64,000 nucleotides of DNA. Source: Marinomonas profundi. Lineage in GTDB: Bacteria > Pseudomonadota > Gammaproteobacteria > Pseudomonadales > Marinomonadaceae. Under the pieces are notes generated by a model that was given only the letters and a program-made list of their open reading frames with translations, did no database searches and was not told where the DNA came from. The position numbers and the translations under genes are program-made. Location of the stretch: assembly GCF_020694005.1 (NCBI RefSeq), contig NZ_CP073013.1, forward strand, positions 2,428,578 through 2,492,577, in the 5' to 3' direction. Of this stretch, positions 1-64,000 are shown piece by piece (within the stretch, counting starts at the first letter, position 1; each line of letters opens with the position of its first letter).

Positions 1-40
1 ATGATTGGTAACGCGTCTGATATGTCAATGCAGGTAAAAG

Positions 41-868
41 TCATGTCTTCTTCCGGTTAAGTGTGCAAGGTGTACTAAAGCGCTGTTTATCTTCTAAGCG
101 TAAGGCGGTTAGGCTTCCTCCCCAAACGCACCCTGTATCCAGTGCATGGATGCGTGCTTGCTGGGTTTTTCCTTCCAATGCCGCCCAGTGACCAAAAACG
201 ATATGGCAATCGTGCGGTACTTTTGTTGGGTAGTTAAACCAAGGGGCGTAGCCTTTTATGGCGGTGTTTACGCCTTCTTTTGACTCCAGGTCTAGCCGAC
301 TGTTTTCATCGCAGAATCGCATGCGTGTTAAGTAGTTTGTGATGGTTCGAAGGCGATCTAAGCCCGTTAGCTCGTCGCTCCATTTATCTGGAGTATTACC
401 ATACATGGTGGCAAAAAAATCATCAACACGGTCAGACTGAAGGATGTTTTCCACTTCATTCGCCAAGGTTTGTGTCTTGTGCAGGTCCCAGCAAGGCGGA
501 ATGCCTGCGTGTGTCATGACGGTATTGAGTGATTCGTCGTAGTGGTAAAGTGGCTGTTTGCGCAGCCAGTCCATTAATTCGTCACGGTCTCTTGCGGTCA
601 AAATTTCGGCCAGCGTGTCGCCGCGTTTTAGCTTGCCAAAGCCATGAGAAACCGCCAAAAGATGCAAGTCATGATTGCCCAGTACTATCTTGACTCTATC
701 GCCTAATGACTTAATAAAACGCAGTGTTTCCAAGGACTCTGTCCCGCGATTGATGAGATCACCAGCAAACCAAAGGGTGTCGTGTTCTGGGTGGTATTGA
801 ATTTGTTCTAACAGCTGCACTAAGGGTGAGAGGCAACCTTGTAGGTCGCCAATCGCATACGTTGCCAT
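41..868 (-). CDS. apaH: Symmetrical bis(5'-nucleosyl)-tetraphosphatase ApaH
   Basis: Hydrolyses diadenosine tetraphosphate to two ADP, limiting alarmone and Np4-capped RNA. The 275-residue protein has the metallophosphatase motifs GDLQGC (residues 7-12), GDLINRG (36-42) and GNHD (64-67), and a later THAGIPP histidine motif. The frame is open further upstream, but the start at 868 (MATYAIGD) matches the family N-terminus. It is the last gene of the lptD-surA-pdxA-rsmA-apaG-apaH cluster, 7 bp after apaG. A short plus-strand open frame (1-60) meets its 3' end and may be the tail of a converging gene outside the window. Confidence 0.97.
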   Translation of the reverse strand: MATYAIGDLQGCLSPLVQLLEQIQYHPEHDTLWFAGDLINRGTESLETLRFIKSLGDRVKIVLGNHDLHLLAVSHGFGKLKRGDTLAEILTARDRDELMDWLRKQPLYHYDESLNTVMTHAGIPPCWDLHKTQTLANEVENILQSDRVDDFFATMYGNTPDKWSDELTGLDRLRTITNYLTRMRFCDENSRLDLESKEGVNTAIKGYAPWFNYPTKVPHDCHIVFGHWAALEGKTQQARIHALDTGCVWGGSLTALRLEDKQRFSTPCTLNRKKT

Positions 869-875
869 AAATACC

Positions 876-1250
876 TCAGTGAACCTGATTGGGGACAGAG
901 AGTGTGAAAGGGCGGATCGGCGCGTTGAATTCAGTGCCGTCGTCCGCCAGAAATTGATAACTGCCTTGCATGCTACCAACGACGGTGTCCATCACGGTGC
1001 CGCTGCTGTAATGGAAGGATTCTCCAGGCCCTAAATGCGGGTATTCCCCAATAACGCCGCTGCCTTTTACTTCTTGTACTTGCTCGTTGCCATCGGTGAT
1101 GATCCAGTGGCGGGTTTGAAGTTTGGCAGGTTCTGTTCCGCAGTTGGTGATAGAGATATGGTAAACAAACACATAGCGGGATTCTGCGGGTGTGGATTGC
1201 TTTGCTAGATATTCTGTACGAACAGAAACCACGACGTCATACTTTTGCAT
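876..1250 (-). CDS. apaG: ApaG (CorD) domain protein
   Basis: 124-residue single-domain protein with the ApaG immunoglobulin-like beta fold (family motifs HWIITD, GEYPHLGPGESF, GSYQF). The biochemical role is unsettled; the family is linked to Co2+/Mg2+ homeostasis and is almost always encoded next to apaH. The start abuts the rsmA stop (0 bp) and the stop is 7 bp from apaH, so the three genes are probably co-translated. Confidence 0.95.
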   Translation of the reverse strand: MQKYDVVVSVRTEYLAKQSTPAESRYVFVYHISITNCGTEPAKLQTRHWIITDGNEQVQEVKGSGVIGEYPHLGPGESFHYSSGTVMDTVVGSMQGSYQFLADDGTEFNAPIRPFTLSVPNQVH

Positions 1251-2051
1251 TTAGCCTTCCTTTTTGAGGACGTAGTTGGTGATTCGAACGAAGTCTTCTA
1301 CATCCAATCTTTCAGGGCGTAGCGTTGGGTCAATGTCCAAGGCCGCGAAATCATCATTGTCTAATACGCCTTTGTAGTTATTACGTAGGGTTTTTCGACG
1401 TTGTTGAAAGCCAATTCTGACCATGTCTTCTAGTTTTTTAATGTCGTCAACAGGATGTGGAAGTGTTTTGTGCGGCGTCATTCTAACAATAGCGGAATCG
1501 ACTTTCGGTGCCGGATCGAAGGATTCTGGCCCGACGATAAACAAGGATTCAACGGCGCAATAGTATTGCGCCATGACACTTAGACGACCGTATAAGCTGT
1601 CACCCGGACGCGCCGCTAATCGATCCACGACTTCTTTTTGCAACATGAAGTGCATGTCTTCAATGGCGCTTGCTTGGCTTAAAAGATGGAAAATAAGGGG
1701 CGTCGAAATATTGTAAGGTAGATTGCCCACTACGCGAATGTTTTGTGTTTCTGTGCACAGTGACGTGAAGTCAAACTTCATGGCATCGGCTTCGTGAACT
1801 GTCAGCTCAGGAAAACGAAACAGGTTCACTTTTAGAATTGGAATAAGATCACGGTCAAGCTCAACCACGTCCATGCGCTCAGTGACACTGATAATGCCTT
1901 CGGTTAAGGCGCCTTTACCTGGACCAATCTCAACAATACGTTGACCTTTTTTGGGGCCAATACAGGCTACGATGCGACGAATAACACCGTGGTCATGAAG
2001 GAAATTTTGGCCGAATCTTTTTCTGGCTTTATGGGGTTGTGATTTGCTCAT
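1251..2051 (-). CDS. rsmA: 16S rRNA (adenine1518-N6/adenine1519-N6)-dimethyltransferase RsmA/KsgA
   Basis: Dimethylates two adjacent adenines in the 3' terminal hairpin of 16S rRNA during late 30S assembly. 266 residues. GQNFLHD (14-20) and the SAM-binding EIGPGKGALT (41-50) are visible, and the catalytic motif IV is NLPYNIS (110-116). The basic C-terminal domain (QQRRKTLRNN) is present. The start overlaps the end of pdxA by 4 bp (ATGA arrangement), indicating translational coupling. Confidence 0.97.
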   Translation of the reverse strand: MSKSQPHKARKRFGQNFLHDHGVIRRIVACIGPKKGQRIVEIGPGKGALTEGIISVTERMDVVELDRDLIPILKVNLFRFPELTVHEADAMKFDFTSLCTETQNIRVVGNLPYNISTPLIFHLLSQASAIEDMHFMLQKEVVDRLAARPGDSLYGRLSVMAQYYCAVESLFIVGPESFDPAPKVDSAIVRMTPHKTLPHPVDDIKKLEDMVRIGFQQRRKTLRNNYKGVLDNDDFAALDIDPTLRPERLDVEDFVRITNYVLKKEG

Positions 2052-3067
2052 TTAGAAAACTTTTTCGCGTTATTTGCCATATTAATGGCATGTTGAATGG
2101 CCACGTTAAGGCTGCCGTTGTTTGCTTTGCCTGAGCCAGCCAAATCGATGGCTGTGCCGTGGTCGACGGATGTTCGAATAATGGGTAAGCCCAAGGTGAT
2201 ATTGACGGCATTACCAAAACCTGAATATTTTAGCACAGGTAAGCCCTGATCGTGATACATGGCTAGGACGCAATCCGCATGGTTTAAATATTTAGGAGTA
2301 AACAGTGTATCGGCGGGCAGTGGGCCGATTAAATCTAAACCTTGTTGGCGAAGTTTGTTGAGAGTCGGAATAATAATGTCTATTTCTTCTCGGCCAAGGT
2401 GGCCGTCTTCGCCAGCGTGTGGGTTGAGCCCACAGACTAAGATTTTGGGTTGTGCAATGCCAAATTTTTCTTGTAAGTCTTTGTTTAGTGCTTTGGCGAC
2501 AAGGCTGATGCTTTCTTCGGTAATCGCCGCTGAGATCTCTTTTAATGGCAGATGTGTGGTGACTAATGCCACTTTCATCGCTTCTGTGGCGAGCATCATA
2601 ACCACATGCGGCGATTGGCATTGGGCTTGGAAAAACTCGGTGTGGCCAGAAAAATGCACGCCTGTTTCACACAGAATGCCTTTGTGGACGGGCGGGGTAA
2701 CAATGGCGTCGAAGTCGCCACGTAAGCATCCTTCACCGGCTTGTTTTAGGGTTTTTAAGACATAGGGTGCATTGGCAAGATCGAGAACGCCCGCGGTTGT
2801 TTTTTTCGCTTGCAGAATAGGGACAACCTGAATAACACCGGCCTGATGAGCCATCGCATCACTTGGCTTTGCAAGGCATGATATCTGGGGTTTTAATCCT
2901 AGAATATTGGCCCTGTCTATGAGCAGCTGGGGGTCTGCTAAGACCACTAAACGAGCCGGAAAGACCTGCTCGTTTAGGGCGCTTAAAATAATATCCGGAC
3001 CGATACCAGCCGGCTCACCGGAGGTGATGGCAATAATGGGAAGGGGTTCTGCCGTCTTATTGGCCAT
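2048..3067 (-). CDS. pdxA: 4-hydroxythreonine-4-phosphate dehydrogenase PdxA
   Basis: NAD-dependent, metal-requiring oxidation of 4-phosphohydroxythreonine in the DXP-dependent pyridoxal phosphate pathway; cytoplasmic homodimer. 339 residues, normal for the family. Visible motifs are SGEPAGIGP near the N-terminus, HFSGHTEF, GLNPHAGEDG, and the C-terminal YHDQGLPVLK and DHGTAIDLAGSG that form the metal and substrate site. It lies 9 bp downstream of surA in the same operon, the classical gammaproteobacterial order. Confidence 0.97.
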   Translation of the reverse strand: MANKTAEPLPIIAITSGEPAGIGPDIILSALNEQVFPARLVVLADPQLLIDRANILGLKPQISCLAKPSDAMAHQAGVIQVVPILQAKKTTAGVLDLANAPYVLKTLKQAGEGCLRGDFDAIVTPPVHKGILCETGVHFSGHTEFFQAQCQSPHVVMMLATEAMKVALVTTHLPLKEISAAITEESISLVAKALNKDLQEKFGIAQPKILVCGLNPHAGEDGHLGREEIDIIIPTLNKLRQQGLDLIGPLPADTLFTPKYLNHADCVLAMYHDQGLPVLKYSGFGNAVNITLGLPIIRTSVDHGTAIDLAGSGKANNGSLNVAIQHAINMANNAKKFSK

Positions 3068-3076
3068 GGTTTTGTC

Positions 3077-4327
3077 TTACTCTTTAATATCAATGAAGGC
3101 GTCAGCGCGTAACTCATCAAGCCAATTGCCAAGCACAACGTCTTGTTTTTGGGCGGTTAAGGCGCGCTCGGCGTTGCTGCGTTTCACTTTATCGCTGATA
3201 TCGGCTTCCCGACGTCCTTCTACCTGTAAAATGTGCCAGCCAAATTGCGTGCGAAAAGGGGCGCTGATATCACCAACACGGGTCTGATCCATCATGGTTT
3301 CGAATTCTGGCACCATGGTACCTGGCGTGACCCAGCCTAAATCCCCGCCTTGGAGTGTTGAGCCTTGGTCTTCACTTTGCTCTTTGGCCAGTTGCGTAAA
3401 ATCGGCGCCGCTTTGGAGTTTTTTATAAAGGTCGTCGGCCAGTGTTTTTGTTTGTTCTAGGTTACGAATTTCATTGGGACGAACCAGAATGTGTCGTGCT
3501 TTGGTTTGTTGTTGCAAGGTGACATTCGGCGAGCGTTTTTCAATCAACCAAAGTAAATGGAAGCCAGCATTGCTTTGTAATGGACCAATAAGTGGGCCTT
3601 TGTCAGTTTCAAGGGCGCGAACAAACAGCGGTGGTAGTTGGTTTAGTGGGCGCCAGCCTAAATCTCCGCCTTCGATGGCAAATTGACCGTCGGAGTTTTC
3701 GAGTGCTTGCTGGATAAAGTCATCTTCGGTGTTAATTTTTTGTGCGATGGCTTCGATTTTTTTCTCAGCTTGTTCGGCGTTGCTGGCTCGTACCAATATG
3801 TGGCGCAGGTGAGCCTGTTCCTTTTCTTTGGTGATGCTGGTGTCAGAACTTAGGTAGTCATTTATTTCTTGATCTGAAATGACGATACGTCTCTTCACGG
3901 TTTCTTGCTTGATGTTGTTGATGAGGATTTCTTGCTCAATTTGTTGGCGATAGCGAGCGTAATTGATGCCTTTGCTGGCAAGAATGGTTTTTAAGCCTTG
4001 CAGATCCACATTCATGTTTTTTGCCACCCCAAGGATGGCGTTGTCTACGTCTGAACTGGACGCTCTCATGCCGATTTTTTTGGCGTAATTAACCTGTAGC
4101 GCTTCTTCAATCATTTGATTGAGTATTTGACGGTGTATATTGTCCGTCATGATGCCGCCCGGCACTCGCTCTTTGACTATTTGAAAGCGATTTTGAATGT
4201 CACTTTCTAAAATCGGTTTTGAGTCGACAATGGCTGAAATGCCGTCAATCTTTATTGATTCAGCGTGCAGTGTTTGCAGCGGTAGTGATGCAAATAAAAT
4301 GAAAGAGAAAAAAGAAAACAACTTCAT
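3077..4327 (-). CDS. surA: Periplasmic peptidyl-prolyl isomerase/chaperone SurA
   Basis: Periplasmic chaperone that escorts unfolded beta-barrel proteins, notably LptD, to the BAM complex. 416 residues from the start at 4327: a signal peptide (MKLFSFFSFILFASLPL..., cleavage likely after LHA at residue 22), the N-terminal chaperone domain, and two parvulin domains marked by RHILVR twice and GGDLGW twice. A longer upstream frame exists but would lack a proper signal-peptide start. It sits 2 bp after lptD, its major client. Confidence 0.97.
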   Translation of the reverse strand: MKLFSFFSFILFASLPLQTLHAESIKIDGISAIVDSKPILESDIQNRFQIVKERVPGGIMTDNIHRQILNQMIEEALQVNYAKKIGMRASSSDVDNAILGVAKNMNVDLQGLKTILASKGINYARYRQQIEQEILINNIKQETVKRRIVISDQEINDYLSSDTSITKEKEQAHLRHILVRASNAEQAEKKIEAIAQKINTEDDFIQQALENSDGQFAIEGGDLGWRPLNQLPPLFVRALETDKGPLIGPLQSNAGFHLLWLIEKRSPNVTLQQQTKARHILVRPNEIRNLEQTKTLADDLYKKLQSGADFTQLAKEQSEDQGSTLQGGDLGWVTPGTMVPEFETMMDQTRVGDISAPFRTQFGWHILQVEGRREADISDKVKRSNAERALTAQKQDVVLGNWLDELRADAFIDIKE

Positions 4328-4329
4328 GA

Positions 4330-6582
4330 TTAATATCCAACTTTTCCTTGGTTCCAATAGCTATCGGCAATGTTGGCTGCGTTACTAGCGCGCCCTGCAG
4401 TGCTTAAACTACGTAAAATAAATTGTAAAAAGACGCCCCGATCAAATTCGTTATCGTCGTTTAGCCAATGTTGATAACTTAATGACACCTTGATGCAGCA
4501 GTTTTCATAACCGAACCCCGCGATTTCTTTGCTGGCGTCTTCTCTTAAAAAGTCATAAGTATATTGTGTAAACATTGACCAGTTTTGGTTGAGTGGAAAA
4601 ATGCTACCAATACTGGCTTGTTTCGCATCGTCATCTGGGTCGATATTGTTGATCGAGTACAAATAGCTTAGGTTGATTTTGACGTCATCCACGGGTTCGA
4701 GTGTGGTGACTAATTGTGCCAAGTTTACCTCATCGTTATCAAGGTTGTAGTTTACATTACCGGTTAGGCTGTAGCGATTGCCATTGTAGTTGGCGGAGGT
4801 GAGTAGGTCACTTCGCTTTGCGTTGTCAATGGCGCTATTGTCGTCAGTGTCGCCACTAATACCAACATAACGGTCTGCTAAATAGAAGACTTGGCCTGCT
4901 TTAAAGGCCCATCTTTCATTATTGTTTTCATCATAGAGGCGACTTTCTAGTCCAAAAGAGACTTGTTCCGTGTCGCCGATGCGGTCGTTACCATTGAAGC
5001 GTTTATGGCTAAAGGCTTGTGAGTAGGTCATGGTTGAGTGGCTGGCGTCAAAATCTGGAATCGCGTCTTGATCTTCATAAGGTACGTACAGGTAATTTAG
5101 ACGAGGCTCAAGCGTCTGGCGCCATACGCCCTTATTGATATCCACGCGACGTTCTAATACTAATGATGAGTCAAGGTAACCACTTAGGTTGCCAACCGAA
5201 GCTGCGTGATCGGCATCGGTGGTGTAGTCGTGCAGATTATAGTCACGATACTGGGTTAGCACCCCAGGAGTGAGACTTCCCCACGCGTTGCTGAAATTTA
5301 AACTGACATCTTGATTTAAGGCAATACGCTGACCGTCGAAGTTGTCTTCCGCTGGGTCATAGAAGTCGGTGTATTGCACATCAATACGATAGTCTAGTAA
5401 TGAGGTTGCTAAGCGATAGGAGCTGTCGATACGAGGCAGCCATTCGAAGGGTTGGTCGATTGCCCTATCGGGTGTTTGGTAAGTCAAGTATGTGACTTTG
5501 TTCAGAAAATTGCCGCTATTAACATTAATATAGACACTGCGTTGATAGTGGTCTTTCTCGCCAATGGAAGTGCTGTTCGCTTCTGGGTATTTGTCGCTAG
5601 TGGGGTTGTCTTCCAATAAGAAGCCAGCGCTAACGTACCGATTAAAGGATTGTGCTGTGGTCAATTTGAGCAGGGTTTGTTCACCCTCATCGTTATCGGA
5701 AAAGCTCGATTGCTCGTAAATCGTTTCACCATAAGGGCTTAAGTGACGAAATTCGATATCGACACCGGCGCCTTTTTCTTGAATAAACTGTGGTGTGATA
5801 GTGGCGTCGTAGTTGGGCGCTATGTTCCAGTAAAATGGCGCGGAAAAACTCAGTCCGTCTGTTCCTGAGTAGCCAAAGCTTGGGAATAAAAAGCCCGTTT
5901 GGCGAGTGTTATTGAGCGGGAATCGTAGCCAAGGAAAGTAGAAAACGGGTAGGTCTGCAATGCGAATTTGAACATGTTTTGCCGTACCAAAGCCGCTTTT
6001 TGTGTCCAGTTTTATGGCACTGCCATAGAGCTTCCAGCTTTCTTCATTGGGTTCGCAGGTGGTAAAAAAGCCCTCTTCAATAAACACCACGCCATCTTGG
6101 CGGCGTGATAGTAATGCGGCTTCGCCCCGTGCGCCGCTTTGATGACTCAGAAATTTAGCCTGGTTGAATTCTGTTGGTGCCGTATCGTTGTTGGCGATGT
6201 AGCCATTTGAACTACGAATAAGCTGGTTTTCACTGCGCAGAGTAACGTTGCCCGTCGCGCGGTAGTATTCATTGGGGATGCCTTCTATGCTGTCAGCGGA
6301 TAGCGTGGACTGGGGTTGTATGACCTCAGCCGCCCCTTGTAAATGAATCACGCCGTTCTTATCCCGTACGATCAGGTCCGCTGCAAGGTTGGTGCTTGTG
6401 GCATTGGTTGCCTGCCAGCTACTGACGTAACTTCCCTGACAATATTGATTGAGTTGACTCTGTTGTTCGGATGTCAACGATTCTCTGGGCGCCCAATCCC
6501 ATTGGTCTACTTGTGCTTGAGCGAATGGCACGATGAAAAGACTGTGAAAAAATAAGGCGTAGGTGCGTAAATGCTTAGCCAT
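4330..6582 (-). CDS. lptD: LPS-assembly protein LptD
   Basis: Outer-membrane beta-barrel that inserts lipopolysaccharide into the outer leaflet with LptE. 750 residues from 6582, beginning with a signal peptide (MAKHLRTYALFFHSLFIVPFAQA). An OstA/LptA-like beta-jellyroll follows (LIVRDKNGVIHLQGAAEV region), then a long Tyr/Asp/Asn-rich barrel. Cysteines occur near the N-terminus (NQYC), in TCEPNEE and as a C-terminal CC pair, as expected for the inter-domain disulfides. First gene of the cluster; the start was chosen to give the signal peptide rather than an upstream Met. Confidence 0.96.
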   Translation of the reverse strand: MAKHLRTYALFFHSLFIVPFAQAQVDQWDWAPRESLTSEQQSQLNQYCQGSYVSSWQATNATSTNLAADLIVRDKNGVIHLQGAAEVIQPQSTLSADSIEGIPNEYYRATGNVTLRSENQLIRSSNGYIANNDTAPTEFNQAKFLSHQSGARGEAALLSRRQDGVVFIEEGFFTTCEPNEESWKLYGSAIKLDTKSGFGTAKHVQIRIADLPVFYFPWLRFPLNNTRQTGFLFPSFGYSGTDGLSFSAPFYWNIAPNYDATITPQFIQEKGAGVDIEFRHLSPYGETIYEQSSFSDNDEGEQTLLKLTTAQSFNRYVSAGFLLEDNPTSDKYPEANSTSIGEKDHYQRSVYINVNSGNFLNKVTYLTYQTPDRAIDQPFEWLPRIDSSYRLATSLLDYRIDVQYTDFYDPAEDNFDGQRIALNQDVSLNFSNAWGSLTPGVLTQYRDYNLHDYTTDADHAASVGNLSGYLDSSLVLERRVDINKGVWRQTLEPRLNYLYVPYEDQDAIPDFDASHSTMTYSQAFSHKRFNGNDRIGDTEQVSFGLESRLYDENNNERWAFKAGQVFYLADRYVGISGDTDDNSAIDNAKRSDLLTSANYNGNRYSLTGNVNYNLDNDEVNLAQLVTTLEPVDDVKINLSYLYSINNIDPDDDAKQASIGSIFPLNQNWSMFTQYTYDFLREDASKEIAGFGYENCCIKVSLSYQHWLNDDNEFDRGVFLQFILRSLSTAGRASNAANIADSYWNQGKVGY

Positions 6583-6710
6583 GCAGGGTATACTTATTAC
6601 CAAAAGTTATTGTCCGAAATCGGATTCTGCCCATGAGCGGGTCCATGTTGTGACACAAATGATAATCTAAGCAGGCCTATAGGGGCTACCGATTCTGGAG
6701 AAATATCTTT

Positions 6711-7502
6711 ATGTGGAAAATTGTTTGCGCCATTTTGGGTTATATTTTGGCTGGTTTTGTAGGTGGATTACTGGGCTTTTTTGTTGGCGGTGTTATAGAC
6801 AGAGCGCAGGCTGGCGGCGGCTTTAGCAGTATTGCTGGGCGCGCGAATGTACGATTACAACAGGAGACTTTTTTTCGTACCTTATTTCTTTTAATGGGGC
6901 GTTTAGCGAAAGCGGATGGACAGGTAACGGCGGCTGAAATTCAGTTAGCGGAGTCTGTGATGCAGCGCTTAAGATTGTCCCCTGCGGCTCAAGAGCAAGC
7001 CAAGCAGCTTTTTAATGAAGGCAAATCTGATAATTTTGACCTTTCAGCGGTGTTGAATAACTTTAAACAAGTGGTTGGTGCGGGCGATTTGACGCGTACT
7101 TTGTTGGAAGTGTTACTGGTGTCGGCGTATGCCGATGGCCATTTTAGTCTGGAAGAAAAATCCTTTGTCTCCCAAGTGTGTGCTCATCTTGGTGTGTCGG
7201 TAGCGGAATTTGAAGCGCTGCACATTCAAGTTAAACAGCAGGCGCACTTCAGCCAAGGTTATCAATCTTCTTCTAATGGAATGGGCTCGAAAGATTTATT
7301 GAAAGCGGCCTATGAAGCGCTTGGCGTTACATCAGACATGTCAGATGCCGATATCAAAAAAGCCTATCGTCGCCTAATGAGTCAGCATCATCCTGATAAA
7401 TTAAGTTCAAAAGGCTTGCCAGATGAAATGATTGAACTGGCGAAAGAGCGCACGCAAGAAATTCAAGCGGCCTATGAAATGGTAAAAAATGCCCGCAAAT
7501 AA
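6711..7502 (+). CDS. djlA: Co-chaperone DjlA (membrane-anchored DnaJ-like protein)
   Basis: Inner-membrane type III J-protein that stimulates DnaK. 263 residues: one N-terminal glycine-rich membrane helix (about residues 6-28, with GG repeats typical of DjlA dimerisation), a TerB-like helical domain (about 55-155), and a C-terminal J domain with the diagnostic HPD triad (in SQHHPDKL). Divergent from lptD across 128 bp, its usual neighbour. Confidence 0.95.
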   Translation: MWKIVCAILGYILAGFVGGLLGFFVGGVIDRAQAGGGFSSIAGRANVRLQQETFFRTLFLLMGRLAKADGQVTAAEIQLAESVMQRLRLSPAAQEQAKQLFNEGKSDNFDLSAVLNNFKQVVGAGDLTRTLLEVLLVSAYADGHFSLEEKSFVSQVCAHLGVSVAEFEALHIQVKQQAHFSQGYQSSSNGMGSKDLLKAAYEALGVTSDMSDADIKKAYRRLMSQHHPDKLSSKGLPDEMIELAKERTQEIQAAYEMVKNARK

Positions 7503-7524
7503 TGTGCTTGCTAGGGTTTACAGG

Positions 7525-8508
7525 TTAATGGTTGACGGGGCTTTCATAGAAAAGCCCTTTTTTTACCTTAGGCAATGTCTTCTGTTGGTTTACTTGAAGG
7601 GTGTTTTGTTTTAAAAAACCGCGCACTCTTTGGATCAGCTGTTGCTTGCTGTCTTTTCCAGTGACGCGATCGGGCATGGCGTCCAGTTGTGTGTAATCGC
7701 CGCTTTGTTGTGTTCTTTGATTGGCGGCTTGTTTACGCCACCGCGCAAACTGGTTGCTGCTGGCATTGTGGTTAACATAATAGTCGAGTGTCGGTTGCGT
7801 GACGTGGCGAATTTTTTGGGCGAGAGCGTAATGGCTCATCTTGGCGGGTGCTTCTATATTGATCAGAGCCAATGCTGTCCCAGCAGTGGGATTTGCAACA
7901 ACAAAGCCCAGTGCGTAACTGGCGCCAGTGTTATCGCCGAGCAGCACGAACTGCTCGACATCGTTACTTTGGGCATGGCTCATCGCGGCTTGTATTCGAG
8001 CAAAGACCATGGCTTGATTTGGCAACTCAGCGTTTGTTTGGTTGTTTTCTTCAATACTTGCTGTGCTAACGGGCTGGCCGCGTTTGATGATGTCAGGTAC
8101 TTCAACCGATAAAGTGCACCAACTGTATTGGGGGAGATCGTTGCGGAGTGGCGCGATGGCGTCTGGCCAGTCTGGGTGTTCGTTGTCCCCCGCTAACAGA
8201 ATGACGCAGCCTTGTGTTGAGCTTGTCATGGACGGTTTGTAAAGGGTAAGGAAAGGCTCGCCATCGGCTTCTAATGTAAGGATTTCATGGTCTAGGCGTC
8301 TTATGGCTAAAGAGGTGGTTAGCGCCTCGATACGAGACTCTTGAGGTTTGGGAATAAGGTATTCTTTAGCGTCTTCTGGCCGCGTCGGTTGCGCTGGGGC
8401 GGTATTGTTGTTTGGCGTTACTTGCGGCTCTTCTGCCCAGAGAGTGGGATTGGCACTTAATACCAGCAAGGCCATGATAACGTGGGGCAGCGCAGTAAAT
8501 TTCTTCAT
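7525..8508 (-). CDS. DUF3530 family exported protein
   Basis: 327 residues with an N-terminal signal peptide (ending near NPTLWAEE), a Pro/Asn/Thr-rich linker and a DUF3530 alpha/beta-hydrolase-like domain ([15 protein letters not shown], then [15 protein letters not shown] resembling a nucleophile-elbow region). The family is found in the periplasm of gammaproteobacteria and has no assigned function. It converges on djlA with 22 bp between them, and its 5' end faces rpe. Confidence 0.8.
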
Positions 8509-8596
8509 TGTTTCAATACTTTTTAAAAAGGCCTTGTTAAAATGCGGTCTACATTTTCACTATGAGACCTTTATTGTGTCACTGCTGGAGTCAGAT

Positions 8597-9268
8597 ATGA
8601 ATGATTTTATCATTGCCCCTTCGATCCTTTCTGCCGATTTTGCTCGTTTAGGCGAAGAGGTTGATAATGTGTTGGCGGCCGGAGCCGATATCATACACTT
8701 TGATGTGATGGACAATCATTACGTTCCTAATTTAACGATTGGCCCTATGGTCTGTAAAGCATTGCGCAAACATGGTGTCACAGCTGATATTGATGTGCAC
8801 CTGATGGTAAAGCCCGTTGATCGTATGATTGGCGATTTTATTGAAGCGGGTGCGTCTATTATTACCTTTCATCCAGAAGCCAGCGAGCACCTTGATCGCT
8901 CCTTACAAATGATTCGAGATGGTGGCTGTAAAGCGGGCTTAGTATTCAACCCTGCGACGTCTCTTGAGCATTTAAAATATGTCATGGATAAAATCGACAT
9001 GGTGTTGCTGATGTCGGTTAACCCAGGTTTTGGCGGGCAATCTTTCATTCCGGGCACATTAGACAAATTGCGCGAAGCGCGAGCTCTGATTGAGGCGAGC
9101 GGCTACGATATTCGTCTTGAAGTGGATGGTGGTGTGAGTGAAAAAAATATCGCCGACATCGCCCGCGCTGGTGCGGATACCTTTGTTGCCGGCTCTGCTA
9201 TTTTCGGTAAAGCAGATTACAAAGCGGTGATTGATGCGATGCGCAAAGCATTGGCGAGTGTACGTTAA
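8597..9268 (+). CDS. rpe: Ribulose-phosphate 3-epimerase
   Basis: Interconverts ribulose 5-phosphate and xylulose 5-phosphate (pentose phosphate pathway). 223-residue TIM barrel from the start [14 protein letters not shown]; the longer open frame upstream is not coding. Motifs: the first catalytic Asp in [13 protein letters not shown], the metal histidines in DVHLMV and [17 protein letters not shown], and EVDGGV. Its TAA overlaps the ATG of gph (TAATG), so the two are translationally coupled. Confidence 0.97.
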
Positions 9269-9948
9269 TGAAAACACCGAGCTATTTTTCAGCGTGGTTT
9301 GATGGTTGGCCGGAGCTGGTGTGTTTGGATCTTGATGGGACGCTAGTCGACAGTGTGCCTGATATTGCGGGTGCCGTTGATGCCTTCTTAACCGAGCTTG
9401 GCGCGCCATTAGCCGGAGAAGATCGCGTTCGTGGTTGGGTTGGTTTTGGCTCGGCCAAGTTGATTGAGCAAGCCTTAGCGTGGGCGGATATTGATGCGGC
9501 TCAGCATGAAGAAGCCTATCGCATTTTTCTGACCCATTATCATCGCCATTTAACCGATGGCACGACACTTTACCCCAATGTGAAGGCCTTGTTAAAAGCC
9601 TTTAAGCACCATGGTGTGCCAGTTGCACTGATTACCAATAAGCCAAGCGTGTTTGTGAAACCCATGTTGGATCATTTTGAACTAACGGAACAGTTCGGTT
9701 GGTTGCTGGGTGGCGACACTCTAGAAGAGAAAAAACCCTCAGCTATGCCCTTGTTGCATTGCAGTGAGTCGATAGACGCCTTGCCGGAAAAATGCTTGAT
9801 GATAGGGGATTCCATTACCGATTTTAACGCGGCCAACAACGCAGGATTTAAATGTGCTTTGGTGACGTATGGTTATCATCAAGGTGTCGATTTAACCGCG
9901 CTAGGTGCGGATGCGATTATTGATGATTTGGCCGAGTTGCTGATGTAG
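9268..9948 (+). CDS. gph: Phosphoglycolate phosphatase (HAD family)
   Basis: Removes phosphate from 2-phosphoglycolate formed during DNA repair and other oxidative reactions. 226 residues with HAD motif I DLDGTLVDS, motif II ITNKPS, motif III lysine (EEKKPSAMP) and motif IV GDSITDF. The rpe-gph pair is typical of gammaproteobacteria, where trpE or trpG genes often follow. Here the trp genes are separated by three transport genes and the prophage. Confidence 0.95.
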   Translation: MKTPSYFSAWFDGWPELVCLDLDGTLVDSVPDIAGAVDAFLTELGAPLAGEDRVRGWVGFGSAKLIEQALAWADIDAAQHEEAYRIFLTHYHRHLTDGTTLYPNVKALLKAFKHHGVPVALITNKPSVFVKPMLDHFELTEQFGWLLGGDTLEEKKPSAMPLLHCSESIDALPEKCLMIGDSITDFNAANNAGFKCALVTYGYHQGVDLTALGADAIIDDLAELLM

Positions 9949-9981
9949 GTTCGTGAGCAATAAAACAGGAACAGAAAAAGT

Positions 9982-10013
9982 AAAATGCCAAGTGGATCAC
10001 TTGGCATTTTTTT
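9982..10013. terminator. Bidirectional rho-independent terminator between gph and mscS
   Basis: A 13-bp perfect stem (AAAATGCCAAGTG pairing with CACTTGGCATTTT, loop GAT) with T/A tracts on both sides lies between two convergent genes, so it can end transcription from both. Confidence 0.9.
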
Positions 10014-10020
10014 GACCTGT

Positions 10021-11145
10021 TTATTGTGCTGGCGCTTGTGCCGGTTCGGGCGGCATGTCTTTCGCCATGTGAATGGTGTGAGTTGGGAAGGCCACTTCTG
10101 CGCCGTGCGACTCAATAATCTGCATGGCTTGAAACAAAACGTCTTGTTTGACGTTGTGAAAGGTTCGCCAATCGACGGTTTTGGTGTAGGCGTAAATAAA
10201 GAAATCCAAAGACGAAGGGCCAAATTGGTTGAAGTTCACCATGTAAGTTTGATTGGTATCAAGGTCTTCATGGTTGGCAATCATCTCTTTAATATCGGCC
10301 AAAATGGTGGGTAAAAGACTGAAATCACCATAACGAACGCCAATAGTTTCGTTGATGCGGCGGTGCGTCATGCGTGACGGGTTTTCCACCGAAATAAGCG
10401 AAAAAGTTGAGTTCGGCACATACAAAGGGCGCTTTTCAAAGGTGCGAATTCTGGTTTGTCGCCAACCTATGTGTTCAACCGTGCCTTCAATATTTTGATC
10501 TGGCGAGCGAATCCAATCGCCAATCGCAAAGGGTCTATCTAAATACACCATTAAGCCACCAAAGAAATTGGCCAGTAAGTCTTTTGCGGCAAAGCCGACC
10601 GCAATGCCACCAATACCACCAAACGCTAATACGCCAGAAATACTGTAGCCCAAGGTCTGTAAAATGACCAATACGGAGGTGATGATCACCGATGCGCGTA
10701 ATAATTTGCTGATCGCGCTGGCGGTGGTGTGATCCACATGGGTTTTTAATTTATCTGAGTGGGTTAGGGTTTTTTCACTTTCAGAAATGCAGCGTAAAAT
10801 AAACCAGGTGAGAATAACGACGACACCGATTTCGCGGATAGACTGAATAAGCGAAGTAAGGCCTGGGTCCATTTCAGTGCCTGATATTTCCGCCGCGACA
10901 CTTAACCCAATGAGCCATATAGCTACCCCGACGGGTTTTTGAGCCGCATGAATCAGGACATTGTCCCAAGGCGTTTTGGTGCGCTCTAATTGCTTGTCAA
11001 TACGCGTTATAATACGAGTGGCAACGAAGTTAACCACTAGCGTACTGAGTACAACCAAAAATACCCGAACGACCCAGTGCATTTTTGTGTCCCCAAGGCC
11101 CAAATATACTTGCATCGTTTCCCAGGTTATTGTTTCCCAAGTCAT
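10021..11145 (-). CDS. MscS-family small-conductance mechanosensitive channel
   Basis: 374 residues. Four hydrophobic segments in the first half are followed by the pore-lining helix and MscS beta domain (LAFGGIGGIAVGFAAKDLLANFFGGLMVYLDRPF region and GTVEHIGWRQTRIR), then the C-terminal alpha/beta domain. Expected to be an inner-membrane heptamer releasing solutes on hypo-osmotic shock. The C-terminus is Pro/Ala rich. The exact start is uncertain: three Met codons lie in the first 22 codons. Confidence 0.9.
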   Translation of the reverse strand: MTWETITWETMQVYLGLGDTKMHWVVRVFLVVLSTLVVNFVATRIITRIDKQLERTKTPWDNVLIHAAQKPVGVAIWLIGLSVAAEISGTEMDPGLTSLIQSIREIGVVVILTWFILRCISESEKTLTHSDKLKTHVDHTTASAISKLLRASVIITSVLVILQTLGYSISGVLAFGGIGGIAVGFAAKDLLANFFGGLMVYLDRPFAIGDWIRSPDQNIEGTVEHIGWRQTRIRTFEKRPLYVPNSTFSLISVENPSRMTHRRINETIGVRYGDFSLLPTILADIKEMIANHEDLDTNQTYMVNFNQFGPSSLDFFIYAYTKTVDWRTFHNVKQDVLFQAMQIIESHGAEVAFPTHTIHMAKDMPPEPAQAPAQ

Positions 11146-11237
11146 TGTGTTTCTCTATCTGTTTATGTTGAGGGTGAATGCCATTTTACTAGGACAGTCG
11201 TGACTGTGTCTTGAGCCATAACCTTATAGTAGTAATC

Positions 11238-12569
11238 TTATAACAGTAATAATGTACCTAATCCCAGAAAGGCGACAAACCCCGCGATATCCGTGACCGT
11301 GGTTAAAATAACGGAGCCAGATAACGCCGGATCAATGCGTAATTTATCCAGTATCACAGGGATTAATACACCGGAAAGCGCGGCCATAAAAATGTTAACG
11401 ATAATCGCCAAGCCTATCACTGCACCCAGCATTGGGCTTTCAAACCACCACAGTGTGACCACGCCAATCACAATCGCCCATAATATGCCGTTTAATCCCC
11501 CGACTTTTAACTCTTTGGATAATAACGATTTTAAGTTGCTGCGGGTGATTTGCCCAAGGGCCAGACCGCGAACAATCAAGGTAAGCGTTTGACTGCCGGC
11601 AATGCCGCCCATAGAGGCAACAACGGGCATTAATACGGCTAACGCAACCACTTGTTGTAATGTGGCTTCAAATAAACCGATAAACGCCGAGGCTAAAAAC
11701 GCCGTTAATAAATTGATGCCAAGCCAGATGCCACGAGTCGCTGCACTGCGTTTTACCGGCGCAAACAAGTCTGACTCTTCATTTAAGCCCGCCGTCGACA
11801 TTTGCTGAGCTTCGTGTTCTAAACGCCAGGTTTCCATGGCCAATCCGGCATGAAAGCGGCCTAATAAAATGTGATTATCATCCACCACTGGGAGCGCAGA
11901 TAGGGCGGAGCGTTCTAATTGTTCGGCGGCTTTTGTTAGCTCTGTATCGGCGTGAATAAAAGAACATTCTTCATCGATTAAATTCGAAACAGGCTCATGA
12001 TCTTGGGCTTTAAACAGTTGGTCGAATTTGACGCAACCCACCCAGCGGCCTGTTCTATTGACCAGATACACCATGTCGGTGTAGTCCGGTATGTTCTTTT
12101 TAAGCAATCTTAACGCTTCTGATACCCGAATCGATTGCGAGGCAATTAATAGTTCATGATCGATCCAGCGGCCGACAAGGTCGTCATCGTAAACAATACC
12201 TTGTTGGTAATATTCACGCTGCTTGTTGTCCATTTGTTTAAGCGCAATGTCGACTAGACGGTCTGGTAGGGAGTCTGTTATTTCAAGCAGGTCTTCCGCG
12301 TCGACATCGGCGAACAAGTTTTCAATTTCTGTATCGTCCAGCCCCTTTAAGAGTAACTGACGAGACTCGCCACGCATTTCAACCAAAATATCCAGTCGAT
12401 TGGCTTGCTTAATATTAGCCCACGCCTGTCTTCGCTGAGCAAGCGGGATGGATTCGAGTGCGAGTGCTACATCATCTGGCGTTAATGCTGATATTGCCTT
12501 GTTGATGGATTCGGGTGAATGCTCATCCTGGATGAGGGTTTCAATAAGGTCGGCGACTTGGTTGTGCAC
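11238..12569 (-). CDS. mgtE: Magnesium transporter MgtE
   Basis: 443 residues with the MgtE order: N-terminal superhelical Mg2+-sensing domain (about 1-125), paired CBS domains (about 130-250), and five C-terminal membrane helices carrying the selectivity motif PVVASMGGIAGSQ (the Asn of the usual GGNAG is Ile here). Mg2+ binding between the cytosolic domains closes the pore. Monocistronic, leftward; 92 bp from the mscS gene. Confidence 0.95.
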   Translation of the reverse strand: MHNQVADLIETLIQDEHSPESINKAISALTPDDVALALESIPLAQRRQAWANIKQANRLDILVEMRGESRQLLLKGLDDTEIENLFADVDAEDLLEITDSLPDRLVDIALKQMDNKQREYYQQGIVYDDDLVGRWIDHELLIASQSIRVSEALRLLKKNIPDYTDMVYLVNRTGRWVGCVKFDQLFKAQDHEPVSNLIDEECSFIHADTELTKAAEQLERSALSALPVVDDNHILLGRFHAGLAMETWRLEHEAQQMSTAGLNEESDLFAPVKRSAATRGIWLGINLLTAFLASAFIGLFEATLQQVVALAVLMPVVASMGGIAGSQTLTLIVRGLALGQITRSNLKSLLSKELKVGGLNGILWAIVIGVVTLWWFESPMLGAVIGLAIIVNIFMAALSGVLIPVILDKLRIDPALSGSVILTTVTDIAGFVAFLGLGTLLLL

Positions 12570-12814
12570 GGGATATCCTTAAAACGCGAAAATATGACGA
12601 TAAAAGTAACATGTTTTCTAGTCTGCGGTAAAAACAAATCCTTTATCAAACAAGGCTTTATTTTTACCTGATACTGTCTCGGCTAACGTTAAAAAATATT
12701 TTTTAACGGCGTAGGCGGCTGGACAAAAAAAATTTAGTATTGTCTTCGATAAGGTGGTTGAGAATTGGCCGTCTGACAGCGTGTTTGACACTGAATAATG
12801 TGGGGGGAAATAGT

Positions 12815-13786
12815 ATGACACTTGCACTGCTTGCTATTGTGTGTGGTTTTGTTTTGCTGGTTTGGAGTGCGGATAGGTTTGTCGATGGGGCCGCCGCCAC
12901 GGCGAAGCATTTTGGCATGCCGTCTTTGTTAATAGGCATGGTAGTGGTGGGCTTTGGTACGTCGGCGCCTGAAATGGTGGTCTCAGCCATGGCGGCTATC
13001 GATGGGAAGCCGGATTTGGCGATGGGTAATGCCTTAGGCTCTAATATTGTCAATATTGGTTTGATACTGGGGATTACGGCCTTAATTGCGCCTATTACAG
13101 TGAATTCCAGTATTGTGCGTAAGGAGCTGCCATTACTGTTGCTGATTTGTTTGCTATTGGGTGGTTTGCTTTGGGATGGGGCTTTTAGCTTTATCGAAGC
13201 CATTATTTTGTTGGTTGGTTTTCTGGCCTTGGTTGTATGGAGTGTTTTTTCCGCTCTAAAAGCCAAAGGCGACAATTTAGGCGTGGAAACCGAGCAGGCG
13301 CTTGTTGCTCATCAAATGACGGTGGGTAAGGCGGTTTTTTGGCTTGTTGTGGGCTTGATCTTGCTGATTATCAGTTCTCGGATCTTAGTTTGGGGGGCGG
13401 TTAGTATTGCCCAAACGCTAGGTATTAGTAATTTGATTATTGGTTTAACCATTATTGCACTGGGTACTTCACTGCCAGAGCTGGCGGCGTCGGTGATCGC
13501 GGCGCGTAAAGGCGAGCATGATCTTGCGATTGGCAATATCGTCGGTTCAAATATGTTTAACATTCTCGCCGTGGTTGGGATTGCGGGTATTATTGAACCG
13601 ATTCGCTCCATGGCGCCGGAAGTATTTAATCGAGATTGGTTAGTGATGCTGGGTATGACCATTATGTTATTTGCAATGGCTTATGGCTTTGGTCGAGAAG
13701 GGCGTATTAATCGGCTTGAAGGCGGGGTATTAATCGCGGCTTTTGCGGCTTATAACATCTGGTTAGTCATCTCAGTATTGGGTTAG
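12815..13786 (+). CDS. CaCA-family sodium/calcium exchanger (YrbG-like)
   Basis: 323 residues, about ten membrane helices. The two alpha-repeats are clear: GFGTSAPEMVVSA with GNALGSNIVNIG, and ALGTSLPELAASV with GNIVGSNMFNI. These carry the acidic ion-binding residues of K+-dependent Na+/Ca2+ exchangers. ATG 12815 is preceded by a strong GGGGGGAA ribosome site; the longer open frame upstream is not needed. This is the last host gene before the prophage. The 245 bp upstream (12570-12814) shows nothing further that I can name. Confidence 0.92.
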   Translation: MTLALLAIVCGFVLLVWSADRFVDGAAATAKHFGMPSLLIGMVVVGFGTSAPEMVVSAMAAIDGKPDLAMGNALGSNIVNIGLILGITALIAPITVNSSIVRKELPLLLLICLLLGGLLWDGAFSFIEAIILLVGFLALVVWSVFSALKAKGDNLGVETEQALVAHQMTVGKAVFWLVVGLILLIISSRILVWGAVSIAQTLGISNLIIGLTIIALGTSLPELAASVIAARKGEHDLAIGNIVGSNMFNILAVVGIAGIIEPIRSMAPEVFNRDWLVMLGMTIMLFAMAYGFGREGRINRLEGGVLIAAFAAYNIWLVISVLG

Positions 13787-13847
13787 GTGCTGCTGGGGTC
13801 GGAGGTTGATAAGTAACAATAAATCAATTCTGTTTTTTACATGAGCT

Positions 13848-13890
13848 AAGGCGCGTAGGTTTTGATAGAATCTACCCGCCTTATTTTTTT
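13848..13890 (+). terminator. Terminator after the CaCA exchanger gene
   Basis: An 11-bp stem with one mismatch (AAGGCGCGTAG against CTACCCGCCTT, 13-nt loop) is followed by ATTTTTTT. It lies 61 bp after the stop of the exchanger gene. Confidence 0.8.
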
Positions 13891-13986
13891 AGCTGTGCTG
13901 ATTACTGGCTTCTAAAAAAGGGCGGGTAAAGAGCAATGCTTAAATTTTTCTAAGAAATCAAATGAAATCAATAGATTAAACTCAAT

Positions 13987-14028
13987 ATGCTGTTAATGAT
14001 CGATAAACAGCATTACCATATCTTGTAG
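13987..14028 (+). pseudogene. trpG: Orphaned 5' end of host trpG at the left prophage junction
   Basis: The codons from 13987 read MLLMIDKQHYHIL then stop. The first six residues equal the TrpG N-terminus (MLLMID), which is also encoded at 50766-50783 in front of the intact gene. The frame leaves trpG sequence right after the shared core ATGATCGATAA. I read this as the host trpG start, separated from its gene by prophage integration; the codons after residue 6 are phage DNA. Confidence 0.85.
13996..14006 (+). other. attL core
   Basis: ATGATCGATAA, identical to 50775-50785. Host DNA (exchanger terminator, trpG start codons) lies to the left and the phage integrase to the right. The preceding ten bases also resemble those at attR (CTGTTA versus TTATTG, both Leu-Leu codons). 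Confidence 0.85.
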
Positions 14029-14123
14029 TTTCCTTCCGTTCCTGTTTGTTTTACACCCCTTGATCTATATAGGCTTTTTCGTTTCTGTTTGTTTTCTATT
14101 GTTTGTGGAAAGCGGGCGGGGGT

Positions 14124-14143
14124 AGGGGTAATATCGGGGGTAA
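14124..14143 (+). promoter_or_regulatory. Putative integrase arm-type sites, left
   Basis: Two copies of GGGGTAA 11 bp apart (AGGGGTAA at 14124, GGGGGTAA ending at 14143), plus an inverted copy TTACCCCT at 14161-14168 just before the integrase start. The same 20-bp arrangement, with one base changed, recurs at 50693-50712 beside attR. Position and repetition on both arms suggest integrase or accessory-factor binding. The inverted copy overlaps the integrase leader, so autoregulation is possible. Confidence 0.6.
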
Positions 14144-14170
14144 AGTTAAAACACAGGACGTTACCCCTAT

Positions 14171-15337
14171 ATGCTCACTGATTTAAAAATAAAGTCGCTA
14201 AAACCAAAGAGTAAACCGTACAAGGTGTTGGATGGTGACCGCTTGTATCTGCAAGTCATGGCAACTGGTAAAAAGTTCTGGAGGATGCGGTATAAAATAA
14301 ATGGAAAAGACAGTTTCTTTACAATTGGCGAATATCCAATGGTAAGTCTTTACCACGCTCGGCGCGAGCGAGACAAAGCCGCCGAACAGATTTCGCTTGG
14401 TTTGGATCCAAACATAGAGAAAAAAGCCGATGAAATGCGAAAAAAGAGCGAGGATTCAAGCACTTTTTACGCTGTGAGCGAACAGTATTATTCAAAGAAA
14501 AAAGACGGTTGGAGTGATCACTATGCATGGCAATATGGCTCGGTCATGGAAAACGACGTTTACCCCATTATTGGTGATATGCCAATCTCTCGAATTACCG
14601 CCCCGTACCTACTGAAGATAATAGAAAGCATGGAAAAAAGAGGCGCGCCCACCATGGCAATATTGGCGCGTTTGTTTATGGGGCAGGTGTTTCGATATGC
14701 TGGTGCCAGGTTAATGGTTGAGGCAGATCCTACCGTATTTTTAGCGGGTGTTATTACTCGGCCAAAAGTCCGGCACGCGCCAGCGCTTGAGAAAGATCAA
14801 ATTATTACGTTGTTTAAAAACTTGGCCGTTTATAACGGCTTTCCCGCCACCATCATTGCGGTGAAATTGTTGGCGCATACTTTTATGCGGACAAAAGAGC
14901 TTAGATGCATGCAATGGTCGTTTATTCAGGGTGATGCCGTGGTATTTCCTGAGCACATTATGAAAAAGCGAGAAAAGCAAATAGTGCCATTAACAGCTAG
15001 GTCATTAGAGTTAATCGACGAGCTAAGAAAATACACCGGCGGTCATGAATTGATGTTTCCCAATGTGCGTGACTCGTCACGATCCATGAGTAACACAACA
15101 ATAAATCGAGTCATTGAGCGGCTAGGCTTTAAAGGGGATTTCAGCGGCCACGGATTTAGAAGCACCGCGTCCACTATGCTAAATGAAATGGGTTATCGAG
15201 AAGACGCAATAGAAAGACAGCTTTCACACGTCGAGCGAAAAGGCCAGCGCCGCGCCTACAACCATGGCGAATACATGGCAGAGCGTCGGGAAATGATGGA
15301 GTATTGGTCTGGTTTTCTGGTAGGTTTGGGTGTTTGA
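14171..15337 (+). CDS. int: Tyrosine-family site-specific integrase
   Basis: 388 residues. An N-terminal DUF4102-type arm-binding domain (KSLKPKSKPYKVLDGDRLYLQV...) is followed by a core-binding SAM-like helical domain (about 95-190) and the catalytic domain. Visible catalytic residues: Arg in HTFMRTKELR, HGFR, LSH and the nucleophile Tyr in RRAYNHGEY, within the P4-type integrase subfamily. It lies 165 bp inside attL and points inward, the usual arrangement for integrating at the trpG core. It presumably catalyses integration, and excision with a directionality factor (the AlpA-like protein is a candidate). Confidence 0.95.
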   Translation: MLTDLKIKSLKPKSKPYKVLDGDRLYLQVMATGKKFWRMRYKINGKDSFFTIGEYPMVSLYHARRERDKAAEQISLGLDPNIEKKADEMRKKSEDSSTFYAVSEQYYSKKKDGWSDHYAWQYGSVMENDVYPIIGDMPISRITAPYLLKIIESMEKRGAPTMAILARLFMGQVFRYAGARLMVEADPTVFLAGVITRPKVRHAPALEKDQIITLFKNLAVYNGFPATIIAVKLLAHTFMRTKELRCMQWSFIQGDAVVFPEHIMKKREKQIVPLTARSLELIDELRKYTGGHELMFPNVRDSSRSMSNTTINRVIERLGFKGDFSGHGFRSTASTMLNEMGYREDAIERQLSHVERKGQRRAYNHGEYMAERREMMEYWSGFLVGLGV

Positions 15338-15357
15338 TTAACAACGTTTAGGGAAAA

Positions 15358-15615
15358 ATGATGACGGATGTAGTAAAGCCGAGTGCTGGTGAGGTCTATG
15401 TATCGCCTAAAAGGGCTGATATTTATATTCTGGATGTGTTTGAAACTGAATTCGCTATAAGTGCAAACGGTGAAGAGGTGGTTTTAAATTATCAGGTGTT
15501 TTTTGTTGATGAAAAAAACAAAGACGCGCCGGAAGATGATGATGACGAGGGATGGGATAAGGAGTCTTGGGAGCGGTGCGTAAGGTTTTACCAATTCGAA
15601 AAAAAAGCACCTTGA
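15358..15615 (+). CDS. Small acidic phage protein
   Basis: 85 residues, 20 bp after int, with GGGAAAA before the ATG pair. It has an acidic stretch (DEKNKDAPEDDDDEGWDKE) and a mostly beta N-terminal half. No family recognised. Its stop codon lies inside the stem of the following terminator, so it is the end of the int transcript. Confidence 0.6.
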   Translation: MMTDVVKPSAGEVYVSPKRADIYILDVFETEFAISANGEEVVLNYQVFFVDEKNKDAPEDDDDEGWDKESWERCVRFYQFEKKAP

Positions 15616-15627
15616 AGGTGCTTTTTT
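15601..15627. terminator. Bidirectional terminator after the int operon
   Basis: AAAAAAGCACC pairs with GGTGCTTTTTT around a 5-nt loop. A and T runs on both sides allow use by int (rightward) and by the leftward lysogeny-side operon ending at 15634. Confidence 0.9.
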
Positions 15628-15633
15628 TGGTAA

Positions 15634-16152
15634 TCACTGCATCATAAGAAGTGATTGCTTAAGTTGTATTGGTGGGTTTATGAAAACTGTTGGGCGTGTG
15701 CCAACTGTATTTCGTAATTGATCTTGCTGTTCTGGCGTATGTGACTTCGAAAAGTACTTTTCTATGTATTGATCAACGTGGCATTGCTCTTTTGCTTTCT
15801 TGGTGACTGATTTGAAACCATGATCTGTGAAGTGTCCTGCAAGCGCTTCGTTTATTCTTTCCAGCGACTCTTTTGCCGCAAATATTCCTATTTCTAGTTT
15901 TGGGTGGTCGTGTTTTTTGCTGAGAGTGATCCGACGATAACCTTGAATTTCCAAGCCATTGCGTTTGCAATAGGATCGAAAATAAGCCCATGCGATTTGC
16001 ATTTCTTTGATAGTGATTTCTTTTGAATCGGCATCGCGTTTGTTTTTTGCTGTAGTAAACCAACCAAACACCCATTCGCGGTTCGCGTTTTCTGGGCGTA
16101 ATTCCATTTCTTTTATACGTGCTGCTATCGATTCGCTGTGTTGTGTAGCCAT
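15634..16152 (-). CDS. Phage protein of unknown function
   Basis: 172 residues, mixed helical, basic in the centre (ITLSKKHDHPKLE). No motif recognised. Last gene of the leftward operon (17853 to 15634) headed by the AlpA-like regulator. It ends at the bidirectional terminator shared with int. Confidence 0.65.
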   Translation of the reverse strand: MATQHSESIAARIKEMELRPENANREWVFGWFTTAKNKRDADSKEITIKEMQIAWAYFRSYCKRNGLEIQGYRRITLSKKHDHPKLEIGIFAAKESLERINEALAGHFTDHGFKSVTKKAKEQCHVDQYIEKYFSKSHTPEQQDQLRNTVGTRPTVFINPPIQLKQSLLMMQ

Positions 16153-16185
16153 AATATTTACCCCCCTGATTTTAAAGAAATGTCA

Positions 16186-16572
16186 TTAACCTTGCGTTGG
16201 CAGATTCGGCCAGCGTTTAACAAGGTCTTTGAAAAGTGCGTCACCGTTTTGGATGGCGTTGTGTGGTTCGCAGTGCAGTGACCAGCGGCCTTTGATGACG
16301 GTAATGGCGGCGTCAAAGTTGAGGGCGTCGAGGTGGCAAAACCAAGCCAGCGGCGCGTGCCAGTTGTAGCTATTGTAAGTAGACAGCAAGATTTGCGCGG
16401 CCACTTCTGAGGCGCTGCTGTCACTTTGTGCCAACTTCAATAAGCGTAAGATCGCGTCTTTGTACTCGGCTTCACCCGCTTGGCTTTTGCTTGCGGCGGC
16501 ATCATAGGCCTGTTGTTGTTCTTCAATCGCCGCGCGAAATTCTGGGTTCATGGTTGTGAATTGCTGTTTCAT
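16186..16572 (-). CDS. Phage protein of unknown function
   Basis: 128 residues from ATG 16572, which has GGGAG 8-9 bp upstream; a longer open frame upstream runs into a hairpin and is not needed. Helical, with a conserved-looking aromatic core (YNWHAPLAWFCHLD) and a WP..PTQG end. I do not recognise a named domain. Third-from-promoter group of the leftward lysogeny-side operon. Confidence 0.7.
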   Translation of the reverse strand: MKQQFTTMNPEFRAAIEEQQQAYDAAASKSQAGEAEYKDAILRLLKLAQSDSSASEVAAQILLSTYNSYNWHAPLAWFCHLDALNFDAAITVIKGRWSLHCEPHNAIQNGDALFKDLVKRWPNLPTQG

Positions 16573-16596
16573 GTTCTTTGCTCCCGTTGTTAAAAG

Positions 16597-16623
16597 AAAG
16601 CCGCCGTGATTGGCGGCTTTTTT
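16597..16623. terminator. Intra-operon hairpin with T runs
   Basis: AAAGCCGCC pairs with GGCGGCTTT (6-nt loop), with TTT on the plus side and a CTTTCTTTT tract on the minus side. It sits between two leftward genes and may attenuate the distal part of that operon. Confidence 0.7.
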
Positions 16624-16634
16624 GTGTCTGACAT

Positions 16635-16979
16635 TTAGCGTTGTGGAGGGTTGCCCCAGCTTCCGTAACTTTGTGGTTGTGGCGCTTGTTGATGTTGCTG
16701 TTGCTGCGGTGCCGGTTGTTGGTTCTGGTTTGGGTTGTCCCAAAACACGGACATTTTGATGGCGCCGTTTGAACCAATCGGCAAAGAGTCTAGCTCAATG
16801 CTTACCTGTGGCATTTCCCCTTGTTGCTCGGCTGGCCATAAAGTCGCACGGCCGAGTGGCGCATAACGTGCTTTCATTTTTGGTTTGCCCTGAGCGTCGC
16901 GCTCTTGGGTTGGATAGTAATCTGCGGCGTAAACGACGCGGCCTTTGGCTAACGGTTGATTGGTTTGATGTTGAGACAT
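16635..16979 (-). CDS. Phage protein with Gln/Pro-rich tail
   Basis: 114 residues. ATG 16979 is chosen because AAGGAA lies 7 bp upstream; another ATG two codons earlier overlaps that site. The first 80 residues look like a small beta domain (GRVVYAADYYPTQE, ARYAPLGRATLWP). The last 30 are low-complexity Gln/Pro ending GSWGNPPQR. The domain plus flexible tail is reminiscent of single-strand DNA-binding proteins, but I see no OB-fold signature or acidic tip, so I do not assign it. Confidence 0.65.
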   Translation of the reverse strand: MSQHQTNQPLAKGRVVYAADYYPTQERDAQGKPKMKARYAPLGRATLWPAEQQGEMPQVSIELDSLPIGSNGAIKMSVFWDNPNQNQQPAPQQQQHQQAPQPQSYGSWGNPPQR

Positions 16980-17000
16980 AATCATTTCCTTTTTAGTGGT

Positions 17001-17351
17001 TTAAATTTGAGGTTCAAGGCCCGCTTGTAAATCAGCATTGTGAAAAACTTGGGTGAGTCGGTCAGGGCCGTATTTTTCTGTTAGTGCTTGAAGTACGTGT
17101 TTTGCTAGATCGACCGTGGCCGCTTTCTTGTTGGTGACTTCAAGGTAGCCAACACGGTTACCGGTTTTAGTGTCGCTAAGGACGTATTGCTTTTGGGTTT
17201 TTATGATGTCCTTGTGAATGATGAATTCACGGGTGAGCGTGCCCACGGTACTGGTAAACGTTTGGCCTGTGATTTCCGTGGTGTTGGAAGTGTGCACCCC
17301 GGTTTTTTGGTCTTTGGTGAATGTCTGAATAGTGATTGTCTTAGTTGCCAT
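17001..17351 (-). CDS. Phage protein of unknown function
   Basis: 116 residues, rich in Thr/Lys, mostly beta in the N-terminal two thirds with a C-terminal helix. No family recognised. Same leftward operon; 21 bp before the next gene. Confidence 0.65.
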   Translation of the reverse strand: MATKTITIQTFTKDQKTGVHTSNTTEITGQTFTSTVGTLTREFIIHKDIIKTQKQYVLSDTKTGNRVGYLEVTNKKAATVDLAKHVLQALTEKYGPDRLTQVFHNADLQAGLEPQI

Positions 17352-17359
17352 GATGGTTC

Positions 17360-17497
17360 CTATTTGGTCAGTTTAAGAAGCGCGGTTTTTACGCACGCGG
17401 GGCAGGTTGCCAGGTATCGGCCTTGCAAATCTGGTGAGAGATTTGCAAAACCGCTTAACGTGGTGCGCTTTATGACGTTATAATCTGCGTTAGACAT
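17360..17497 (-). CDS. Small CxxC phage protein (45 aa)
   Basis: Starts MSNADYNVIKRTTLSG, with AAAGGA 8-9 bp upstream of the ATG at 17497, and ends at TAG 17360. One CPAC motif near the C-terminus could bind metal as a dimer. It fills the gap between the AlpA-like gene and the next leftward gene; good ribosome site and operon fit support coding. Confidence 0.6.
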   Translation of the reverse strand: MSNADYNVIKRTTLSGFANLSPDLQGRYLATCPACVKTALLKLTK

Positions 17498-17583
17498 AAT
17501 TAATTTCCTTTAGGTTGGTGGTTGGTTTGTCTCGGGCTGGTTGGGAAGTTGCATTTCCTACCGGCCCTTTTTTTTTGCTTTTT

Positions 17584-17853
17584 TTAGTGAACTTTCTTTC
17601 GAGCGGCTTTTGCGGCTTGTTCGGCGGCTTCTTGCACTTGTTCGTCTGTGGCGGGGGTGAGGTCGTTAATCCATTGCTCTATTTCGCGGCGTTTCCAGTA
17701 AGAGCCACGACCTACTTTTGACAGGCGTGGAAACTCGCCATTGCCCATAAGCTTGTAAATGGTGTTGCGGGAAAAAGTCGTGATCTCCATGACTTCTTGA
17801 ATTTTGATGAGTTCGTTTTGTGGTTGTTGTGTTGAGATAGTTTTGTTTGTCAT
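17584..17853 (-). CDS. AlpA-family helix-turn-helix regulator/excisionase candidate
   Basis: 89 residues with a MerR/AlpA-type winged helix (QEVMEITTFSRNTIYKLM, then FPRLSKVGRGSYWKRREIEQWI) and a Lys/Ala-rich tail. AlpA-like proteins act as transcription factors or as recombination directionality factors for P4-type integrases. It is the first gene of the leftward operon and its promoter carries a repressor operator at 17878-17895, so induction would switch it on. Confidence 0.85.
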   Translation of the reverse strand: MTNKTISTQQPQNELIKIQEVMEITTFSRNTIYKLMGNGEFPRLSKVGRGSYWKRREIEQWINDLTPATDEQVQEAAEQAAKAARKKVH

Positions 17854-17877
17854 TTGTTGTCCCCTGTTGTCTTTTTC

Positions 17878-17921
17878 TGTTCGGTAAAGAGAACATTATA
17901 GGCGTGAGAGAATCTTGTCAA
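17878..17921 (-). promoter_or_regulatory. Leftward promoter with repressor operator (PL-like)
   Basis: On the minus strand TTGACA (17916-17921), 17-bp spacer, TAATGT (17893-17898), followed by the dyad TGTTC-N8-GAACA (17878-17895) overlapping the -10 edge and the start region. The same dyad with the same inner TAAAG occurs at the Cro promoter. It drives the AlpA-like operon; CI binding would block it. Confidence 0.8.
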
Positions 17922-17951
17922 CAAATAAGAACAAAAAATATAGAAAGGATT

Positions 17952-18608
17952 TTAAAGTTTAAATTTTGCCTCTATTACTACGCCAAGAATTTGGCAGTTT
18001 CCATTGATGGGAATTGTTGGGTAAGTGGGGTTGAGAGGTTTTAAAAACTTCATGCCCGCATCAATGACCAGTTTTTTAAACGTTGCTTCGTCTGTGCCAT
18101 CTAGTTTGGCAACAATCAATTTTCCGTTTTCCGGTGCTATATCGGGATCAATCAAGATAAGCATGCCTTCTGGGATGCTTAGTCCAATGGGTGACGTCAT
18201 GCTGTCACCAACAACACGAAGCCAAAAAGAGTTATCGCTTGCTCTTGATGGTGCGTCCTCCCATTCGATGTCGTTACCAAGCGCCCTGTAATCAAGGGCT
18301 TCTGCCCAATTTCCGGCTTGAACTTGGCTAAGGACGGGAAGTGATTTTGTGTTGTATTGGGCTGGTGCTTCGGCGACGTTAGATGTAAGCGGTGTGTTCG
18401 CTGTGTAATCCTTTCCGGTCAATATCCAAGTGGTCGTTGTTTTAAATAGCTTTGCTAAGTTATTTAGGTTTTCACCATTTGGTTTGTTTCTGTCTTGTTC
18501 CCACATTGAGATAGTTGCAGGTGATATCCCGCCTAATAGTTTGCATAAGCCTCTTATAGAAAGCTTTTGCTCTTTTCGTTTTCTTAGAATTCTCTCGCCT
18601 GGTGTCAT
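17952..18608 (-). CDS. LexA-like CI repressor (HTH + S24 peptidase)
   Basis: 218 residues. N-terminal HTH (about 17-60), a linker with the Ala98-Gly99 self-cleavage site (QAG), and the S24 catalytic dyad Ser136 (GDSM) and Lys168 (VAKLDG). It keeps lysogeny by repressing the divergent promoters; RecA-stimulated self-cleavage would induce the prophage. It is flanked by the two operators and divergent from cro. Confidence 0.93.
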   Translation of the reverse strand: MTPGERILRKRKEQKLSIRGLCKLLGGISPATISMWEQDRNKPNGENLNNLAKLFKTTTTWILTGKDYTANTPLTSNVAEAPAQYNTKSLPVLSQVQAGNWAEALDYRALGNDIEWEDAPSRASDNSFWLRVVGDSMTSPIGLSIPEGMLILIDPDIAPENGKLIVAKLDGTDEATFKKLVIDAGMKFLKPLNPTYPTIPINGNCQILGVVIEAKFKL

Positions 18609-18660
18609 GTCTGATGCCTGTTAAATAATAAAAACAATGAACATATCTAGTTTACATATG

Positions 18661-18704
18661 TTGACATTTTTTTATCGAACGATTACTGTTCTCTAAAGTG
18701 AACA
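18661..18704 (+). promoter_or_regulatory. Cro promoter (PR) with repressor operator
   Basis: TTGACA (18661-18666), 17-bp spacer, TACTGT (18684-18689), with operator TGTTC-N8-GAACA at 18687-18704 touching the -10. Geometry is identical to the leftward promoter at 17878-17921. A second dyad, AACATAT-N9-ATATGTT at about 18640-18662, may be a further operator nearer the repressor start. Confidence 0.8.
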
Positions 18705-18720
18705 AACTAGAGGTAACAAA

Positions 18721-18921
18721 ATGCTTAAACAAACAGTAATTGAATATTTCGGTAGTAGTCAGTCTCGAGTCGCTCGCGAGTTGGGCGTTTCTCGTTCATA
18801 TGTTTCAGCGTGGCCTGATCGAGTGCCAGAACTTCAAGCCATGAAGCTAGAGCGCCTTACTGATGGCGCTCTTAAATACGATGCTTCTTTGTATATGCCA
18901 AAGCATAAGCAAACCGCGTAA
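18721..18921 (+). CDS. Cro/YdaS-like antirepressor
   Basis: 66 residues; short HTH (GSSQSRVARELGVSRSYVSAW) typical of Cro/YdaS proteins. AGAGGT precedes the ATG. First gene of the rightward early operon, under the operator at 18687-18704. Expected to bind the same operators and favour the lytic state. Confidence 0.85.
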   Translation: MLKQTVIEYFGSSQSRVARELGVSRSYVSAWPDRVPELQAMKLERLTDGALKYDASLYMPKHKQTA

Positions 18922-18957
18922 TTTTAAATACGTTTCATTGACTGGGGAGAAAATGAA

Positions 18958-19395
18958 GTGAGCCACTTAAACCAAGCAATGCACGACCTTGTTCATAAAT
19001 CTGAAATGAGCACCACGGAAATATCAAAGGCGTTGGGCATTGGTCGCCAAGTTCTGACCAACAAGGTCAATCCTGAAAATACGTTCAACAAATTAACCGT
19101 CCATGAGTTGCACGCTATCCAAGTGCTAACGGGTAACGACGTTGTATTGCGTGCCATGCAAGCCGAATTTGTTCTTAGTGTTTTGAGAGACGCGCCGCCG
19201 CCTATTCTGGAAGCCATGATCAACCAAGGTAAAGAAATTGGCGATGTATTCGGCGCGGTTCAAGAAGCATTAGCGGATAACCATTTATCCGAGCGCGAAC
19301 GTTCAAAGGTATTGAAGGAAATCCGCGAGGCGATCACGTCATTAGAAGTAACCGAGCAAGCCGTTATCGCCCACGGCCGACCATTCGAGGGGTGA
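18958..19395 (+). CDS. CII-like phage regulatory protein
   Basis: 145 residues from GTG 18958 (GGGGAG upstream; the nearby ATG 18953 is out of frame and stops at once). The N-terminal HTH (STTEISKALGIGRQVLTNKVNP) and a helical C-terminal half match the phage regulatory CII/CP76 group found after cro in P2-like and Pseudomonas-type phages. It probably influences the lysogeny decision. Confidence 0.75.
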   Translation: MSHLNQAMHDLVHKSEMSTTEISKALGIGRQVLTNKVNPENTFNKLTVHELHAIQVLTGNDVVLRAMQAEFVLSVLRDAPPPILEAMINQGKEIGDVFGAVQEALADNHLSERERSKVLKEIREAITSLEVTEQAVIAHGRPFEG

Positions 19396-19398
19396 GTT

Positions 19399-19536
19399 AT
19401 GCATTTCGATTTCACGAAAAAAACAGCAAGGAAAAGACACAACCGCCGTATGGCTGTGGCCGCTGCATCGGCTGTGTTGGTCATCATCGGCAGCGTGGTG
19501 GAAATCACCATGTTAATCAAAGTGGGGTTTTTATGA
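19399..19536 (+). CDS. Small membrane protein (45 aa)
   Basis: A basic N-terminus (KKTARKRHNRR) is followed by one membrane helix (MAVAAASAVLVIIGSVVEITM). It starts 3 bp after the preceding stop with GAGGGG upstream, and its stop overlaps the start of the next gene. Function unknown. Confidence 0.6.
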   Translation: MHFDFTKKTARKRHNRRMAVAAASAVLVIIGSVVEITMLIKVGFL

Positions 19537-19832
19537 TGTCAGCAAAAATAAATCACCAAGCGCGTGAAGCGCAAATACAGCAATTCGAAGCCATCCAGAA
19601 AGACGCGGCCATGCCTTATAACTGCATCGATTGTGGTTGGAAGGGAACCAAAAGCCAGTTAGGTGGGTGGATAGGGTTTTCGCTTTGGGTCGGTTTTTCT
19701 GAACCAAAACAGTTTTGCCCTGATTGCGGCCATTCTGAATTCTTAGTGAGTGGCGACGAATTAGACGCCATGAATCGCGAGGACGACACATGCACATTAT
19801 CACACCCCTTGAGCTGTCATACGAACAGCTAA
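19533..19832 (+). CDS. Zinc-ribbon phage protein
   Basis: 99 residues starting MMSAKINHQ (overlaps the previous stop). Two CxxC knuckles, CIDCGWKG and CPDCGHSEF, form a probable zinc ribbon around a Trp/Phe-rich loop. Function not known. Confidence 0.7.
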   Translation: MMSAKINHQAREAQIQQFEAIQKDAAMPYNCIDCGWKGTKSQLGGWIGFSLWVGFSEPKQFCPDCGHSEFLVSGDELDAMNREDDTCTLSHPLSCHTNS

Positions 19833-20047
19833 AAGCCATGCTGCGGATCATGCCGCCGCAAGAGGTGCGCCAGAAAATATGGCGTTCGTGGAAAGAAGAA
19901 AAGAAAGCATTAGAGGTACTGAAAAATGACAACCCAGCCCACCAAATTGCAACCGCCCCAATCGATTTTATTTTCGTTCACGAGAACGGAGTTAAACGTG
20001 TTGCGACTGATCGCGGCGCATTGGCAAAAGATGTTCGTGTGTCATGA
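19790..20047 (+). CDS. Small phage protein, overlaps both neighbours
   Basis: 85 residues, helical N-terminal half (LSYEQLKAMLRIMPPQEVRQKIWRSW). It overlaps the previous gene by 43 bp and the next by 122 bp. Its C-terminal part may simply run through the start of the next gene. No family recognised. Confidence 0.5.
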   Translation: MHIITPLELSYEQLKAMLRIMPPQEVRQKIWRSWKEEKKALEVLKNDNPAHQIATAPIDFIFVHENGVKRVATDRGALAKDVRVS

Positions 20048-20480
20048 GATAGACAGGGGCGAGGCTCCGGGCATGACGTTTTATTGTGTGTGGTCCCCGC
20101 TGTTCACTATCGACAAGTTGGAATCTCAGCCAACGTTTAAGACGGATCGTGTGGAAAGTGACACTTACGTCATTGGTGAGATTGGGGCGCAAGTAGGTTT
20201 CCCCTTGTGTGTGTGGGAACTGGATATGTTAAGCGCGATGACAAATTACGCGGTGCGCGGTCAGTTAAACCGTTTTTTATTGACTGAAAAGGGCGTGATG
20301 GCGGACGTGGTTGGGCAGTATTTGACGCAATCATGGACGTGTAATCAAGCGGCCATTGCGTTGGCGGAAAAGCTGGATTTATTGCGCGGGGTGGCGGGGC
20401 TGTTTACTGGGCATAGCGGTTATGAATTGGCGGTTAAAGGTATTCGTCGTATGAACGGGGTGGAAGTAGAGCATGCTTAG
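19926..20480 (+). CDS. Early phage protein of unknown function
   Basis: 184 residues from ATG 19926, preceded by AGAGGT 7 bp away. Mixed alpha/beta, no recognised motif. It overlaps the replication gene start by 8 bp, which suggests coupled translation with that gene. Confidence 0.6.
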   Translation: MTTQPTKLQPPQSILFSFTRTELNVLRLIAAHWQKMFVCHEIDRGEAPGMTFYCVWSPLFTIDKLESQPTFKTDRVESDTYVIGEIGAQVGFPLCVWELDMLSAMTNYAVRGQLNRFLLTEKGVMADVVGQYLTQSWTCNQAAIALAEKLDLLRGVAGLFTGHSGYELAVKGIRRMNGVEVEHA

Positions 20481-22269
20481 TTATTGGAGCCACGAGCAAG
20501 AGGACGACGTAATACCGCCCGCGCCAGCGGGTTTTATGTGGCCGTATGAATGTGAAGAGTGGAGGAATAAACAGCTAGAAGGTGTAAGCCCTGAGGACGT
20601 GCTTATTCTGCGGGCGCGTCTTGAGGAGTTGGACCAGAGCGGCGGTTACATTGTCGCGAATGCGTGGCTTAGCTCTGTTGTTGAGCGTCACACCCTGCTG
20701 AACAAAATATCCATCATGCGTCCTATTGTCGCGAAAGAGGCCGCGCGGTTGGCGGATGAAGACAGCGACGAAGTAGCGATGGCGTGGTTGCGTAAAGTGG
20801 TAAAGCGTTTGCATTTTTGTGACAAGGTTATTACTGAGCTGGACGGCGAGGAGCTGCATAAATGGGCGGAAGAAAGACGCTATAAATTTGAATCGAATCT
20901 GTACCGCATCTTCATGGAGGAGGGCAGCGACGCTATGCGCCGTTGGATTGAAACGAATTTAAAAGACGTAGGTGTTGATTTTGATTGTTGGGACGATACG
21001 GACAAAGTAGCCGCCATGGCGGCACGCATGATCACACCTGAGTGGTGGGTTAGGCAAGCAAAACGCCAGTGGATTGTCGTTGAGCAAGTGTTGCGCGAGT
21101 GCGGCCAAGTGGAGCGTTATAAATCACCGTATCTATCAAACTGGGCGCTGAATAAAGCCGAAAAACAGAAAGAGAATAACAAGGCGTTTTTGGAGGGCTG
21201 GGAGGCTGTCAACAATTTGGGGCAGTCTTTCACGCTGGCTGAATTGTCAGAAAAAGGCGTATCCAATTCAGATAATCGCTTTGCTGAAATGGTCGTGCGT
21301 GCCAAAGGCTTGGAAGAAATATCCGAAGAAGAAGGGCACGACGGTTGGTTTTTAACATTAACCGCCCCGTCTAAATATCATCCTATTTCGAATGGTCGCC
21401 GTAACCGTAAATTCTGGCGGGCAGATTGCCCAAGTGTGCGCGAAACCCATTTATACATGCTGAACGTATGGGCCAAATTTCGTTCTTGGTGTAAGCGCAA
21501 TGAGATTGATTTTTATGGTTTGCGCACGGTAGAGCCGCACCACGACGGCACACCGCACTGGCATTTGATGCTATGGGTTCATCCTGATCATTCACAAGAC
21601 TTTTTAAGTGCTTTTTCACGTTATGCATTGGAAGAAGATGGAAACGAAAAGGGCGCTCAAAAATACCGCGTAAAAGTCAAAAAGATTGATCCCGCCAAGG
21701 GTTCGGCGGTGGGATATATCGTCAAATACATTTCTAAAAACATCCACGGTAAACACGTAGACACAGACCACGAAACAGGGCGCAGCGGAACCGACGCGGC
21801 GAACCGTATTGTGGGTTGGGCGCGCATGAATCGCATACGTCAATTTCAATTTTTGGGCGGGGCGTCTGTCACCGTGTGGCGTGAATTGCGACGCCTCGGC
21901 AAAGATAAAGCGCCGGCTATTTTTAAAGACATTTACCACGCGGCCAACCGTCCAGATTATGCGGCGTTCGTTAAATTGATGGGCGGCGTATTTGCTGGCC
22001 GTAACCAAACACTAAAAACCCATTACAGCGAAGAAGAGCAAAACCAATATGGCGAAATGGTCAAAACTGTTAAAGGCGTGGCGCGAGGAATTGAAGTGGT
22101 TATCACCCGAATTTACGAGTGGACGATACAGCGCAAGGGGGCTGGATCTTTAGAGGACGACGAAGTCGTCCCTTGGACTCGTGTCAATAACTGTACGGGG
22201 CCGAGTTTCGGCCTAGGAAATCAGCGAACCGGAAGCGGTGGAGGTGGCGCAAATGTCAGTACGGGTTAA
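20473..22269 (+). CDS. P2 gpA-type HUH replication endonuclease
   Basis: 598 residues. Nicks the phage origin and starts rolling-circle replication. The HUH metal motif is His362-Trp-His364 (GTPHWHLMLW) and the twin catalytic tyrosines are Tyr415 and Tyr419 (GYIVKYISKN), the YxxxY spacing of P2 gpA. The N-terminal 270 residues are helical and the last 80 are a low-conservation tail. By analogy with P2 the nick site may lie inside this gene; I cannot place it. Followed by the Ogr-like gene, which overlaps its 3' end. Confidence 0.92.
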   Translation: MLSYWSHEQEDDVIPPAPAGFMWPYECEEWRNKQLEGVSPEDVLILRARLEELDQSGGYIVANAWLSSVVERHTLLNKISIMRPIVAKEAARLADEDSDEVAMAWLRKVVKRLHFCDKVITELDGEELHKWAEERRYKFESNLYRIFMEEGSDAMRRWIETNLKDVGVDFDCWDDTDKVAAMAARMITPEWWVRQAKRQWIVVEQVLRECGQVERYKSPYLSNWALNKAEKQKENNKAFLEGWEAVNNLGQSFTLAELSEKGVSNSDNRFAEMVVRAKGLEEISEEEGHDGWFLTLTAPSKYHPISNGRRNRKFWRADCPSVRETHLYMLNVWAKFRSWCKRNEIDFYGLRTVEPHHDGTPHWHLMLWVHPDHSQDFLSAFSRYALEEDGNEKGAQKYRVKVKKIDPAKGSAVGYIVKYISKNIHGKHVDTDHETGRSGTDAANRIVGWARMNRIRQFQFLGGASVTVWRELRRLGKDKAPAIFKDIYHAANRPDYAAFVKLMGGVFAGRNQTLKTHYSEEEQNQYGEMVKTVKGVARGIEVVITRIYEWTIQRKGAGSLEDDEVVPWTRVNNCTGPSFGLGNQRTGSGGGGANVSTG

Positions 22270-22507
22270 ATGTCCACGGTGTAAAGGTAAGGCGATAATC
22301 ACAAACAGTAATGATTTAGCAAAAGACATAAAAGACGTGTTTTACAAAGAACTCTATGTGCAGTGCGTAGAGAAGGACGGATGCGGCGCGCGCGCGGTTT
22401 TTGGTATGGAATTTAAACACTACATCAACCCACCGCAAACCGACGTGGTCAGCATGGCCCGCAAAATTCTAGAACAGCAAGAACAACTGAACATCAAAGG
22501 GGTGTGA
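22253..22507 (+). CDS. ogr: Ogr/Delta-family zinc-finger late transcription activator
   Basis: 84 residues from ATG 22253 (GGAGG 9 bp upstream). Matches Ogr/Delta: CPRCKGKA, then YVQCVEKDGC with the four zinc cysteines, and a FKHYINPP segment. In P2 such proteins activate late promoters through the RNA polymerase alpha subunit. In P2 ogr lies after the tail genes; here it overlaps the replication gene by 17 bp, so it is made with early genes. Confidence 0.85.
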   Translation: MSVRVKCPRCKGKAIITNSNDLAKDIKDVFYKELYVQCVEKDGCGARAVFGMEFKHYINPPQTDVVSMARKILEQQEQLNIKGV

Positions 22508-22509
22508 CC

Positions 22510-22752
22510 ATGTGCGGGGATCTAGAAAAGGTTTTGTGTCAGGACTGCTTGAAGGTGAAAGATTTCACTGATGAAAGACATAACGGTGAAGAAGCTTGCG
22601 AATGTGGCGGTGATTTTTGCGGTTGTGAAGGCTGTATCGAAACCATTAACGACTTGGTGGCGGGGAAGCGAAGCGCGGAAGAGTTGGGAACTCAATGCGA
22701 CATAGAGCATTGGACCGAGCAAGACGGTATAGCGAAAAAAGAAGGGGTGTGA
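22510..22752 (+). CDS. Cysteine-rich small phage protein
   Basis: 80 residues from ATG 22510 (AAAGGGG upstream; a GTG two codons earlier is also possible). Nine or so cysteines in pairs (CQDC, CECGGDFCGCEGC) suggest zinc binding. Function unknown. Confidence 0.65.
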   Translation: MCGDLEKVLCQDCLKVKDFTDERHNGEEACECGGDFCGCEGCIETINDLVAGKRSAEELGTQCDIEHWTEQDGIAKKEGV

Positions 22753-22754
22753 CC

Positions 22755-23042
22755 ATGGCGGCAATGGCGAAGTGGCGAGGACATCGTATTGTTTTTGAAG
22801 GTGGTGTTTGGGTTTATGTGGATAGCAAAAAGCCTGTATCGAACGATCCTGAAAGACGGTGTGGTTTCTGTAAAAAGGAAAATAGAAAAGATGATCATGA
22901 TGCGTGTTTGGGTGTGCTTGATGGGGTTATGAATGCGTGTTGTGGGCACGGTGTTAGTGAAGACGCATACGTACAGCGCAATGATAAAAGCGTGGTGAGA
23001 GGTAAAGAAGCCATTTTGTTTATACAGAGCAAAAGGGGTTAA
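22755..23042 (+). CDS. Zinc-finger-like small phage protein
   Basis: 95 residues from ATG 22755, with GAAGGGG upstream. A CGFCKKE pair and a later ACCGHG cluster separated by DDHDACLG form a plausible zinc site, similar to small HNH-less phage zinc proteins. No function assigned. Confidence 0.65.
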   Translation: MAAMAKWRGHRIVFEGGVWVYVDSKKPVSNDPERRCGFCKKENRKDDHDACLGVLDGVMNACCGHGVSEDAYVQRNDKSVVRGKEAILFIQSKRG

Positions 23043-23045
23043 GCC

Positions 23046-23426
23046 GTGAACGACCAAGCCAAAGCCGACAAGAAGCGCCAGCAGGACAAAGAGCGCCAAC
23101 GTGCCAAGCGAGCGCGGGACGCTGAAAAAAAATCGGAACTCGGTATTCATGAATACCGAGTTCCATTATCACAAGCTGAGTCCGAAACACTGGCCGAGCT
23201 GTGCGCCTATCGCGGCGGTGCCGAGCCATACGACGCGGCGGAATTTATCGCCACACTGATACGCCGCGAAAAACAGCGGGCAGACGAAGAAAAGAAACAT
23301 CTAGGCACATGCGACTTTTGCGGCGAGCCATTGCCATTGGGTTGTAAAAACGGGCTAGGCATACCAAAGCTAAAAGGCGTCGGCGGCTGTTTCTACACAC
23401 GAGAAGAAAGAAAACTGAGATTGTAA
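23046..23426 (+). CDS. Basic phage protein with CxxC pair
   Basis: 126 residues from GTG 23046. A Lys/Arg-rich coiled N-terminus (KKRQQDKERQRAKRARD) precedes a small helical domain (VPLSQAESETLAELCAYRGG) and a C-terminal CDFCGEP metal pair. The basic start suggests nucleic-acid binding. The coding sequence contains a perfect 30-bp palindrome at 23135-23164. Confidence 0.65.
   Translation: MNDQAKADKKRQQDKERQRAKRARDAEKKSELGIHEYRVPLSQAESETLAELCAYRGGAEPYDAAEFIATLIRREKQRADEEKKHLGTCDFCGEPLPLGCKNGLGIPKLKGVGGCFYTREERKLRL
23135..23164. repeat. Perfect 30-bp palindrome inside a coding sequence
   Basis: Fifteen bases starting GGAACTCGGTATTCA are followed at once by their exact reverse complement. The encoded residues are ELGIHEYRVP. 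No loop separates the arms, so it can form a cruciform or bind a dimeric protein, but makes a poor terminator (no T run). Confidence 0.9.
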
Positions 23427-23432
23427 AACCAC

Positions 23433-23458
23433 AGCGTGACACGTCACGTTTTTAAAAA
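23433..23458 (+). repeat. 26-bp direct repeat with GTGAC/GTCAC dyad, copy 1
   Basis: Identical to 26503-26528. It holds CGTGAC-AC-GTCACG followed by TTTTTAAAAA. Both copies lie in gaps upstream of small phage genes (23481 and 26664), so a shared regulatory protein or promoter element is likely. Confidence 0.75.
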
Positions 23459-23480
23459 TGAACCAAACGGGGAACACATT

Positions 23481-23777
23481 ATGAAAGCATTAGCGGCTAA
23501 CGGAAAAAAAGACGTGGTAACAGGGAATGAGGTTAAAGCCATAAATTGGAACCAATTAGCAGAACTGGGTTTGATGGCCCGAATCAATCAAGAAGTATTG
23601 CACCCGCTAGGGCTTGCCGTATCTCGTAATCCAGAAACGGGAAGCAGTGATCATATTTTTGTTTCTGATGACGGGGTTTATGAATACTCGGCAGGGACAA
23701 AAAGCCAGATTCCAAAGCTAACCAATGAACAGATTGAAGAAAAATTACTTGTCATGATAGGAGGGTCAAGAAAATGA
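23481..23777 (+). CDS. Small phage protein
   Basis: 98 residues from ATG 23481 with ACGGGGAA upstream. Compact alpha/beta, with a segment LGLAVSRNPETGSSDHIFVSDDGVYEY that looks like a conserved core. No named function. It overlaps the next gene by 4 bp. Confidence 0.65.
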   Translation: MKALAANGKKDVVTGNEVKAINWNQLAELGLMARINQEVLHPLGLAVSRNPETGSSDHIFVSDDGVYEYSAGTKSQIPKLTNEQIEEKLLVMIGGSRK

Positions 23778-24247
23778 TTAATAAACTAGAAACCACACTA
23801 GAACACGCCCAAAAAATCACCCTCGGGCAGGTAGACAATGGAACGCTGGCCACGGCGGTAAATTGTGCCGATACGCTGCAAATCGTCCGTCATGGCATCG
23901 TAGAGAGCTACGTGGTGCCAAAACACCTGATTGACGACCTGCTTTTGAAGGTGTCCGTCCTAGAATGCGACAACAAGCGCCTGCTAGGCGAGCGCGTCGC
24001 GGAGTCTATCACAGTGCCAAAAAGCCACTTTTTTAATCATGATTTTAAGATTGATTGGGATGCAGTAAGAGCGCTAAATGCAAAGTCTGTAAAAGCCGAT
24101 TTTGAAGCGCAATACCGGCAATCGTTTGAATTGCCGCGTGAACGCGTCACTAATCCAAATTGCCCATATTGCACTAATCCAAATTGTGACGCGGTGCATT
24201 GTCTTTACGACAATCTGAGTCAGGCGATCACCGCAAAACATCTATAG
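23774..24247 (+). CDS. Phage protein with Cys-rich C-terminus
   Basis: 157 residues, ATGA-coupled to the previous gene. The central part contains a helical stretch (DDLLLKVSVLECDNKRLLGER). The end has NPNCPYCTNPNCDAVHC, a probable zinc site. The stop codon lies within the first CATAG-type site of the array upstream of the methylase. Confidence 0.65.
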   Translation: MINKLETTLEHAQKITLGQVDNGTLATAVNCADTLQIVRHGIVESYVVPKHLIDDLLLKVSVLECDNKRLLGERVAESITVPKSHFFNHDFKIDWDAVRALNAKSVKADFEAQYRQSFELPRERVTNPNCPYCTNPNCDAVHCLYDNLSQAITAKHL

Positions 24248-24345
24248 ATGGATTCAACTATGTGCGATCGTCATAGTTAAAAATATCTATGCTGGCCACC
24301 ATAGACAAAAACGGCTATGATCGAGCATAGATAAAAATGACTATG
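24243..24345 (+). repeat. Four CATAG-N10-CTATG dyads upstream of the methylase gene
   Basis: Units at 24243-24262, 24272-24291, 24300-24319 and 24326-24345. Each is (C/T)ATAG, exactly ten bases, then CTATG. Starts are 29, 28 and 26 bp apart, so sites fall roughly on one face every 2.5-2.8 turns. The array spans the whole gap between the preceding stop codon and the methylase start. Two GATC tetramers lie between units. Confidence 0.85.
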
Positions 24346-24365
24346 TGAGCAGCTAGGGGAAAAGC

Positions 24366-25037
24366 ATGGGGTATTTAGGATCAAAAGCGGCAAGCGGGGC
24401 ATACCAAGCTATTATTGCCAACATGCCGCCGCATGATACCTATATCGAAACCCACTTGGGCGGCGGGGCCATCATGTTACGCAAACCAAGCGTGGCGCGT
24501 TCGATAGGTATCGACATTGACCAAGCTGCCATCGACCTAAACGAATACCACGGCGTTGATTTACATTGTGGTGACGCCGTGGAATTTTTAGACTCGTTCG
24601 ACTTTGCCAGCGCGGCGCGCGTATTGATCTATTCAGATCCGCCCTATGTTGCCGCTACGCGAACATCTAGGAATCGTTACAAACACGAATACAACGACGA
24701 CGACCATATAAAATTATTGAACCAGTTAAAACAGTGCCAGCAAAAAGGCGCCATGGTCATGGTGTCCGGTTACCCGTCGGCGCTGTATGAAAATAACCTA
24801 GATTGGCGAAACATCGAATTTCAAGTCATGACACGCGGCGGCGTTAGAACCGAGAAGCTATGGTTCAGTTTTGACATCGATAAAGTGAACTGGTCAACCT
24901 ACGCGGGGGAAAACTTCACAGATCGCCAGCGCATTAAACGCAAAGCGGAAGGGTGGGCGAAAAAATACCAAGCCCTACCAGAAATGGAACGAATCGCCAT
25001 CTTGAGCGAACTACTAAAATGCGAAGGTACCACATAG
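24366..25037 (+). CDS. D12-class N6-adenine DNA methyltransferase
   Basis: 223 residues with the alpha-class order: SAM-binding motif ETHLGGGAIML (28-38), the target-recognition region, and the catalytic DPPY at 91-94. AGGGG precedes the ATG. Phage adenine methylases of this type protect DNA from restriction or alter regulation; the recognition sequence cannot be read from the protein. The gene is a monocistronic-looking cassette bracketed by CATAG-N10-CTATG sites, two of which follow its stop. Confidence 0.88.
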   Translation: MGYLGSKAASGAYQAIIANMPPHDTYIETHLGGGAIMLRKPSVARSIGIDIDQAAIDLNEYHGVDLHCGDAVEFLDSFDFASAARVLIYSDPPYVAATRTSRNRYKHEYNDDDHIKLLNQLKQCQQKGAMVMVSGYPSALYENNLDWRNIEFQVMTRGGVRTEKLWFSFDIDKVNWSTYAGENFTDRQRIKRKAEGWAKKYQALPEMERIAILSELLKCEGTT

Positions 25038-25084
25038 ACGGATTTAACTATGTGGTACCTGCAGTATAGATAAAACCAACTATG
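25033..25084 (+). repeat. Two further CATAG-N10-CTATG dyads downstream of the methylase gene
   Basis: Units at 25033-25052 (overlapping the methylase stop codon, and extended to a 12-bp perfect stem GGTACCACATAG) and 25065-25084. CAACTATGTGCGATCGT occurs at both 24255-24271 and 25077-25093, giving a 17-bp direct repeat that flanks the gene. Confidence 0.85.
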
Positions 25085-25100
25085 TGCGATCGTACAAAGT

Positions 25101-25126
25101 AAAACGCCCCAATGATGGGGCGTTTT
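25101..25126. terminator. Bidirectional terminator between methylase and leftward gene
   Basis: AAAACGCCCC pairs perfectly with GGGGCGTTTT around AATGAT. It separates the rightward methylase from the convergent gene ending at 25130. Confidence 0.9.
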
Positions 25127-25129
25127 GGT

Positions 25130-26455
25130 TTATCTGTGCTTTTCTTGAAACTCTATTAGCTCTTGTTTTTTCTTTGGCCCAATGCCGCGACGTTTTACAA
25201 ATTCATTCGGGTCAATCTCTAGGCATTTTTCAATGCTGGTGTAGCCTTCGGCGTAGAGTTCCCATGCAGCGGGTAATCCAAGACGTGCCAGTTTTCCGGC
25301 GAACCATTCTTGGCCGTGCGTTAATAGCGCGTCTTCGTCCAGCTCGCCGAAATGTTCCTCGGTGAATATAGGGTGTTCATTGAGATAGTCGTCTATAGCC
25401 TTAATCATATCTTCATCAGATAAACGTGATTCCACTATTTCGCGGTAGGCAATGAGGTTGTCTAAGAACTCTTCGGCAATGTCGGGTTCGTCGTCTGCAG
25501 TAAGCTCTAGCCACTCGGCGCTTTTATCTTTCTTGTATTTAGTTGGTAGTGACTTGTACTCGTCATTTGAAAAGGTCTTGAATGCCATTTTTAAATCATC
25601 AAGCGAGGTTTGAGGGCTGATATCTGGAACGTACTGCCAAGTAATGGTTTTGAGTTCAGCTAGATCAACGGCATCAAAAAGTATTTCAGACAGTCTATCA
25701 AGCTGCTTTTCGGTTAAGTCGTAATTGTCGGAAAGAGCATCTTGTGCCGCGTCGCAGGATTCAATAAAGGCTTTTACTTCCTCTTTGGTGTTAAGTTCCT
25801 TAACCATTTGTCGCGCTTCTGTTTTGGTAGTGGGGGTTGGAACGGTAGCGGCGTTGGTTTTTTTATACGATTTTTGTTCGGTGTAAGGCGTACTGTTCGA
25901 TGTGCTTTTTACGGACGCCGATTGACCATTAATGCTGATCGGCGCAAAGACAGTGGTTTTGTTTTGTTCGTAAGACGCTGCGTTTTTCTTTTTAAGCCCT
26001 TTGTTGTTGTCTATGCCGACATAAACGAATAAAGCAAAAATGACTAAAAAACCGATAGGACCTAAGAAAAGACCGCCAATAATCCCGAAAAAAAGAGACA
26101 CAAAGAAAATGGCTTTTTTGCTCATGGGCTCTTTGGTTTTTTTATTGGCTTCTTTTACAGAGTTAAGAAAACCTGTTTTTTTCTTGGTCGGTGGTGTGTT
26201 GGTTTTTTGTTGATCAAATGATTGCCACGCTGGGGCGTCGCTGTTTTCTGCGAGTTCCATAAGATCAAAGCGAAAGCTCTTTTCTGAATCGGAAGTAAAG
26301 CACTTTGCATAGACTTTATAATTATCGACTGCAAGCGGCATGATGGTGCGGCGAGTGCCAGGCGAACTACCACCATGATAAATGATTTCAAACGCTTCCC
26401 CCGTTCGTAAATCAACGGCTTCTTTCATTGCTTGGCGTATTTCTCTGTAATCCAT
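25130..26455 (-). CDS. WYL-like / membrane / helix-hairpin-helix accessory protein
   Basis: 441 residues, opposite in direction to all neighbouring early genes, with its own strong ribosome site (AAGGAGG). About residues 18-68 resemble a WYL domain (FEIIYHGG, TRRTIMPL, YKVYAKC, SFRFDLMEL). Two hydrophobic helices span 115-147. After a Ser/Thr/Lys linker come acidic helices and a C-terminal helix-hairpin-helix (EFVKRRGIGPKKKQELIEF). This order suggests a membrane-tethered sensor of nucleic acid or nucleotide ligand. Autonomous transcription from a prophage accessory site fits a moron such as a superinfection-exclusion or defence gene; that is inference. Confidence 0.7.
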   Translation of the reverse strand: MDYREIRQAMKEAVDLRTGEAFEIIYHGGSSPGTRRTIMPLAVDNYKVYAKCFTSDSEKSFRFDLMELAENSDAPAWQSFDQQKTNTPPTKKKTGFLNSVKEANKKTKEPMSKKAIFFVSLFFGIIGGLFLGPIGFLVIFALFVYVGIDNNKGLKKKNAASYEQNKTTVFAPISINGQSASVKSTSNSTPYTEQKSYKKTNAATVPTPTTKTEARQMVKELNTKEEVKAFIESCDAAQDALSDNYDLTEKQLDRLSEILFDAVDLAELKTITWQYVPDISPQTSLDDLKMAFKTFSNDEYKSLPTKYKKDKSAEWLELTADDEPDIAEEFLDNLIAYREIVESRLSDEDMIKAIDDYLNEHPIFTEEHFGELDEDALLTHGQEWFAGKLARLGLPAAWELYAEGYTSIEKCLEIDPNEFVKRRGIGPKKKQELIEFQEKHR

Positions 26456-26466
26456 AAATCCTCCTT

Positions 26467-26493
26467 AACGTATTGTTATGGGGAATATACGTT
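26467..26493 (-). promoter_or_regulatory. Dyad upstream of the leftward accessory gene
   Basis: AACGTAT, 13 bases, ATACGTT, located 12 bp before the start codon of the leftward gene. Its position between promoter and ribosome site suggests an operator or a 5'-leader hairpin. Confidence 0.5.
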
Positions 26494-26502
26494 ATTTACA
26501 AA

Positions 26503-26528
26503 AGCGTGACACGTCACGTTTTTAAAAA
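26503..26528 (+). repeat. 26-bp direct repeat with GTGAC/GTCAC dyad, copy 2
   Basis: Identical to 23433-23458. It lies in the divergent gap between the leftward accessory gene and the rightward small gene at 26664. Confidence 0.75.
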
Positions 26529-26582
26529 CTGACACGTAAGCGCGGGGAAATAATTCAAAATAAATGCAATCTAATGCTTTAC

Positions 26583-26600
26583 TTATGGGCGCGCCCATAA
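26583..26600. promoter_or_regulatory. 18-bp perfect palindrome TTATGGGCGCGCCCATAA
   Basis: Lies in the 208-bp divergent gap (26456-26663), 63 bp before the rightward gene. Its GC core in an AT-rich spacer makes a regulator site or cruciform plausible. A second short hairpin (GATTGG/CCAATC, 26625-26642) follows. Confidence 0.5.
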
Positions 26601-26663
26601 TAATATGACTTACATGGAGTGAGGGATTGGCCCCACCCAATCACGAATAGATAGGTGAAGAAT

Positions 26664-27026
26664 ATGGACATGCAAAGCATTAAAAATTCAATCGAGGCGG
26701 CTTATGAAAATCATGGTTATTGCTTTGGAATTAGAGCAATGACAGGTGTCCAGACTGCCGAAGTTGGATCGATCCTTCCAAACTCTTACCACTGGGAGGA
26801 CGGAGTAAGCACAGGAAATGAAATTGATGGCACATGCGCAATTGGGTTTGATGTTGAGTTTGGCGAAATTGAAAGTGAACAGCATTTTTTGAAGATGGTT
26901 GAACTGGTTAAAAACACATACTCAGGACAAGTAGTAGTAATTTGCGGCTCCCAAAATATTGACGAGCCTCACAACGACCAAGATGAAGTAGTTATAAAGA
27001 ATGCGAAAGTGATTTCAATAATATAA
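26664..27026 (+). CDS. Small accessory phage protein
   Basis: 120 residues from ATG 26664 (AGGTGA upstream; GTG 26655 is an alternative). Alpha/beta, with a distinctive core (NSYHWEDGVSTGNEIDGTCAI) and a C-terminal NDQDEVVIKNAKVIS. It looks like a compact enzyme-like or ADP-ribosyl-recognition fold, but I do not recognise a family. It is 25 bp upstream of the AcrVA2-like gene and probably co-transcribed with it. Confidence 0.6.
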   Translation: MDMQSIKNSIEAAYENHGYCFGIRAMTGVQTAEVGSILPNSYHWEDGVSTGNEIDGTCAIGFDVEFGEIESEQHFLKMVELVKNTYSGQVVVICGSQNIDEPHNDQDEVVIKNAKVISII

Positions 27027-27051
27027 AACCACTCTCTATTGAGGGTTAACA

Positions 27052-27984
27052 ATGCGCCCACTTGACCACTTAAACCAAATTTCAGCCAAATACCCCAACG
27101 CTTGGAAGCAGGTAAACACATTTCGCCAAGGTAAGGGTAAAGACCTGCCCGATTGGCCGTCTTGGTGCTTTCTTCCGATGGCTGCAACCTACGCCATCGT
27201 GTCCGAAGGTGGCGCCATGCCGCCAAATCGTATTGGCGATGTTGCGCGATTGTCCGCATTGATTGCGTGGCGATACACGCAAGGCGTTTATCAATTTGAA
27301 CCGGCTGTTTATGAGGCCATATCCAGCACAACGGCAAAAGGGGAATTGCCCGTTGAAGTTTTGCACCGCCTGCCAGAATGGGGCATGTACATCGAAACGC
27401 CAGGGCTAGACGATATTTACGGTTTTTTCGCCCACCTAGAATTCGACATCAACACCAAACGTTCAGAATTGCGCCTATTGATCGACAGCGAGGAATCGCT
27501 ATACCCCATCATATTGCACATGGGTGAGCACACAGTAACCGAAGCCATAGACCGAGCGATCAGCGAAGGGGCCAAACAGGGCGATATCAATAAATACGAC
27601 TGGCCATTTGAACAAATGGTGGAACATCAAAGCAAAATCGCACACCACTGCATTAGCCTGTTGCTCTATCTATGCAGTGAAGAGCCAGACATTGCGCGTA
27701 TAGAGCACGAGTTACCCCAGCGACCAAAAGCCAAAAAAGTAAAAGGCGAATGGAAGCTATTTCCGCCTAAAAAGCCGAAAGTATGGAAAGTGGGCGAGAA
27801 AGTCGCTCAACAGCTAAAAGCCATTTACAGCGAACCAACTGGCGAAACAAGAAACGGCCCCGCGCCACACATACGCCGCGCCCATTGGCACGGCTACTGG
27901 ACAGGCGCAAAAGCAGGGCAAGACAGAAAATTCATTTACAAATGGTTGCCGCCATTATTGATAAACGCGACAACAGGGGAATAA
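27052..27984 (+). CDS. AcrVA2-family anti-CRISPR candidate
   Basis: 310 residues. From memory of Moraxella AcrVA2, the matching segments in order are: a Phe-Leu-Pro-Met segment near 40 (CFLPMAATYAIV), an AWRYTQGVYQFE block (about 83-94), LPEWGMYIETPG, YGFFAHLEFD, LLLYLCSEEPDI, and the C-terminal HIRRAHWHGYWTG followed by KWLPPLLIN. AcrVA2 itself lowers Cas12a levels by acting on its mRNA during translation. Relatives are common in phages whose hosts may lack Cas12a, so the target here is uncertain. GAGGG precedes the ATG; the next small gene starts 1 bp after its stop. Confidence 0.78.
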   Translation: MRPLDHLNQISAKYPNAWKQVNTFRQGKGKDLPDWPSWCFLPMAATYAIVSEGGAMPPNRIGDVARLSALIAWRYTQGVYQFEPAVYEAISSTTAKGELPVEVLHRLPEWGMYIETPGLDDIYGFFAHLEFDINTKRSELRLLIDSEESLYPIILHMGEHTVTEAIDRAISEGAKQGDINKYDWPFEQMVEHQSKIAHHCISLLLYLCSEEPDIARIEHELPQRPKAKKVKGEWKLFPPKKPKVWKVGEKVAQQLKAIYSEPTGETRNGPAPHIRRAHWHGYWTGAKAGQDRKFIYKWLPPLLINATTGE

Positions 27985-27985
27985 A

Positions 27986-28207
27986 ATGACAGACGATAAC
28001 ACATTAACACCCGCGCAACGTGCAGAGCTAAAGCGGCAAGAGAAGCGTAAGGGAAAGCCAACATTTAGCGCTATTCGTTTTACTGATGGCGAACAGTCAG
28101 CTGAAGACAAAAAATCATTTGTTGAAAGCGTGATCGCAAGCCACGGAGGAACCCGCGAAGCCGCACTATTAGCGGCATTCAAAGCGCTTTCTGGATTGAC
28201 TAATTAA
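27986..28207 (+). CDS. Small basic protein downstream of the AcrVA2-like gene
   Basis: 73 residues, Lys/Arg-rich start (PAQRAELKRQEKRKGKPTF) and a helical end (KSFVESVIASHGGTREAALLAAFKAL). Coupled to the preceding gene. Anti-CRISPR genes often sit beside small regulators (Aca), but I see no clear HTH here, so this role is only a possibility. Confidence 0.6.
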   Translation: MTDDNTLTPAQRAELKRQEKRKGKPTFSAIRFTDGEQSAEDKKSFVESVIASHGGTREAALLAAFKALSGLTN

Positions 28208-28218
28208 TAGATGAATCC

Positions 28219-28245
28219 AAAGCCCTCCCCGCGAGGGCTTTTTTA
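28219..28245. terminator. Terminator between the accessory operon and leftward late genes
   Basis: AAGCCCTC pairs with GAGGGCTT, 5-nt loop, followed by TTTTTTATA. It can serve the rightward accessory genes and, overlapping the stop at 28243, the leftward late genes. Confidence 0.88.
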
Positions 28246-28971
28246 TAGGTCCGGTATATCATCCACACCAAAATCACTCACCAGCACTGCACTAAGTTCT
28301 GGTCCTGCCAATCTGACCAAAAACGGCCTAACGCATGGGTCGTCTATCAAAGCGGAAACCTTGAACGATTTCGCCATGCGCATGTGGGTGTCATACATGT
28401 TTTGCACCATGCTGACTTCGTTGCTGATCATGCCTAAAATCGCTGTTAAATTACCGCCTAGCTCGGCGCTGACTCTATCAAGTAAGTCTTCAAAATCCAC
28501 CTTTTCCATCGTGCCGCCATCGAACGCGGCAATGCCTTGGTCTAGTTCGTTTAGTATACCCGTGGATGCGGCCAGCAAATCATCCGTGGCGCCAGCGGCG
28601 GTGCCGGCTATCGTATTGATGTTGTAACAACTTTCTGGCATATCACTGATATAGCTATCAACCGACTTAACCGCGCTCGACACTTGCATATCGTCTAACA
28701 GCGAATCAAGCCGCGTTTGTACGTGGGCGTTTAGCGTGTTCGCGCCGGTGCCATAGTTTAATAGGGCGTTTTGGCAGTTCGTTACTTTCGTTTCGTCGGG
28801 CAATGTGGGGTCTATAATCACCTCCCCTTCGACGGGTAAATATTTTTCCAGTCGCGTGCGTAGCGTGCCGCATTGGCTGTTCGTGGCCGTGGCTTTGCTC
28901 ATTGTCGCGCTTTGGAATGCGTTGCTCGATCCGAACACATTAAACAGATTTTTATTAAAATTTAGGCTCAT
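28243..28971 (-). CDS. Phage protein downstream of the portal gene
   Basis: 242 residues from ATG 28971 (MSLNFNKN), coupled to the portal stop by ATGA; the open frame upstream overlaps the portal gene. Low in charge, rich in Ala/Asn/Ser, with four cysteines (SQCGT, NCQN, SCYN, DDPC). Genes at this place in some P2-like phages encode DUF7217-type proteins of unknown role. Co-transcribed with portal and terminase, so probably a capsid-associated component. Confidence 0.7.
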   Translation of the reverse strand: MSLNFNKNLFNVFGSSNAFQSATMSKATATNSQCGTLRTRLEKYLPVEGEVIIDPTLPDETKVTNCQNALLNYGTGANTLNAHVQTRLDSLLDDMQVSSAVKSVDSYISDMPESCYNINTIAGTAAGATDDLLAASTGILNELDQGIAAFDGGTMEKVDFEDLLDRVSAELGGNLTAILGMISNEVSMVQNMYDTHMRMAKSFKVSALIDDPCVRPFLVRLAGPELSAVLVSDFGVDDIPDL

Positions 28972-30050
28972 GCTGTGGCGCCTTGTGTTAGCCAACGTGG
29001 CTCGTTAAAGCCAATTTTCGCCCGCGTTAGTAACTGGTCGTTTAGTTCCTGCCAAATGGCTTGTTTTGGGATGGTTTCACAGTCGTAATACACCTCACGG
29101 ACGTTTGTTAGATCGCCATGACCTGCGGCATTGTTTGCCATGATAGACGCCAAGCCAGCGGGCACGCGGTGCATATTCAAAATGTCTTGCTGTGTGATTT
29201 CTTTGATCTTGTCGTATTCGTCGCGGTTGCCAAAATCCCCCACGGGGATAACTTGAACGCGGTCTTTGGTGTAGCCCGGTTTGCCTTGTAATGTAGATGC
29301 CATGTTTAGGTACAACGAACGATGATTGCCAGGGCCTTTTGAGTGAGAAATCGCGTCTTGTAGGTTATTGGCTTTGTTTTTATCAAGATCAAATGTTACC
29401 AAAATATACCCAGTGTGGGCGCCATTTTGATAATACTTGCGACGGAAAAGCGTGGCCGCTTCGCCCAATAAAATGCTGTGAATGCCCGAAAAATAAGTGG
29501 GCACGCCGTAAAGACCTTGGCGAATATCACCGCCGTTTAGATGAATAATGTCGGCCGCGTCGTATTCCGTCCAACTTCCATCGCTGTTCAGTAAATAGTA
29601 ATTGTCTTCCGTGCCCACGCGCATATTGACCGCGGGCAAACGAACATAACGATTAATGCCGCCTAGCCAATTGCGGATCGCCAAGAAGTAGGCATTGTCG
29701 AAAACTTCGAAGTCTTTAAACGCGGCGCGGGCTTCGCGGCGGGCTATCATTGGGTTATCTTGCCAGCTCGCCAAAAGCTGATTTTGTTTGAATTCCAAAA
29801 CACTGGCATGGGTGCCGTTGGCATACATGGTTTTTGCCAGTCCTGCCAAGCTAACGGGCGGCACATACCAATAGCCGTTCGAATCCGCAAACACGCCTAA
29901 ATAGTCGCTTATCTGACTACCTAGCACCGGTTCAGGGTCGCCGAAACTAAACGCCGTCGGTTGCACTTCTTCCTGCTTTGGCATCAACACACCCGTTGAT
30001 GTGCTGGTGTATGAGCTGTCTATTCGTTGGCGCGGTTTCTGTGTTGTCAT
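28968..30050 (-). CDS. Q: Portal protein (P2 gpQ)
   Basis: 360 residues, PBSX/P2 portal family. Diagnostic segments: SDYLGVFADSNGYWYVPPVSLAGLAK, ADIIHLNGGDIRQGLYGVPTYF, FRRKYYQNGAHTGYIL and the C-terminal LNMHRVPAGLASI. Forms the dodecameric portal at one capsid vertex through which DNA is packaged. Leftward with the terminase, 15 bp behind it. Confidence 0.95.
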   Translation of the reverse strand: MTTQKPRQRIDSSYTSTSTGVLMPKQEEVQPTAFSFGDPEPVLGSQISDYLGVFADSNGYWYVPPVSLAGLAKTMYANGTHASVLEFKQNQLLASWQDNPMIARREARAAFKDFEVFDNAYFLAIRNWLGGINRYVRLPAVNMRVGTEDNYYLLNSDGSWTEYDAADIIHLNGGDIRQGLYGVPTYFSGIHSILLGEAATLFRRKYYQNGAHTGYILVTFDLDKNKANNLQDAISHSKGPGNHRSLYLNMASTLQGKPGYTKDRVQVIPVGDFGNRDEYDKIKEITQQDILNMHRVPAGLASIMANNAAGHGDLTNVREVYYDCETIPKQAIWQELNDQLLTRAKIGFNEPRWLTQGATA

Positions 30051-30065
30051 GATTCATTGTCCTGT

Positions 30066-31892
30066 TTATTGACTCATTGCCATGTGTGTTTCTTTGTCGT
30101 TTGCTGTGTCGTCGGCTTTTTTCGATTCGAAGAATTGTTTTTCCGCCTGCATCGCGTGGAATGCTGCCCACGCCAAATCCGCGTGGCCTGTTTCGCCACT
30201 GCGTGCCGCGCCGTAGGTGATAGAGCCATTCGGCGTGGTGATTTGGTGAATCATCATCAACGATTGCGAAAGCTCTTTATTGCCCATGTCGTATTCGAAT
30301 CGTCCGCCGTCAATTAGGCGTTTTGCTCGCGTTACCAAGTCGGTTTTTTCGGAAACGGAATAATAAATGGGCACCACAAAATCTAGGTCCAGATCCAAAC
30401 AACATTGGAAGGTATCGTGACCAATGCCCGTGGTATCAATGCCACACCATTTAACGTTGAACCGTTTGTATATCTCGGCAATACGCGCGGCTTGGTATTC
30501 CGACGTAATGCCTTTGAATTGATGTGTTTCAATAACGCGCCACTTTTGCGCCAGTGTGCGCGGAATTTCCAACACCACCAAGGCCGCGTTGTCTCGAATC
30601 CGCGACGGATCGTAACCAATCGCCACGGGGCGAGTGCTGCTTGGTTTATTGCTGTCGAAATCCACGTCTGTCCATTTGCTGTACGCGTCGACCATACATT
30701 TTTGTAACGTCGAAAACGGAAATACGCTTTCGTTGTCATCAACAAACTTGCAACCAAATAGGTTTTCGTAGTCGGCCTTGCTGTATTCCGCTTTGAGTTC
30801 GTCAATATCAAACAGCGTGCAGCCGGCTTTTTCCGCGTCTTCCACGGTGACCAAGTGGCGCCATATTTTGTCGCCACCAAGCGCGCCTTTTTTAAGCAAC
30901 TTGTCGGATAAATCAATATCCACTTTACGGGATCGGTTTTTATTGAATTTCGCGCCGCTCCAATGTTCGTAGGCCGGGTGCTGCAAACTGGACGGCGTAG
31001 AAAAATAAGTACGCCGCCATTTTTTATGCGCGGCCATCCCGGACGCCAATTTTTGCAACTTGGCGTAGCCATGAATCCAAAACACCTCATCAACATACAA
31101 ATGACCGTGGTAGCCCTGCGCCGTGCTGGAATTGGTAGAGAGAAAATACAGCGTGGCCCATGATTTGCCGTCTTTCGTTAGCTCGATAGAATCTTGGCCT
31201 TTCAATTCAATATCAAACGTATTGCGGGCGAATGCTTGAATGTAGCCTTTGAAAATGCGCGCCTGGTCTTTAGAGGCGGATAGGAATACTTGGTTTTCGC
31301 CATTCTTCACCGCGTCTTCGAACGCTTCCCACGCAAAATAGTAAGTCGCGCCAATCTGGCGGCTTTTTAATATAAAACGGTTTCGGCATAGGTCGGGATC
31401 GTGCGCCACGGCACGCCACAGCTTTTGGTATTCAAATAGGTTTTCATGAGCCCATTCATCAAACAAGCCAACATCAATACTGCTAATGTCGTTTTTCGCC
31501 GTGGCTTTCTTTTTGCTGTTGCTGCGGCGATTGCCGCGAGTGATGGCGCCTTCTACCGCTTCCGGTCTGCCATCGGCAATGGCTTTGGCTTCGGCCATGA
31601 TCTTTTTGGCCTTGGCTAGATCCTGTTCCATGCTGCCGTAAATTTGGCATAAGGCTCTTAGCTCTTGAATTTCGTCTTTCGTCTTGTTTTCGCGGTTCGT
31701 TAGCGTGTTAATGCGGCGGCTGACTTCTATAGAGGGTGTGTCGTAAGCCAGTAATTCTTTCCAATTGAATTTATCAATCCAATTAAAAATAGTCCTTTCA
31801 CTAACGTTTAGACGTTCGGATATCTCCGACGGTTTGTGCGCGTGGATATAAAGCTTTCGTGCGTATTCAATCGTATCTGTGGAATGTGCCAT
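30066..31892 (-). CDS. P: Terminase ATPase/large subunit (P2 gpP)
   Basis: 608 residues. N-terminal HTH for DNA recognition (KPSEISERLNVSERTIFNWI), a Walker-A-like LKSRQIGATYYFAWEAF, Walker B LYVDEVFWI, and the RNase-H-fold nuclease region beginning GYDPSRIRDNAALVVLE. Drives DNA into the procapsid with the small subunit gpM. First gene of the leftward late operon. Confidence 0.95.
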   Translation of the reverse strand: MAHSTDTIEYARKLYIHAHKPSEISERLNVSERTIFNWIDKFNWKELLAYDTPSIEVSRRINTLTNRENKTKDEIQELRALCQIYGSMEQDLAKAKKIMAEAKAIADGRPEAVEGAITRGNRRSNSKKKATAKNDISSIDVGLFDEWAHENLFEYQKLWRAVAHDPDLCRNRFILKSRQIGATYYFAWEAFEDAVKNGENQVFLSASKDQARIFKGYIQAFARNTFDIELKGQDSIELTKDGKSWATLYFLSTNSSTAQGYHGHLYVDEVFWIHGYAKLQKLASGMAAHKKWRRTYFSTPSSLQHPAYEHWSGAKFNKNRSRKVDIDLSDKLLKKGALGGDKIWRHLVTVEDAEKAGCTLFDIDELKAEYSKADYENLFGCKFVDDNESVFPFSTLQKCMVDAYSKWTDVDFDSNKPSSTRPVAIGYDPSRIRDNAALVVLEIPRTLAQKWRVIETHQFKGITSEYQAARIAEIYKRFNVKWCGIDTTGIGHDTFQCCLDLDLDFVVPIYYSVSEKTDLVTRAKRLIDGGRFEYDMGNKELSQSLMMIHQITTPNGSITYGAARSGETGHADLAWAAFHAMQAEKQFFESKKADDTANDKETHMAMSQ

Positions 31893-31946
31893 GCCGCCAT
31901 ATTAGCCGCCCATTAACCAACTAATAACGTCAGTAAATACAATGAG

Positions 31947-31969
31947 TTGTGATAAATCGTTTATCGCAA
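31947..31969. promoter_or_regulatory. Imperfect palindrome between divergent late operons
   Basis: Arms TTGTGATAAA and TTTATCGCAA around TCG, one mismatch. It lies in the 176-bp gap between the leftward P gene and the rightward O gene, where P2 places Ogr-dependent late promoters. A candidate site for the Ogr-like activator; the classical TGT-N12-ACA spacing is not exact. Confidence 0.5.
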
Positions 31970-32068
31970 TTCCTTGGATTTTGACCGCTGGAACCGTCGG
32001 GTTTTGGCGCTTATCTTTGCCCTATCGAGTGTTTAAACGAATTAGCGAAATGGGAAAAAGGGCGCGAA

Positions 32069-32950
32069 ATGGCGGATAAATCAAAGTGGTTCAAAGTGGC
32101 GACGTCTGGTCCTACTGTCGATGGTCGCGAGATCAAAGAGCAGTGGATTAAAGACATGGCCGAAACTTACGACATGGACGAATACACCGCCAGCATTTTT
32201 CAAGACCATTACGGTTGGTATGGCAACTACGGCCAAGTCACCGCTGTAAAAGCAGAGAAAGACAAAAAAGGGCGCCTATGTCTTTTTGTCCAAGTTAAAG
32301 CAAACAAAATGCTACTTGCGCTGAATAAAGCGGGTCAAAAACTCTTTACCAGTATTCGCGTGATTGAAGATTTCGCAGCGACGGGTAAAGCTTATTTGAT
32401 GCACCTAGCCATTACAGACGAGCCAGCCAGCCTTGGAACGGAACAGCTATCCTTTAGCCAAAACGGCGAACACTCCCAAATTTTTGCGAACGAAGACGGC
32501 ATAGAGCTGGACTTTAACGCACCCCAAACAGACGAAGAATTGGCGGCGGAAGTTACGAAACGCCCTGGTTTTTTACAACGTTTTTTTAGCAAGCAAACCT
32601 CCCCAACACAGGATGACGAACCCATGACAGACGCAGAAAAAGCAGCGTTTAAAAAGCTGCAAGACGAATTAGCCGATTTTAAAACCAAGCTCGAAGCACT
32701 AACGGCAGAAGATAAGCCAAAAGGCGACGAAGCGCCTCGCGAATTCGCGGCAGAAATCACCGAGCTAACCGAAAAAATCACCGCGCTTGAAAACGAAAAG
32801 AAAGCGTTCGCAACACAAGCGGAAACGCTCAAGGCGCTAACGGAAAACTTCGAAACGCTGCAAAACAGCTTTACCGAAGCGATGAAAGACAAAACCGAGC
32901 AACCGCAAAAAAGCAAAGGCGAGTCGGAAGCAAGTTTCGAAATCGTTTAG
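32069..32950 (+). CDS. O: Capsid scaffolding protein/protease (P2 gpO)
   Basis: 293 residues. The N-terminal half is the serine-protease domain (KWFKVATSGPTVDGREIKEQW, QDHYGWYGNYG, LMHLAITDEPASLGTE). The C-terminal half is an Ala/Glu/Lys-rich scaffold coiled coil. It guides assembly of gpN and then cleaves itself, gpN and gpL. First gene of the rightward late operon. Confidence 0.94.
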   Translation: MADKSKWFKVATSGPTVDGREIKEQWIKDMAETYDMDEYTASIFQDHYGWYGNYGQVTAVKAEKDKKGRLCLFVQVKANKMLLALNKAGQKLFTSIRVIEDFAATGKAYLMHLAITDEPASLGTEQLSFSQNGEHSQIFANEDGIELDFNAPQTDEELAAEVTKRPGFLQRFFSKQTSPTQDDEPMTDAEKAAFKKLQDELADFKTKLEALTAEDKPKGDEAPREFAAEITELTEKITALENEKKAFATQAETLKALTENFETLQNSFTEAMKDKTEQPQKSKGESEASFEIV

Positions 32951-33014
32951 GTCCAGGTCACACGAAAAGCGTCTGGGGAGCCGCTTAAAAAAGAATCTTA
33001 GATAGGAAAAGAAG

Positions 33015-34046
33015 ATGGCTACAAAATCGTTATCAGTACAGGGCAGAACACAGCTAAAAGCGTATTTAAATAATGTTTACGCGTCGGTGGGTGCTGCGCT
33101 TGGCGAACAATTCGACGTCACGCCGTCTGTGCAGCAACGCTTGTATGAAAAAGCGGTTGAGCATGGCGCGTGGTTCCTCGGCATGATCAATGTTGCAGTG
33201 GTTACCGAAATCAAAGGCGAGAAAGTCGGCCTGATGGTGGCGGGCTTAATCACAAAGCGTACCAACACCAATACCACAGATCGTCAAACATCCAGTGTCG
33301 TTAGTGAAGATTCAAAAGGTTACGAATGCCAATTCACCGAAACCGATGTGCATATCAACTATGCAAAATTGGATCAGTGGCGCAACCGTACACCACAGCA
33401 ATACGGTGATTTGTATTCGGCTTTATATCGTAAAGCCATGGTGGATGACCGTGTGCGCATCGGTTGGCACGGCGTGTCTATTGCGACCACAACAAACAAA
33501 GCGACATACCCGAACGGTGAAGACGTCAACAAAGGCTGGATTCAGAAAGTACGTGAAGAAGCGCCAGCACAAATTGACGAAGAAGGTTTGACCTTCGGTC
33601 ATGCCGATGCGGATATGCGCAACTTAGACGTAGTGGTTGAAAGCGCCAAGCAAATGATCCCTGAACATTTGCGCGACGATTCCGAATTGGTCGCGTTCAT
33701 TTCGTCCGACTTGATGAGCGATTACCGCCTTGAAAGCTTGGCGGCAAATGGTGACAAAGCGACGGAAAAAACACAGGTCAATGATAACCGCGTAACCGGT
33801 ATTTTTGCTGGTCTAAAAGCGATTACGCCACCGTTTTTCCCGTCTGGAACCGTGATTGTGACCTACCCAGAAAACTTGTCGATCTATCTGCAAGAAGGGT
33901 CGTTACGTCGTCATATTAAAGACGAGCCAAAACGTTCACGCGTGGAAGATTACAACTCTGAAAACGTCGATTACATCGTCGAAGAAACCGACGCAATCGG
34001 CATTATCAAAGGCATTACGAAATACGTTCCGCCAGTCACGCCTTAA
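33015..34046 (+). CDS. N: Major capsid protein (P2 gpN)
   Basis: 343 residues, P2 major-capsid family (HK97 fold), with MINVAVVTEIKGEKVGL, the QFTETDVHINYAKLDQW segment, RIGWHGVS, and GTVIVTYPENLSIYLQEGSLRR. GGAAAAGAAG precedes the ATG. Usual family length is near 350. The N-terminal segment is expected to be removed by gpO. Confidence 0.95.
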   Translation: MATKSLSVQGRTQLKAYLNNVYASVGAALGEQFDVTPSVQQRLYEKAVEHGAWFLGMINVAVVTEIKGEKVGLMVAGLITKRTNTNTTDRQTSSVVSEDSKGYECQFTETDVHINYAKLDQWRNRTPQQYGDLYSALYRKAMVDDRVRIGWHGVSIATTTNKATYPNGEDVNKGWIQKVREEAPAQIDEEGLTFGHADADMRNLDVVVESAKQMIPEHLRDDSELVAFISSDLMSDYRLESLAANGDKATEKTQVNDNRVTGIFAGLKAITPPFFPSGTVIVTYPENLSIYLQEGSLRRHIKDEPKRSRVEDYNSENVDYIVEETDAIGIIKGITKYVPPVTP

Positions 34047-34052
34047 ACCGTT

Positions 34053-34100
34053 GGTTTAACAAATGGCATTCGCTCAATCGCGAGTGCCATTGATTAAACC
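34053..34100 (+). promoter_or_regulatory. Nested hairpin between capsid and terminase small-subunit genes
   Basis: The inner stem is 12 bp with one wobble (AATGGCATTCGC/GCGAGTGCCATT). Outer arms are GGTTTAA and TTAAACC. No T run follows, so it is more likely an mRNA stability or processing element that raises capsid expression than a terminator. Confidence 0.55.
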
Positions 34101-34120
34101 CATATGAGTGGAAAGAAAGC

Positions 34121-35113
34121 ATGAACCTAATACAGCAGCGCCGCCTTGCCAGATTGGCGAAGCAGAACGCACAAAAAGAAGCGGCCAAACCTGCGGTAAA
34201 GCAGGGAGTGAAAAAAACGGTGTCTAAATTTCGTGCCACGTTACAGCAAAATAAAGCGGAAACGGTGGCGCCGGCTAAAAAGTCAGAAAAAATCGACGAC
34301 TTGGAAAGCCAGGTAGGCGACGTGGAAGGCTCGGTTGATGAGCTAAAAAGCGACGTTGAAAGCCAAGGCGAAAAAACTGATGAATTGGCTGGAACGGTTG
34401 ACGAACTAAGCAACGACCTAGACAGCGTGAAAAGTGACGTTAGCGATTTGGATTATCGCGTGGATAACGTCGAAAGCGACATTGAAAAAATCAAAGAAAA
34501 GCTTGGCGACGAAAACGAATTTATCGGCAATCCAGAGCTTGAAACGCACAAAGCGATTTTAGCGGACAGCATTGACGAAATGCTAAACGTGGAAGACATC
34601 GAAGACCGCAAAGCCTACAAAGCCGAAGCCATTGTGAAGCTAATCGACTTTGTTAATGGCTATGTGAGCAGCGCCGCGAAATACCCAAACATCGTGGCCG
34701 TGTGGGTCATGATTTGGCTGTTTGACTTGGGCGATATTGCCCGCGCGTTGCCGCTTGCATTGCACCTTGCAAAGCAAAAAATTCACAACATGCCGACGCG
34801 TTTTAAATCGGAAATCGAAACCTTTATCTGTGACCAAATGTACGACTGGGCAGCGGCACAGCTAAAAGCGAACAAAAGCGCGGGGCCATATTTAGAGCAA
34901 GTAATACATGCGATTGAATCAGACAAATGGCAATTGCCAGATATTGTGCACGGCAAAATGTACGCAATGTATGGCAAGCATTTGGACGCAATCGCAGAAA
35001 ACGAAGCGGCATTAAAAGCCTACGAAAAGGCCATAGAAATAAACCCGCGTGCGGGTGTGAAAAAAAGCATTGAACGGCTAACGGCAACACTAGCCAAAAC
35101 AAAAGAATCGTAA
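34121..35113 (+). CDS. M: Terminase endonuclease/small subunit (P2 gpM) with coiled-coil insert
   Basis: 330 residues; P2 gpM is about 250. The gpM-type C-terminal domain (about 140-300) has VAVWVMIWLFDLGDIARALPLA, a family hallmark; the conserved Lys/Arg-rich start is also present. Between them (about 55-130) is a long heptad array (DELKSDVESQ, VDELSNDLDSVKSDVSDLD) predicted to form an extended coiled coil. It cuts cos ends and starts packaging with gpP. Confidence 0.85.
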   Translation: MNLIQQRRLARLAKQNAQKEAAKPAVKQGVKKTVSKFRATLQQNKAETVAPAKKSEKIDDLESQVGDVEGSVDELKSDVESQGEKTDELAGTVDELSNDLDSVKSDVSDLDYRVDNVESDIEKIKEKLGDENEFIGNPELETHKAILADSIDEMLNVEDIEDRKAYKAEAIVKLIDFVNGYVSSAAKYPNIVAVWVMIWLFDLGDIARALPLALHLAKQKIHNMPTRFKSEIETFICDQMYDWAAAQLKANKSAGPYLEQVIHAIESDKWQLPDIVHGKMYAMYGKHLDAIAENEAALKAYEKAIEINPRAGVKKSIERLTATLAKTKES

Positions 35114-35166
35114 CGGGCTCCCCGCGAGACATCGCCAGCGGTGGCGGGTTGGCTGCTTGTCAGCTC

Positions 35167-35195
35167 AACACCAAAACCGCTTGGTCGGTGTTTTT
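35167..35195 (+). terminator. Terminator-like hairpin after gene M
   Basis: AACACC pairs with GGTGTT, with a short inner CCAA/TTGG helix, followed by TTTTTATTAG. It lies in the 108-bp gap (35114-35221) before gene L and may be a partial terminator. Confidence 0.5.
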
Positions 35196-35221
35196 ATTAG
35201 ACAGTATCAGGAGTAAGCAGC

Positions 35222-35731
35222 GTGAGTTTAAACGGCAAAATAACCGCTAGCACAACAACAGAAACGGTGATCAGAAACACGCGCCCGTTCTTTCCTGATA
35301 TTGAATTGCAAGCGTTTATCGAAAACTACCGCTTGCCAGGTGAATACAACGAAGCGCCGCTTATTTACGAATTAACGGGCGCCATGCGTCACGTAAACGA
35401 AGAATTGACCGACGATGTGTTGATCCTACAAAGCGTGATCGTCGCGGAAACACTGGCCGCGTTCGATGAAGAATTAGTGGCAGTTTACCAAGCTGCAGTC
35501 ATGCACTGGGCGCGGTCTGGGTTGATCAAGTATTTCGAAACCATCAACCGCAAAGCAGCGGCAGAAATACAGGGCGAACGTAACGAAATCATTGTCACGG
35601 AATGGAAAGCCGAGGCGCAAAGCTGCATCGACATGTTAAGCAAGCGCATCCTAAAAGTGGCCGCAGATAACGGCGCGCTAGGCACTGGCCGTCGTGACTA
35701 TGCCGACGGATTTAGAGCGTCGATCATATGA
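35222..35731 (+). CDS. L: Head completion/stabilisation protein (P2 gpL)
   Basis: 169 residues from GTG 35222 with CAGGAG upstream. Matches GPL: FFPDIELQAFIENYRLPG near the N-terminus and AVMHWARSGLIKYFETINRKAAAE. Joins the DNA-filled head to the tail connector. The stop overlaps the start of R (ATGA). Confidence 0.9.
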   Translation: MSLNGKITASTTTETVIRNTRPFFPDIELQAFIENYRLPGEYNEAPLIYELTGAMRHVNEELTDDVLILQSVIVAETLAAFDEELVAVYQAAVMHWARSGLIKYFETINRKAAAEIQGERNEIIVTEWKAEAQSCIDMLSKRILKVAADNGALGTGRRDYADGFRASII

Positions 35732-36183
35732 AAAAGCTTGCCGCACTACGCACGTTTTTAGAAAGCACAGATTACTTTCATAAAAATAAATTTGAAGCGT
35801 GGGCAGAAGGGATAGAGCAGGTACTACGCGGAAAAATGGAAGGTAACCGCGTGTTGCTTTGCACGATGAGCTATAGGGCTGTGTATTCGATTGAAGATTA
35901 CGCCTTTTGTAAATACCCGTTTGAGATCTTGCATGCGCGCTTGATCACGTGGTTAGCGGACAACGATGACCGAAGCGACATGAAAGACAGAGAGCCAAGA
36001 ATTACTTGCGATGTTATGGATGACGAAGTGGCAGATATTGAAATATCACTGAACTTTGAAGAAGACGTTTACATAACGGAAGACGAAAGCGGCGACATTG
36101 AATACTTTGGCAAAAAATGGCGATTAGACACGCCAGAACACGACGTAGCCGAATCATTTGATTTGGTTGATAAGAATGAATAG
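35728..36183 (+). CDS. R: Tail completion protein (P2 gpR)
   Basis: 151 residues, gpR/HP1 tail-completion type: MKKLAALRTFLESTDYF, then FEILHARLITWLADNDDR. The C-terminus is acidic. Needed to finish the tail end that docks with the head. It overlaps gene S by 8 bp. Confidence 0.82.
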   Translation: MKKLAALRTFLESTDYFHKNKFEAWAEGIEQVLRGKMEGNRVLLCTMSYRAVYSIEDYAFCKYPFEILHARLITWLADNDDRSDMKDREPRITCDVMDDEVADIEISLNFEEDVYITEDESGDIEYFGKKWRLDTPEHDVAESFDLVDKNE

Positions 36184-36853
36184 CGCCAGCGGTGTAAGTG
36201 CTTTCTGGCGCGGTGAAACGGCACTGAATGCAGAGTTAAAACTATTCATGTTGCCCAAGGAGAGACGAAAGCGCGCACTTGGGCAAATGGGCAGAGAGAT
36301 AAAAAAGCAATCCCGTAAAAACGTAAAGCAACAAAGAAGCGTAAACGGTGAAGGCTTTAAAGATCGACGAAAAGCGCGAACCAGAGAAGGCCAAATGTTA
36401 AGCGGCTTTGTGAAGGGTTCAAACATTCGACAACGGACACGCGGTTTATCTGTCACGGTTGGTTTTAAAAACAGCGTAATGGGCAGGATGGCAAAAGCGC
36501 ATCAAGAAGGCCAAACGCAAACCATTAAAGCCAAAAAGATGAGTGAGCAACAAAAGTCGGATTGGCGAAGTGAGCCAGCAACACAAGCGCAGGCAAACGC
36601 TATTTTGCGTTTGGGTTGGAGTACATCGAGAAGACGAGACGGAAAGCGAAAAAAGATAAGCCGTCAGTACATCATGGAAAATTTAACCAAGCTGCAAGCG
36701 CTTGGCATGTTGTACGAATTGAATAACAAGCGACAAGGGAAACAAAGCTGGCAAGTGAAACTGCCCGCGCGTGAATTCTTCTCCAATGACGCGAAATGGG
36801 TCAAACAAATGGCGTTCGACGTCGTGAAAAACGAATTAGGCAAAGGCAGGTAA
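36176..36853 (+). CDS. S: Tail completion/virion morphogenesis protein (P2 gpS)
   Basis: 225 residues from ATG 36176 (an earlier Met overlaps gene R more deeply). Strongly basic, with the S-type N-terminal helix (LPKERRKRALGQMGREIKKQSRKN), a typical arrangement in phage virion-morphogenesis family proteins. Forms part of the tail terminator. Confidence 0.82.
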   Translation: MNSASGVSAFWRGETALNAELKLFMLPKERRKRALGQMGREIKKQSRKNVKQQRSVNGEGFKDRRKARTREGQMLSGFVKGSNIRQRTRGLSVTVGFKNSVMGRMAKAHQEGQTQTIKAKKMSEQQKSDWRSEPATQAQANAILRLGWSTSRRRDGKRKKISRQYIMENLTKLQALGMLYELNNKRQGKQSWQVKLPAREFFSNDAKWVKQMAFDVVKNELGKGR

Positions 36854-36858
36854 ATAAC

Positions 36859-37971
36859 ATGGCATTAGGTAGCGTAAGCGTTAGCAGCACAGACAGCGGA
36901 CAGGGCGATTTTACGCAAGTAGAAAAGCAATTCTTGTTCATCGGCGCGGCGGGTAAAAACGCCGCAACGATTCAATACATCGACCAAACCACAAACTTGG
37001 ACGACGTGCTCGGCATCCCGTCCAGCAAGCTAAAAACAGCTATTCAGTGGGCGCGACAAAACGCCGGTACTAACTGGACCTGTATCGCCATGCCGCAAGC
37101 GGCGGCGGGTACATGGTCAGCCGCGTTTGATACCGCAATGGCTCAAAACCTAGTGTGTGAAATGGTTGTTGTTACCGACGCGGTCACAACGCAAACCGAG
37201 CTAGACGACATGAACGCGGCGGTAACCAGCGCGGAAAATCAGTATGGCCGATATTTGCACATGATCGCAGTAACCGACGTCATTGATAAGACCTTGGAAA
37301 GCTGGGCGGATTTCATTGCTGGGTTTGAATTTTTGCAAGATGGCGTTGCCGCGCCGTCTTTGTCATTGATTCCGCAAGTGTTCGATGGCTGGTTGGGGAC
37401 GTACTGTGGCCGTTTATGCCATGAAGACCAATCCATTGCCGACACACCAATGCGCGTGGAGTCGGGTGCTATTGTCGGCTTATCCACATTACCCGTGGAT
37501 AAGGACGGTATTACTTTCAACATGAGCCATGCAAAAGCCCTGAACGACGCTCGCGGCACCGTGCCACAGGTCTATGCCGATTACGATGGCATCTATTGCA
37601 GCGACGGTATGACGCTCGCGCCAGAAGCCAGTGATTTTGCGGTAATTGAAAACTGTCGTGTGGTCAACGTGTGTAAGCGTGAGATCCGTATTTTAGCCAT
37701 CAAAAAAGTGGGTGATCGTGGGCTTAACAGCACGCCGGCATCTATTGCCGCGCATGAAACCAACTTTATGCGCCCGCTGATTAATCGCAGTGTCACCACG
37801 ACTATCAACGGCATTACCAAGCCAGGCGATGTGAAGAAGCCAAAAGACGGTGACGTTGTTATTACGTGGAAAACGCGAACAAATGTGGCCGTGGCTTTAT
37901 TGATTCGTCCTTACAACTGCCCGAAAGCGATTGAAGCAACCGTGGCCTTAGAACTAAGTAACGGAGTGTAG
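36859..37971 (+). CDS. FI: Contractile tail sheath protein (DUF2586, HP1-like FI)
   Basis: 370 residues from MALGSVSVSS; the frame is open earlier but overlaps S. The DUF2586 signature regions are visible (VEKQFLFIGAAG, VFDGWLGTYCGRLCHEDQSIADTPMRV, RDLN-like GDRGLNSTPASIAAHETNFMRPL). Assembles around the tube and contracts on infection. Followed immediately by the tube gene, the normal order. Confidence 0.9.
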   Translation: MALGSVSVSSTDSGQGDFTQVEKQFLFIGAAGKNAATIQYIDQTTNLDDVLGIPSSKLKTAIQWARQNAGTNWTCIAMPQAAAGTWSAAFDTAMAQNLVCEMVVVTDAVTTQTELDDMNAAVTSAENQYGRYLHMIAVTDVIDKTLESWADFIAGFEFLQDGVAAPSLSLIPQVFDGWLGTYCGRLCHEDQSIADTPMRVESGAIVGLSTLPVDKDGITFNMSHAKALNDARGTVPQVYADYDGIYCSDGMTLAPEASDFAVIENCRVVNVCKREIRILAIKKVGDRGLNSTPASIAAHETNFMRPLINRSVTTTINGITKPGDVKKPKDGDVVITWKTRTNVAVALLIRPYNCPKAIEATVALELSNGV

Positions 37972-37974
37972 ACC

Positions 37975-38433
37975 ATGAGTACACATCACATTTCAGGAAT
38001 GGATGTAAACGTGTCATTGGGCACGCAATTGATAAACGTAAAACAATTTACGCTGAACATCGAAGACGGCATGAAAGAAACCACCACGCGCGGCGTGGCA
38101 AATGGTTTTGTTAATGGCGTAACAGCGGCAAGCGGTGAAATCACCGTGGATACAGAAAACTTTAATCGAATCATTGAAGAGGCGCGAAAGGTTGGGTCAT
38201 TCCAGCAGTTGCCCGCATTCGACATTATCGGCTTGGGTCAAACAGTAAACCAAAAGCTGAAAACAGCGGCGTACGGCTGCAAGCTGAGTGTATCTAAATT
38301 GCTTGATGCCGCCGGTGATGGCGGCGACAAATTGGAACACACCATCCCGTATAAAGTGACAGATCCGCGTTTCGTTGAAATTAACGGCGTACCGTACTTG
38401 GATCAAAACCACATAGCGGCGTTGGGGTTGTAG
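37975..38433 (+). CDS. FII: Tail tube protein (DUF2597, HP1-like FII)
   Basis: 152 residues, DUF2597: ISGMDVNVSLGTQLINVKQFTLNIEDG, TRGVANGFVNG, then a KVTDPRFVEINGVPYL end. Stacked hexamers form the inner tail tube. Three bases after the sheath stop. Confidence 0.9.
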   Translation: MSTHHISGMDVNVSLGTQLINVKQFTLNIEDGMKETTTRGVANGFVNGVTAASGEITVDTENFNRIIEEARKVGSFQQLPAFDIIGLGQTVNQKLKTAAYGCKLSVSKLLDAAGDGGDKLEHTIPYKVTDPRFVEINGVPYLDQNHIAALGL

Positions 38434-38436
38434 GCC

Positions 38437-38970
38437 ATGAGCCACTTTAAAACAGCATTGGCCGACGTACTGAAACACGAAGGCGGCTATGTAGACCATA
38501 AAAATGATAACGGCGGCGCAACGGCGTTTGGTATTTCGTTGCGTTTCTTATCTATATTGCCAGCGTTGGCAGGTGATGTGAACGGTGACGGCCATGTGAA
38601 CAAGGACGATGTAAAGGCGCTTTCAAAAGAGGACGCGGCCAAGTTTTACGAAACGTATTTTTGGTTACATTACCGTTTGAATGAAGTGGAGACCGAAAGT
38701 ATCGCCGTGAAATTGATGAATCTATTCGTCAATATGCGCGGAAAAACAGCGGCTTTAATTGCCCAGCGCGCGGCCAATGATTTGGGCGCGGGATTGGTTG
38801 AAGACGGTATTTTAGGGTCAAAAAGCATGGCCGTTCTAAATAGTTTAGAAGCAGAGCCGCTTTTGGTTTGTATCAAATATCAGGCATGGGCTGTTTATAA
38901 AGCCATTGTTGAAAACACACCAAGCCAAGCGGTTTTTATTAACGGATGGCAAAAGAGGGCGTTTGCATGA
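38437..38970 (+). CDS. Endolysin (GH108-type N-acetylmuramidase) with EF-hand-like loop
   Basis: 177 residues. Catalytic HEGGYVDHKNDNGGATAFGI is the GH108 active-site motif (Glu general acid), followed by the C-terminal peptidoglycan-binding half (LIAQRAANDLG, VEDGILGSKSM). An insert DVNGDGHVNKDDV matches a dockerin/EF-hand Ca2+ loop, suggesting calcium-dependent folding or activity. No signal peptide, so release needs a holin. Confidence 0.88.
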   Translation: MSHFKTALADVLKHEGGYVDHKNDNGGATAFGISLRFLSILPALAGDVNGDGHVNKDDVKALSKEDAAKFYETYFWLHYRLNEVETESIAVKLMNLFVNMRGKTAALIAQRAANDLGAGLVEDGILGSKSMAVLNSLEAEPLLVCIKYQAWAVYKAIVENTPSQAVFINGWQKRAFA

Positions 38971-39182
38971 GTGCATTTTTATTACCTTTGTTACGAAATT
39001 TAGGAACCGCGTTACTGACCAAAACTTTTGGTATTTGGCTGGCAAAACTGGCGGCGAAATCGACTAAGACCATGGTCGATGACAATGCGGTGCTGTTGCT
39101 GGAAGGCGGGCTAAACAACGATGCGGCCAAGATTGAAGCGGCCGCAAAAGCCATTTTGGAAGAGCTTTCTAAAAAAGTTTAG
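38967..39182 (+). CDS. Small membrane-active lysis-cassette protein, holin candidate
   Basis: 71 residues from ATG 38967, ATGA-coupled to the endolysin. One hydrophobic stretch (FLLPLLRNLGTALLTKTFGIWLAKLAA) and an Ala/Leu-rich amphipathic C-terminus. Position in the lysis cassette suggests a holin or pinholin; no family recognised. Confidence 0.55.
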   Translation: MSAFLLPLLRNLGTALLTKTFGIWLAKLAAKSTKTMVDDNAVLLLEGGLNNDAAKIEAAAKAILEELSKKV

Positions 39183-39190
39183 GGGTGGTT

Positions 39191-39430
39191 ATGGAGCTGT
39201 CACAAGCGACTTTGACTGTTGCCATGTTTGTGCTGTCAGCGATTACAAGTGGGCTTGTGGCTTTTCTTATATTTTTGTTCCAGCGCACAGCAAGCAACGA
39301 ACGCGACTTAATGCAGCACAAATTGGATGCGGCAGAAAAGTACGCCCATAAAAATGAAATTAATGAAATAGCGGGTCGACTAGAACGAAAAATGGACGAC
39401 CTGTTTAAGCAATTTTACGATAGAAAATAG
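39191..39430 (+). CDS. Lysis-cassette protein with N-terminal membrane helix and coiled coil
   Basis: 79 residues from ATG 39191 (AGGGGT upstream). A single membrane helix (TLTVAMFVLSAITSGLVAFLIFLF) is followed by a charged helix (NERDLMQHKLDAAEKYAHKNE). This topology fits an i-spanin or holin-like protein. No overlapping o-spanin lipoprotein was found. Confidence 0.55.
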   Translation: MELSQATLTVAMFVLSAITSGLVAFLIFLFQRTASNERDLMQHKLDAAEKYAHKNEINEIAGRLERKMDDLFKQFYDRK

Positions 39431-39440
39431 GGGAATGAGT

Positions 39441-39785
39441 ATGTCTAAGGCGTTAGAAGGCCAAGCGATTTTGGTAACCATCGGCACAGTGGATTTTCAA
39501 TTCAATGTGACAGACAAGGCGTTTAACAAATTTGTAGACGCGTCGTCAAATGGCGGAAAAGTAACGCTTCAAGCGTGGAGTTTTTTGGCTGACACAGTCG
39601 AAAACAAACAGCATGCAAAGCTAAAAGGCATGCTAGTTAACGACGCAAACGAGCCGCGCGCGCAACTTGTTATGGACGTGATCAAGATCATTCAAGAGGA
39701 ATTCGTGAGTGATTTGCCAAAAGTGGTAAAGACGCGAGCGAGTTCTGCAAATTCATCGAAAGAAACGGATTTGAGCAACTCGTAA
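39441..39785 (+). CDS. Tail assembly chaperone, short form (P2 gpE analogue)
   Basis: 114 residues from ATG 39441 (AGGGGA 6 bp upstream; the ATG at 39435 touches that site). Compact beta domain (GQAILVTIGTVDFQFNVTDKAFNKFVD) then a helical part. The last 20 residues (SANSSKETDLSNS) look unconserved because a second frame takes over. Located just before the tape measure gene, where tail chaperones occur. Confidence 0.75.
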   Translation: MSKALEGQAILVTIGTVDFQFNVTDKAFNKFVDASSNGGKVTLQAWSFLADTVENKQHAKLKGMLVNDANEPRAQLVMDVIKIIQEEFVSDLPKVVKTRASSANSSKETDLSNS

Positions 39786-39922
39786 CGTTACGAATGCGCC
39801 ACCTGCCACACGAAAACGACTCTGCCGAAAATTTGGGTAGGGCGTTGTGGTTAGAAGGGCGCGAACTGGAAAGACAAACCGCCGCGATAGCAAACGGCAT
39901 AAGCAAGGCATTTTCGAAGTAA
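39713..39922 (+). CDS. Minus-one frame extension of the tail chaperone (P2 E' analogue)
   Basis: The -1 frame is open from 39713 to the TAA at 39920-39922 and encodes a protein-like sequence (EFCKFIERNGFEQLVTLRMR, then LGRALWLEGRELERQ). It has no good start of its own. Frame-zero CCA AAA GTG near 39717-39725 gives an A-AAA-G slip site just inside the overlap. A programmed -1 shift would fuse the chaperone to this domain, as for P2 E+E'. Confidence 0.65.
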   Translation, partial: FAKSGKDASEFCKFIERNGFEQLVTLRMRHLPHENDSAENLGRALWLEGRELERQTAAIANGISKAFSK

Positions 39923-39938
39923 TCGGATTGGTGGATTG

Positions 39939-42176
39939 ATGGCTGGATCATTTGACAGACTAATGTTGACAGTGGGGCTACTGGATAAAATCACAGGCCC
40001 CATGCGCGGTATTCAGCGCACTATCCAGCAAGTCACGAGCAATTCGCGAAAAGCGTTTATGAACACGGCGGCGGGCGTAACGGCACTTATTGCCGCGTCC
40101 GCCAGCTTTGCCAACACGGTAAACCCAGCCAACGACATGAACATGGCGCTTGGCGAGGTGCGTTCAATGGACGTGGCCGACGACACGCTAAAACGGCTAA
40201 ATCAAGCCGGACTTCAGTACTCCATTCAGTTTGGCGAATCGGCCAGCAACTACGTGCGTTCCGCTTATGACATTCAATCCGCAATAGACGGATTAGAAGG
40301 CGCTGATTTACCAAAATTCACCACGGCGGCGGGCACGCTAGCAAAAGCCACAAAGGCCAATGTGACCGATATAACCAGCTATTTCGGTTCGATGTACGGG
40401 ATTTTTAGAGAACAAGCCAACGGAATGGGCAAGGGGAATTGGGTAGAAATGCTCGCGGGGCAAACCGCCACAGCCGTGCAAATGTTCAAAACCACAGGGC
40501 CAGAAATGAAATCCGCGTTTGAATCTATCGGCGCGGGCGCCACGGAAATGGGCGTAAAAATTAACGAACAAATGGCCGTGCTTGGCACATTGCAATCCAC
40601 CATGAGCGGGTCAGAGGCGGGCACGAAGTACGGTGCATTTTTAGAAGGGTTGTCCGGAGCGCAAGCCGAATTTGGCCTGAATTTTAGTGATGCGAATGGC
40701 GACTTATTACCCATTGTCGAGATCATGAAAAAGATAAAAGGCGAAATGGGCGGCATGGGCTGGGACCAAAGCCGAGATTTTTTATCGGGTGCGTTTAACG
40801 ATGAAGCCATCGATTTTATCCAGTTGATGGGTAAAGACATCAATAAGCTGGGCAGCGACATCAATGAGCTGGGTGACATAACAGGCATGGAAAAAGCGGA
40901 ATGGATGGCCGCGCAAATGCAAAACAACTTTGCTCGTCTTGCTCAGTCGGTGACCGCCGTGTCTATCGCAATTTGGCAAAAAGCCCTGCCGTCTATTGAA
41001 CCCTATATCAACATGATGACAGATGCCGCCAGCGTGATTGTCGAATGGGCGGATAAGTACCCGCATTTGACCAAAGCCGTTGGTTTGTTGATTACCGGAT
41101 TTATTGCTCTTGTTGCCGTGGCTGGTGTCGTAACGCTTGCCATTGGTCTTATGCAATACGCCCACGTTGGTTTGATGATGCGCTTTGTTTTGCTTAGACC
41201 AATTGTCTGGGCGGCTCGCCTTGTTATGTTGGCATGGTCTGCGGCAATGTGGGTTGCACGAACCGCTTTACTCGCGTTCGTACTTTATGGCCCTGCTATT
41301 GCGGCATTTTTTACTGTCATGAAAACCAGTATTTTGACGACATTACCAGCAATTTGGTCGTTTACTGCGGCTTTATTGGCCAATCCAATAACTTGGGTTG
41401 TGGTTGGTGTTGTCGCATTGATCGCCGCGTTAGTTGCATTGGTTGTGTATTGGGACGATGTAAGCGCGGCTGTTGGGCGATTCTTTTCAAGCATTGGCGA
41501 CTTTGTCGACGTGTCTATTTTCGAGCCTATCCAGCAATGGTGGGGCGATTTCCAAGTCTGGTTAAGTGGTGTGTCGCTTATGCCAAGCTGGGATATGGGT
41601 AGCGATTTTACGGCAAGTCTGTCTGCTAAATGGGCCGCGTTTGCGGGCTGGATTGGTGGCTTGAGCTTAGCACCCGTTTGGGATCTGGGCAGTGATCTAG
41701 TCGAGGGGCTGGCTCAAAAGTGGGGAGATTTTCAAGTTTGGTTAAGCGGTGTGTCGCTTATGCCGAGCTGGAATTTAGGTATTGATGCATTCGACTCTAT
41801 CAAACAATGGTGGACAGATTTCAAAGGCTGGTTATCGGCTCTTGATCCGTTCGCGTTTCTTGGTGAAAAGGTCGATTGGCTGAAAAACAAACTGTCTTGG
41901 TTGCCAGGTATCGATACGAGCACCAGCACAAGCAGCACACAAGAAGTGATCAGCAAGGTCGAAAGCCAAGCCGAAACGGTGAATAAATCGGTGGTGTTGC
42001 CCGGTGCGGAATCAAGTCAAAGCGGCAGCGAGTCGGGCGGATTGTTCCAGACCATTAGCAACATGTTCGGCGGAAATAAAAAATCCGTACACGTTGAGAA
42101 AATGGAAGTGAATAACAATGGGCAAGCAGTACGCGGTGCGGATTTACTCTATCAATTAGAAATGGAAGCGGGCTAA
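39939..42176 (+). CDS. T: Tail tape measure protein (P2 gpT)
   Basis: 745 residues from ATG 39939. N-terminal tape-measure signature (LLDKITGPMRGIQRTIQQ), a long helical body (AQFGESASNYVRSAYDIQSAIDG type), and a TMP core (GTKYGAFLEGL, DFIQLMGKDI). Hydrophobic helices lie around 380-500. Trp-rich tandem repeats follow (about 520-640: WGDFQVWLSGVSLMPSW twice with related units between and after). It sets tail length and may form the channel at injection. Confidence 0.92.
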   Translation: MAGSFDRLMLTVGLLDKITGPMRGIQRTIQQVTSNSRKAFMNTAAGVTALIAASASFANTVNPANDMNMALGEVRSMDVADDTLKRLNQAGLQYSIQFGESASNYVRSAYDIQSAIDGLEGADLPKFTTAAGTLAKATKANVTDITSYFGSMYGIFREQANGMGKGNWVEMLAGQTATAVQMFKTTGPEMKSAFESIGAGATEMGVKINEQMAVLGTLQSTMSGSEAGTKYGAFLEGLSGAQAEFGLNFSDANGDLLPIVEIMKKIKGEMGGMGWDQSRDFLSGAFNDEAIDFIQLMGKDINKLGSDINELGDITGMEKAEWMAAQMQNNFARLAQSVTAVSIAIWQKALPSIEPYINMMTDAASVIVEWADKYPHLTKAVGLLITGFIALVAVAGVVTLAIGLMQYAHVGLMMRFVLLRPIVWAARLVMLAWSAAMWVARTALLAFVLYGPAIAAFFTVMKTSILTTLPAIWSFTAALLANPITWVVVGVVALIAALVALVVYWDDVSAAVGRFFSSIGDFVDVSIFEPIQQWWGDFQVWLSGVSLMPSWDMGSDFTASLSAKWAAFAGWIGGLSLAPVWDLGSDLVEGLAQKWGDFQVWLSGVSLMPSWNLGIDAFDSIKQWWTDFKGWLSALDPFAFLGEKVDWLKNKLSWLPGIDTSTSTSSTQEVISKVESQAETVNKSVVLPGAESSQSGSESGGLFQTISNMFGGNKKSVHVEKMEVNNNGQAVRGADLLYQLEMEAG

Positions 42177-42487
42177 TGCCAAGTATCGATTTGCTCATTC
42201 AAGACGATGACATGGTGTTTTCCAGCATTGGCGAACCATTGTTAGTCACTGGTGTTGATTGTGTCGCGCAAGACATACGCCACATGATCCGCGAAAAAGG
42301 CTATGCGTGGCGGATGATTGGCGAGCGCAACCAAACCACCATTAATGCGCTGTGCACTGAAATTGAAATAGAAATGGAAAACGACGAGCGAATTTACCCA
42401 GGCACGGCCAACGTAACACTAAGCGGTGAAACGCTGATTTGTGAGGCCCAAACCGTAGCGGGCGAGCGATTGGTGGTGACGGTATGA
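42176..42487 (+). CDS. Small baseplate wedge protein (DUF2590-like, gpW position)
   Basis: 103 residues: SIDLLIQDDDMVFSSIGEPLLVTG, DIRHMIREKGYAWRMIGER. Position between tape measure and gpJ and the general layout correspond to DUF2590/gp25-like wedge subunits of HP1-type phages. Overlaps its neighbours by 1 and 4 bp. Confidence 0.78.
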   Translation: MPSIDLLIQDDDMVFSSIGEPLLVTGVDCVAQDIRHMIREKGYAWRMIGERNQTTINALCTEIEIEMENDERIYPGTANVTLSGETLICEAQTVAGERLVVTV

Positions 42488-43638
42488 GCGATTTTGAAGA
42501 CGTATTAAAAGACAACGGCGTCCCGACAACAGAAGCCGAGATCACAGAAAGGTTTAGAGAATCGTTAGTCGAATCGGGTTCGAAAATATCGAACGATTCC
42601 AACTATTCACCATTCTGGCGTTTGATCTCAGTTATTGCTACTAAGCCATTTTTGTGGATCGTGCAATTACTGATTAAAAACGTAATGCCACAGTTTTTCC
42701 TAAAAACCGTGGGTGAGTCGTTTATTAATCTCTGGGGTGACAGCTACGGCGTAGAGCGTAAGCAGGCCGAAACATTGTTGGGCCGTGTGTTGTTTACGCG
42801 TGTCGATACGTCGGCAGAGTTGGTGATACCAGCGGGAACCGTTGTTTATACAGACAGTATTAACAACACGATTTATGAATTATTGACCATTGACGAAGTG
42901 GCTATTGATGCTGGTGCCGATGGCGCCATCGTCGCTGTGCAAGCAGCCAAAGCGGGCGCGGCGTACAACTTGGAAACAGGCTATTACAGACATTGCGATA
43001 TTGACGGGCTAACGGTCACAAACCCAGTGGATTGGATAGACAGCGTTGGCGCAGATTATGAGGACATTGAAGATTATCGCCTGCGTATTCGCAATGCGTT
43101 CAATACGCTGAGCCATTACCACACAGACGGCGTGTATCGTTTTTTGATGACGAAATTTGCGGGCGTCGCAACCGATATGATTTGGTTCGAACACGAAGCA
43201 CCACGGGGACCAGGTACGGCCAATGCGTATGTGTTGTTCGAATTAGACGCGCCGGCAAACAGCTACATAGCAACTATTAATCGCATGATTTCAAGCGAGG
43301 GCTACCACGGCCACGGCGACGATTTACAAGTGTTCGCAATGCCAGAAACTACGCATTCAATAACCGCAAATGTCTATTTGCCATCGGATTTATTGAGCAC
43401 AGAAAAGCAAGCAATTTTGACAGGCGTAGAACAAGCAATACAAGCCGCGTTTCGCTCTAATTCCGCGTACGTGATGACGCAAACCTTGCCATTTTCACGT
43501 TTTAGTTTTACGCGCATGGCGAGCGAGATTTATAGATTGTTTCCAGAAATCGAAAGCATTACGTTTGATCAGAGCGACATCATCAGCGAAATGTCTATCC
43601 CGCGTTTATCGGCGCTTACTGTGAGCGAGGGCGTGTGA
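42484..43638 (+). CDS. J: Baseplate wedge protein J
   Basis: 384 residues, gpJ/gp6-like family: FINLWGDSYGVERKQAETLLGRVLFTR, VIPAGTVVYTDS, and DYRLRIRNAFNTLSHYHTDGVYRF. Builds the baseplate wedge that surrounds the hub. ATGA overlap with the upstream gene. Confidence 0.92.
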   Translation: MSDFEDVLKDNGVPTTEAEITERFRESLVESGSKISNDSNYSPFWRLISVIATKPFLWIVQLLIKNVMPQFFLKTVGESFINLWGDSYGVERKQAETLLGRVLFTRVDTSAELVIPAGTVVYTDSINNTIYELLTIDEVAIDAGADGAIVAVQAAKAGAAYNLETGYYRHCDIDGLTVTNPVDWIDSVGADYEDIEDYRLRIRNAFNTLSHYHTDGVYRFLMTKFAGVATDMIWFEHEAPRGPGTANAYVLFELDAPANSYIATINRMISSEGYHGHGDDLQVFAMPETTHSITANVYLPSDLLSTEKQAILTGVEQAIQAAFRSNSAYVMTQTLPFSRFSFTRMASEIYRLFPEIESITFDQSDIISEMSIPRLSALTVSEGV

Positions 43639-44366
43639 TGACAGATCGTTTTGATTTGCCCGTCTGGATCAAAGAAGGCACGGAAGTTCAAAAGCTAGCC
43701 AGTGGTTTTGCAAGCTTTTGGGACAAAGCCGAGGGCTGGATAAAAACGCCGCTCAATCAACTGGACGCGGAAACCTGTCACCCCAAAATACTAAAAATGC
43801 TAGCGTATCAGCGCGATATGAATTTACTGCCAAACGAGCCGGAAAGTTTGTTTCGTAAGCGAGTAAAACACGCGGTTAAAAACGCCCAAGACGCTGGCAG
43901 TTATGCAGGATTTAAAGCAATTTTCGAGCGTTTAGACGTGCCATTGCTGGGGCAAATAGAGCGAGATCCATTAACAGATTGGGACGTGATAACGCTATGG
44001 CTGACGGACTCGGCAATAACGCAAGAACCGGAACTAGGTCAATACATTATCAGGACGTATGGCCGTACTTGTCGACGCTATGAATTTTTATTAGTCGACG
44101 CATTGCCTGCAGTTAATGTGCATTCGTTTTCGTCCAGTGTGGAGCGCAAACAAGACAAAGCTAACGCGGTAAATGAACATATTTTTTCTGATGATTTGGA
44201 CGGCTACAAAATAGGAAAAATAGCAGCAAACTGGATGGACAGAAGCCAAGAAATTTTAAATGTGCGTGAACCGTGGATATTTGACGACGCGGTGAGCGGA
44301 ATGAATGTGACGTTTTTAAGTGCGTCGTTGGAACGAGCCGTCGACAGCGTGAGAGGTAACGAATAA
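43638..44366 (+). CDS. I: Baseplate/tail protein I
   Basis: 242 residues from ATG 43638 (GAGGG upstream; GTG 43635 also possible). gpI-like: CHPKILKMLAYQRDMNLL and FRKRVKHAVKNAQDAGSYAGFKAIF. Connects the baseplate wedge to the fibres. The stop overlaps the first fibre gene (TAATG). Confidence 0.88.
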   Translation: MTDRFDLPVWIKEGTEVQKLASGFASFWDKAEGWIKTPLNQLDAETCHPKILKMLAYQRDMNLLPNEPESLFRKRVKHAVKNAQDAGSYAGFKAIFERLDVPLLGQIERDPLTDWDVITLWLTDSAITQEPELGQYIIRTYGRTCRRYEFLLVDALPAVNVHSFSSSVERKQDKANAVNEHIFSDDLDGYKIGKIAANWMDRSQEILNVREPWIFDDAVSGMNVTFLSASLERAVDSVRGNE

Positions 44367-44935
44367 TGGCAGAAATAGTAAGCGGAACGGTAACGGACGC
44401 GGGCGCGCGGTACATAGCGCGAAAAGTGGCGGCGCTGGAAGACGTGGTGATAACACACTTTGTTTTGGCAAATGTGCCGGGAGCCAGCGAAACAACAACG
44501 GCGAATCCAGCAGCGGGCTTGCCAGCGGTGTCTCAAAGAGTTGGCGGAAATATCTCAGTTGGAGCGCCGCGTTATAACAACGACAACGCTGTAACGTATT
44601 CGCTCGTTCTCGGGTCAGACGTTGGCGATTTCGATTTTAATTTTTACGGTGCAGTAACAGATACGGGTGTATTGCTCGCATTTCAGTATTTGCCGGTGAA
44701 CAGAAAGAGAAAGGGAATCGGTCAGGTCATTAATCGAAATTTGGTGGTGCCATTTTCGAACGCCAAGCAAATGACGGGGGCGGATTTGCCAATCGAATCG
44801 TGGCAATACGACTACGAAAGCGAAATAGAAGCCATGCAAATGGGTGTCATGCAAAACAGTGTCGCGACTATTTCAGCGCTGAACAGCGCCATTAAAAATC
44901 ACGAAAGATTACTGAAATTGGAGAACAAAATATGA
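44366..44935 (+). CDS. Tail-collar fibre protein (DUF3751-type N-terminal domain)
   Basis: 189 residues. Begins EIVSGTVTDAGARYIARKVA and continues ITHFVLANVPGA, the usual start of phage tail-collar fibres that attach to the baseplate. It ends in a coiled coil. It lacks a receptor-binding tip, which appears to be supplied by the next, coupled gene: a split fibre. Confidence 0.85.
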   Translation: MAEIVSGTVTDAGARYIARKVAALEDVVITHFVLANVPGASETTTANPAAGLPAVSQRVGGNISVGAPRYNNDNAVTYSLVLGSDVGDFDFNFYGAVTDTGVLLAFQYLPVNRKRKGIGQVINRNLVVPFSNAKQMTGADLPIESWQYDYESEIEAMQMGVMQNSVATISALNSAIKNHERLLKLENKI

Positions 44936-46164
44936 GCGAGCTAACGCAAGCAACACAAGCGCTAACAAGCGCAACACAGCAAATGCAATCGGCAAAAGAA
45001 TCGTTTGAAGACATTCGTGAAGACGCAACGAAGGCGATTAATGACGTAAATGCAAATTTCGCTACCAAGGCCGCATCGCTAACGATTACAGCTACGGCAG
45101 GCTATCGCAACGCGGTTGAAAAAGCGTCCGGCGGTCGTAATACGATGATTTTGGACGCCCAAGGCAATGAAAATATTATGGTCGTGATTCCTCGTTTTAA
45201 CTGCGAAGACATCAATGCCGCCGTGTTGGCCGCAACGGGTGTCGACATGCAGTTGGGCGTAGGTACACATCCCGCGTTTCGCACAAATGGCGTGGATCGC
45301 GGGGAAATTTTGGTGGGTAAATATCAAGCATCGGCGGGCGTGGGCGGCGGTTGCTCTGTAATCGGCGGTGTTCAGCCGCGTACTAGCGTGAACTACGACA
45401 CAGCAAAATCAATGTCAGCGAACAAAGGCGCGAACTGGCACATGATGTCAATCCACGAGTGGGCTGCGATAGCGTTGTGGTCGCTAGCAAACGATACAGT
45501 GCCGCGTGGTAACACATATTACGGATTAGCTCACGATGCGCGCCACGAAACAGCATTGCGTGCTGACAACGGCATGCCCGGCAGCGTATCGGGTACGCCG
45601 AGAACGGATACGGGGTCAGGCCCAGTTACGTGGGCGCATGATCACAGCGCCTACGGCGTGCAAGATTTAGTCGGCAACGTGTGGGAATGGCTCGATCAGA
45701 TGCGCCTAGAAGATGGCCGAATTATCACAACGCTGGATAACGATCCATCTATCGTTGAGGAAAATTGGCACCGTCACACGGCGTATTTTGATTCGACGTC
45801 ATCGTCGCAATCTGGCACGGGCGACGTAGGATCATCGATCTTGAGCAGCACAATCACAAATCGAAACGGCCCAGTCGGCAACGACGCACACGATAATCCG
45901 TATGTGCATGACGCGTTGTTTTCGACGATTGCGAAAGATCCGAGCTATGCGCCAAACGAAGCCCTTCGTCGCTTGCTGATTGAGTCGGCAGGCGATACGG
46001 GTCTAGCAGGTGGTTTGTATGTGCGCAATTATGGCAGCCGATTCCCGCTGCGCGGTGGCAATTGGTACAACGGCTCGGCTGCCGGGTTGGGCGCGCTCAA
46101 TCTGGGCAATGCTCGTTCGTTTGCGAGCACGAGCATCGGGTTCCGCCCCGCTTTATTTGTGTAG
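44932..46164 (+). CDS. DGR target: tail-fibre tip with C-type-lectin/FGE-sulfatase fold and variable repeat
   Basis: 410 residues, ATGA-coupled to the collar fibre. Residues 1-50 form a coiled coil. About 80-407 match the formylglycine-generating-enzyme/CLec fold (WHMMSIHEWAAIALW, YGVQDLVGNVWEWLDQMRL, RFPLRGGNW, IGFRPA). The variable repeat encodes residues 369-407, nearly the C-terminus, as in Bordetella phage Mtd. Sites now changed from the template: 369, 379, 383, 392, 397, 399 and 401 (Ser, Tyr, Ala, Gly, Phe, Ser, Ser in place of Asn), plus one silent change. Presumed receptor-binding protein. Confidence 0.93.
   Translation: MSELTQATQALTSATQQMQSAKESFEDIREDATKAINDVNANFATKAASLTITATAGYRNAVEKASGGRNTMILDAQGNENIMVVIPRFNCEDINAAVLAATGVDMQLGVGTHPAFRTNGVDRGEILVGKYQASAGVGGGCSVIGGVQPRTSVNYDTAKSMSANKGANWHMMSIHEWAAIALWSLANDTVPRGNTYYGLAHDARHETALRADNGMPGSVSGTPRTDTGSGPVTWAHDHSAYGVQDLVGNVWEWLDQMRLEDGRIITTLDNDPSIVEENWHRHTAYFDSTSSSQSGTGDVGSSILSSTITNRNGPVGNDAHDNPYVHDALFSTIAKDPSYAPNEALRRLLIESAGDTGLAGGLYVRNYGSRFPLRGGNWYNGSAAGLGALNLGNARSFASTSIGFRPALFV
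46036..46152 (+). repeat. DGR variable repeat (VR), 117 bp
   Basis: Aligns without gaps to 46603-46719. All 11 mismatches lie where the template has A (A to G seven times, A to T three times, A to C once); the 91 non-A positions are identical. The last 18 bp (ATCGGGTTCCGCCCCGCT) are unchanged and GC-rich, the expected initiation-of-mutagenic-homology (IMH) end. The stop codon is at 46162-46164. Confidence 0.97.
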
Positions 46165-46184
46165 TGAGTTGTGAATCTTTGATG

Positions 46185-46202
46185 GCTGGGCGATAGCCCA
46201 GC
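46185..46202 (+). promoter_or_regulatory. Hairpin/cruciform with GATA (GRNA) tetraloop downstream of VR
   Basis: GCTGGGC-GATA-GCCCAGC: 7-bp perfect stem and a four-base loop fitting the GRNA rule seen at DGR targets such as Bordetella phage BPP-1, where a DNA cruciform after VR promotes retrohoming. It lies 33 bp past the VR end. Only a short GTTTTAC follows, so it would be a weak terminator. Confidence 0.75.
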
Positions 46203-46225
46203 GTTTTACTTGTCAGCAGTATGCG

Positions 46226-46591
46226 ATGGAGGTCGTTTTGACAGTATTAGTGATAGACGAAAAATGTAGAGAAATGATGATGTATGGATACAACGCTGTG
46301 CAGCAATTCCCAAAGCACGAAAAACACGTTTTGGGCGCTGAAATCAGGCTATCTATGCTGACTGTGCAGCGACTAATCATCACAGCGTACAAACGCTATC
46401 ACAAGAAAACGACGTTAACTGATTTAGATATCGAACTGTCAATACTACGTCGACGAGTAAGGCTAGCCAAAGATTTGCGTTATATCGATGTGAAAAAATA
46501 TCAGCTTTGGTCAGAAAAGCTGGTCGAAATAGGAAAAATGGTGGGCGGCTGGATAAAGGCCGCAAACCCACAGAAACAGGCTGTTGCATGA
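46226..46591 (+). CDS. avd: DGR accessory variability determinant Avd
   Basis: 121 residues (or 117 from TTG 46238, which has GGAGG 5 bp upstream and may be the true start). Helical and basic, four-helix-bundle length, with the C-terminal GKMVGGWIKAANPQKQ resembling the end of BPP-1 Avd (GRILGSWIARVN). Avd forms a pentamer that binds the reverse transcriptase and template RNA and is needed for retrohoming. It sits between VR and TR, the common DGR order; its stop overlaps the ATG of the RT frame. Confidence 0.9.
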   Translation: MEVVLTVLVIDEKCREMMMYGYNAVQQFPKHEKHVLGAEIRLSMLTVQRLIITAYKRYHKKTTLTDLDIELSILRRRVRLAKDLRYIDVKKYQLWSEKLVEIGKMVGGWIKAANPQKQAVA

Positions 46592-47883
46592 TGAATAAGC
46601 GGAACCGATTCCCGCTACGCGGTGGCAATTGGAACAACGGCTCGAATGCCGGGTTGGGCGCGCTCAATCTGAACAATGCTCGTTCGAATGCGAACACGAA
46701 CATCGGGTTCCGCCCCGCTCTTGATAATGCCAGAAACAGTAACGCCAAGGCGTGCTGTCAGTGCGGTCATGAAAAGGATGCAGCATCCTCGCCGATTGGC
46801 GGAACACGAATCACCTCGCTCGATGCGTCGAGCGAGTGTTTATACGAACAGATTTATCAGTTTGAAAACATACTGAATGCGGCATATCAGTGTCGGCTCG
46901 GTAAAACAACAAACACGGCGGTATTGTCGTTTTTTAACAATCTCGAAGAAAACGTGATCAACATACAGAATGAATTGGTCTGGCAAATGTATCAAATGTC
47001 GCTCTATCATCATTTTTATGTGTTTGAGCCAAAGCGCCGGCTAATTAGCGCGCCGCATTTTCGGGACAGGGTTGTGCACAGGGCGATTTATAACATCATC
47101 GAACCGCTGTTTGATCGCCAATATATCTATGATTCCTATGCGTGTCGCAAAGGTAAAGGCACGCACAAGGGTGCGGATCGGGCGCAATCGTTCGTGCAGC
47201 AAGTCGAGCGCAAACACGGCAAAGCGTATGCGCTAAAAGCAGACATTAGTAAGTATTTTTCGAGCATCGATCACAGCATATTGAAATCGATACTAGATCA
47301 AAAATTAAGGTGCCAGCGCACCAAGGCGCTGTTGTTTTACATTATCGACAATAGCCCAAGCGACGCGCCGGGAGTTGGCATCCCGCTGGGAAATTTGACT
47401 AGCCAAGTGTTTGCCAACGTGTATTTGCACGAATTGGATTGGTTCGTAAAGCACACGCTAAAAGCGCCAAAATACATGCGCTACATGGACGATTTTACAA
47501 TCGTGCATCACGACAAAGCGCAATTGCACGCGTGGCGTGAACAGATAGAGCGGTTTCTGTGGTCAAAATTGAGACTGCAAACAAACAGCAAAACGCAAGT
47601 ATTCCCGATCGCAAAACACAACGGGAGGGCGTTGGATTTCCTCGGCTATCGGATTTACTCAACGCATCGGCTGTTACGCAAATGCAGCGTGAAAAGAATT
47701 AAAACCAAGCTGCGTAAATTTCAAAAGAAATACGCCGCGGGAGAGGTCGATCTAATCGACATACAGCAAAACATACAAAGCTGGCTGGGCCATGCGCGCC
47801 ACGCTAGCACACAGCGATTAACGCAAAAACTACTGAGCATAAAACTCAAGAGAGGCAAAGATGGAACAGACATACATTTTTAA
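46588..47883 (+). CDS. DGR reverse transcriptase
   Basis: 431 residues from ATG 46588. The RT core starts near LYEQIYQFENIL and shows ADISKYFSSID (motif 3), the DGR-type IPLGNLTSQVFANVYL (motif 4, GxxxSQ instead of the retroviral QGxxxSP), catalytic YMDD at 299-302, and LQTNSKTQVF and LDFLGYRI. It copies the template RNA with frequent misincorporation at adenines. No ATG, GTG or TTG occurs in frame between the TR and the RT core, so the TR and the following structured stretch are read as residues 6-80 unless an unusual start is used. Confidence 0.93.
   Translation: MMNKRNRFPLRGGNWNNGSNAGLGALNLNNARSNANTNIGFRPALDNARNSNAKACCQCGHEKDAASSPIGGTRITSLDASSECLYEQIYQFENILNAAYQCRLGKTTNTAVLSFFNNLEENVINIQNELVWQMYQMSLYHHFYVFEPKRRLISAPHFRDRVVHRAIYNIIEPLFDRQYIYDSYACRKGKGTHKGADRAQSFVQQVERKHGKAYALKADISKYFSSIDHSILKSILDQKLRCQRTKALLFYIIDNSPSDAPGVGIPLGNLTSQVFANVYLHELDWFVKHTLKAPKYMRYMDDFTIVHHDKAQLHAWREQIERFLWSKLRLQTNSKTQVFPIAKHNGRALDFLGYRIYSTHRLLRKCSVKRIKTKLRKFQKKYAAGEVDLIDIQQNIQSWLGHARHASTQRLTQKLLSIKLKRGKDGTDIHF
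46603..46719 (+). repeat. DGR template repeat (TR), 117 bp
   Basis: Starts 11 bp after the avd stop, 567 bp downstream of the VR in the same orientation. It has 26 adenines, largely as AAC/AAT codons in the VR frame, so each targeted Asn codon can reach up to 15 amino acids without stops. It is also in frame with the RT gene. Confidence 0.97.
46815..46836 (+). ncRNA. Strong hairpin in the post-TR spacer of the DGR RNA
   Basis: A 9-bp perfect stem (CTCGCTCGA with its complement) around TGCG, about 95 bp after the TR. A smaller GGATG/CATCC hairpin precedes it at about 46776-46788. In BPP-1 a structured spacer of about this length between TR and RT is needed for cDNA priming, so this is probably the equivalent part of the template RNA. 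Confidence 0.6.
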
Positions 47884-48130
47884 CAACGAAAGTCACAAAG
47901 ATTTCACAGCGGCGTACATGACCGCATTGGGCATGGATCAAGAGCAAATCGATTCAGTCATCGCGCAGCGCGATTTCGAACTATCGCAAAACGTGCAAAA
48001 ACGAGAGGCCGCGTACAAGCGCGAATCAGATCCGCTTTACATGGAGTGGCAGTACGATCAGACGGAAGAAGCGGGACAGAAATGGCGTGATAAGGTCGCA
48101 GAGATCAAAGAGCGCTTTCCGCTGGCTTAA
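47861..48130 (+). CDS. Small phage protein after the DGR RT
   Basis: 89 residues, ATG 47861 with AGAGG, overlapping the RT end by 23 bp. Acidic, helical (FTAAYMTALGMDQEQIDSVIAQRDFELSQ). It resembles small tail-fibre chaperone-like proteins in size and place, but no family is recognised. It could serve the fibre or the DGR. Confidence 0.6.
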   Translation: MEQTYIFNNESHKDFTAAYMTALGMDQEQIDSVIAQRDFELSQNVQKREAAYKRESDPLYMEWQYDQTEEAGQKWRDKVAEIKERFPLA

Positions 48131-48143
48131 AAGGGGCTGAAAT

Positions 48144-48317
48144 ATGCTTGGTATTGATTGGTTGGTGCTGGGTGCGGCGGCGTTAGTGTCGTGGGGTGTA
48201 AATACACTACTGGCACCTGAACCGCCACCGCCTCGGCCTATATGCTACGTGATAGAGCCGCATGGCGATGGGCAACTGTCTACGCCAGTGTGGTGTGACG
48301 AGGTTGTTAAAAAATGA
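48144..48317 (+). CDS. Small membrane-anchored phage protein (57 aa)
   Basis: MLGIDWLVLGAAALVSWGVN helix, then a Pro-rich linker (LAPEPPPPRP) and a short end with two Cys. AAGGGG precedes the ATG and the stop is ATGA-coupled to the next gene. Function unknown. Confidence 0.55.
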   Translation: MLGIDWLVLGAAALVSWGVNTLLAPEPPPPRPICYVIEPHGDGQLSTPVWCDEVVKK

Positions 48318-48871
48318 TAATCCTCGTTCTGGATAAAACAAACATCGAGGGCTACGGACACACGGTAAACTGTAAATTCAGTTTGCCGGAATCCGATTTG
48401 TCCGGAAAAAGTTCATCGACTGCAGGCGCGGAAGAGGGCGACAAAGCGTGTCGTTTACGTGTCTCTTTGAAAATCAAATACAACACACCGGACTTTCTAA
48501 AAAACATCAAGTTGCTAAGTATGGCGAAAGACGAAAACAAAGGCACGCGGAAGGTTTACAACATTGAAAACCAAACCGCCAAAGCCTTTGGCGTCCGTCA
48601 GGTTCGTTTCACAGACGAGGTAAGCGCGCAAGAGCTAGACGAAGAACAGGCGTGGTCTGTGTCGTTTACTCTGATAGAGCATTTATCAATCGCTGAAAAA
48701 GTCGAAACACAGAAAATCAAAGAAGAAGAACCGAAAGCTGCGCCGGCTGATGAAAAAGTTATATCTGAGGTTTCAGCGGCGGAAAGTGAGCCGGCGGGGT
48801 GGTTTGAAAAACTACTGGCGCGGATAGATAAAGGCTTGGCAGAAGAGGAAAAAAAAGGCGATGAAGTATGA
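48314..48871 (+). CDS. Baseplate complex protein (gpU-like position)
   Basis: 185 residues. A beta domain (LVLDKTNIEGYGHTVNCKFSLPES, CRLRVSLKIKY) is followed by an acidic, Ala/Glu-rich tail with an amphipathic end. Its place before the hub and spike genes and its size match HP1-type baseplate complex proteins. It overlaps the next gene by 11 bp. Confidence 0.65.
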   Translation: MIILVLDKTNIEGYGHTVNCKFSLPESDLSGKSSSTAGAEEGDKACRLRVSLKIKYNTPDFLKNIKLLSMAKDENKGTRKVYNIENQTAKAFGVRQVRFTDEVSAQELDEEQAWSVSFTLIEHLSIAEKVETQKIKEEEPKAAPADEKVISEVSAAESEPAGWFEKLLARIDKGLAEEEKKGDEV

Positions 48872-49544
48872 TTACATGCTTAAAATTAATGGTGAAAGGG
48901 CGGGGTTGGTTTCGCATGATGTAGCACTAAATACCATGATGCCAGGTCGAGCAACGTTTGTCGTAGAAAGCGCGGTTTCACTAAGTGGGACCGCGTTTTT
49001 TTCGTTTGGGGTTGATGGCCGTCAACAACAAGGGCAATTCTATGGATACATAGAACGATCAACGCCAGCGGGAAAAGGCGTACAAACCATCTTTTGTCGG
49101 GAGAAATCCAACATGCTAGAAATGCCGGTTCCATTGGCATTGCGTAACGTCACATTAAAAGAAGTGCTAACCAAGGTTAAGGAAATAACAGGGCTAGGTT
49201 TTGATTTGCCCGTTGCTGATTACGCGGCTAAAAAAGTGCCTCACTTCATCAACACGGGCAACGGCTTCCATCTTATCAAAGCCATTGCTGATGTATTCGG
49301 CATAAGCGGCTATTTGTGGCAGCAAAGGCGAGACGGTTTAATCTATGTAGGATCGTGGAAAGACGGCCATTGGCCAGACACGCCAATACACATACCGGCG
49401 GCGGTGCTCGATAAACAATTGGCAACGCAAAGCGCCGAGATTATGGCAATACCAGGTATACGGCCAAACTATCTATTAAACGATAACCGTCTTACTAGCG
49501 TGCGAATGATCGAATCAAAAATGGTGGTTTCATGGAAGCGATAG
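48861..49544 (+). CDS. Baseplate hub protein (gpD-like)
   Basis: 227 residues. Its features suggest a gpD/gp27-type hub: an N-terminal beta domain (GERAGLVSHDVALNTMMPGRATFVVE), FYGYIERS, TIFCREKSNML, a LKEVLTKVKEITGL helix and a C-terminal YLLNDNRLTSVRM. It is shorter than P2 gpD (about 390). Overlaps the spike gene by 13 bp, consistent with hub and spike acting together. Confidence 0.65.
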   Translation: MKYDYMLKINGERAGLVSHDVALNTMMPGRATFVVESAVSLSGTAFFSFGVDGRQQQGQFYGYIERSTPAGKGVQTIFCREKSNMLEMPVPLALRNVTLKEVLTKVKEITGLGFDLPVADYAAKKVPHFINTGNGFHLIKAIADVFGISGYLWQQRRDGLIYVGSWKDGHWPDTPIHIPAAVLDKQLATQSAEIMAIPGIRPNYLLNDNRLTSVRMIESKMVVSWKR

Positions 49545-50272
49545 TTGAACGCGTACTCATGCGCAAATACCCAGAATTAAAAAGCGGTTGGCATTTACCC
49601 ATGTGGGCCAAAGTAACCGACATACTCACGCCGTTGGCGGGGGAGTTGGCAACGGAAGAAACGCCCGTGTATTCTGTGTCTGTTCAACTGCTAAAAGCCA
49701 ACGGACAAGAAGATAAAGACATACCAATAATAGAAGATGTCTTATTACCCGTTCCAGCGGGCGGCGAACAGCGCGGCTTTTGGTCAAAGCCAAGCAAAGG
49801 CACTATTGTTGAATTGGCTTTTGCTTATGGATCGCCCGCACACCCGTTCATTAGGTCCATATTGCCCCACGGTTTGAAGCTGCCCAACATGGCCGAGACG
49901 GATCAACGCTGGCAACAATCAGAAACCGGATACATACAAGTAAACAAAGACAACGAATGGGAAACCAAAGGCAAGAACAGCACAACAGAAATAGAAGAAG
50001 ACTTACGGTTCAAGGCTGGAAAGCTGCATGAAATGATCGCAGCAAAGCACCACGCTGGTGACGATACGACAAACATTTATAGCCTGCTTCACGACCTAAT
50101 GAACACCGTGGCAGACCTCGCGAAAATTGCAGGAACGCACAACCACTCATACACATGGAGTGATCCGGGTGGAGCGGGCACAACATCACCACCAATGAAC
50201 ACCGCCAGCTACACACAAAAAGGCGCGGAAGCCACGGAACAAGCGGGTAAGCTGCAACCATTACTTAAGTAA
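49532..50272 (+). CDS. V: Baseplate assembly/spike protein (gpV-like)
   Basis: 246 residues. An OB-like N-terminal domain (WAKVTDILTPLAGE, VPAGGEQRGFWSKPSKGTIVELAFAYGSPAHPFIRSIL) is typical of phage gpV/gp45 spikes. A beta-helix-like middle follows, and the end has GTHNHSYTW (HNH-type metal site of spike tips is plausible). Last structural gene, followed by a strong terminator. Confidence 0.82.
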   Translation: MEAIVERVLMRKYPELKSGWHLPMWAKVTDILTPLAGELATEETPVYSVSVQLLKANGQEDKDIPIIEDVLLPVPAGGEQRGFWSKPSKGTIVELAFAYGSPAHPFIRSILPHGLKLPNMAETDQRWQQSETGYIQVNKDNEWETKGKNSTTEIEEDLRFKAGKLHEMIAAKHHAGDDTTNIYSLLHDLMNTVADLAKIAGTHNHSYTWSDPGGAGTTSPPMNTASYTQKGAEATEQAGKLQPLLK

Positions 50273-50293
50273 CCAGCACACCACACAACAACC

Positions 50294-50318
50294 AAAGGGC
50301 GCATACTGCGCCCTTTTT
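50294..50318 (+). terminator. Terminator of the rightward late operon
   Basis: AGGGCGCA pairs with TGCGCCCT around TAC, followed by TTTTT; 24 bp after the spike gene stop. Confidence 0.92.
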
Positions 50319-50319
50319 C

Positions 50320-50692
50320 ATGCCAGCAACCAGCCCGCGCGCCGCTTCCCCGACCCCCAAAAAGCACTCCTCCCCACGCCCGCACGCTTTACGCTTTTTC
50401 TTATTCCTGCAATTCTAAAAGCGCAATTAAAAGCCGCCACAGCCCGTATAGCGTGCGTTTCTATAAAAAATGGAATTGCAGCAACATGAAATAAATTGCA
50501 GCTTAAAACGGCTGAGAATAGACGCAAAAAACGCTGAAAGCCTTATGGTTTCCGTGCTGCACTGTTTTCGACGTCTAAAACACTGCAAAAAAACGGCACG
50601 CATTAAAATGAGCGAAAAAGTAAGAGGTTTGATAGAATTCATACACTGTTTTTTTAGTTATCTCTGTTGTTTTTTCAATTGAACTTACGTAA
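50320..50692. other. AT-rich right end of the prophage without a convincing gene
   Basis: About 370 bp. Only short open frames occur (for example a basic Cys-rich 70-codon frame at 50470-50682 without ribosome site or recognisable family). It leads into the arm-type repeats next to attR. Confidence 0.5.
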
Positions 50693-50712
50693 AGGGGTAA
50701 TATAGGGGGTAA
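50693..50712 (+). promoter_or_regulatory. Putative integrase arm-type sites, right
   Basis: Same paired GGGGTAA arrangement as 14124-14143, 19 of 20 bases identical, 63 bp from the attR core. A possible promoter for trpG (TTGAAC at 50679, 16 bp, TATAGG at 50701) overlaps it. Confidence 0.6.
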
Positions 50713-50765
50713 CATATAGCAATGAATTTTTATTTATTGAATAAAATCAAAGGCTTAATTGATTT

Positions 50766-51350
50766 ATGTTATTGATGATCGATAACTATGACTCTTTCAC
50801 TTATAACCTTGTGCAGTATTTTCGTGAGTTGGGTGCGGATGTTCGGGTGTATCGTAATGACGATATCAGTGTCGAGGAAATAGAGCGTCTTGCGCCTTCA
50901 CATTTGGTTATCTCGCCGGGGCCTTGTACCCCGAATGAAGCAGGTGTTTCTATGGCGGCGATTGCGGCTTTTGCCGGTAAAATCCCCATCTTGGGTATTT
51001 GCTTAGGTCATCAAAGTATTGCTCAGGTCTTTGGTGGCGAGGTAATTCGTGCTAAAAATGTTATGCACGGCAAGACGTCGTTAATTTATCATCAAAATAG
51101 CTCGGTGTTTACTGGTTTGCCAAATCCGCAAACGGCGACGCGTTACCATTCTTTGGCGGTCGCGGCGGATACTTTGCCCGATTGTCTTGAAGTGACCGCT
51201 TGGACTCAAACCCCAGCGGGAGAGAAAGATGAAATTATGGGGATTCGACATAAAACCCTTGCTGTGGAAGGGGTGCAATTTCACCCTGAGTCGATTCTAA
51301 CTGAGGCGGGCCATGCTTTATTGGCCAATTTCTTAGCACGACGTTCTTAA
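50766..51350 (+). CDS. trpG: Anthranilate synthase component II, glutamine amidotransferase (TrpG)
   Basis: 194 residues; supplies ammonia for anthranilate synthesis in tryptophan (and possibly folate-type PabA) metabolism. [11 protein letters not shown], the nucleophile in GICLGHQ, and FHPES of the triad. The first six codons (MLLMID) are part of the phage attachment region: the native start is stranded at 13987. The coding sequence is complete and identical at protein level across the junction, but promoter and ribosome site (weak AAAGG at 12 bp) are now phage-supplied. Confidence 0.96.
50775..50785 (+). other. attR core inside trpG codons 4-7
   Basis: ATGATCGATAA, identical to attL. Everything from codon 7 (AAC) onward is host trpG. 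Confidence 0.85.
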
Positions 51351-51410
51351 TACGACGTTCTTAATACGACGATTTAATACGACGATTTAATACGACAGTT
51401 TAATACGATA
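51337..51410 (+). repeat. Tandem 13-14-bp repeats at the trpG-trpD junction
   Basis: Five and a half units related to TACGACGTTCTTAA: 51337-51350 (last trpG codons and stop), 51351-51364, 51365-51377, 51378-51390, 51391-51403 and a partial unit to 51410. Each unit carries a TAA, so array length changes do not extend TrpG. The ribosome site of trpD (GGAGAGG) follows directly. Confidence 0.9.
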
Positions 51411-51420
51411 GGAGAGGCTG

Positions 51421-52461
51421 GTGGATATCCAAAAAGCGATTGCTGCGGTGGTTGAACGCCAAGATTTGAGCGGCGACGAGATGCGAATAGTGATGAATGA
51501 CATCATGACCGGAAAAACCACGCCAGCACAAATAGGCGGATTTTTAATCGGCTTAAGAATGAAAGGCGAGTCGGTTGAAGAGATTACCGCCGCTGCACAA
51601 GTGATGCGAGAGTTGTCTAGCAAGGTGGATTTGCAGCTGGATCATGTGGTGGACACCTGTGGTACCGGTGGTGATGGTGGCAATTTATTTAATGTGTCAA
51701 CGGCGGCGGCTTTTGTGGTGGCGTCCGCTGGCGGTAAAGTGGCAAAGCATGGAGGCCGATCAGTGTCTTCTAAATCCGGTAGTGCGGATGTATTGGAGCA
51801 GGCGGGTATTTATCTTGGTCTGGATGCCGCGCAAGTTTGCCGCTGCGTTGAAGAAATAGGCTTGGGTTTTATGTTTGCGCCGAACCATCATTCTGCGATG
51901 AAATACGCGGTGGGGCCTCGAAAAGAGATGGCGACGCGAACTATTTTTAATTTGCTCGGCCCGCTGACTAATCCCGCCAATGCAAAACGTCAAGTCATGG
52001 GGGTTTTCCATCAGAAGTGGGTACGTCCTATTGCAGAAGTATTGAAAGCGCTGGGCAGTGAGCATGTGATGGTGGTGCATTCAGAAGACGGCTTGGATGA
52101 AATCAGCATTTCGGCGCCAACTTATGTTGCTGAATTAAAAAACGGCGACATTGTCGAATATAAGATTTCTCCTGAGGATTTTGGCATTCCGTTGCAATCG
52201 GTTGCGGCCATTCAAGCGACAGACGCGAATGAAAGTTTGGCGTTAATCAAGATGGCCTTAGACGGCAAAGGCAAGGTGAATCCAGCGCGGGATATTGTGG
52301 CGTTAAATGCCGGGGCAGCTATTTATGTATCGGGCATTGCAGATACCTTGGCAGAAGGGGTGATTATTGCCGAAGATGTGATTGGCGGTGGCACAGCGAA
52401 GGTAAAAATGTCTGAACTTGCCAGCTTTACCCGTTGTTTTATGAGTCCTGACTCACTGTAA
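51421..52461 (+). CDS. trpD: Anthranilate phosphoribosyltransferase
   Basis: 346 residues from GTG 51421. Transfers phosphoribose from PRPP to anthranilate. Motifs: [18 protein letters not shown] (PRPP loop), [18 protein letters not shown], and DGLDEIS for Mg2+. Part of trpGDC. Confidence 0.97.
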
Positions 52462-52481
52462 TAAATAGGAGCAGTAATCTA

Positions 52482-53297
52482 ATGCAAATAGAAACACCGA
52501 CCATTTTAAAGAATATTGTTGCACGTAAGTATGAAGAAATTAGTGAGCGCAGAGCTCATACGCCATACGGCAATCTAGAGGTCGCCGCATCGGTTGCCAA
52601 TGTACACAATGCGCCCCGTGGTTTTGCTCACGCTTTGAAGCATCAGATTGCCATTGGTAAAGCCGCGGTGATAGCGGAAGTGAAACAGGCTTCGCCAAGC
52701 AAAGGTATTTTACGGAGTCCATTTGCGCCAGCGGACATTGCCAGATCCTATGAGAGAGGCGGCGCGGCTTGTTTGTCGGTATTGACAGATCAGGATTTTT
52801 TCCAAGGCCACGAAGACTTTTTAGTCGAAGCACGCGCGGCTTGTAAACTGCCAGTGATTCGTAAGGATTTTATGGTCGATGAGTATCAGGTGCTTGAGGC
52901 CAGAGCGATTGGCGCTGACTGTATTTTATTGATTGCGGCGTGCTTAAGTGGCGATAAAATGCGTGAGTTAGATCAAATGGCGCGTGACCTTGGTATGGAT
53001 GTTTTGGTAGAAGTGCATAATCGTCAAGAGTTAGAATTGGCTTTGGAACATACTCAAAGTGAGTTGCTTGGCATTAATAACCGAGATCTTCATACCTTTG
53101 AGTTGAGCTTGGATCACACGTTTGAATTGATGGGTAGCGTGCCGGCAGATCGATTAATTGTCACTGAGAGTGGTATTCACACTCGTGACGATGTGGCTTT
53201 AATGCGTCAAAAGGGCATTCATGCGTTTTTAGTTGGCGAGGCTTTTATGCGCGCCGATGATCCGGGTGAAAAATTGGCAGAACTGTTCCAGTCATAG
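52482..53297 (+). CDS. trpC: Indole-3-glycerol phosphate synthase
   Basis: 271-residue TIM barrel. Visible: [13 protein letters not shown] (catalytic Lys), [30 protein letters not shown], and the phosphate-binding ESGI. Stand-alone form without the fused TrpF domain of enterobacteria. 20 bp after trpD. Confidence 0.97.
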
Positions 53298-53340
53298 CGA
53301 CGATCACTTCCGTCATAATAGAATCAAGTAAGGTTGAGTT

Positions 53341-53748
53341 ATGAAGACAAATGTTAGTTGGCAAGAAGATGTGCATTTTACCGCTGAAACAGGCTCGGGT
53401 TTTAAGGTTGAAATAGATGGTAATCAGCTCGCTGGGCCAAGACCAATGGAACTTCTGCTGGCTGGCTTAGGGGGCTGCACTTCTTATGACGTGGTTGGGA
53501 TTTTGAAAAAATCTCGACAAGAGGTGATTTCCTGTGTCGTGCAAATTGATGCCGATCGTGCGGATACGGTGCCGGCTGTGTTTACGGAAATTCGCGTGCA
53601 TTTTGTGGTGACTGGGCGTAATTTAAAAGAAAGCGTTGTTGCCCGTGCGGTTAAGTTATCGGCAGAAGAGTATTGCTCAGCTTCTCTTATGTTGGCGAGA
53701 GGTGGCGTTAACATTGTGCATAGCTTTGAAGTGATTGAAGCAGAATAA
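53341..53748 (+). CDS. OsmC family protein
   Basis: 135 residues with the OsmC/YhfA fold: PMELLLAGLGGCTSYDVVGILKKSRQ holds the first conserved Cys and Glu region, and SAEEYCSASLML the second Cys. Family members reduce organic or lipid peroxides; the YhfA subgroup is not well characterised. 43 bp after trpC, followed by a terminator. Confidence 0.88.
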   Translation: MKTNVSWQEDVHFTAETGSGFKVEIDGNQLAGPRPMELLLAGLGGCTSYDVVGILKKSRQEVISCVVQIDADRADTVPAVFTEIRVHFVVTGRNLKESVVARAVKLSAEEYCSASLMLARGGVNIVHSFEVIEAE

Positions 53749-53770
53749 AAGTCTTGCTTTACAAAGAATT

Positions 53771-53798
53771 AAAAAAAGAGCCAAGGCTCTTTTTTTTT
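53771..53798. terminator. Terminator after the trpGDC-osmC operon
   Basis: AAAAGAGCC pairs with GGCTCTTTT (AA loop), flanked by A7 and T10 runs. Confidence 0.92.
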
Positions 53799-53834
53799 GT
53801 CTTAAGGCTGTTTGGAATCTGGGTGTTTCTTGAA

Positions 53835-53910
53835 TGGTGTCCCCACCAGGACTCGAACCTGGAATAGCTGCTTAGGAGGCGGCCGGTATATCCTGTTTAC
53901 CTATGAGGAC
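53835..53910 (-). tRNA. tRNA-Arg (anticodon CCT)
   Basis: 76 nt including encoded CCA. Acceptor GTCCTCA/TGGGGAC, D stem GGTA/TACC, anticodon loop CTCCTAA with CCT at 34-36, T arm CCAGG-TTCGAGT-CCTGG. The anticodon stem GCCGC/GCAGC has a C-A mismatch at 29-41. Reads AGG codons. It stands alone and is not the prophage attachment site. Confidence 0.93.
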
Positions 53911-53991
53911 GTATTCTAAAAAGGGATTTATACATTAATTATAGCTGAAAGACAATTGTAAGCTAAGTATGACGTTGATTTTTATGGTTTT

Positions 53992-54471
53992 TTAAGCGCG
54001 CCCTAAGGTGTGTTTGCTGCTAATGGGGCGAGTTGATCCTCTGGCAGTGTAGACTTTGTTTTTGCTGCTATGGCCTTGAAGAAGTTCGAATAGGTGTTTG
54101 TTACGCTTTTGTAGCGTATTTAAAATACGAGCGTTGGTATTGTTTTTGATTTTACACTGTTTTAGCAGTGCTTCGCAATCTTGCATAAGAAGGCGAATGT
54201 TGTCCATCGAGCTGTCTTGTGTGTTGAGCCAGTTTTTAAAGGCTTCTTCGGTGGGTTTTTTTCGGTCAACCACATCAAATTTAATGAGTACATTGATTCT
54301 TTTCTCATTAAGCTGGTTCATTTCATCAAGTAGGGTTTGTTTCTGTTCGGACAGGTTGATGATGATTTCACTGTCTAGCTTGCCGTACGCCAAGCGTTCT
54401 TCATCCAGAAGCGAGGAAAGTTCTTTTAATATTTCTTTGCTTCTGATGAATATCGGGGTAATGGGGATCAT
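53992..54471 (-). CDS. flgN: Flagellar export chaperone FlgN
   Basis: 159 residues, almost all helical, FlgN family (KELSSLLDEERLAYGKLD, LSEQKQTLLDEMNQLNEKR). Chaperone for the hook-filament junction proteins FlgK and FlgL. Downstream of flgM in the same FliA-type transcript. Confidence 0.9.
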   Translation of the reverse strand: MIPITPIFIRSKEILKELSSLLDEERLAYGKLDSEIIINLSEQKQTLLDEMNQLNEKRINVLIKFDVVDRKKPTEEAFKNWLNTQDSSMDNIRLLMQDCEALLKQCKIKNNTNARILNTLQKRNKHLFELLQGHSSKNKVYTARGSTRPISSKHTLGRA

Positions 54472-54508
54472 AAGGCAAACCGTTTACGCGCCACGCAGAA
54501 AGTGCAGC

Positions 54509-54823
54509 TTAGAATAGTGAATCCATGGAAGCCATGTTACTCGCTAATTTTTGGGTGTCTATTTTGTATTCCCCCGCCGCAATGGCGTTTTTAATTTGCT
54601 CTACCTTATCCATATCAACATCCGGTAGGTCATTCATTTTGGATTGTTGATTCTGTAGTACTTGTGCTGTACCGCTTAATTTAACGGTATCTTCCGCTAA
54701 GGTACCACCAGATGGTACCGCATTTTGTTTATCCGCCGCATTGCCCACCGCATCATCTTTTTGCGATCGCTCACTTTTATTGACCGTGCTTTGATTCGAT
54801 AGACCTGTTAAATGTATTGCCAT
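54509..54823 (-). CDS. flgM: Anti-sigma-28 factor FlgM
   Basis: 104 residues; disordered Asn/Ser-rich N-terminus and the FliA-binding C-terminal helices (DMDKVEQIKNAIAAGEYKIDTQKLASNM). Holds FliA until exported through the finished hook. Transcribed from a FliA promoter (54860-54886), giving feedback. Confidence 0.95.
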   Translation of the reverse strand: MAIHLTGLSNQSTVNKSERSQKDDAVGNAADKQNAVPSGGTLAEDTVKLSGTAQVLQNQQSKMNDLPDVDMDKVEQIKNAIAAGEYKIDTQKLASNMASMDSLF

Positions 54824-54859
54824 TGGGTTTTCCGCCCTTTCATGATTTGCCTGTCTATA

Positions 54860-54886
54860 TTGTCGGCTTGGTCTACGGAAACTTTA
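54860..54886 (-). promoter_or_regulatory. FliA (sigma-28) promoter of flgMN
   Basis: On the minus strand TAAAGTTT (54879-54886), 11-bp spacer, GCCGACAA (54860-54867); the consensus is TAAAGTTT-N11-GCCGATAA, so 15 of 16 bases match. It ends 37 bp before the flgM start. Confidence 0.9.
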
Positions 54887-54935
54887 ATAAAAAGTCCCAA
54901 AAAGATTGAATTAGAAAATGCCGATTAGTTCTTAC

Positions 54936-55628
54936 TCAATAGTTTACAAGAACCTCGCTGTCCGTTACAACTTTGGCGTATACAATTCGTTCCGAACTGG
55001 TGTTTTTAACACGTATTTGTTGGCCTTTTATGCCGTTTTCTAAGGCAACACCGTTCATTCTAACTATAATAGTACCGCTGCTTGCGGTAATGAGAACAAT
55101 ATCGCCTTTTTTCACTAAGGTGGGTTGGTTGGTCACGTTGTCGGTAAGAAAGGTGTTGATGCGTAAATTGCGTGAGGCGATTAGACCATAAGGTGGGTTC
55201 TCTGTCGTAAAAACGTGCCCCCTTAAACTGGTTAGGTCGACTTCTCCTACGTCGGTATTAGATTGATTGATCACTTGGCCTCGATCAATCGGGGTGATGG
55301 TTCTTATGGCTTCAATCATGATGGATTGTGTCACTGGGACGTATGATGTCCAGCTGGGTGAATCGCACGTTATTTCATAGTTGGTTCTTTTAGTGGCGTC
55401 AGGTCTTTGGTTGCTGATTTGGACTTTTGCATTGTCACAGTTGGGTAGGTAGTTTAATGCCGCTAGGTTGTTAAGGGCGATGTCGATGCGTGCGTTAGGG
55501 TATATTTCGATTAGCCTCGGAATTTCAATGTCATTGATATAATTGGTAATTTGTTGCTCAATAGGGGCCGCTAGCAGCAGCCCAGCTTGGCAACAAATGA
55601 AGGCTATCATTAGCCTTATGATTCGCAT
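54936..55628 (-). CDS. flgA: Flagellar P-ring assembly chaperone FlgA
   Basis: 230 residues with a signal peptide (cleavage near LLAAPIE) and the SAF-type domain (IDRGQVINQSNTDVGEVDLTSLRG, KGDIVLITASSGTIIVRMNGVAL). Periplasmic chaperone for FlgI. Divergent from cheV. Confidence 0.93.
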   Translation of the reverse strand: MRIIRLMIAFICCQAGLLLAAPIEQQITNYINDIEIPRLIEIYPNARIDIALNNLAALNYLPNCDNAKVQISNQRPDATKRTNYEITCDSPSWTSYVPVTQSIMIEAIRTITPIDRGQVINQSNTDVGEVDLTSLRGHVFTTENPPYGLIASRNLRINTFLTDNVTNQPTLVKKGDIVLITASSGTIIVRMNGVALENGIKGQQIRVKNTSSERIVYAKVVTDSEVLVNY

Positions 55629-55769
55629 GATTTGCTCTCTTTGTTTATTATTAGGTTACAGATAAGATAGTTAGTAAAATAGTAGAAATCACTTTATCAT
55701 TGGATGATGTATTTTAACAATTTTGGGGATAATACCTCAGTATAATGTTTGCTCATTTTGGAGGCGTTT

Positions 55770-56699
55770 ATGGCCGGAGTTCTAGATACAATCAACCAAC
55801 GTACACAGCTTGTGGGAGAAAACCGACTAGAATTGCTGTTGTTTCGTTTAAATGGTAAGCAAATATACGGCATCAACGTTTTTAAAGTAAAAGAAGTGCT
55901 TCAATGTCCAAAACTCACCATGCTGCCTCATAGTTCACCCGTGGTGAGAGGCGTGGCTCATATTCGTGGTGGGACGATACCTATTCTTGATTTAGGGTTG
56001 GCGACTGGTGCAAGCCCAATGGAGAATATTAGCCAGTGTTTTGTCATTATTACGGAATACAATCGTCGAATTCAGGGTTTTTTGGTGCGTGGTGTTGAGC
56101 GCATTGTGAATATGAATTGGGCTGATATTCAGCCGCCACCTAAAGGCCTGTCGAATGATAACTATCTGACGGCGGTTTGTCAGGTGGATAAAGAAATGGT
56201 TGAAATTATTGATGTTGAGCAAATCCTTTCTGAGGTGGCGCCGACCCGCCAAGATATTTCAGATGGTATTGTCAATGCTGGCATAACAGAAAATGCACAA
56301 AAGCATCATATACTGATTGTCGATGACTCTTCTGTTGCTCGAAAACAGATTAAGCGTTGTATGGAGCAGGTGGGCTTTGCCACCACGGTTTTATGCGACG
56401 GGCGAGAAGCGCTTGATTACCTAAATGCGATGGTGGCAGAAGGTAAAGATGTCACTCAAGAGTTGGCGATGGTCATCTCTGATATTGAAATGCCAGAAAT
56501 GGACGGCTATACATTAACGACATCGATTCGTAATGACAGCCGTCTACAAGACTTGTTTATCTTGCTTCATACATCGTTAAGTGGCGTGTTTAATGAGTCT
56601 ATGGTGAAAAAAGTAGGCGCTGATGGATTCTTGGCAAAATTTCAACCGGATGAGCTGGCTAGGCTGGCAATAGAAACAGTACAAATTCAATCTGAGTAG
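55770..56699 (+). CDS. cheV: Chemotaxis coupling/response protein CheV
   Basis: 309 residues from ATG 55770 with GGAGG. N-terminal CheW domain (about 25-160: LLLFRLNGKQIYGINVFKVKEVL, VRGVAHIRGGTIPILDL) and C-terminal receiver domain (from HHILIVDDSSVARKQ, phosphoacceptor Asp in ISDIEMPEMDGY, Lys in the FLAKF end). Couples receptors to CheA and buffers phosphate. A TATAAT-like -10 lies at 55741. Confidence 0.93.
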   Translation: MAGVLDTINQRTQLVGENRLELLLFRLNGKQIYGINVFKVKEVLQCPKLTMLPHSSPVVRGVAHIRGGTIPILDLGLATGASPMENISQCFVIITEYNRRIQGFLVRGVERIVNMNWADIQPPPKGLSNDNYLTAVCQVDKEMVEIIDVEQILSEVAPTRQDISDGIVNAGITENAQKHHILIVDDSSVARKQIKRCMEQVGFATTVLCDGREALDYLNAMVAEGKDVTQELAMVISDIEMPEMDGYTLTTSIRNDSRLQDLFILLHTSLSGVFNESMVKKVGADGFLAKFQPDELARLAIETVQIQSE

Positions 56700-56759
56700 T
56701 GCGTTGTCCGATATTAATATCAGGCTGTCTGTATTGAATTTGTTACTTATGGAGTTTTG

Positions 56760-57596
56760 ATGCTCAGTAGCACAAATGCAATTACCCCCAACGGGTATTT
56801 AAGGTTCAGAGACTATCTGCAGAAAGCCTGCGGTATTTCTTTGAGTGATAATAAGCAGTATCTAGTCGCCAGTCGTTTAGGGAAGATTCTAGAACGAGAG
56901 GGTTTTACGACTATTGAAAAACTTGTTGATGCGTTACAAAAATACGGAAGCTCGAAATTAAAGGAAGAAGTCATCAACGCCATGACGACAAACGAGACGC
57001 TGTGGTTTCGGGATGTTCATCCGTTCTCCATTCTAAAAGAAAAAGTGTTGCCTGAAATGACAGTGTCGCCACTAAGAATTTGGTCGGCGGCTTCTTCCAC
57101 AGGGCAAGAACCTTACTCTATTAGTATGGTAATAGAAGAATTTAAAGCCTCTCGCCCGGGGTTGTTGAAAGCGGGTGAGAAAATCGTAGCAACAGATATT
57201 TGCACCAATATTCTTCAGCATGCTAAGCAAGGTGAGTATGACAGCTTAGCCATCGCCAGAGGGCTTGGGCCAGATTTACAACGTCGCTATTTTGATAAAG
57301 TGAATGACTCTGCGTGGAAGATTAAGCCTCATTTGAGTGCTCGAGTGGAGTTTAAGTACCTGAACCTTATCGATTCGTTTTCTATGCTAGGCAAGTTCGA
57401 TGTGATTTTTTGCCGAAATGTACTGATTTATTTCACGGTTGATCTCAAGCTGGATATTTTGAAAAGAATGCACGCCTCTTTAAAGCCTGGTGGGTATTTG
57501 TTTCTTGGTGGTTCGGAGGCGTTAAGTGGTTTGTCTGAATATTTTGAGATAGTCCAGTGTCACCCAGGTATTGTTTATAAAGCCAAGTCTCGTTAA
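56760..57596 (+). CDS. cheR: Chemoreceptor methyltransferase CheR
   Basis: 278 residues from ATG 56760 (GGAG upstream). N-terminal helical domain (FRDYLQKACGISLSDNKQYLVASRL), SAM-binding IWSAASSTGQEPYSI, the ATDICTNIL strand and FCRNVLIYF. Methylates receptor glutamates. The cheV-cheR-flgB order is as in Vibrio and Pseudomonas. Confidence 0.95.
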   Translation: MLSSTNAITPNGYLRFRDYLQKACGISLSDNKQYLVASRLGKILEREGFTTIEKLVDALQKYGSSKLKEEVINAMTTNETLWFRDVHPFSILKEKVLPEMTVSPLRIWSAASSTGQEPYSISMVIEEFKASRPGLLKAGEKIVATDICTNILQHAKQGEYDSLAIARGLGPDLQRRYFDKVNDSAWKIKPHLSARVEFKYLNLIDSFSMLGKFDVIFCRNVLIYFTVDLKLDILKRMHASLKPGGYLFLGGSEALSGLSEYFEIVQCHPGIVYKAKSR

Positions 57597-57623
57597 ATAG
57601 GCGTTACCCAACACGCTTATATT

Positions 57624-57659
57624 AAAAAGCCCATCTTCAAAAATCAGACGGGCTTTTTT
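57624..57659 (+). terminator. Terminator after cheR
   Basis: AAAAGCCCATCT pairs with AGACGGGCTTTT (one mismatch) and is followed by a T run. Confidence 0.85.
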
Positions 57660-57749
57660 GTTTCTTTTGTCCTACCTTTACCTTTGCCGCTTTTTGCCGT
57701 CTTTCATTTTTATTTTTTTAAGCAATTGAAAAGTAAAGGTTTTTTGTTT

Positions 57750-57765
57750 TGGCATCATAATTGCT
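57750..57765 (+). promoter_or_regulatory. RpoN (sigma-54) promoter of flgB
   Basis: TGGCATCATAATTGCT: exact GG/GC spacing and a full match to TGGCAY-N5-TTGCW. It lies 45 bp before flgB, so the rod/hook operon is a middle-class flagellar gene needing an FleQ/FlrC-type activator. Confidence 0.9.
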
Positions 57766-57810
57766 TTATACATGTCATTCTAATAGATACAGTTTTTTAT
57801 AGAGGGTTAG

Positions 57811-58203
57811 ATGGCGATATCTTTTGCGAGTGCGTTTGCAGGGCACGACAAAACACTTGAGTTTAGAAGTGCTAGAGCGGCTGTGCTTGCGAACAATATA
57901 GCGAACGCTGACACGCCAAACTTTAAGGCGAGAGACATTAGTTTTGACTCGTATTTGAAAAATGAAACGAGTCGTTTTTCACTCGCCAGAACCAATGCTC
58001 GGCATATCTCCAGCGAAGGTCAATCAGGGGAATCTGATGGTCTGTTGTATCGAAATGCGAGCCAGCCTTCTCTTGATGGTAATACGGTCGATATGCAAAG
58101 AGAGCAAGCAGAATATGCGCAAAACTCATTGCAATTTGACACAAGTTTTATGTTTTTGGATAGAAAAATCAGCGGCATGAAAAAAGCACTGACTGGGAAC
58201 TGA
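57811..58203 (+). CDS. flgB: Flagellar basal-body rod protein FlgB
   Basis: 130 residues; rod-protein N-terminal ANNIANADTPNFKARD and C-terminal LQFDTSFMFLDRKISGMKKAL. Proximal rod subunit. First gene of flgBCDE behind the RpoN promoter. Confidence 0.96.
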   Translation: MAISFASAFAGHDKTLEFRSARAAVLANNIANADTPNFKARDISFDSYLKNETSRFSLARTNARHISSEGQSGESDGLLYRNASQPSLDGNTVDMQREQAEYAQNSLQFDTSFMFLDRKISGMKKALTGN

Positions 58204-58208
58204 TAACA

Positions 58209-58658
58209 ATGTCTTTAAGTAATATTTTTACCATTTCAGGATCGGCCATGAGTGCTCAAACGGTGCGTTTGAATACCATTGCAAGCAACATGGCTAACGT
58301 AGACAGTGCGGCCAGCTCTGCCGATCAGACGTATCGTGCTCGCAAGCCTGTCTTTTCGCAAATGATGAATGACAGTATGCGTGAATATGGTTGGAATGGT
58401 GCGAATTTGGATGAAAGTGGTGCTGGCGTAGGTGTAAAAATTGATGGCATAGTGGAATCAGATGCGCCTTTGCAACCTAGGTACGAACCGGATCATCCTA
58501 TGGCGAATCAAGAAGGTTATGTGTTTTATCCGAATGTAAATCCGATGGAAGAAATGGCCGATATGATGTCGGCGTCTCGATCTTTTCAGACTAACGTAGA
58601 AATTATGAACTCGGCAAAAAGTATGATGCAAAAAATGCTCACACTTGGGCAGTCATAG
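58209..58658 (+). CDS. flgC: Flagellar basal-body rod protein FlgC
   Basis: 149 residues; IFTISGSAMSAQTVRLNTIASNMANVDSA start and SRSFQTNVEIMNSAKSMMQKML end, both rod-protein signatures. Proximal rod subunit; 5 bp after flgB. Confidence 0.96.
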   Translation: MSLSNIFTISGSAMSAQTVRLNTIASNMANVDSAASSADQTYRARKPVFSQMMNDSMREYGWNGANLDESGAGVGVKIDGIVESDAPLQPRYEPDHPMANQEGYVFYPNVNPMEEMADMMSASRSFQTNVEIMNSAKSMMQKMLTLGQS

Positions 58659-58668
58659 GAGCTGATAG

Positions 58669-59379
58669 ATGGCAAATATATCTGATAGCAAAGGTCTTGG
58701 CGGGCTGATTTCCCAATACGGGACAGAGTCCGCAAAAGCCAAGTCCGGCATTGAAAAGCCGGAGGCGCTGAAAAAAGAAGAAGCTGCCGCACTGGCGGAT
58801 CAGAATGTGTTTTTAAAGTTGTATATTGAGCAGCTTAAAGGGCAGGATCCAACGTCGCCACAAGACACCAACGACATGGTGGCACAAATGTCTCAGTTTA
58901 GTTCTTTAGAGCGGCTGACAGGCATTTCTGATCAGCTGGAAAACATGGCAACTTCTTTGACCTCAAATCAAGCGTTGAGTGCTTCTACGCTGGTTGGTAA
59001 ATCGATTTTGATGGAAGGTGATAAGGCGAAAGTAACCGAAGGCTTGGAATCGGTTCAGCTTAGAACGGTTGTTCCTGAGAACTCCCAGTCCTCTACCTTG
59101 AAAATATACGATGAAAATAGTCGTCTTGTTCGAACCGCGACCCTTAGTTCTGGTGACTATAAGTGGGATAAATTAGATGACGACGGAAATCCTTTGCCGC
59201 CTGGCGAATATCGCTTTGCCGCTTTTTCGGTGAATGACCAAGGTGAAACGTCGGCTTTAAGTCTTCAGCTGCCTACGCGCATTCAAGGCGTCACCATTAA
59301 TGGTGAAAATGGTACGGTTTTAAACGTGGAAAACCACGGCAAAATCAAACTTACACGTGAATTAGAAATATTAGGGTGA
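58669..59379 (+). CDS. flgD: Hook assembly cap protein FlgD
   Basis: 236 residues; QNVFLKLYIEQLKGQDPTSPQDTNDMVAQMSQFSSLE is the FlgD signature, followed by the FlgD Ig-like/Tudor region (YKWDKLDDDGNPLPPGEYRF). Caps the growing hook. Confidence 0.95.
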   Translation: MANISDSKGLGGLISQYGTESAKAKSGIEKPEALKKEEAAALADQNVFLKLYIEQLKGQDPTSPQDTNDMVAQMSQFSSLERLTGISDQLENMATSLTSNQALSASTLVGKSILMEGDKAKVTEGLESVQLRTVVPENSQSSTLKIYDENSRLVRTATLSSGDYKWDKLDDDGNPLPPGEYRFAAFSVNDQGETSALSLQLPTRIQGVTINGENGTVLNVENHGKIKLTRELEILG

Positions 59380-59391
59380 TTGGAGAGTATT

Positions 59392-61089
59392 ATGGGATTC
59401 AATACTGCACTATCCGGCATTAAAGCTTCTGCCGATTATTTAAGTGTTACCGGTAATAACATTGCCAACGCCGATACAACAGGTTTCAAGAAATCACGTA
59501 TTGAGTTTGATGATCTTTATAACACCAGTGTTCTGGGGGCAGGAAGTGGCAACAGCATCGGCTCTGGTGTGAGCGTTAGCAAGGTTTCTCAAGAGTTTGC
59601 TGCTGGTAATTTGTCTTACACAGATAACAATTTAGACTTGGCTGTTGATGGCAGTGGCTTTTTTGTTTTGGATGCGGGGATTGCTCAGTCTTATACGCGT
59701 GCGGGTAATTTCAAATTAGATGAAAATGGCTTTTTGGTGACCAACACGGGTAGCAACGTCCAAGGTTTTAACGCTGTTGATGGTGTGGTGGGCGGCAATC
59801 TAGATGACTTAAAGATACCAACAGATCGTATCCCGCCAGAGCCAACTACTGAAATGGATTTAAAGGTGAACTTAAATTCAAAAACAGATGATGTGCCACC
59901 TTTTATCAAGGCAGATTTTGATCCCCTAAACCCAGACACTTACAACTACACACAAACTCAAGGTGTGATAGATGGTAATGGGCAAAGCCATATAGTGACG
60001 TATTACTATGCGAAAAGTGATTTGCCTAACACTTACAAAGTGCATGCAACGGTTGATGGTAATTTAACCGACGATGCTGGCGCCAAGTTTTTAGGCGAAA
60101 CCTACGCCACGTATAATTCTGCAGAAGCAGGCATGGACTTTAATGGTGATGGTGCTGAAGAGCCGCCGTTTGAGCTTTTATATATTGGCGCAACCGAGCC
60201 GGGTGTGGCAGACATTGAAGCGGCTATAAAAAATCCACTGGCGGTGGCTGGGACATTAGGTGGCGTGGCTATTGCTTCGGCGCTGGCGCCTGAAGAAGTG
60301 CGTAAACCCAGTTCCGTTGCCCGTGAAGCGTTTGATCCATTGAATCCCGAGACTTACTCTTATGGTAATACTCGAACGGTATACGATTCGCTAGGAGAGC
60401 CGCATACCATGGGGTATTACTTTACCAAGCAAGGCGAAGATAATACTTATGAATTGCGCGTGACTATGGATGGCGAGGAAAGTTATGTTGATCCTTTGAC
60501 CGGAGAAGATACGCTGTTTTTGGAAAAAAACACCTCCGTTTCTTTCGATGCTGCTGGTAACTTAATGGGAGCCTATCGTGGTATTCCTCCTTTTGGTGTT
60601 GCGCAGCCCATCACATTGGAAATAATGGGGGTAGACCCGACGAATAGAGGTCGTATCACGCCAATGGATTTGACCGGTTCGACGCAGTTTGCTTTGGAAA
60701 ATACAGACAACTTTGAACAAAACGGCTTCTCTGCTGGTGAGTTACAAGGTGTGTCTTTTGATAGTGACGGCTTCCTCATGGCCAACTATACCAATCAACA
60801 AACGGCAACACTTGGCCAGATTGCCCTGGCAAGCTTTGACAGCACAGACGGTCTTATGCCGTCTGGTCATACTTCTTGGTTGGCGAGTAAGGGTTCTGGC
60901 CCGGCCGATATTGGTCGTCCGAACAGCGGAACATTAGGCAAAATACAAGGGGGCGCGTTAGAGGAATCTAACGTCGACCTAACCTCTGAACTCGTTGCGC
61001 TTATTGAGGCGCAGCGTAATTATCAAGCAAACAGTAAGACTTTAGAGACTGAAAATACGGTAACACAGACGATCATAAATCTACGTTAA
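59392..61089 (+). CDS. flgE: Flagellar hook protein FlgE with duplicated D2-type unit
   Basis: 565 residues from ATG 59392 (GGAGAG upstream), longer than the roughly 400 of enterobacteria. Rod/hook N-terminus (NNIANADTTGFKKSRIEFDDLY) and C-terminus (ALEESNVDLTSELVALIEAQRNYQANSK). The middle has two related units, FDPLNPDTYNY... and FDPLNPETYSY..., about 140 residues apart, each continuing into YYxxK...NTYxxxxTxDG. They account for the extra length. Confidence 0.95.
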   Translation: MGFNTALSGIKASADYLSVTGNNIANADTTGFKKSRIEFDDLYNTSVLGAGSGNSIGSGVSVSKVSQEFAAGNLSYTDNNLDLAVDGSGFFVLDAGIAQSYTRAGNFKLDENGFLVTNTGSNVQGFNAVDGVVGGNLDDLKIPTDRIPPEPTTEMDLKVNLNSKTDDVPPFIKADFDPLNPDTYNYTQTQGVIDGNGQSHIVTYYYAKSDLPNTYKVHATVDGNLTDDAGAKFLGETYATYNSAEAGMDFNGDGAEEPPFELLYIGATEPGVADIEAAIKNPLAVAGTLGGVAIASALAPEEVRKPSSVAREAFDPLNPETYSYGNTRTVYDSLGEPHTMGYYFTKQGEDNTYELRVTMDGEESYVDPLTGEDTLFLEKNTSVSFDAAGNLMGAYRGIPPFGVAQPITLEIMGVDPTNRGRITPMDLTGSTQFALENTDNFEQNGFSAGELQGVSFDSDGFLMANYTNQQTATLGQIALASFDSTDGLMPSGHTSWLASKGSGPADIGRPNSGTLGKIQGGALEESNVDLTSELVALIEAQRNYQANSKTLETENTVTQTIINLR

Positions 61090-61113
61090 TTTTCTGGAGA
61101 GAGAAGATTTGAT

Positions 61114-61146
61114 GCCGAAGCAGCTCAGTTGCTTCGGCTTTTTTTT
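61114..61146 (+). terminator. Terminator after flgE
   Basis: GCCGAAGCA pairs with TGCTTCGGC, 7-nt loop, then T8. The gap to flgF (61090-61274) also holds a weak RpoN-like TGGTAC-N5-TTGAT at 61183-61198, lacking the GC at -12. Confidence 0.92.
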
Positions 61147-61274
61147 GCCTTTTTATTGGTGTTTATTCGCTGCTATTAGACTTGGTACGATTTTTGATAG
61201 TAGTTATAAATGGTTATGGGCAGTCGTGATGAAAATCATCTCAATTGTAATGTGAATTCTGTAGGAGTGTCGCG

Positions 61275-62018
61275 GTGGATAAGGCCTTATATTTGGCAAT
61301 GAGTGGTGGTGTGCAAACCATGAATGCTCAGACAATACACGCTAATAACTTGGCAAATGTCAGTACGACGGGTTTTCGCTCTGACTTCGAGCAAGCCCGT
61401 TCAATGCAGGTATATGGGGATCATCACCCAAGCCGCGTGTATGCCATGACAGAAAATCCAGCGACGCGATACACCCAAGGCGACATGATACAAACCAGTA
61501 GAGCATTAGATGTTGCCGTGACGGGGGATGGTTTTATCACGGTTTATGATGACAGTGGTCAAGAGGCTTATACCCGCGCGGGAGACTTACAAATTAATGC
61601 CGCAGGGCAATTAGTCACAGGACGAGGTTTGCCGGTTGCGGGTATTGATGGGCCTATTTTTTTGCCGCCACTGGATAACATTAATATTACCGCAGATGGC
61701 TCTATTTCTATTGTTCCGCAAGGTGGCGCAGACAATGAGGTGGCGGTGCTGAATCAAATTAAGCTGGTGAATCCAGATCCGCAAAATTTACGCAAAGAGG
61801 CAGACGGTCTGATCCACTCTCGTGATGGCCAAGTTTATGAAGCGGATCCCAATGTACAGCTGGCTAGCGGTTTTATTGAGGGGAGTAATGTCAATGCGGT
61901 GGAAGAAATGACGCACATTATGAACCTGTCTAGACGTTTTGAAATGAATGTAAAAATGATGGACACGATTCGGGATAACGCCGACTCGTCTGCTCGAATA
62001 TTACAGCGTTCAGCTTAA
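61275..62018 (+). CDS. flgF: Flagellar basal-body rod protein FlgF
   Basis: 247 residues from GTG 61275 (TAGGAG upstream). MDKALYLAMSGGVQTMNAQTIHANNLANVSTTGFR start; GFIEGSNVNAVEEMTHIMNLSRRFEMN end. Proximal rod subunit; starts the flgFGHI group. Confidence 0.96.
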   Translation: MDKALYLAMSGGVQTMNAQTIHANNLANVSTTGFRSDFEQARSMQVYGDHHPSRVYAMTENPATRYTQGDMIQTSRALDVAVTGDGFITVYDDSGQEAYTRAGDLQINAAGQLVTGRGLPVAGIDGPIFLPPLDNINITADGSISIVPQGGADNEVAVLNQIKLVNPDPQNLRKEADGLIHSRDGQVYEADPNVQLASGFIEGSNVNAVEEMTHIMNLSRRFEMNVKMMDTIRDNADSSARILQRSA

Positions 62019-62061
62019 AATTATTAATTAGTAAAGAATAACGGAATGTAAAGAGGCGATT

Positions 62062-62847
62062 ATGAATTCAGCATTATGGGTCAGTAAAACCGGTTTAAGT
62101 GCCATGGATAAGCAGTTGAACGTGATTGCCAACAACTTGGCAAACGTATCAACCACGGCATTCAAAAAAGATCGCGCTGTCTTTGAAGATCTGATGTACA
62201 AAACAGTACGTGCGCCGGGCGGTTTGAGTGCCCAAAATGCCGAGCTGCCGTCAGGTCTGCAGCTGGGTACAGGGGTAAAAGTAGGCGCGACGCAAAAAGA
62301 CTTTTCCAATGGCGATTATAATATGACGGATAGACAGCTTGATGTCGCGATTCAAGGCAAAGGCTTTTTACAGTTGTTGCAACCCGATGGAACGATCGCG
62401 TACACGCGGGATGGCAGCCTTCAGCTTAACAATCAAGGTCAACTTGTCTCTTCTGGTGGTTTGCTGGTCGAGCCCGGTATTCAGATTGATCCCGATGTAC
62501 TTGAAATTATGATTGCCGAAGATGGTGTTGTGTCGGTACGTCGTAATGGTGAAGCGGATGCTCAGGAAGTTGGAGCGATTAATATTGCTGGTTTTGTTAA
62601 TCCAACGGGGTTGAACGCGGTTGGGCAAAATATTTTTACGGAAACTAATGCGAGCGGGCCGCCATTGGTTGGTGTGCCTGGGACGGATTCGTTAGGCACC
62701 ATTGCGCAAGGTATGTTGGAGGCGTCCAACGTTAATTCGATAGAAGAATTGGTGAATATGATTACCACTCAGCGCGCCTATGAAATGAACTCTAAAGTCA
62801 TTTCTTCCGCCGATGGTATGATGAGTTTTGCAATACAGCAGCTATAG
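62062..62847 (+). CDS. flgG: Flagellar distal rod protein FlgG
   Basis: 261 residues; SALWVSKTGLSAMDKQLNVIANNLANVSTTAFKKDRAVFEDLMY and the C-terminal LEASNVNSIEELVNMITTQRAYEMNSK are diagnostic. Builds the distal rod through the P and L rings. Confidence 0.97.
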   Translation: MNSALWVSKTGLSAMDKQLNVIANNLANVSTTAFKKDRAVFEDLMYKTVRAPGGLSAQNAELPSGLQLGTGVKVGATQKDFSNGDYNMTDRQLDVAIQGKGFLQLLQPDGTIAYTRDGSLQLNNQGQLVSSGGLLVEPGIQIDPDVLEIMIAEDGVVSVRRNGEADAQEVGAINIAGFVNPTGLNAVGQNIFTETNASGPPLVGVPGTDSLGTIAQGMLEASNVNSIEELVNMITTQRAYEMNSKVISSADGMMSFAIQQL

Positions 62848-62857
62848 TAACGTGTGG

Positions 62858-63712
62858 ATGATGATGAAGACTAAATGTGTTTTCTTGGTGCTATTAAGTG
62901 CGTGTTTGTCTGGTTGCCTCTCTTGGGATGTTAACCAACAAGCGGTTGCTAATGCCGCCGCCGCAGGGGCGGCTGGGGCAGTGGCCGATGCGGTGATTGA
63001 TGCCGTAGCAGGTGAGGACGACGACGAAGCGCCAGAAGAAGCCGCAGCGGCGCCACGCAAAGGCTATGTGCCAGATCCGAATGATCCCTTAAACGGCCCG
63101 CAAATTAGCCAGTCTATTCAGTCTGATGATCCTTACTATACGCCAGTCTACCCTAACGGCATGGCACCTTCTCAAGCGCCTACGGGGGGGATTTATCAAA
63201 CCGGCATGGGTGATGTGTTTTTTGGTGATCAAAAAGCCAGTAAAGTAGGCGATATCTTAACCATTAATTTGAACGAGAGCACAACCTCAACCAAAGCCAA
63301 TGCGGCGGCTGTGTCTAAGTCCGCGTCGGCCACCATAGAAAACCCAACCGTGTTGGGGCAAGAGTTGAAAATGGACACCACGCTTCCACAACAAGGCACC
63401 GACTTTACGGGGAATGCGTCAGCGAATCAAAATAACAGTTTAAGCGGTACCATCTCTGTGACGGTATTTAGAGCCTTTCCCAATGGCCTGTTGGCGGTGC
63501 GAGGCGAAAAGTGGTTACGCTTAAATCAAGGCGATGAATACATTCGTTTCTCGGGTATTGTGCGTAAGCAGGATATTTCTCCAGATAATACGGTAGAATC
63601 AGAGCGAGTGGCGGATGCAAGAATTACCTATTCTGGTACGGGTGATGTGGCGGCTGGCAGTGAACAGGGTTGGGTAAGTCGTTTACTAAACTCTAGTGAT
63701 ATGCCTTATTAA
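62858..63712 (+). CDS. flgH: Flagellar L-ring lipoprotein FlgH
   Basis: 284 residues from the first of three consecutive ATGs at 62858. Lipoprotein signal MKTKCVFLVLLSACLSGC with lipobox LSGC. A family-atypical Ala/Asp/Glu-rich segment (about residues 30-65: Ala-rich run then DDDEAPEEAAAA) precedes the L-ring core (GMGDVFFGDQKASKVGDILTI, LAVRGEKWLRLNQGDEYIRFSG). Outer-membrane bushing. Confidence 0.95.
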   Translation: MMMKTKCVFLVLLSACLSGCLSWDVNQQAVANAAAAGAAGAVADAVIDAVAGEDDDEAPEEAAAAPRKGYVPDPNDPLNGPQISQSIQSDDPYYTPVYPNGMAPSQAPTGGIYQTGMGDVFFGDQKASKVGDILTINLNESTTSTKANAAAVSKSASATIENPTVLGQELKMDTTLPQQGTDFTGNASANQNNSLSGTISVTVFRAFPNGLLAVRGEKWLRLNQGDEYIRFSGIVRKQDISPDNTVESERVADARITYSGTGDVAAGSEQGWVSRLLNSSDMPY

Positions 63713-63731
63713 ACGTAGTGATCAAATAGAT

Positions 63732-63752
63732 AAGAGAGATAACTCTCTTTTT
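63732..63752 (+). terminator. Hairpin with T run between flgH and flgI
   Basis: AAGAGAG-ATAA-CTCTCTT followed by TTTGGTTTTTG. Being inside an operon, it may attenuate rather than end transcription. Confidence 0.6.
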
Positions 63753-63781
63753 GGTTTTTGTCTCTTATTAAAGGTGATGTG

Positions 63782-64000
63782 ATGAAGCACATAGCGCTAA
63801 TTCTCTTATATTTTTTGTCTTTTTCTGCTCACGCAGAGCGCTTAAAAGATATTGCCAGTGTTCAAGGGGTTCGTGAAAACCAACTGTTTGGCTATGGCTT
63901 GGTGATTGGTTTAAATGGTACGGGTGATAGCACGGCTTTCACCAATCAGAGTTTTGCGAGCATGCTGTCGCGTTTTGGGGTGACCTTGCCCGAAGGGGTT
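63782..64000 (+). CDS. flgI: Flagellar P-ring protein FlgI (partial, cut by window end)
   Basis: First 73 residues: a signal peptide ([18 protein letters not shown]) and the mature start [31 protein letters not shown], diagnostic for FlgI. It forms the periplasmic P ring with the help of FlgA. Confidence 0.95.

Follow-up and report, generated by a model that had tools for sequence, protein, structure and literature searches.

Diversity-generating retroelements (DGRs) are already known from P2-like marine phages, namely the Pseudoalteromonas phages ACA1 and ACA2 (Peduoviridae), with the Vibrio phages VHML and VP58.5 (Vhmlvirus) as near kin. Writing in 2023, the authors of the ACA1/ACA2 study knew of no other example of a P2-like DGR, and one sentence of their paper (section 3.13) has the TR of the ACA phages translated as the N-terminus of the reverse transcriptase (RT); the parts of the paper available to us describe neither a spacer RNA nor the spread of this fusion (PMC10612066). 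The same source notes that the remainder of VHML and VP58.5 differs, with a P2-like tail and other modules that are lambda- and N15-like. The P2-like Burkholderia phage KS5 also has an RT, which its authors deem not to be BPP-1-like (PMC3091744), and in the sections of two DGR surveys that we could draw on there is no mention of a TR inside an RT frame (PMC8144416, PMC6642488). The less known part of these systems is an RT frame that runs from the avd stop codon through the TR and the spacer RNA into the RT. Here, we describe a locus that we read, with a probability of roughly 0.85, as a complete DGR in a P2/HP1-type prophage, predicted to diversify a fibre tip by mutagenic retrohoming and with its TR and spacer RNA inside the RT frame. 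A sequence-only reading of the window (the whole stretch of 64,000 nucleotides that was analysed) had singled out a DGR in a P2-like contractile phage; such an element is indeed present, while ACA1 and ACA2, to which VHML and VP58.5 are close, mean that the combination is not new.

The prophage lies on the forward strand with likely bounds at 14124–50712 (about 36.6 kb), marked by att-like 20-nt repeats with one mismatch (14124–14143 and 50693–50712) that were taken after a first search had found no exact att repeats of at least 12 nt. An integrase gene (14171–15337) is accompanied by genes for GpA, a P2-family capsid protein, portal, terminase, sheath and HP1_ORF34, with profile matches to PF05125 (8.8e-89), PF05840 (1.5e-77) and PF25759 (3.4e-39). 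The P2-family capsid, GpA, the portal and terminase genes facing leftward on the reverse strand and the HP1-type baseplate bear out the assignment to a P2/HP1-type phage (Peduoviridae) made from the sequence alone. The description of the phage as marine is likely to be right, as the RT of a genome from the same genus is identical to a protein named from Marinomonas spartinae.

The DGR spans 44932–47883 and comprises, all on the forward strand and in the order originally proposed, a fibre gene with a C-terminal VR, a hairpin, avd, the TR and the RT gene. The target gene (44932–46164) encodes a 410-residue protein, a putative tail-fibre tip or antireceptor with a C-type-lectin (CLec) fold of the FGE subtype, which matches PF03781 (25.3 bits against a cut-off of 23.3, E 1.4e-5), phrog_2889 (E 2.3e-139) and TaqVP (5vf4; sequence E 3.4e-49, profile E 3.1e-78). 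The VR occupies residues 369–407 (46036–46152). TaqVP, from the DGR of a Thermus aquaticus prophage, is the only protein of solved structure related to the fibre protein under the thresholds applied and itself carries a C-terminal VR on a CLec fold of the FGE subtype (PMC6328139), and it is through this homology that a CLec-fold target with a C-terminal VR, as first suggested, is recognized here. Compared with TaqVP, the fibre protein has some 45 more N-terminal residues, predicted with low confidence to be helical. Foldseek also pairs the two (2.0e-19), on a poor model of the fibre protein with a mean pLDDT of 63, in which residues 372–407, most of the VR, fall below 50; because the structure is so poorly predicted, we make no statement on the VR surface.

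The position of this gene directly 3' of one encoding the N-terminal part of a tail-collar fibre protein (44366–44935, forward strand; PF12571, 3.3e-19), whose predicted role is to anchor the fibre on the baseplate, supports the earlier view that the DGR targets a tail-fibre protein at its C-terminal tip. It also speaks against the target being an FGE-like protein with some other role, whose diversification would leave host range unaffected, as does the same position of the target in ACA1, VHML and VP58.5, while for the hosts of ACA1 and ACA2 the absence of cross-infection was put down to probable divergence of the antireceptor (PMC10612066). That the function of the fibre protein is assigned from homology only, and that the antireceptor protein was unexpectedly abundant (PMC10612066), would suit such another role, which we consider very improbable. 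A receptor-binding tip diversified in this way would give the phage a switchable host range.

Between the fibre gene and avd, where one had been predicted, lies a hairpin or cruciform (46185–46202, forward strand) with a 7-bp GC-rich stem and a GATA loop, 32 nt from the VR, fitting the GRNA-loop consensus found near the VR of phage DGRs (PMC3240598). A GRNA-loop hairpin with a stem of at least 6 lies no more than 80 nt past the VR in 43 of 43 short-spacer loci. The accessory variability determinant, avd (46226–46591, forward strand), is identified by PF22296 (1.3e-32), by NF033474 (8.3e-33; 112.8 bits, above the cut-off of 80) and by phrog_3206, annotated as 'Avd protein of DGR'.

The TR (46603–46719, forward strand) corresponds to codons 5–43 of the RT frame, and its reading frame there agrees with that of the VR, its repeat at an offset of 567, in the fibre gene. 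The two, 117 nt each, differ at 11 positions, every one of them an adenine in the TR (P = 8.9e-9 for 11 random sites all falling on A, given 26 A in 117 positions). Across the host genome, the VR is the only other sequence that matches the TR, which rules out a second TR or VR elsewhere. The finder applied across loci penalizes mismatches at A less and demands that at least 60% of mismatches lie at A, and its pair counts are therefore biased towards adenine; the pair of this locus was also recovered without it. Comparison with a relative (L006), of the kind that the sequence-only reading had envisaged between related prophages, gives a near-constant TR (115 of 116 sites identical) and a VR that differs at 12 of 116 sites, 11 of them TR adenines and one a site at which the TRs themselves differ and each VR matches its own TR. 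Save for that one TR-tracking site, VR variation is thus confined to TR adenines instead of being spread over other positions. Between the same two loci, 87 of 1043 sites differ in the RT core and 299 of 1099 in the fibre gene before the VR. We do not treat the conservation of the TR as special, 116-nt windows of the RT core also reaching 0.9% divergence from L006. VR change at TR adenines beside a near-constant TR is indirect evidence, drawn from sequence comparison, that points to mutagenic retrohoming.

The RT reading frame (46591–47883, forward strand; 430 residues, with a second in-frame ATG upstream at 46588) matches PF00078 (8.4e-18), and its nearest solved relative is a DGR RT, 8ub7 (sequence E 1.6e-59; fold TM 0.90 on the target). 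It contains YMDD and LGNLTSQ, a form of motif 4 that we take to be a mark of DGR RTs, much as had been read at the outset, and it scores 125.7 bits against TIGR04416, below the cut-off of 300. In a tree built by a quick method, with SH-aLRT support only, it falls in a DGR group of 57 rows (SH-aLRT 99) made up of 24 short-spacer loci, four with spacers of 132–137 nt, BPP-1 and 28 randomly chosen other long-spacer loci. Apart from this group stand six group II-type outgroups (98), of which five score above the TIGR04416 cut-off and one (L224) came from the retron search, and three retron-type outgroups (99), one above its family cut-off (L218) and two below (L219, L220). Four long-branch loci (L112, L116, L122, L129), seven rows without a TR and four with a downstream TR were left out. 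A placement with group II intron or retron clades, named beforehand as grounds for rejecting a DGR, is accordingly not what the tree gives. The RT also bears on whether the element is an inactive remnant in which fibre diversification has ceased, a state in keeping with the frameshifted RT reported for the near-identical prophage proACA1-A (PMC10612066). Here, the fibre, avd and RT frames are all open and both RT motifs intact, VR and TR differ at adenines with zero other mutations, and 42 of the 43 loci of this kin, this one counted, keep the RT frame open, all of which makes a remnant quite unlikely.

The RT frame opens at an ATG (46588 or 46591) overlapping the avd stop codon and holds TR and spacer in frame, with a TR-coded leader up to residue 43, a linker at residues 44–83 and the DGR RT core at residues 84–430; in the predicted model, residues 1–74 have a pLDDT below 50. 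We compared all 43 unique loci, this one included, in which a TR was found and the RT core shows 60% identity or more. In 42 of them, the stop of an avd-sized frame is overlapped by an ATG from which the RT frame runs open through the TR, which is not expected of an ordinary BPP-1-type DGR, where RT translation would begin further on or at a non-canonical codon and an open frame would span the TR only by chance, the TR-spacer RNA being purely non-coding. The exception is VHML (L086), whose RT frame, unlike that here, is broken between TR and core, with an ATG 18 nt before the core and an RT annotated from a later start, as the BPP-1-type arrangement would have it. No ATG, GTG or TTG lies between the TR end and the RT core in 28 of the 43 loci, again at odds with that arrangement; a later RT start could still serve individual loci, since 15 of the 43 have start codons past the TR and this locus has an in-frame TTG inside the TR. 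An ATG or GTG no more than 33 nt before the RT core is found in 80 of 80 long-spacer loci as against 6 of 42 short-spacer loci (this locus excluded).

The spacers point the same way. Their lengths in 41 of the 43 loci differ by steps of three (121 nt in 36, 124 in three and 127 in two), the other two being VHML (122) and L143 (120, with the frame still open and the end of the TR probably misplaced by one base). In the RT frame, omega is 0.337 and stops number 0 of 1400; in the two alternative frames, omega is 1.07 and 1.09 and stops number 35 of 1365 and 149 of 1365. These values show, from the alignment, that codon-level constraint acts on the spacers of this clade in the RT frame. Little can be concluded from an open spacer by itself, because the RT frame has no stop there in 21 of 80 long-spacer loci either, and this, together with the predicted disorder of the RT leader, would accommodate a non-coding template; weighed against the upstream ATG, the frame-specific omega, the steps of three and the annotation of the VP58.5 and ACA1 RTs from the upstream ATG, the BPP-1-type alternative seems to us unlikely. 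Omega of the TR (0.116) was dropped as a sign of its translation within the RT, TR codons being VR codons too, and this low value may reflect constraint on the VR only.

The spacer is also a structured RNA (46714–46842, forward strand; about codons 42–84 of the RT frame) that starts from the 3' end of the TR, its first helix pairing the TR end with the spacer. Across the clade, 96.1% of cells are paired (27–43% in slid controls), 16 of 29 pairs show changes on both sides, and the covariation score is 0.376 against 0.154 for shuffled and at most 0.078 for slid alignments, the covariation being scored on a structure that was itself obtained from this alignment of relatives. Folding energy was not unusual, either for this spacer against its own synonymous recodings (z -0.85) or for the 307-nt TR-spacer stretch against shuffles (z -1.62), and was set aside in favour of covariation. 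A covariance model of the coding spacers (R1) finds this RNA at the corresponding position in 24 of 50 long-spacer relatives, whose RTs have their own start, and the template RNA and the RT N-terminus have likely merged once. The spacer matches the RT-14 RNA (RF02921) end to end (46718–46837) at 39.4 bits, below the gathering score of 48.1, and is for this reason labelled RT-14-like only; RF03022 (Phage_DGR) is absent among the three Rfam matches up to E 1 at 46600–46950. The RT-n motifs reportedly stem from Weinberg et al. (NAR, 2017), and our literature search on RT-14 or Phage_DGR RNA found nothing useful.

On the preferred reading of a coding template, the avd-TR-spacer-RT transcript would serve twice. 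Its translation as mRNA would begin at the ATG that overlaps the avd stop and yield an RT whose TR-coded leader is predicted to be disordered. The same transcript would also be the template RNA, with a spacer that would fold, bind RT and Avd and prime cDNA into the TR, as in BPP-1. Adenines would be miscopied, the cDNA would replace the VR beside the GRNA hairpin, and some progeny, carrying changed tips on their fibres, would be able to bind altered receptors. More tentatively, we suggest as a possible but not favoured extension that the RT gene of this single clade of phage DGRs absorbed the template RNA and lost a separate RT start and about 60 nt of leader, so that TR and spacer supply both template and primer for the cDNA while also making up the first 80-odd RT codons. 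Translation and reverse transcription would then compete on one molecule, because ribosomes must cross RNA that the RT binds, which would hold mutagenesis in check and bias copying towards cis.

A functional RNA that would need to fold, to bind the RT and to act as primer for cDNA is likely to be translated too, and both RNA and coding constraints can be read from one alignment, offering a natural system for the balance of DGR activity against RT synthesis. It also calls for caution with annotated DGR RTs, in which TR-coded residues are template and not enzyme core; the phrog_1423 profile, for example, takes in such residues.

The locus adds an integrated relative to ACA1 and ACA2 and widens their kin to 42 non-identical loci of like layout. 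With ACA1 and ACA2 it shares a P2-like phage with an HP1-type tail, gene order, kind of target and a small gene 3' of the RT, the RTs being about 73% identical over 98% of the query and the host different. The small gene here (47861–48130, forward strand; 89 residues, phrog_5714) overlaps the RT end and completes, with the frame from the avd stop through the TR and the short spacer, an ACA/VHML-type DGR. A homologue lies directly 3' of the RT in 41 of 41 short-spacer loci whose sequence extends far enough, in 8 of 12 others that have 100–150-nt spacers, 3 of 66 long-spacer loci, 7 of 17 loci without a detected TR and 0 of 5 others, and this ORF goes along with this DGR lineage, perhaps, at a guess, as a fibre-assembly helper. 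VHML and VP58.5 have the same cassette, and the VP58.5 RT, 74% identical, is annotated as starting with the ATG at the avd stop. RT-14 RNA exceeds its gathering score in a long-spacer DGR (L034), right at the TR end; the spacer here lacks the inner part of the 3' hairpin of the RT-14 model. The Bordetella phage BPP-1 (L088) shares the order mtd-VR, avd, TR, spacer and brt, and its spacer is likewise structured, being the RF03022 RNA (104.7 bits) in which R1 has no match; its RT is 39% identical over 76%, and, unlike the frame described here, brt is annotated as starting past the spacer.

All parts of a diversity-generating retroelement (DGR) lie on a single strand at 44932-47883, in the order of a fibre gene, a hairpin, the accessory gene avd, the template repeat (TR) and a reverse transcriptase (RT), as the sequence-only reading had described, an observation confirmed by coordinates, protein families and the pairing of the TR with its variable region (VR). 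The TR is 117 nt long (46603-46719), and the VR at 46036-46152 is its ungapped repeat at an offset of 567, the two differing at 11 positions, all of which fall on TR adenines (chance 8.9e-9, with 26 A among 117 positions). As claimed, the VR is C-terminal in its gene, forming residues 369-407 of a 410-residue fibre protein; of the eight codons that changed, seven read AAC or AAT (Asn) in the TR, and no further partner of the TR was found in the 3.65-Mb host chromosome. The proposed CLec/FGE-fold target is borne out by a PF03781 match of the fibre gene, the first part of the cassette, and by homology to TaqVP (5vf4), a Thermus aquaticus prophage variable protein (PMC6328139) and the sole solved relative of the fibre protein at the thresholds used. 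The hairpin, 32 nt past the VR with a 7-bp stem and a GATA loop, falls within the ranges given for phage DGRs in PMC3240598 (stem of 7-10 bp, GRNA loop, distance of 4-34 bp), and is followed by avd (PF22296, NF033474).

The prophage is of the P2/HP1 type, a setting established by its integrase, a replication protein of the GpA type, a capsid of the P2 family, and a portal and terminase that run leftward, together with its sheath (DUF2586), tape measure, baseplate protein (HP1_ORF34), collar fibre and proteins resembling gpJ and gpI. A pair of imperfect 20-nt repeats, at 14124-14143 and 50693-50712, likely marks the att sites; the right one adjoins, just upstream, an open reading frame (ORF; 50766) judged trpG-like by eye, after which come trpD- and trpC-like ORFs. 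The 36,595-bp IMG/VR provirus L017 is the same DNA (100% over the 9739 bases compared). A gene for a 441-aa protein (25130-26455, minus strand) adjoins a DNA methyltransferase gene (24366-25037, plus strand; phrog_56), and the two are possibly prophage cargo.

Group II intron and retron enzymes were weighed against the DGR type claimed for the RT, and the enzyme proved to be of the DGR type. A quick maximum-likelihood tree of 66 rows separates 57 DGR RTs, that of the Bordetella phage BPP-1 included, from six group II-type (SH-aLRT 98) and three retron-type RTs (99), outgroups taken from related genomes. Among solved proteins, 8ub7, a DGR RT, lies closest (E 1.6e-59; the best group II RT reaches 1.9e-18); the predicted RT structure matches it with a TM of 0.90 on the target, and we take it to be the RT of BPP-1. 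The RT of a same-genus genome (G012) is 100% identical to P0119, attributed by one source to Marinomonas spartinae, which makes a Marinomonas host likely. The host genome also carries group II intron-type RT genes at 487-488 kb, 522 kb and 901 kb, the last two with identical scores and the first in two pieces.

The RT frame starts at ATG codons 46588 and 46591, overlapping the avd stop, and runs through the TR and the next 120 nt, the RT core beginning at residue 84. The TR is read in the RT in the same frame as the VR in the fibre gene, and TR-coded RT residues 5-43 also match TaqVP residues 344-382. The comparison drew on 201 loci carrying an RT core, of which 159 were unique and 142 of these had an identified TR; 50 unique loci had a core at least 60% identical, and the 43 remaining after removal of seven in which the TR was not found all have spacers, between TR end and core, of 120-127 nt. 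Of these 43, 42 have an RT frame that runs uninterrupted through the TR from an ATG overlapping the stop of an avd-sized open frame (at least 90 codons), the exception being the record of the Vibrio phage VHML (L086), whose frame is broken between TR and core, whether by a sequencing error or by true loss. The VR and TR share a reading frame at 42 of the 43 loci, and at 28 of the 43 there is no ATG, GTG or TTG from TR end to core. Long spacers, of 150-215 nt, occur in 80 loci; in 59 of these the spacer holds an RT-frame stop, and every one of the 80 has an ATG or GTG no more than 33 nt ahead of the core, compared with 6 of 42 short-spacer loci (window excluded). An 89-aa ORF (47861-48130; phrog_5714) overlaps the RT end and lies just after the RT in all 41 short-spacer loci whose sequence extends far enough and in 3 of 66 long-spacer loci; in PMC10612066, its relatives form the third gene of the module of the Pseudoalteromonas phages ACA1 and ACA2.

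In the tree, a single branch (94) separates 24 short-spacer rows, including L123 (115-nt spacer, 57% identity), from the rest, and a wider group that adds four loci of 132-137 nt has a support of 96; this grouping makes a single origin of the in-frame TR likely. A protein search with the TR part in the query returned 3309 relatives (E <=1e-5), and 115 of 120 among the matches listed show a TR-like motif within the first 50 residues.

The spacer is an RNA element and, likely, protein-coding as well. Aligning the 37 distinct spacers of the 43 (six identical ones dropped) gave a consensus of 29 pairs in five helices, with 96.1% of cells paired against 84.9 when shuffled and 27-43 when slid, although the structure derives from the same alignment and is thereby favoured over the slid versions. 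Both sides have changed in 16 pairs, with a covariation score of 0.376 compared with 0.154 for the shuffled and no more than 0.078 for the slid versions. Covariation is seen in helices 3, 4 and 5; helix 1, joining the 3' end of the TR to the spacer, shows change on a single side at most and is neutral in this respect. As to coding, 35 ungapped spacers (from 37 that qualified among the 43, less two duplicates) differ most at third positions (0.198, 0.219 and 0.355 by codon position), with a pooled omega of 0.337 in the RT frame against 1.07 and 1.09 in the others, and with stops at 0/1400 against 35/1365 and 149/1365, counts that are not independent given that the sequences are related.

The Rfam model RT-14 scores 39.4 bits on the window spacer, short of the 48.1 set as its gathering score; when 13 loci were scanned at gathering level, it recognised none of the short-spacer ones among them, its sole match being a long-spacer DGR (L034; 50.8, from the TR end). 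A covariance model built from the short spacers, searched against the window and 56 hand-chosen loci, 50 of them long-spacer, matches 24 of those 50 (E <=0.001), starting from 12 nt before to 2 nt after the TR end; it gave no match to BPP-1. Given these matches at the TR end, the spacer RNA is likely older than the fusion. The 24 loci have a median gap of 59 nt between RNA and core, absent in the window, and the fusion would have arisen by loss of a stretch with a separate RT start.

The relative locus L006 differs from the window at 87 of 1043 sites in the RT core, 299 of 1099 in the fibre gene before the VR and 1 of 116 in the TR. Their VRs differ at 12 of 116 sites: TR adenines make up 11 of them, and the twelfth is the sole site of TR difference, where each VR agrees with its own TR, a pattern expected, on this comparative evidence, from retrohoming in both lineages. 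The TR is not exceptionally conserved here, some RT-core windows being equally close. Divergence across 44932-48130 is patchy (27% in the fibre gene before the VR, 29% in the small ORF, only 1-11% from VR end to RT), as if the DGR core had been exchanged or held as a block. In the 142 unique loci where a pair was detected, TR adenines account for 1727 of the 1802 mismatches, in a search whose pair finder favoured such pairs.

In BPP-1, according to PMC12875486, the spacer recruits RT and Avd and an internal adenine primes cDNA synthesis into the TR, whose adenines are miscopied before the cDNA replaces the VR. By analogy, the spacer RNA here would recruit RT and Avd and prime cDNA synthesis into the TR, leading to VR replacement, while the same template RNA is likely also translated, and we infer that ribosomes and RT would compete for one RNA. 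The leader of the RT looks disordered in the predicted structure (pLDDT below 50 for residues 1-74), as expected of one that is tolerated and not needed.

A DGR in a P2/HP1-type prophage with a fibre target, as originally interpreted, is thus supported, though the cassette type was already known from ACA1 and ACA2. In PMC10612066 these are Peduoviridae with the same DGR type, in which translation of the TR gives the RT an N-terminal extension, a feature uncommon in other DGRs, and its authors were aware of no further DGR in a P2-like phage. Both the cassette and the fusion as such were therefore known already. In the open-licence literature, no paper was found that treats how widely the fusion occurs or the double constraint acting on the spacer, and the part worth pursuing is the in-frame, structured template.
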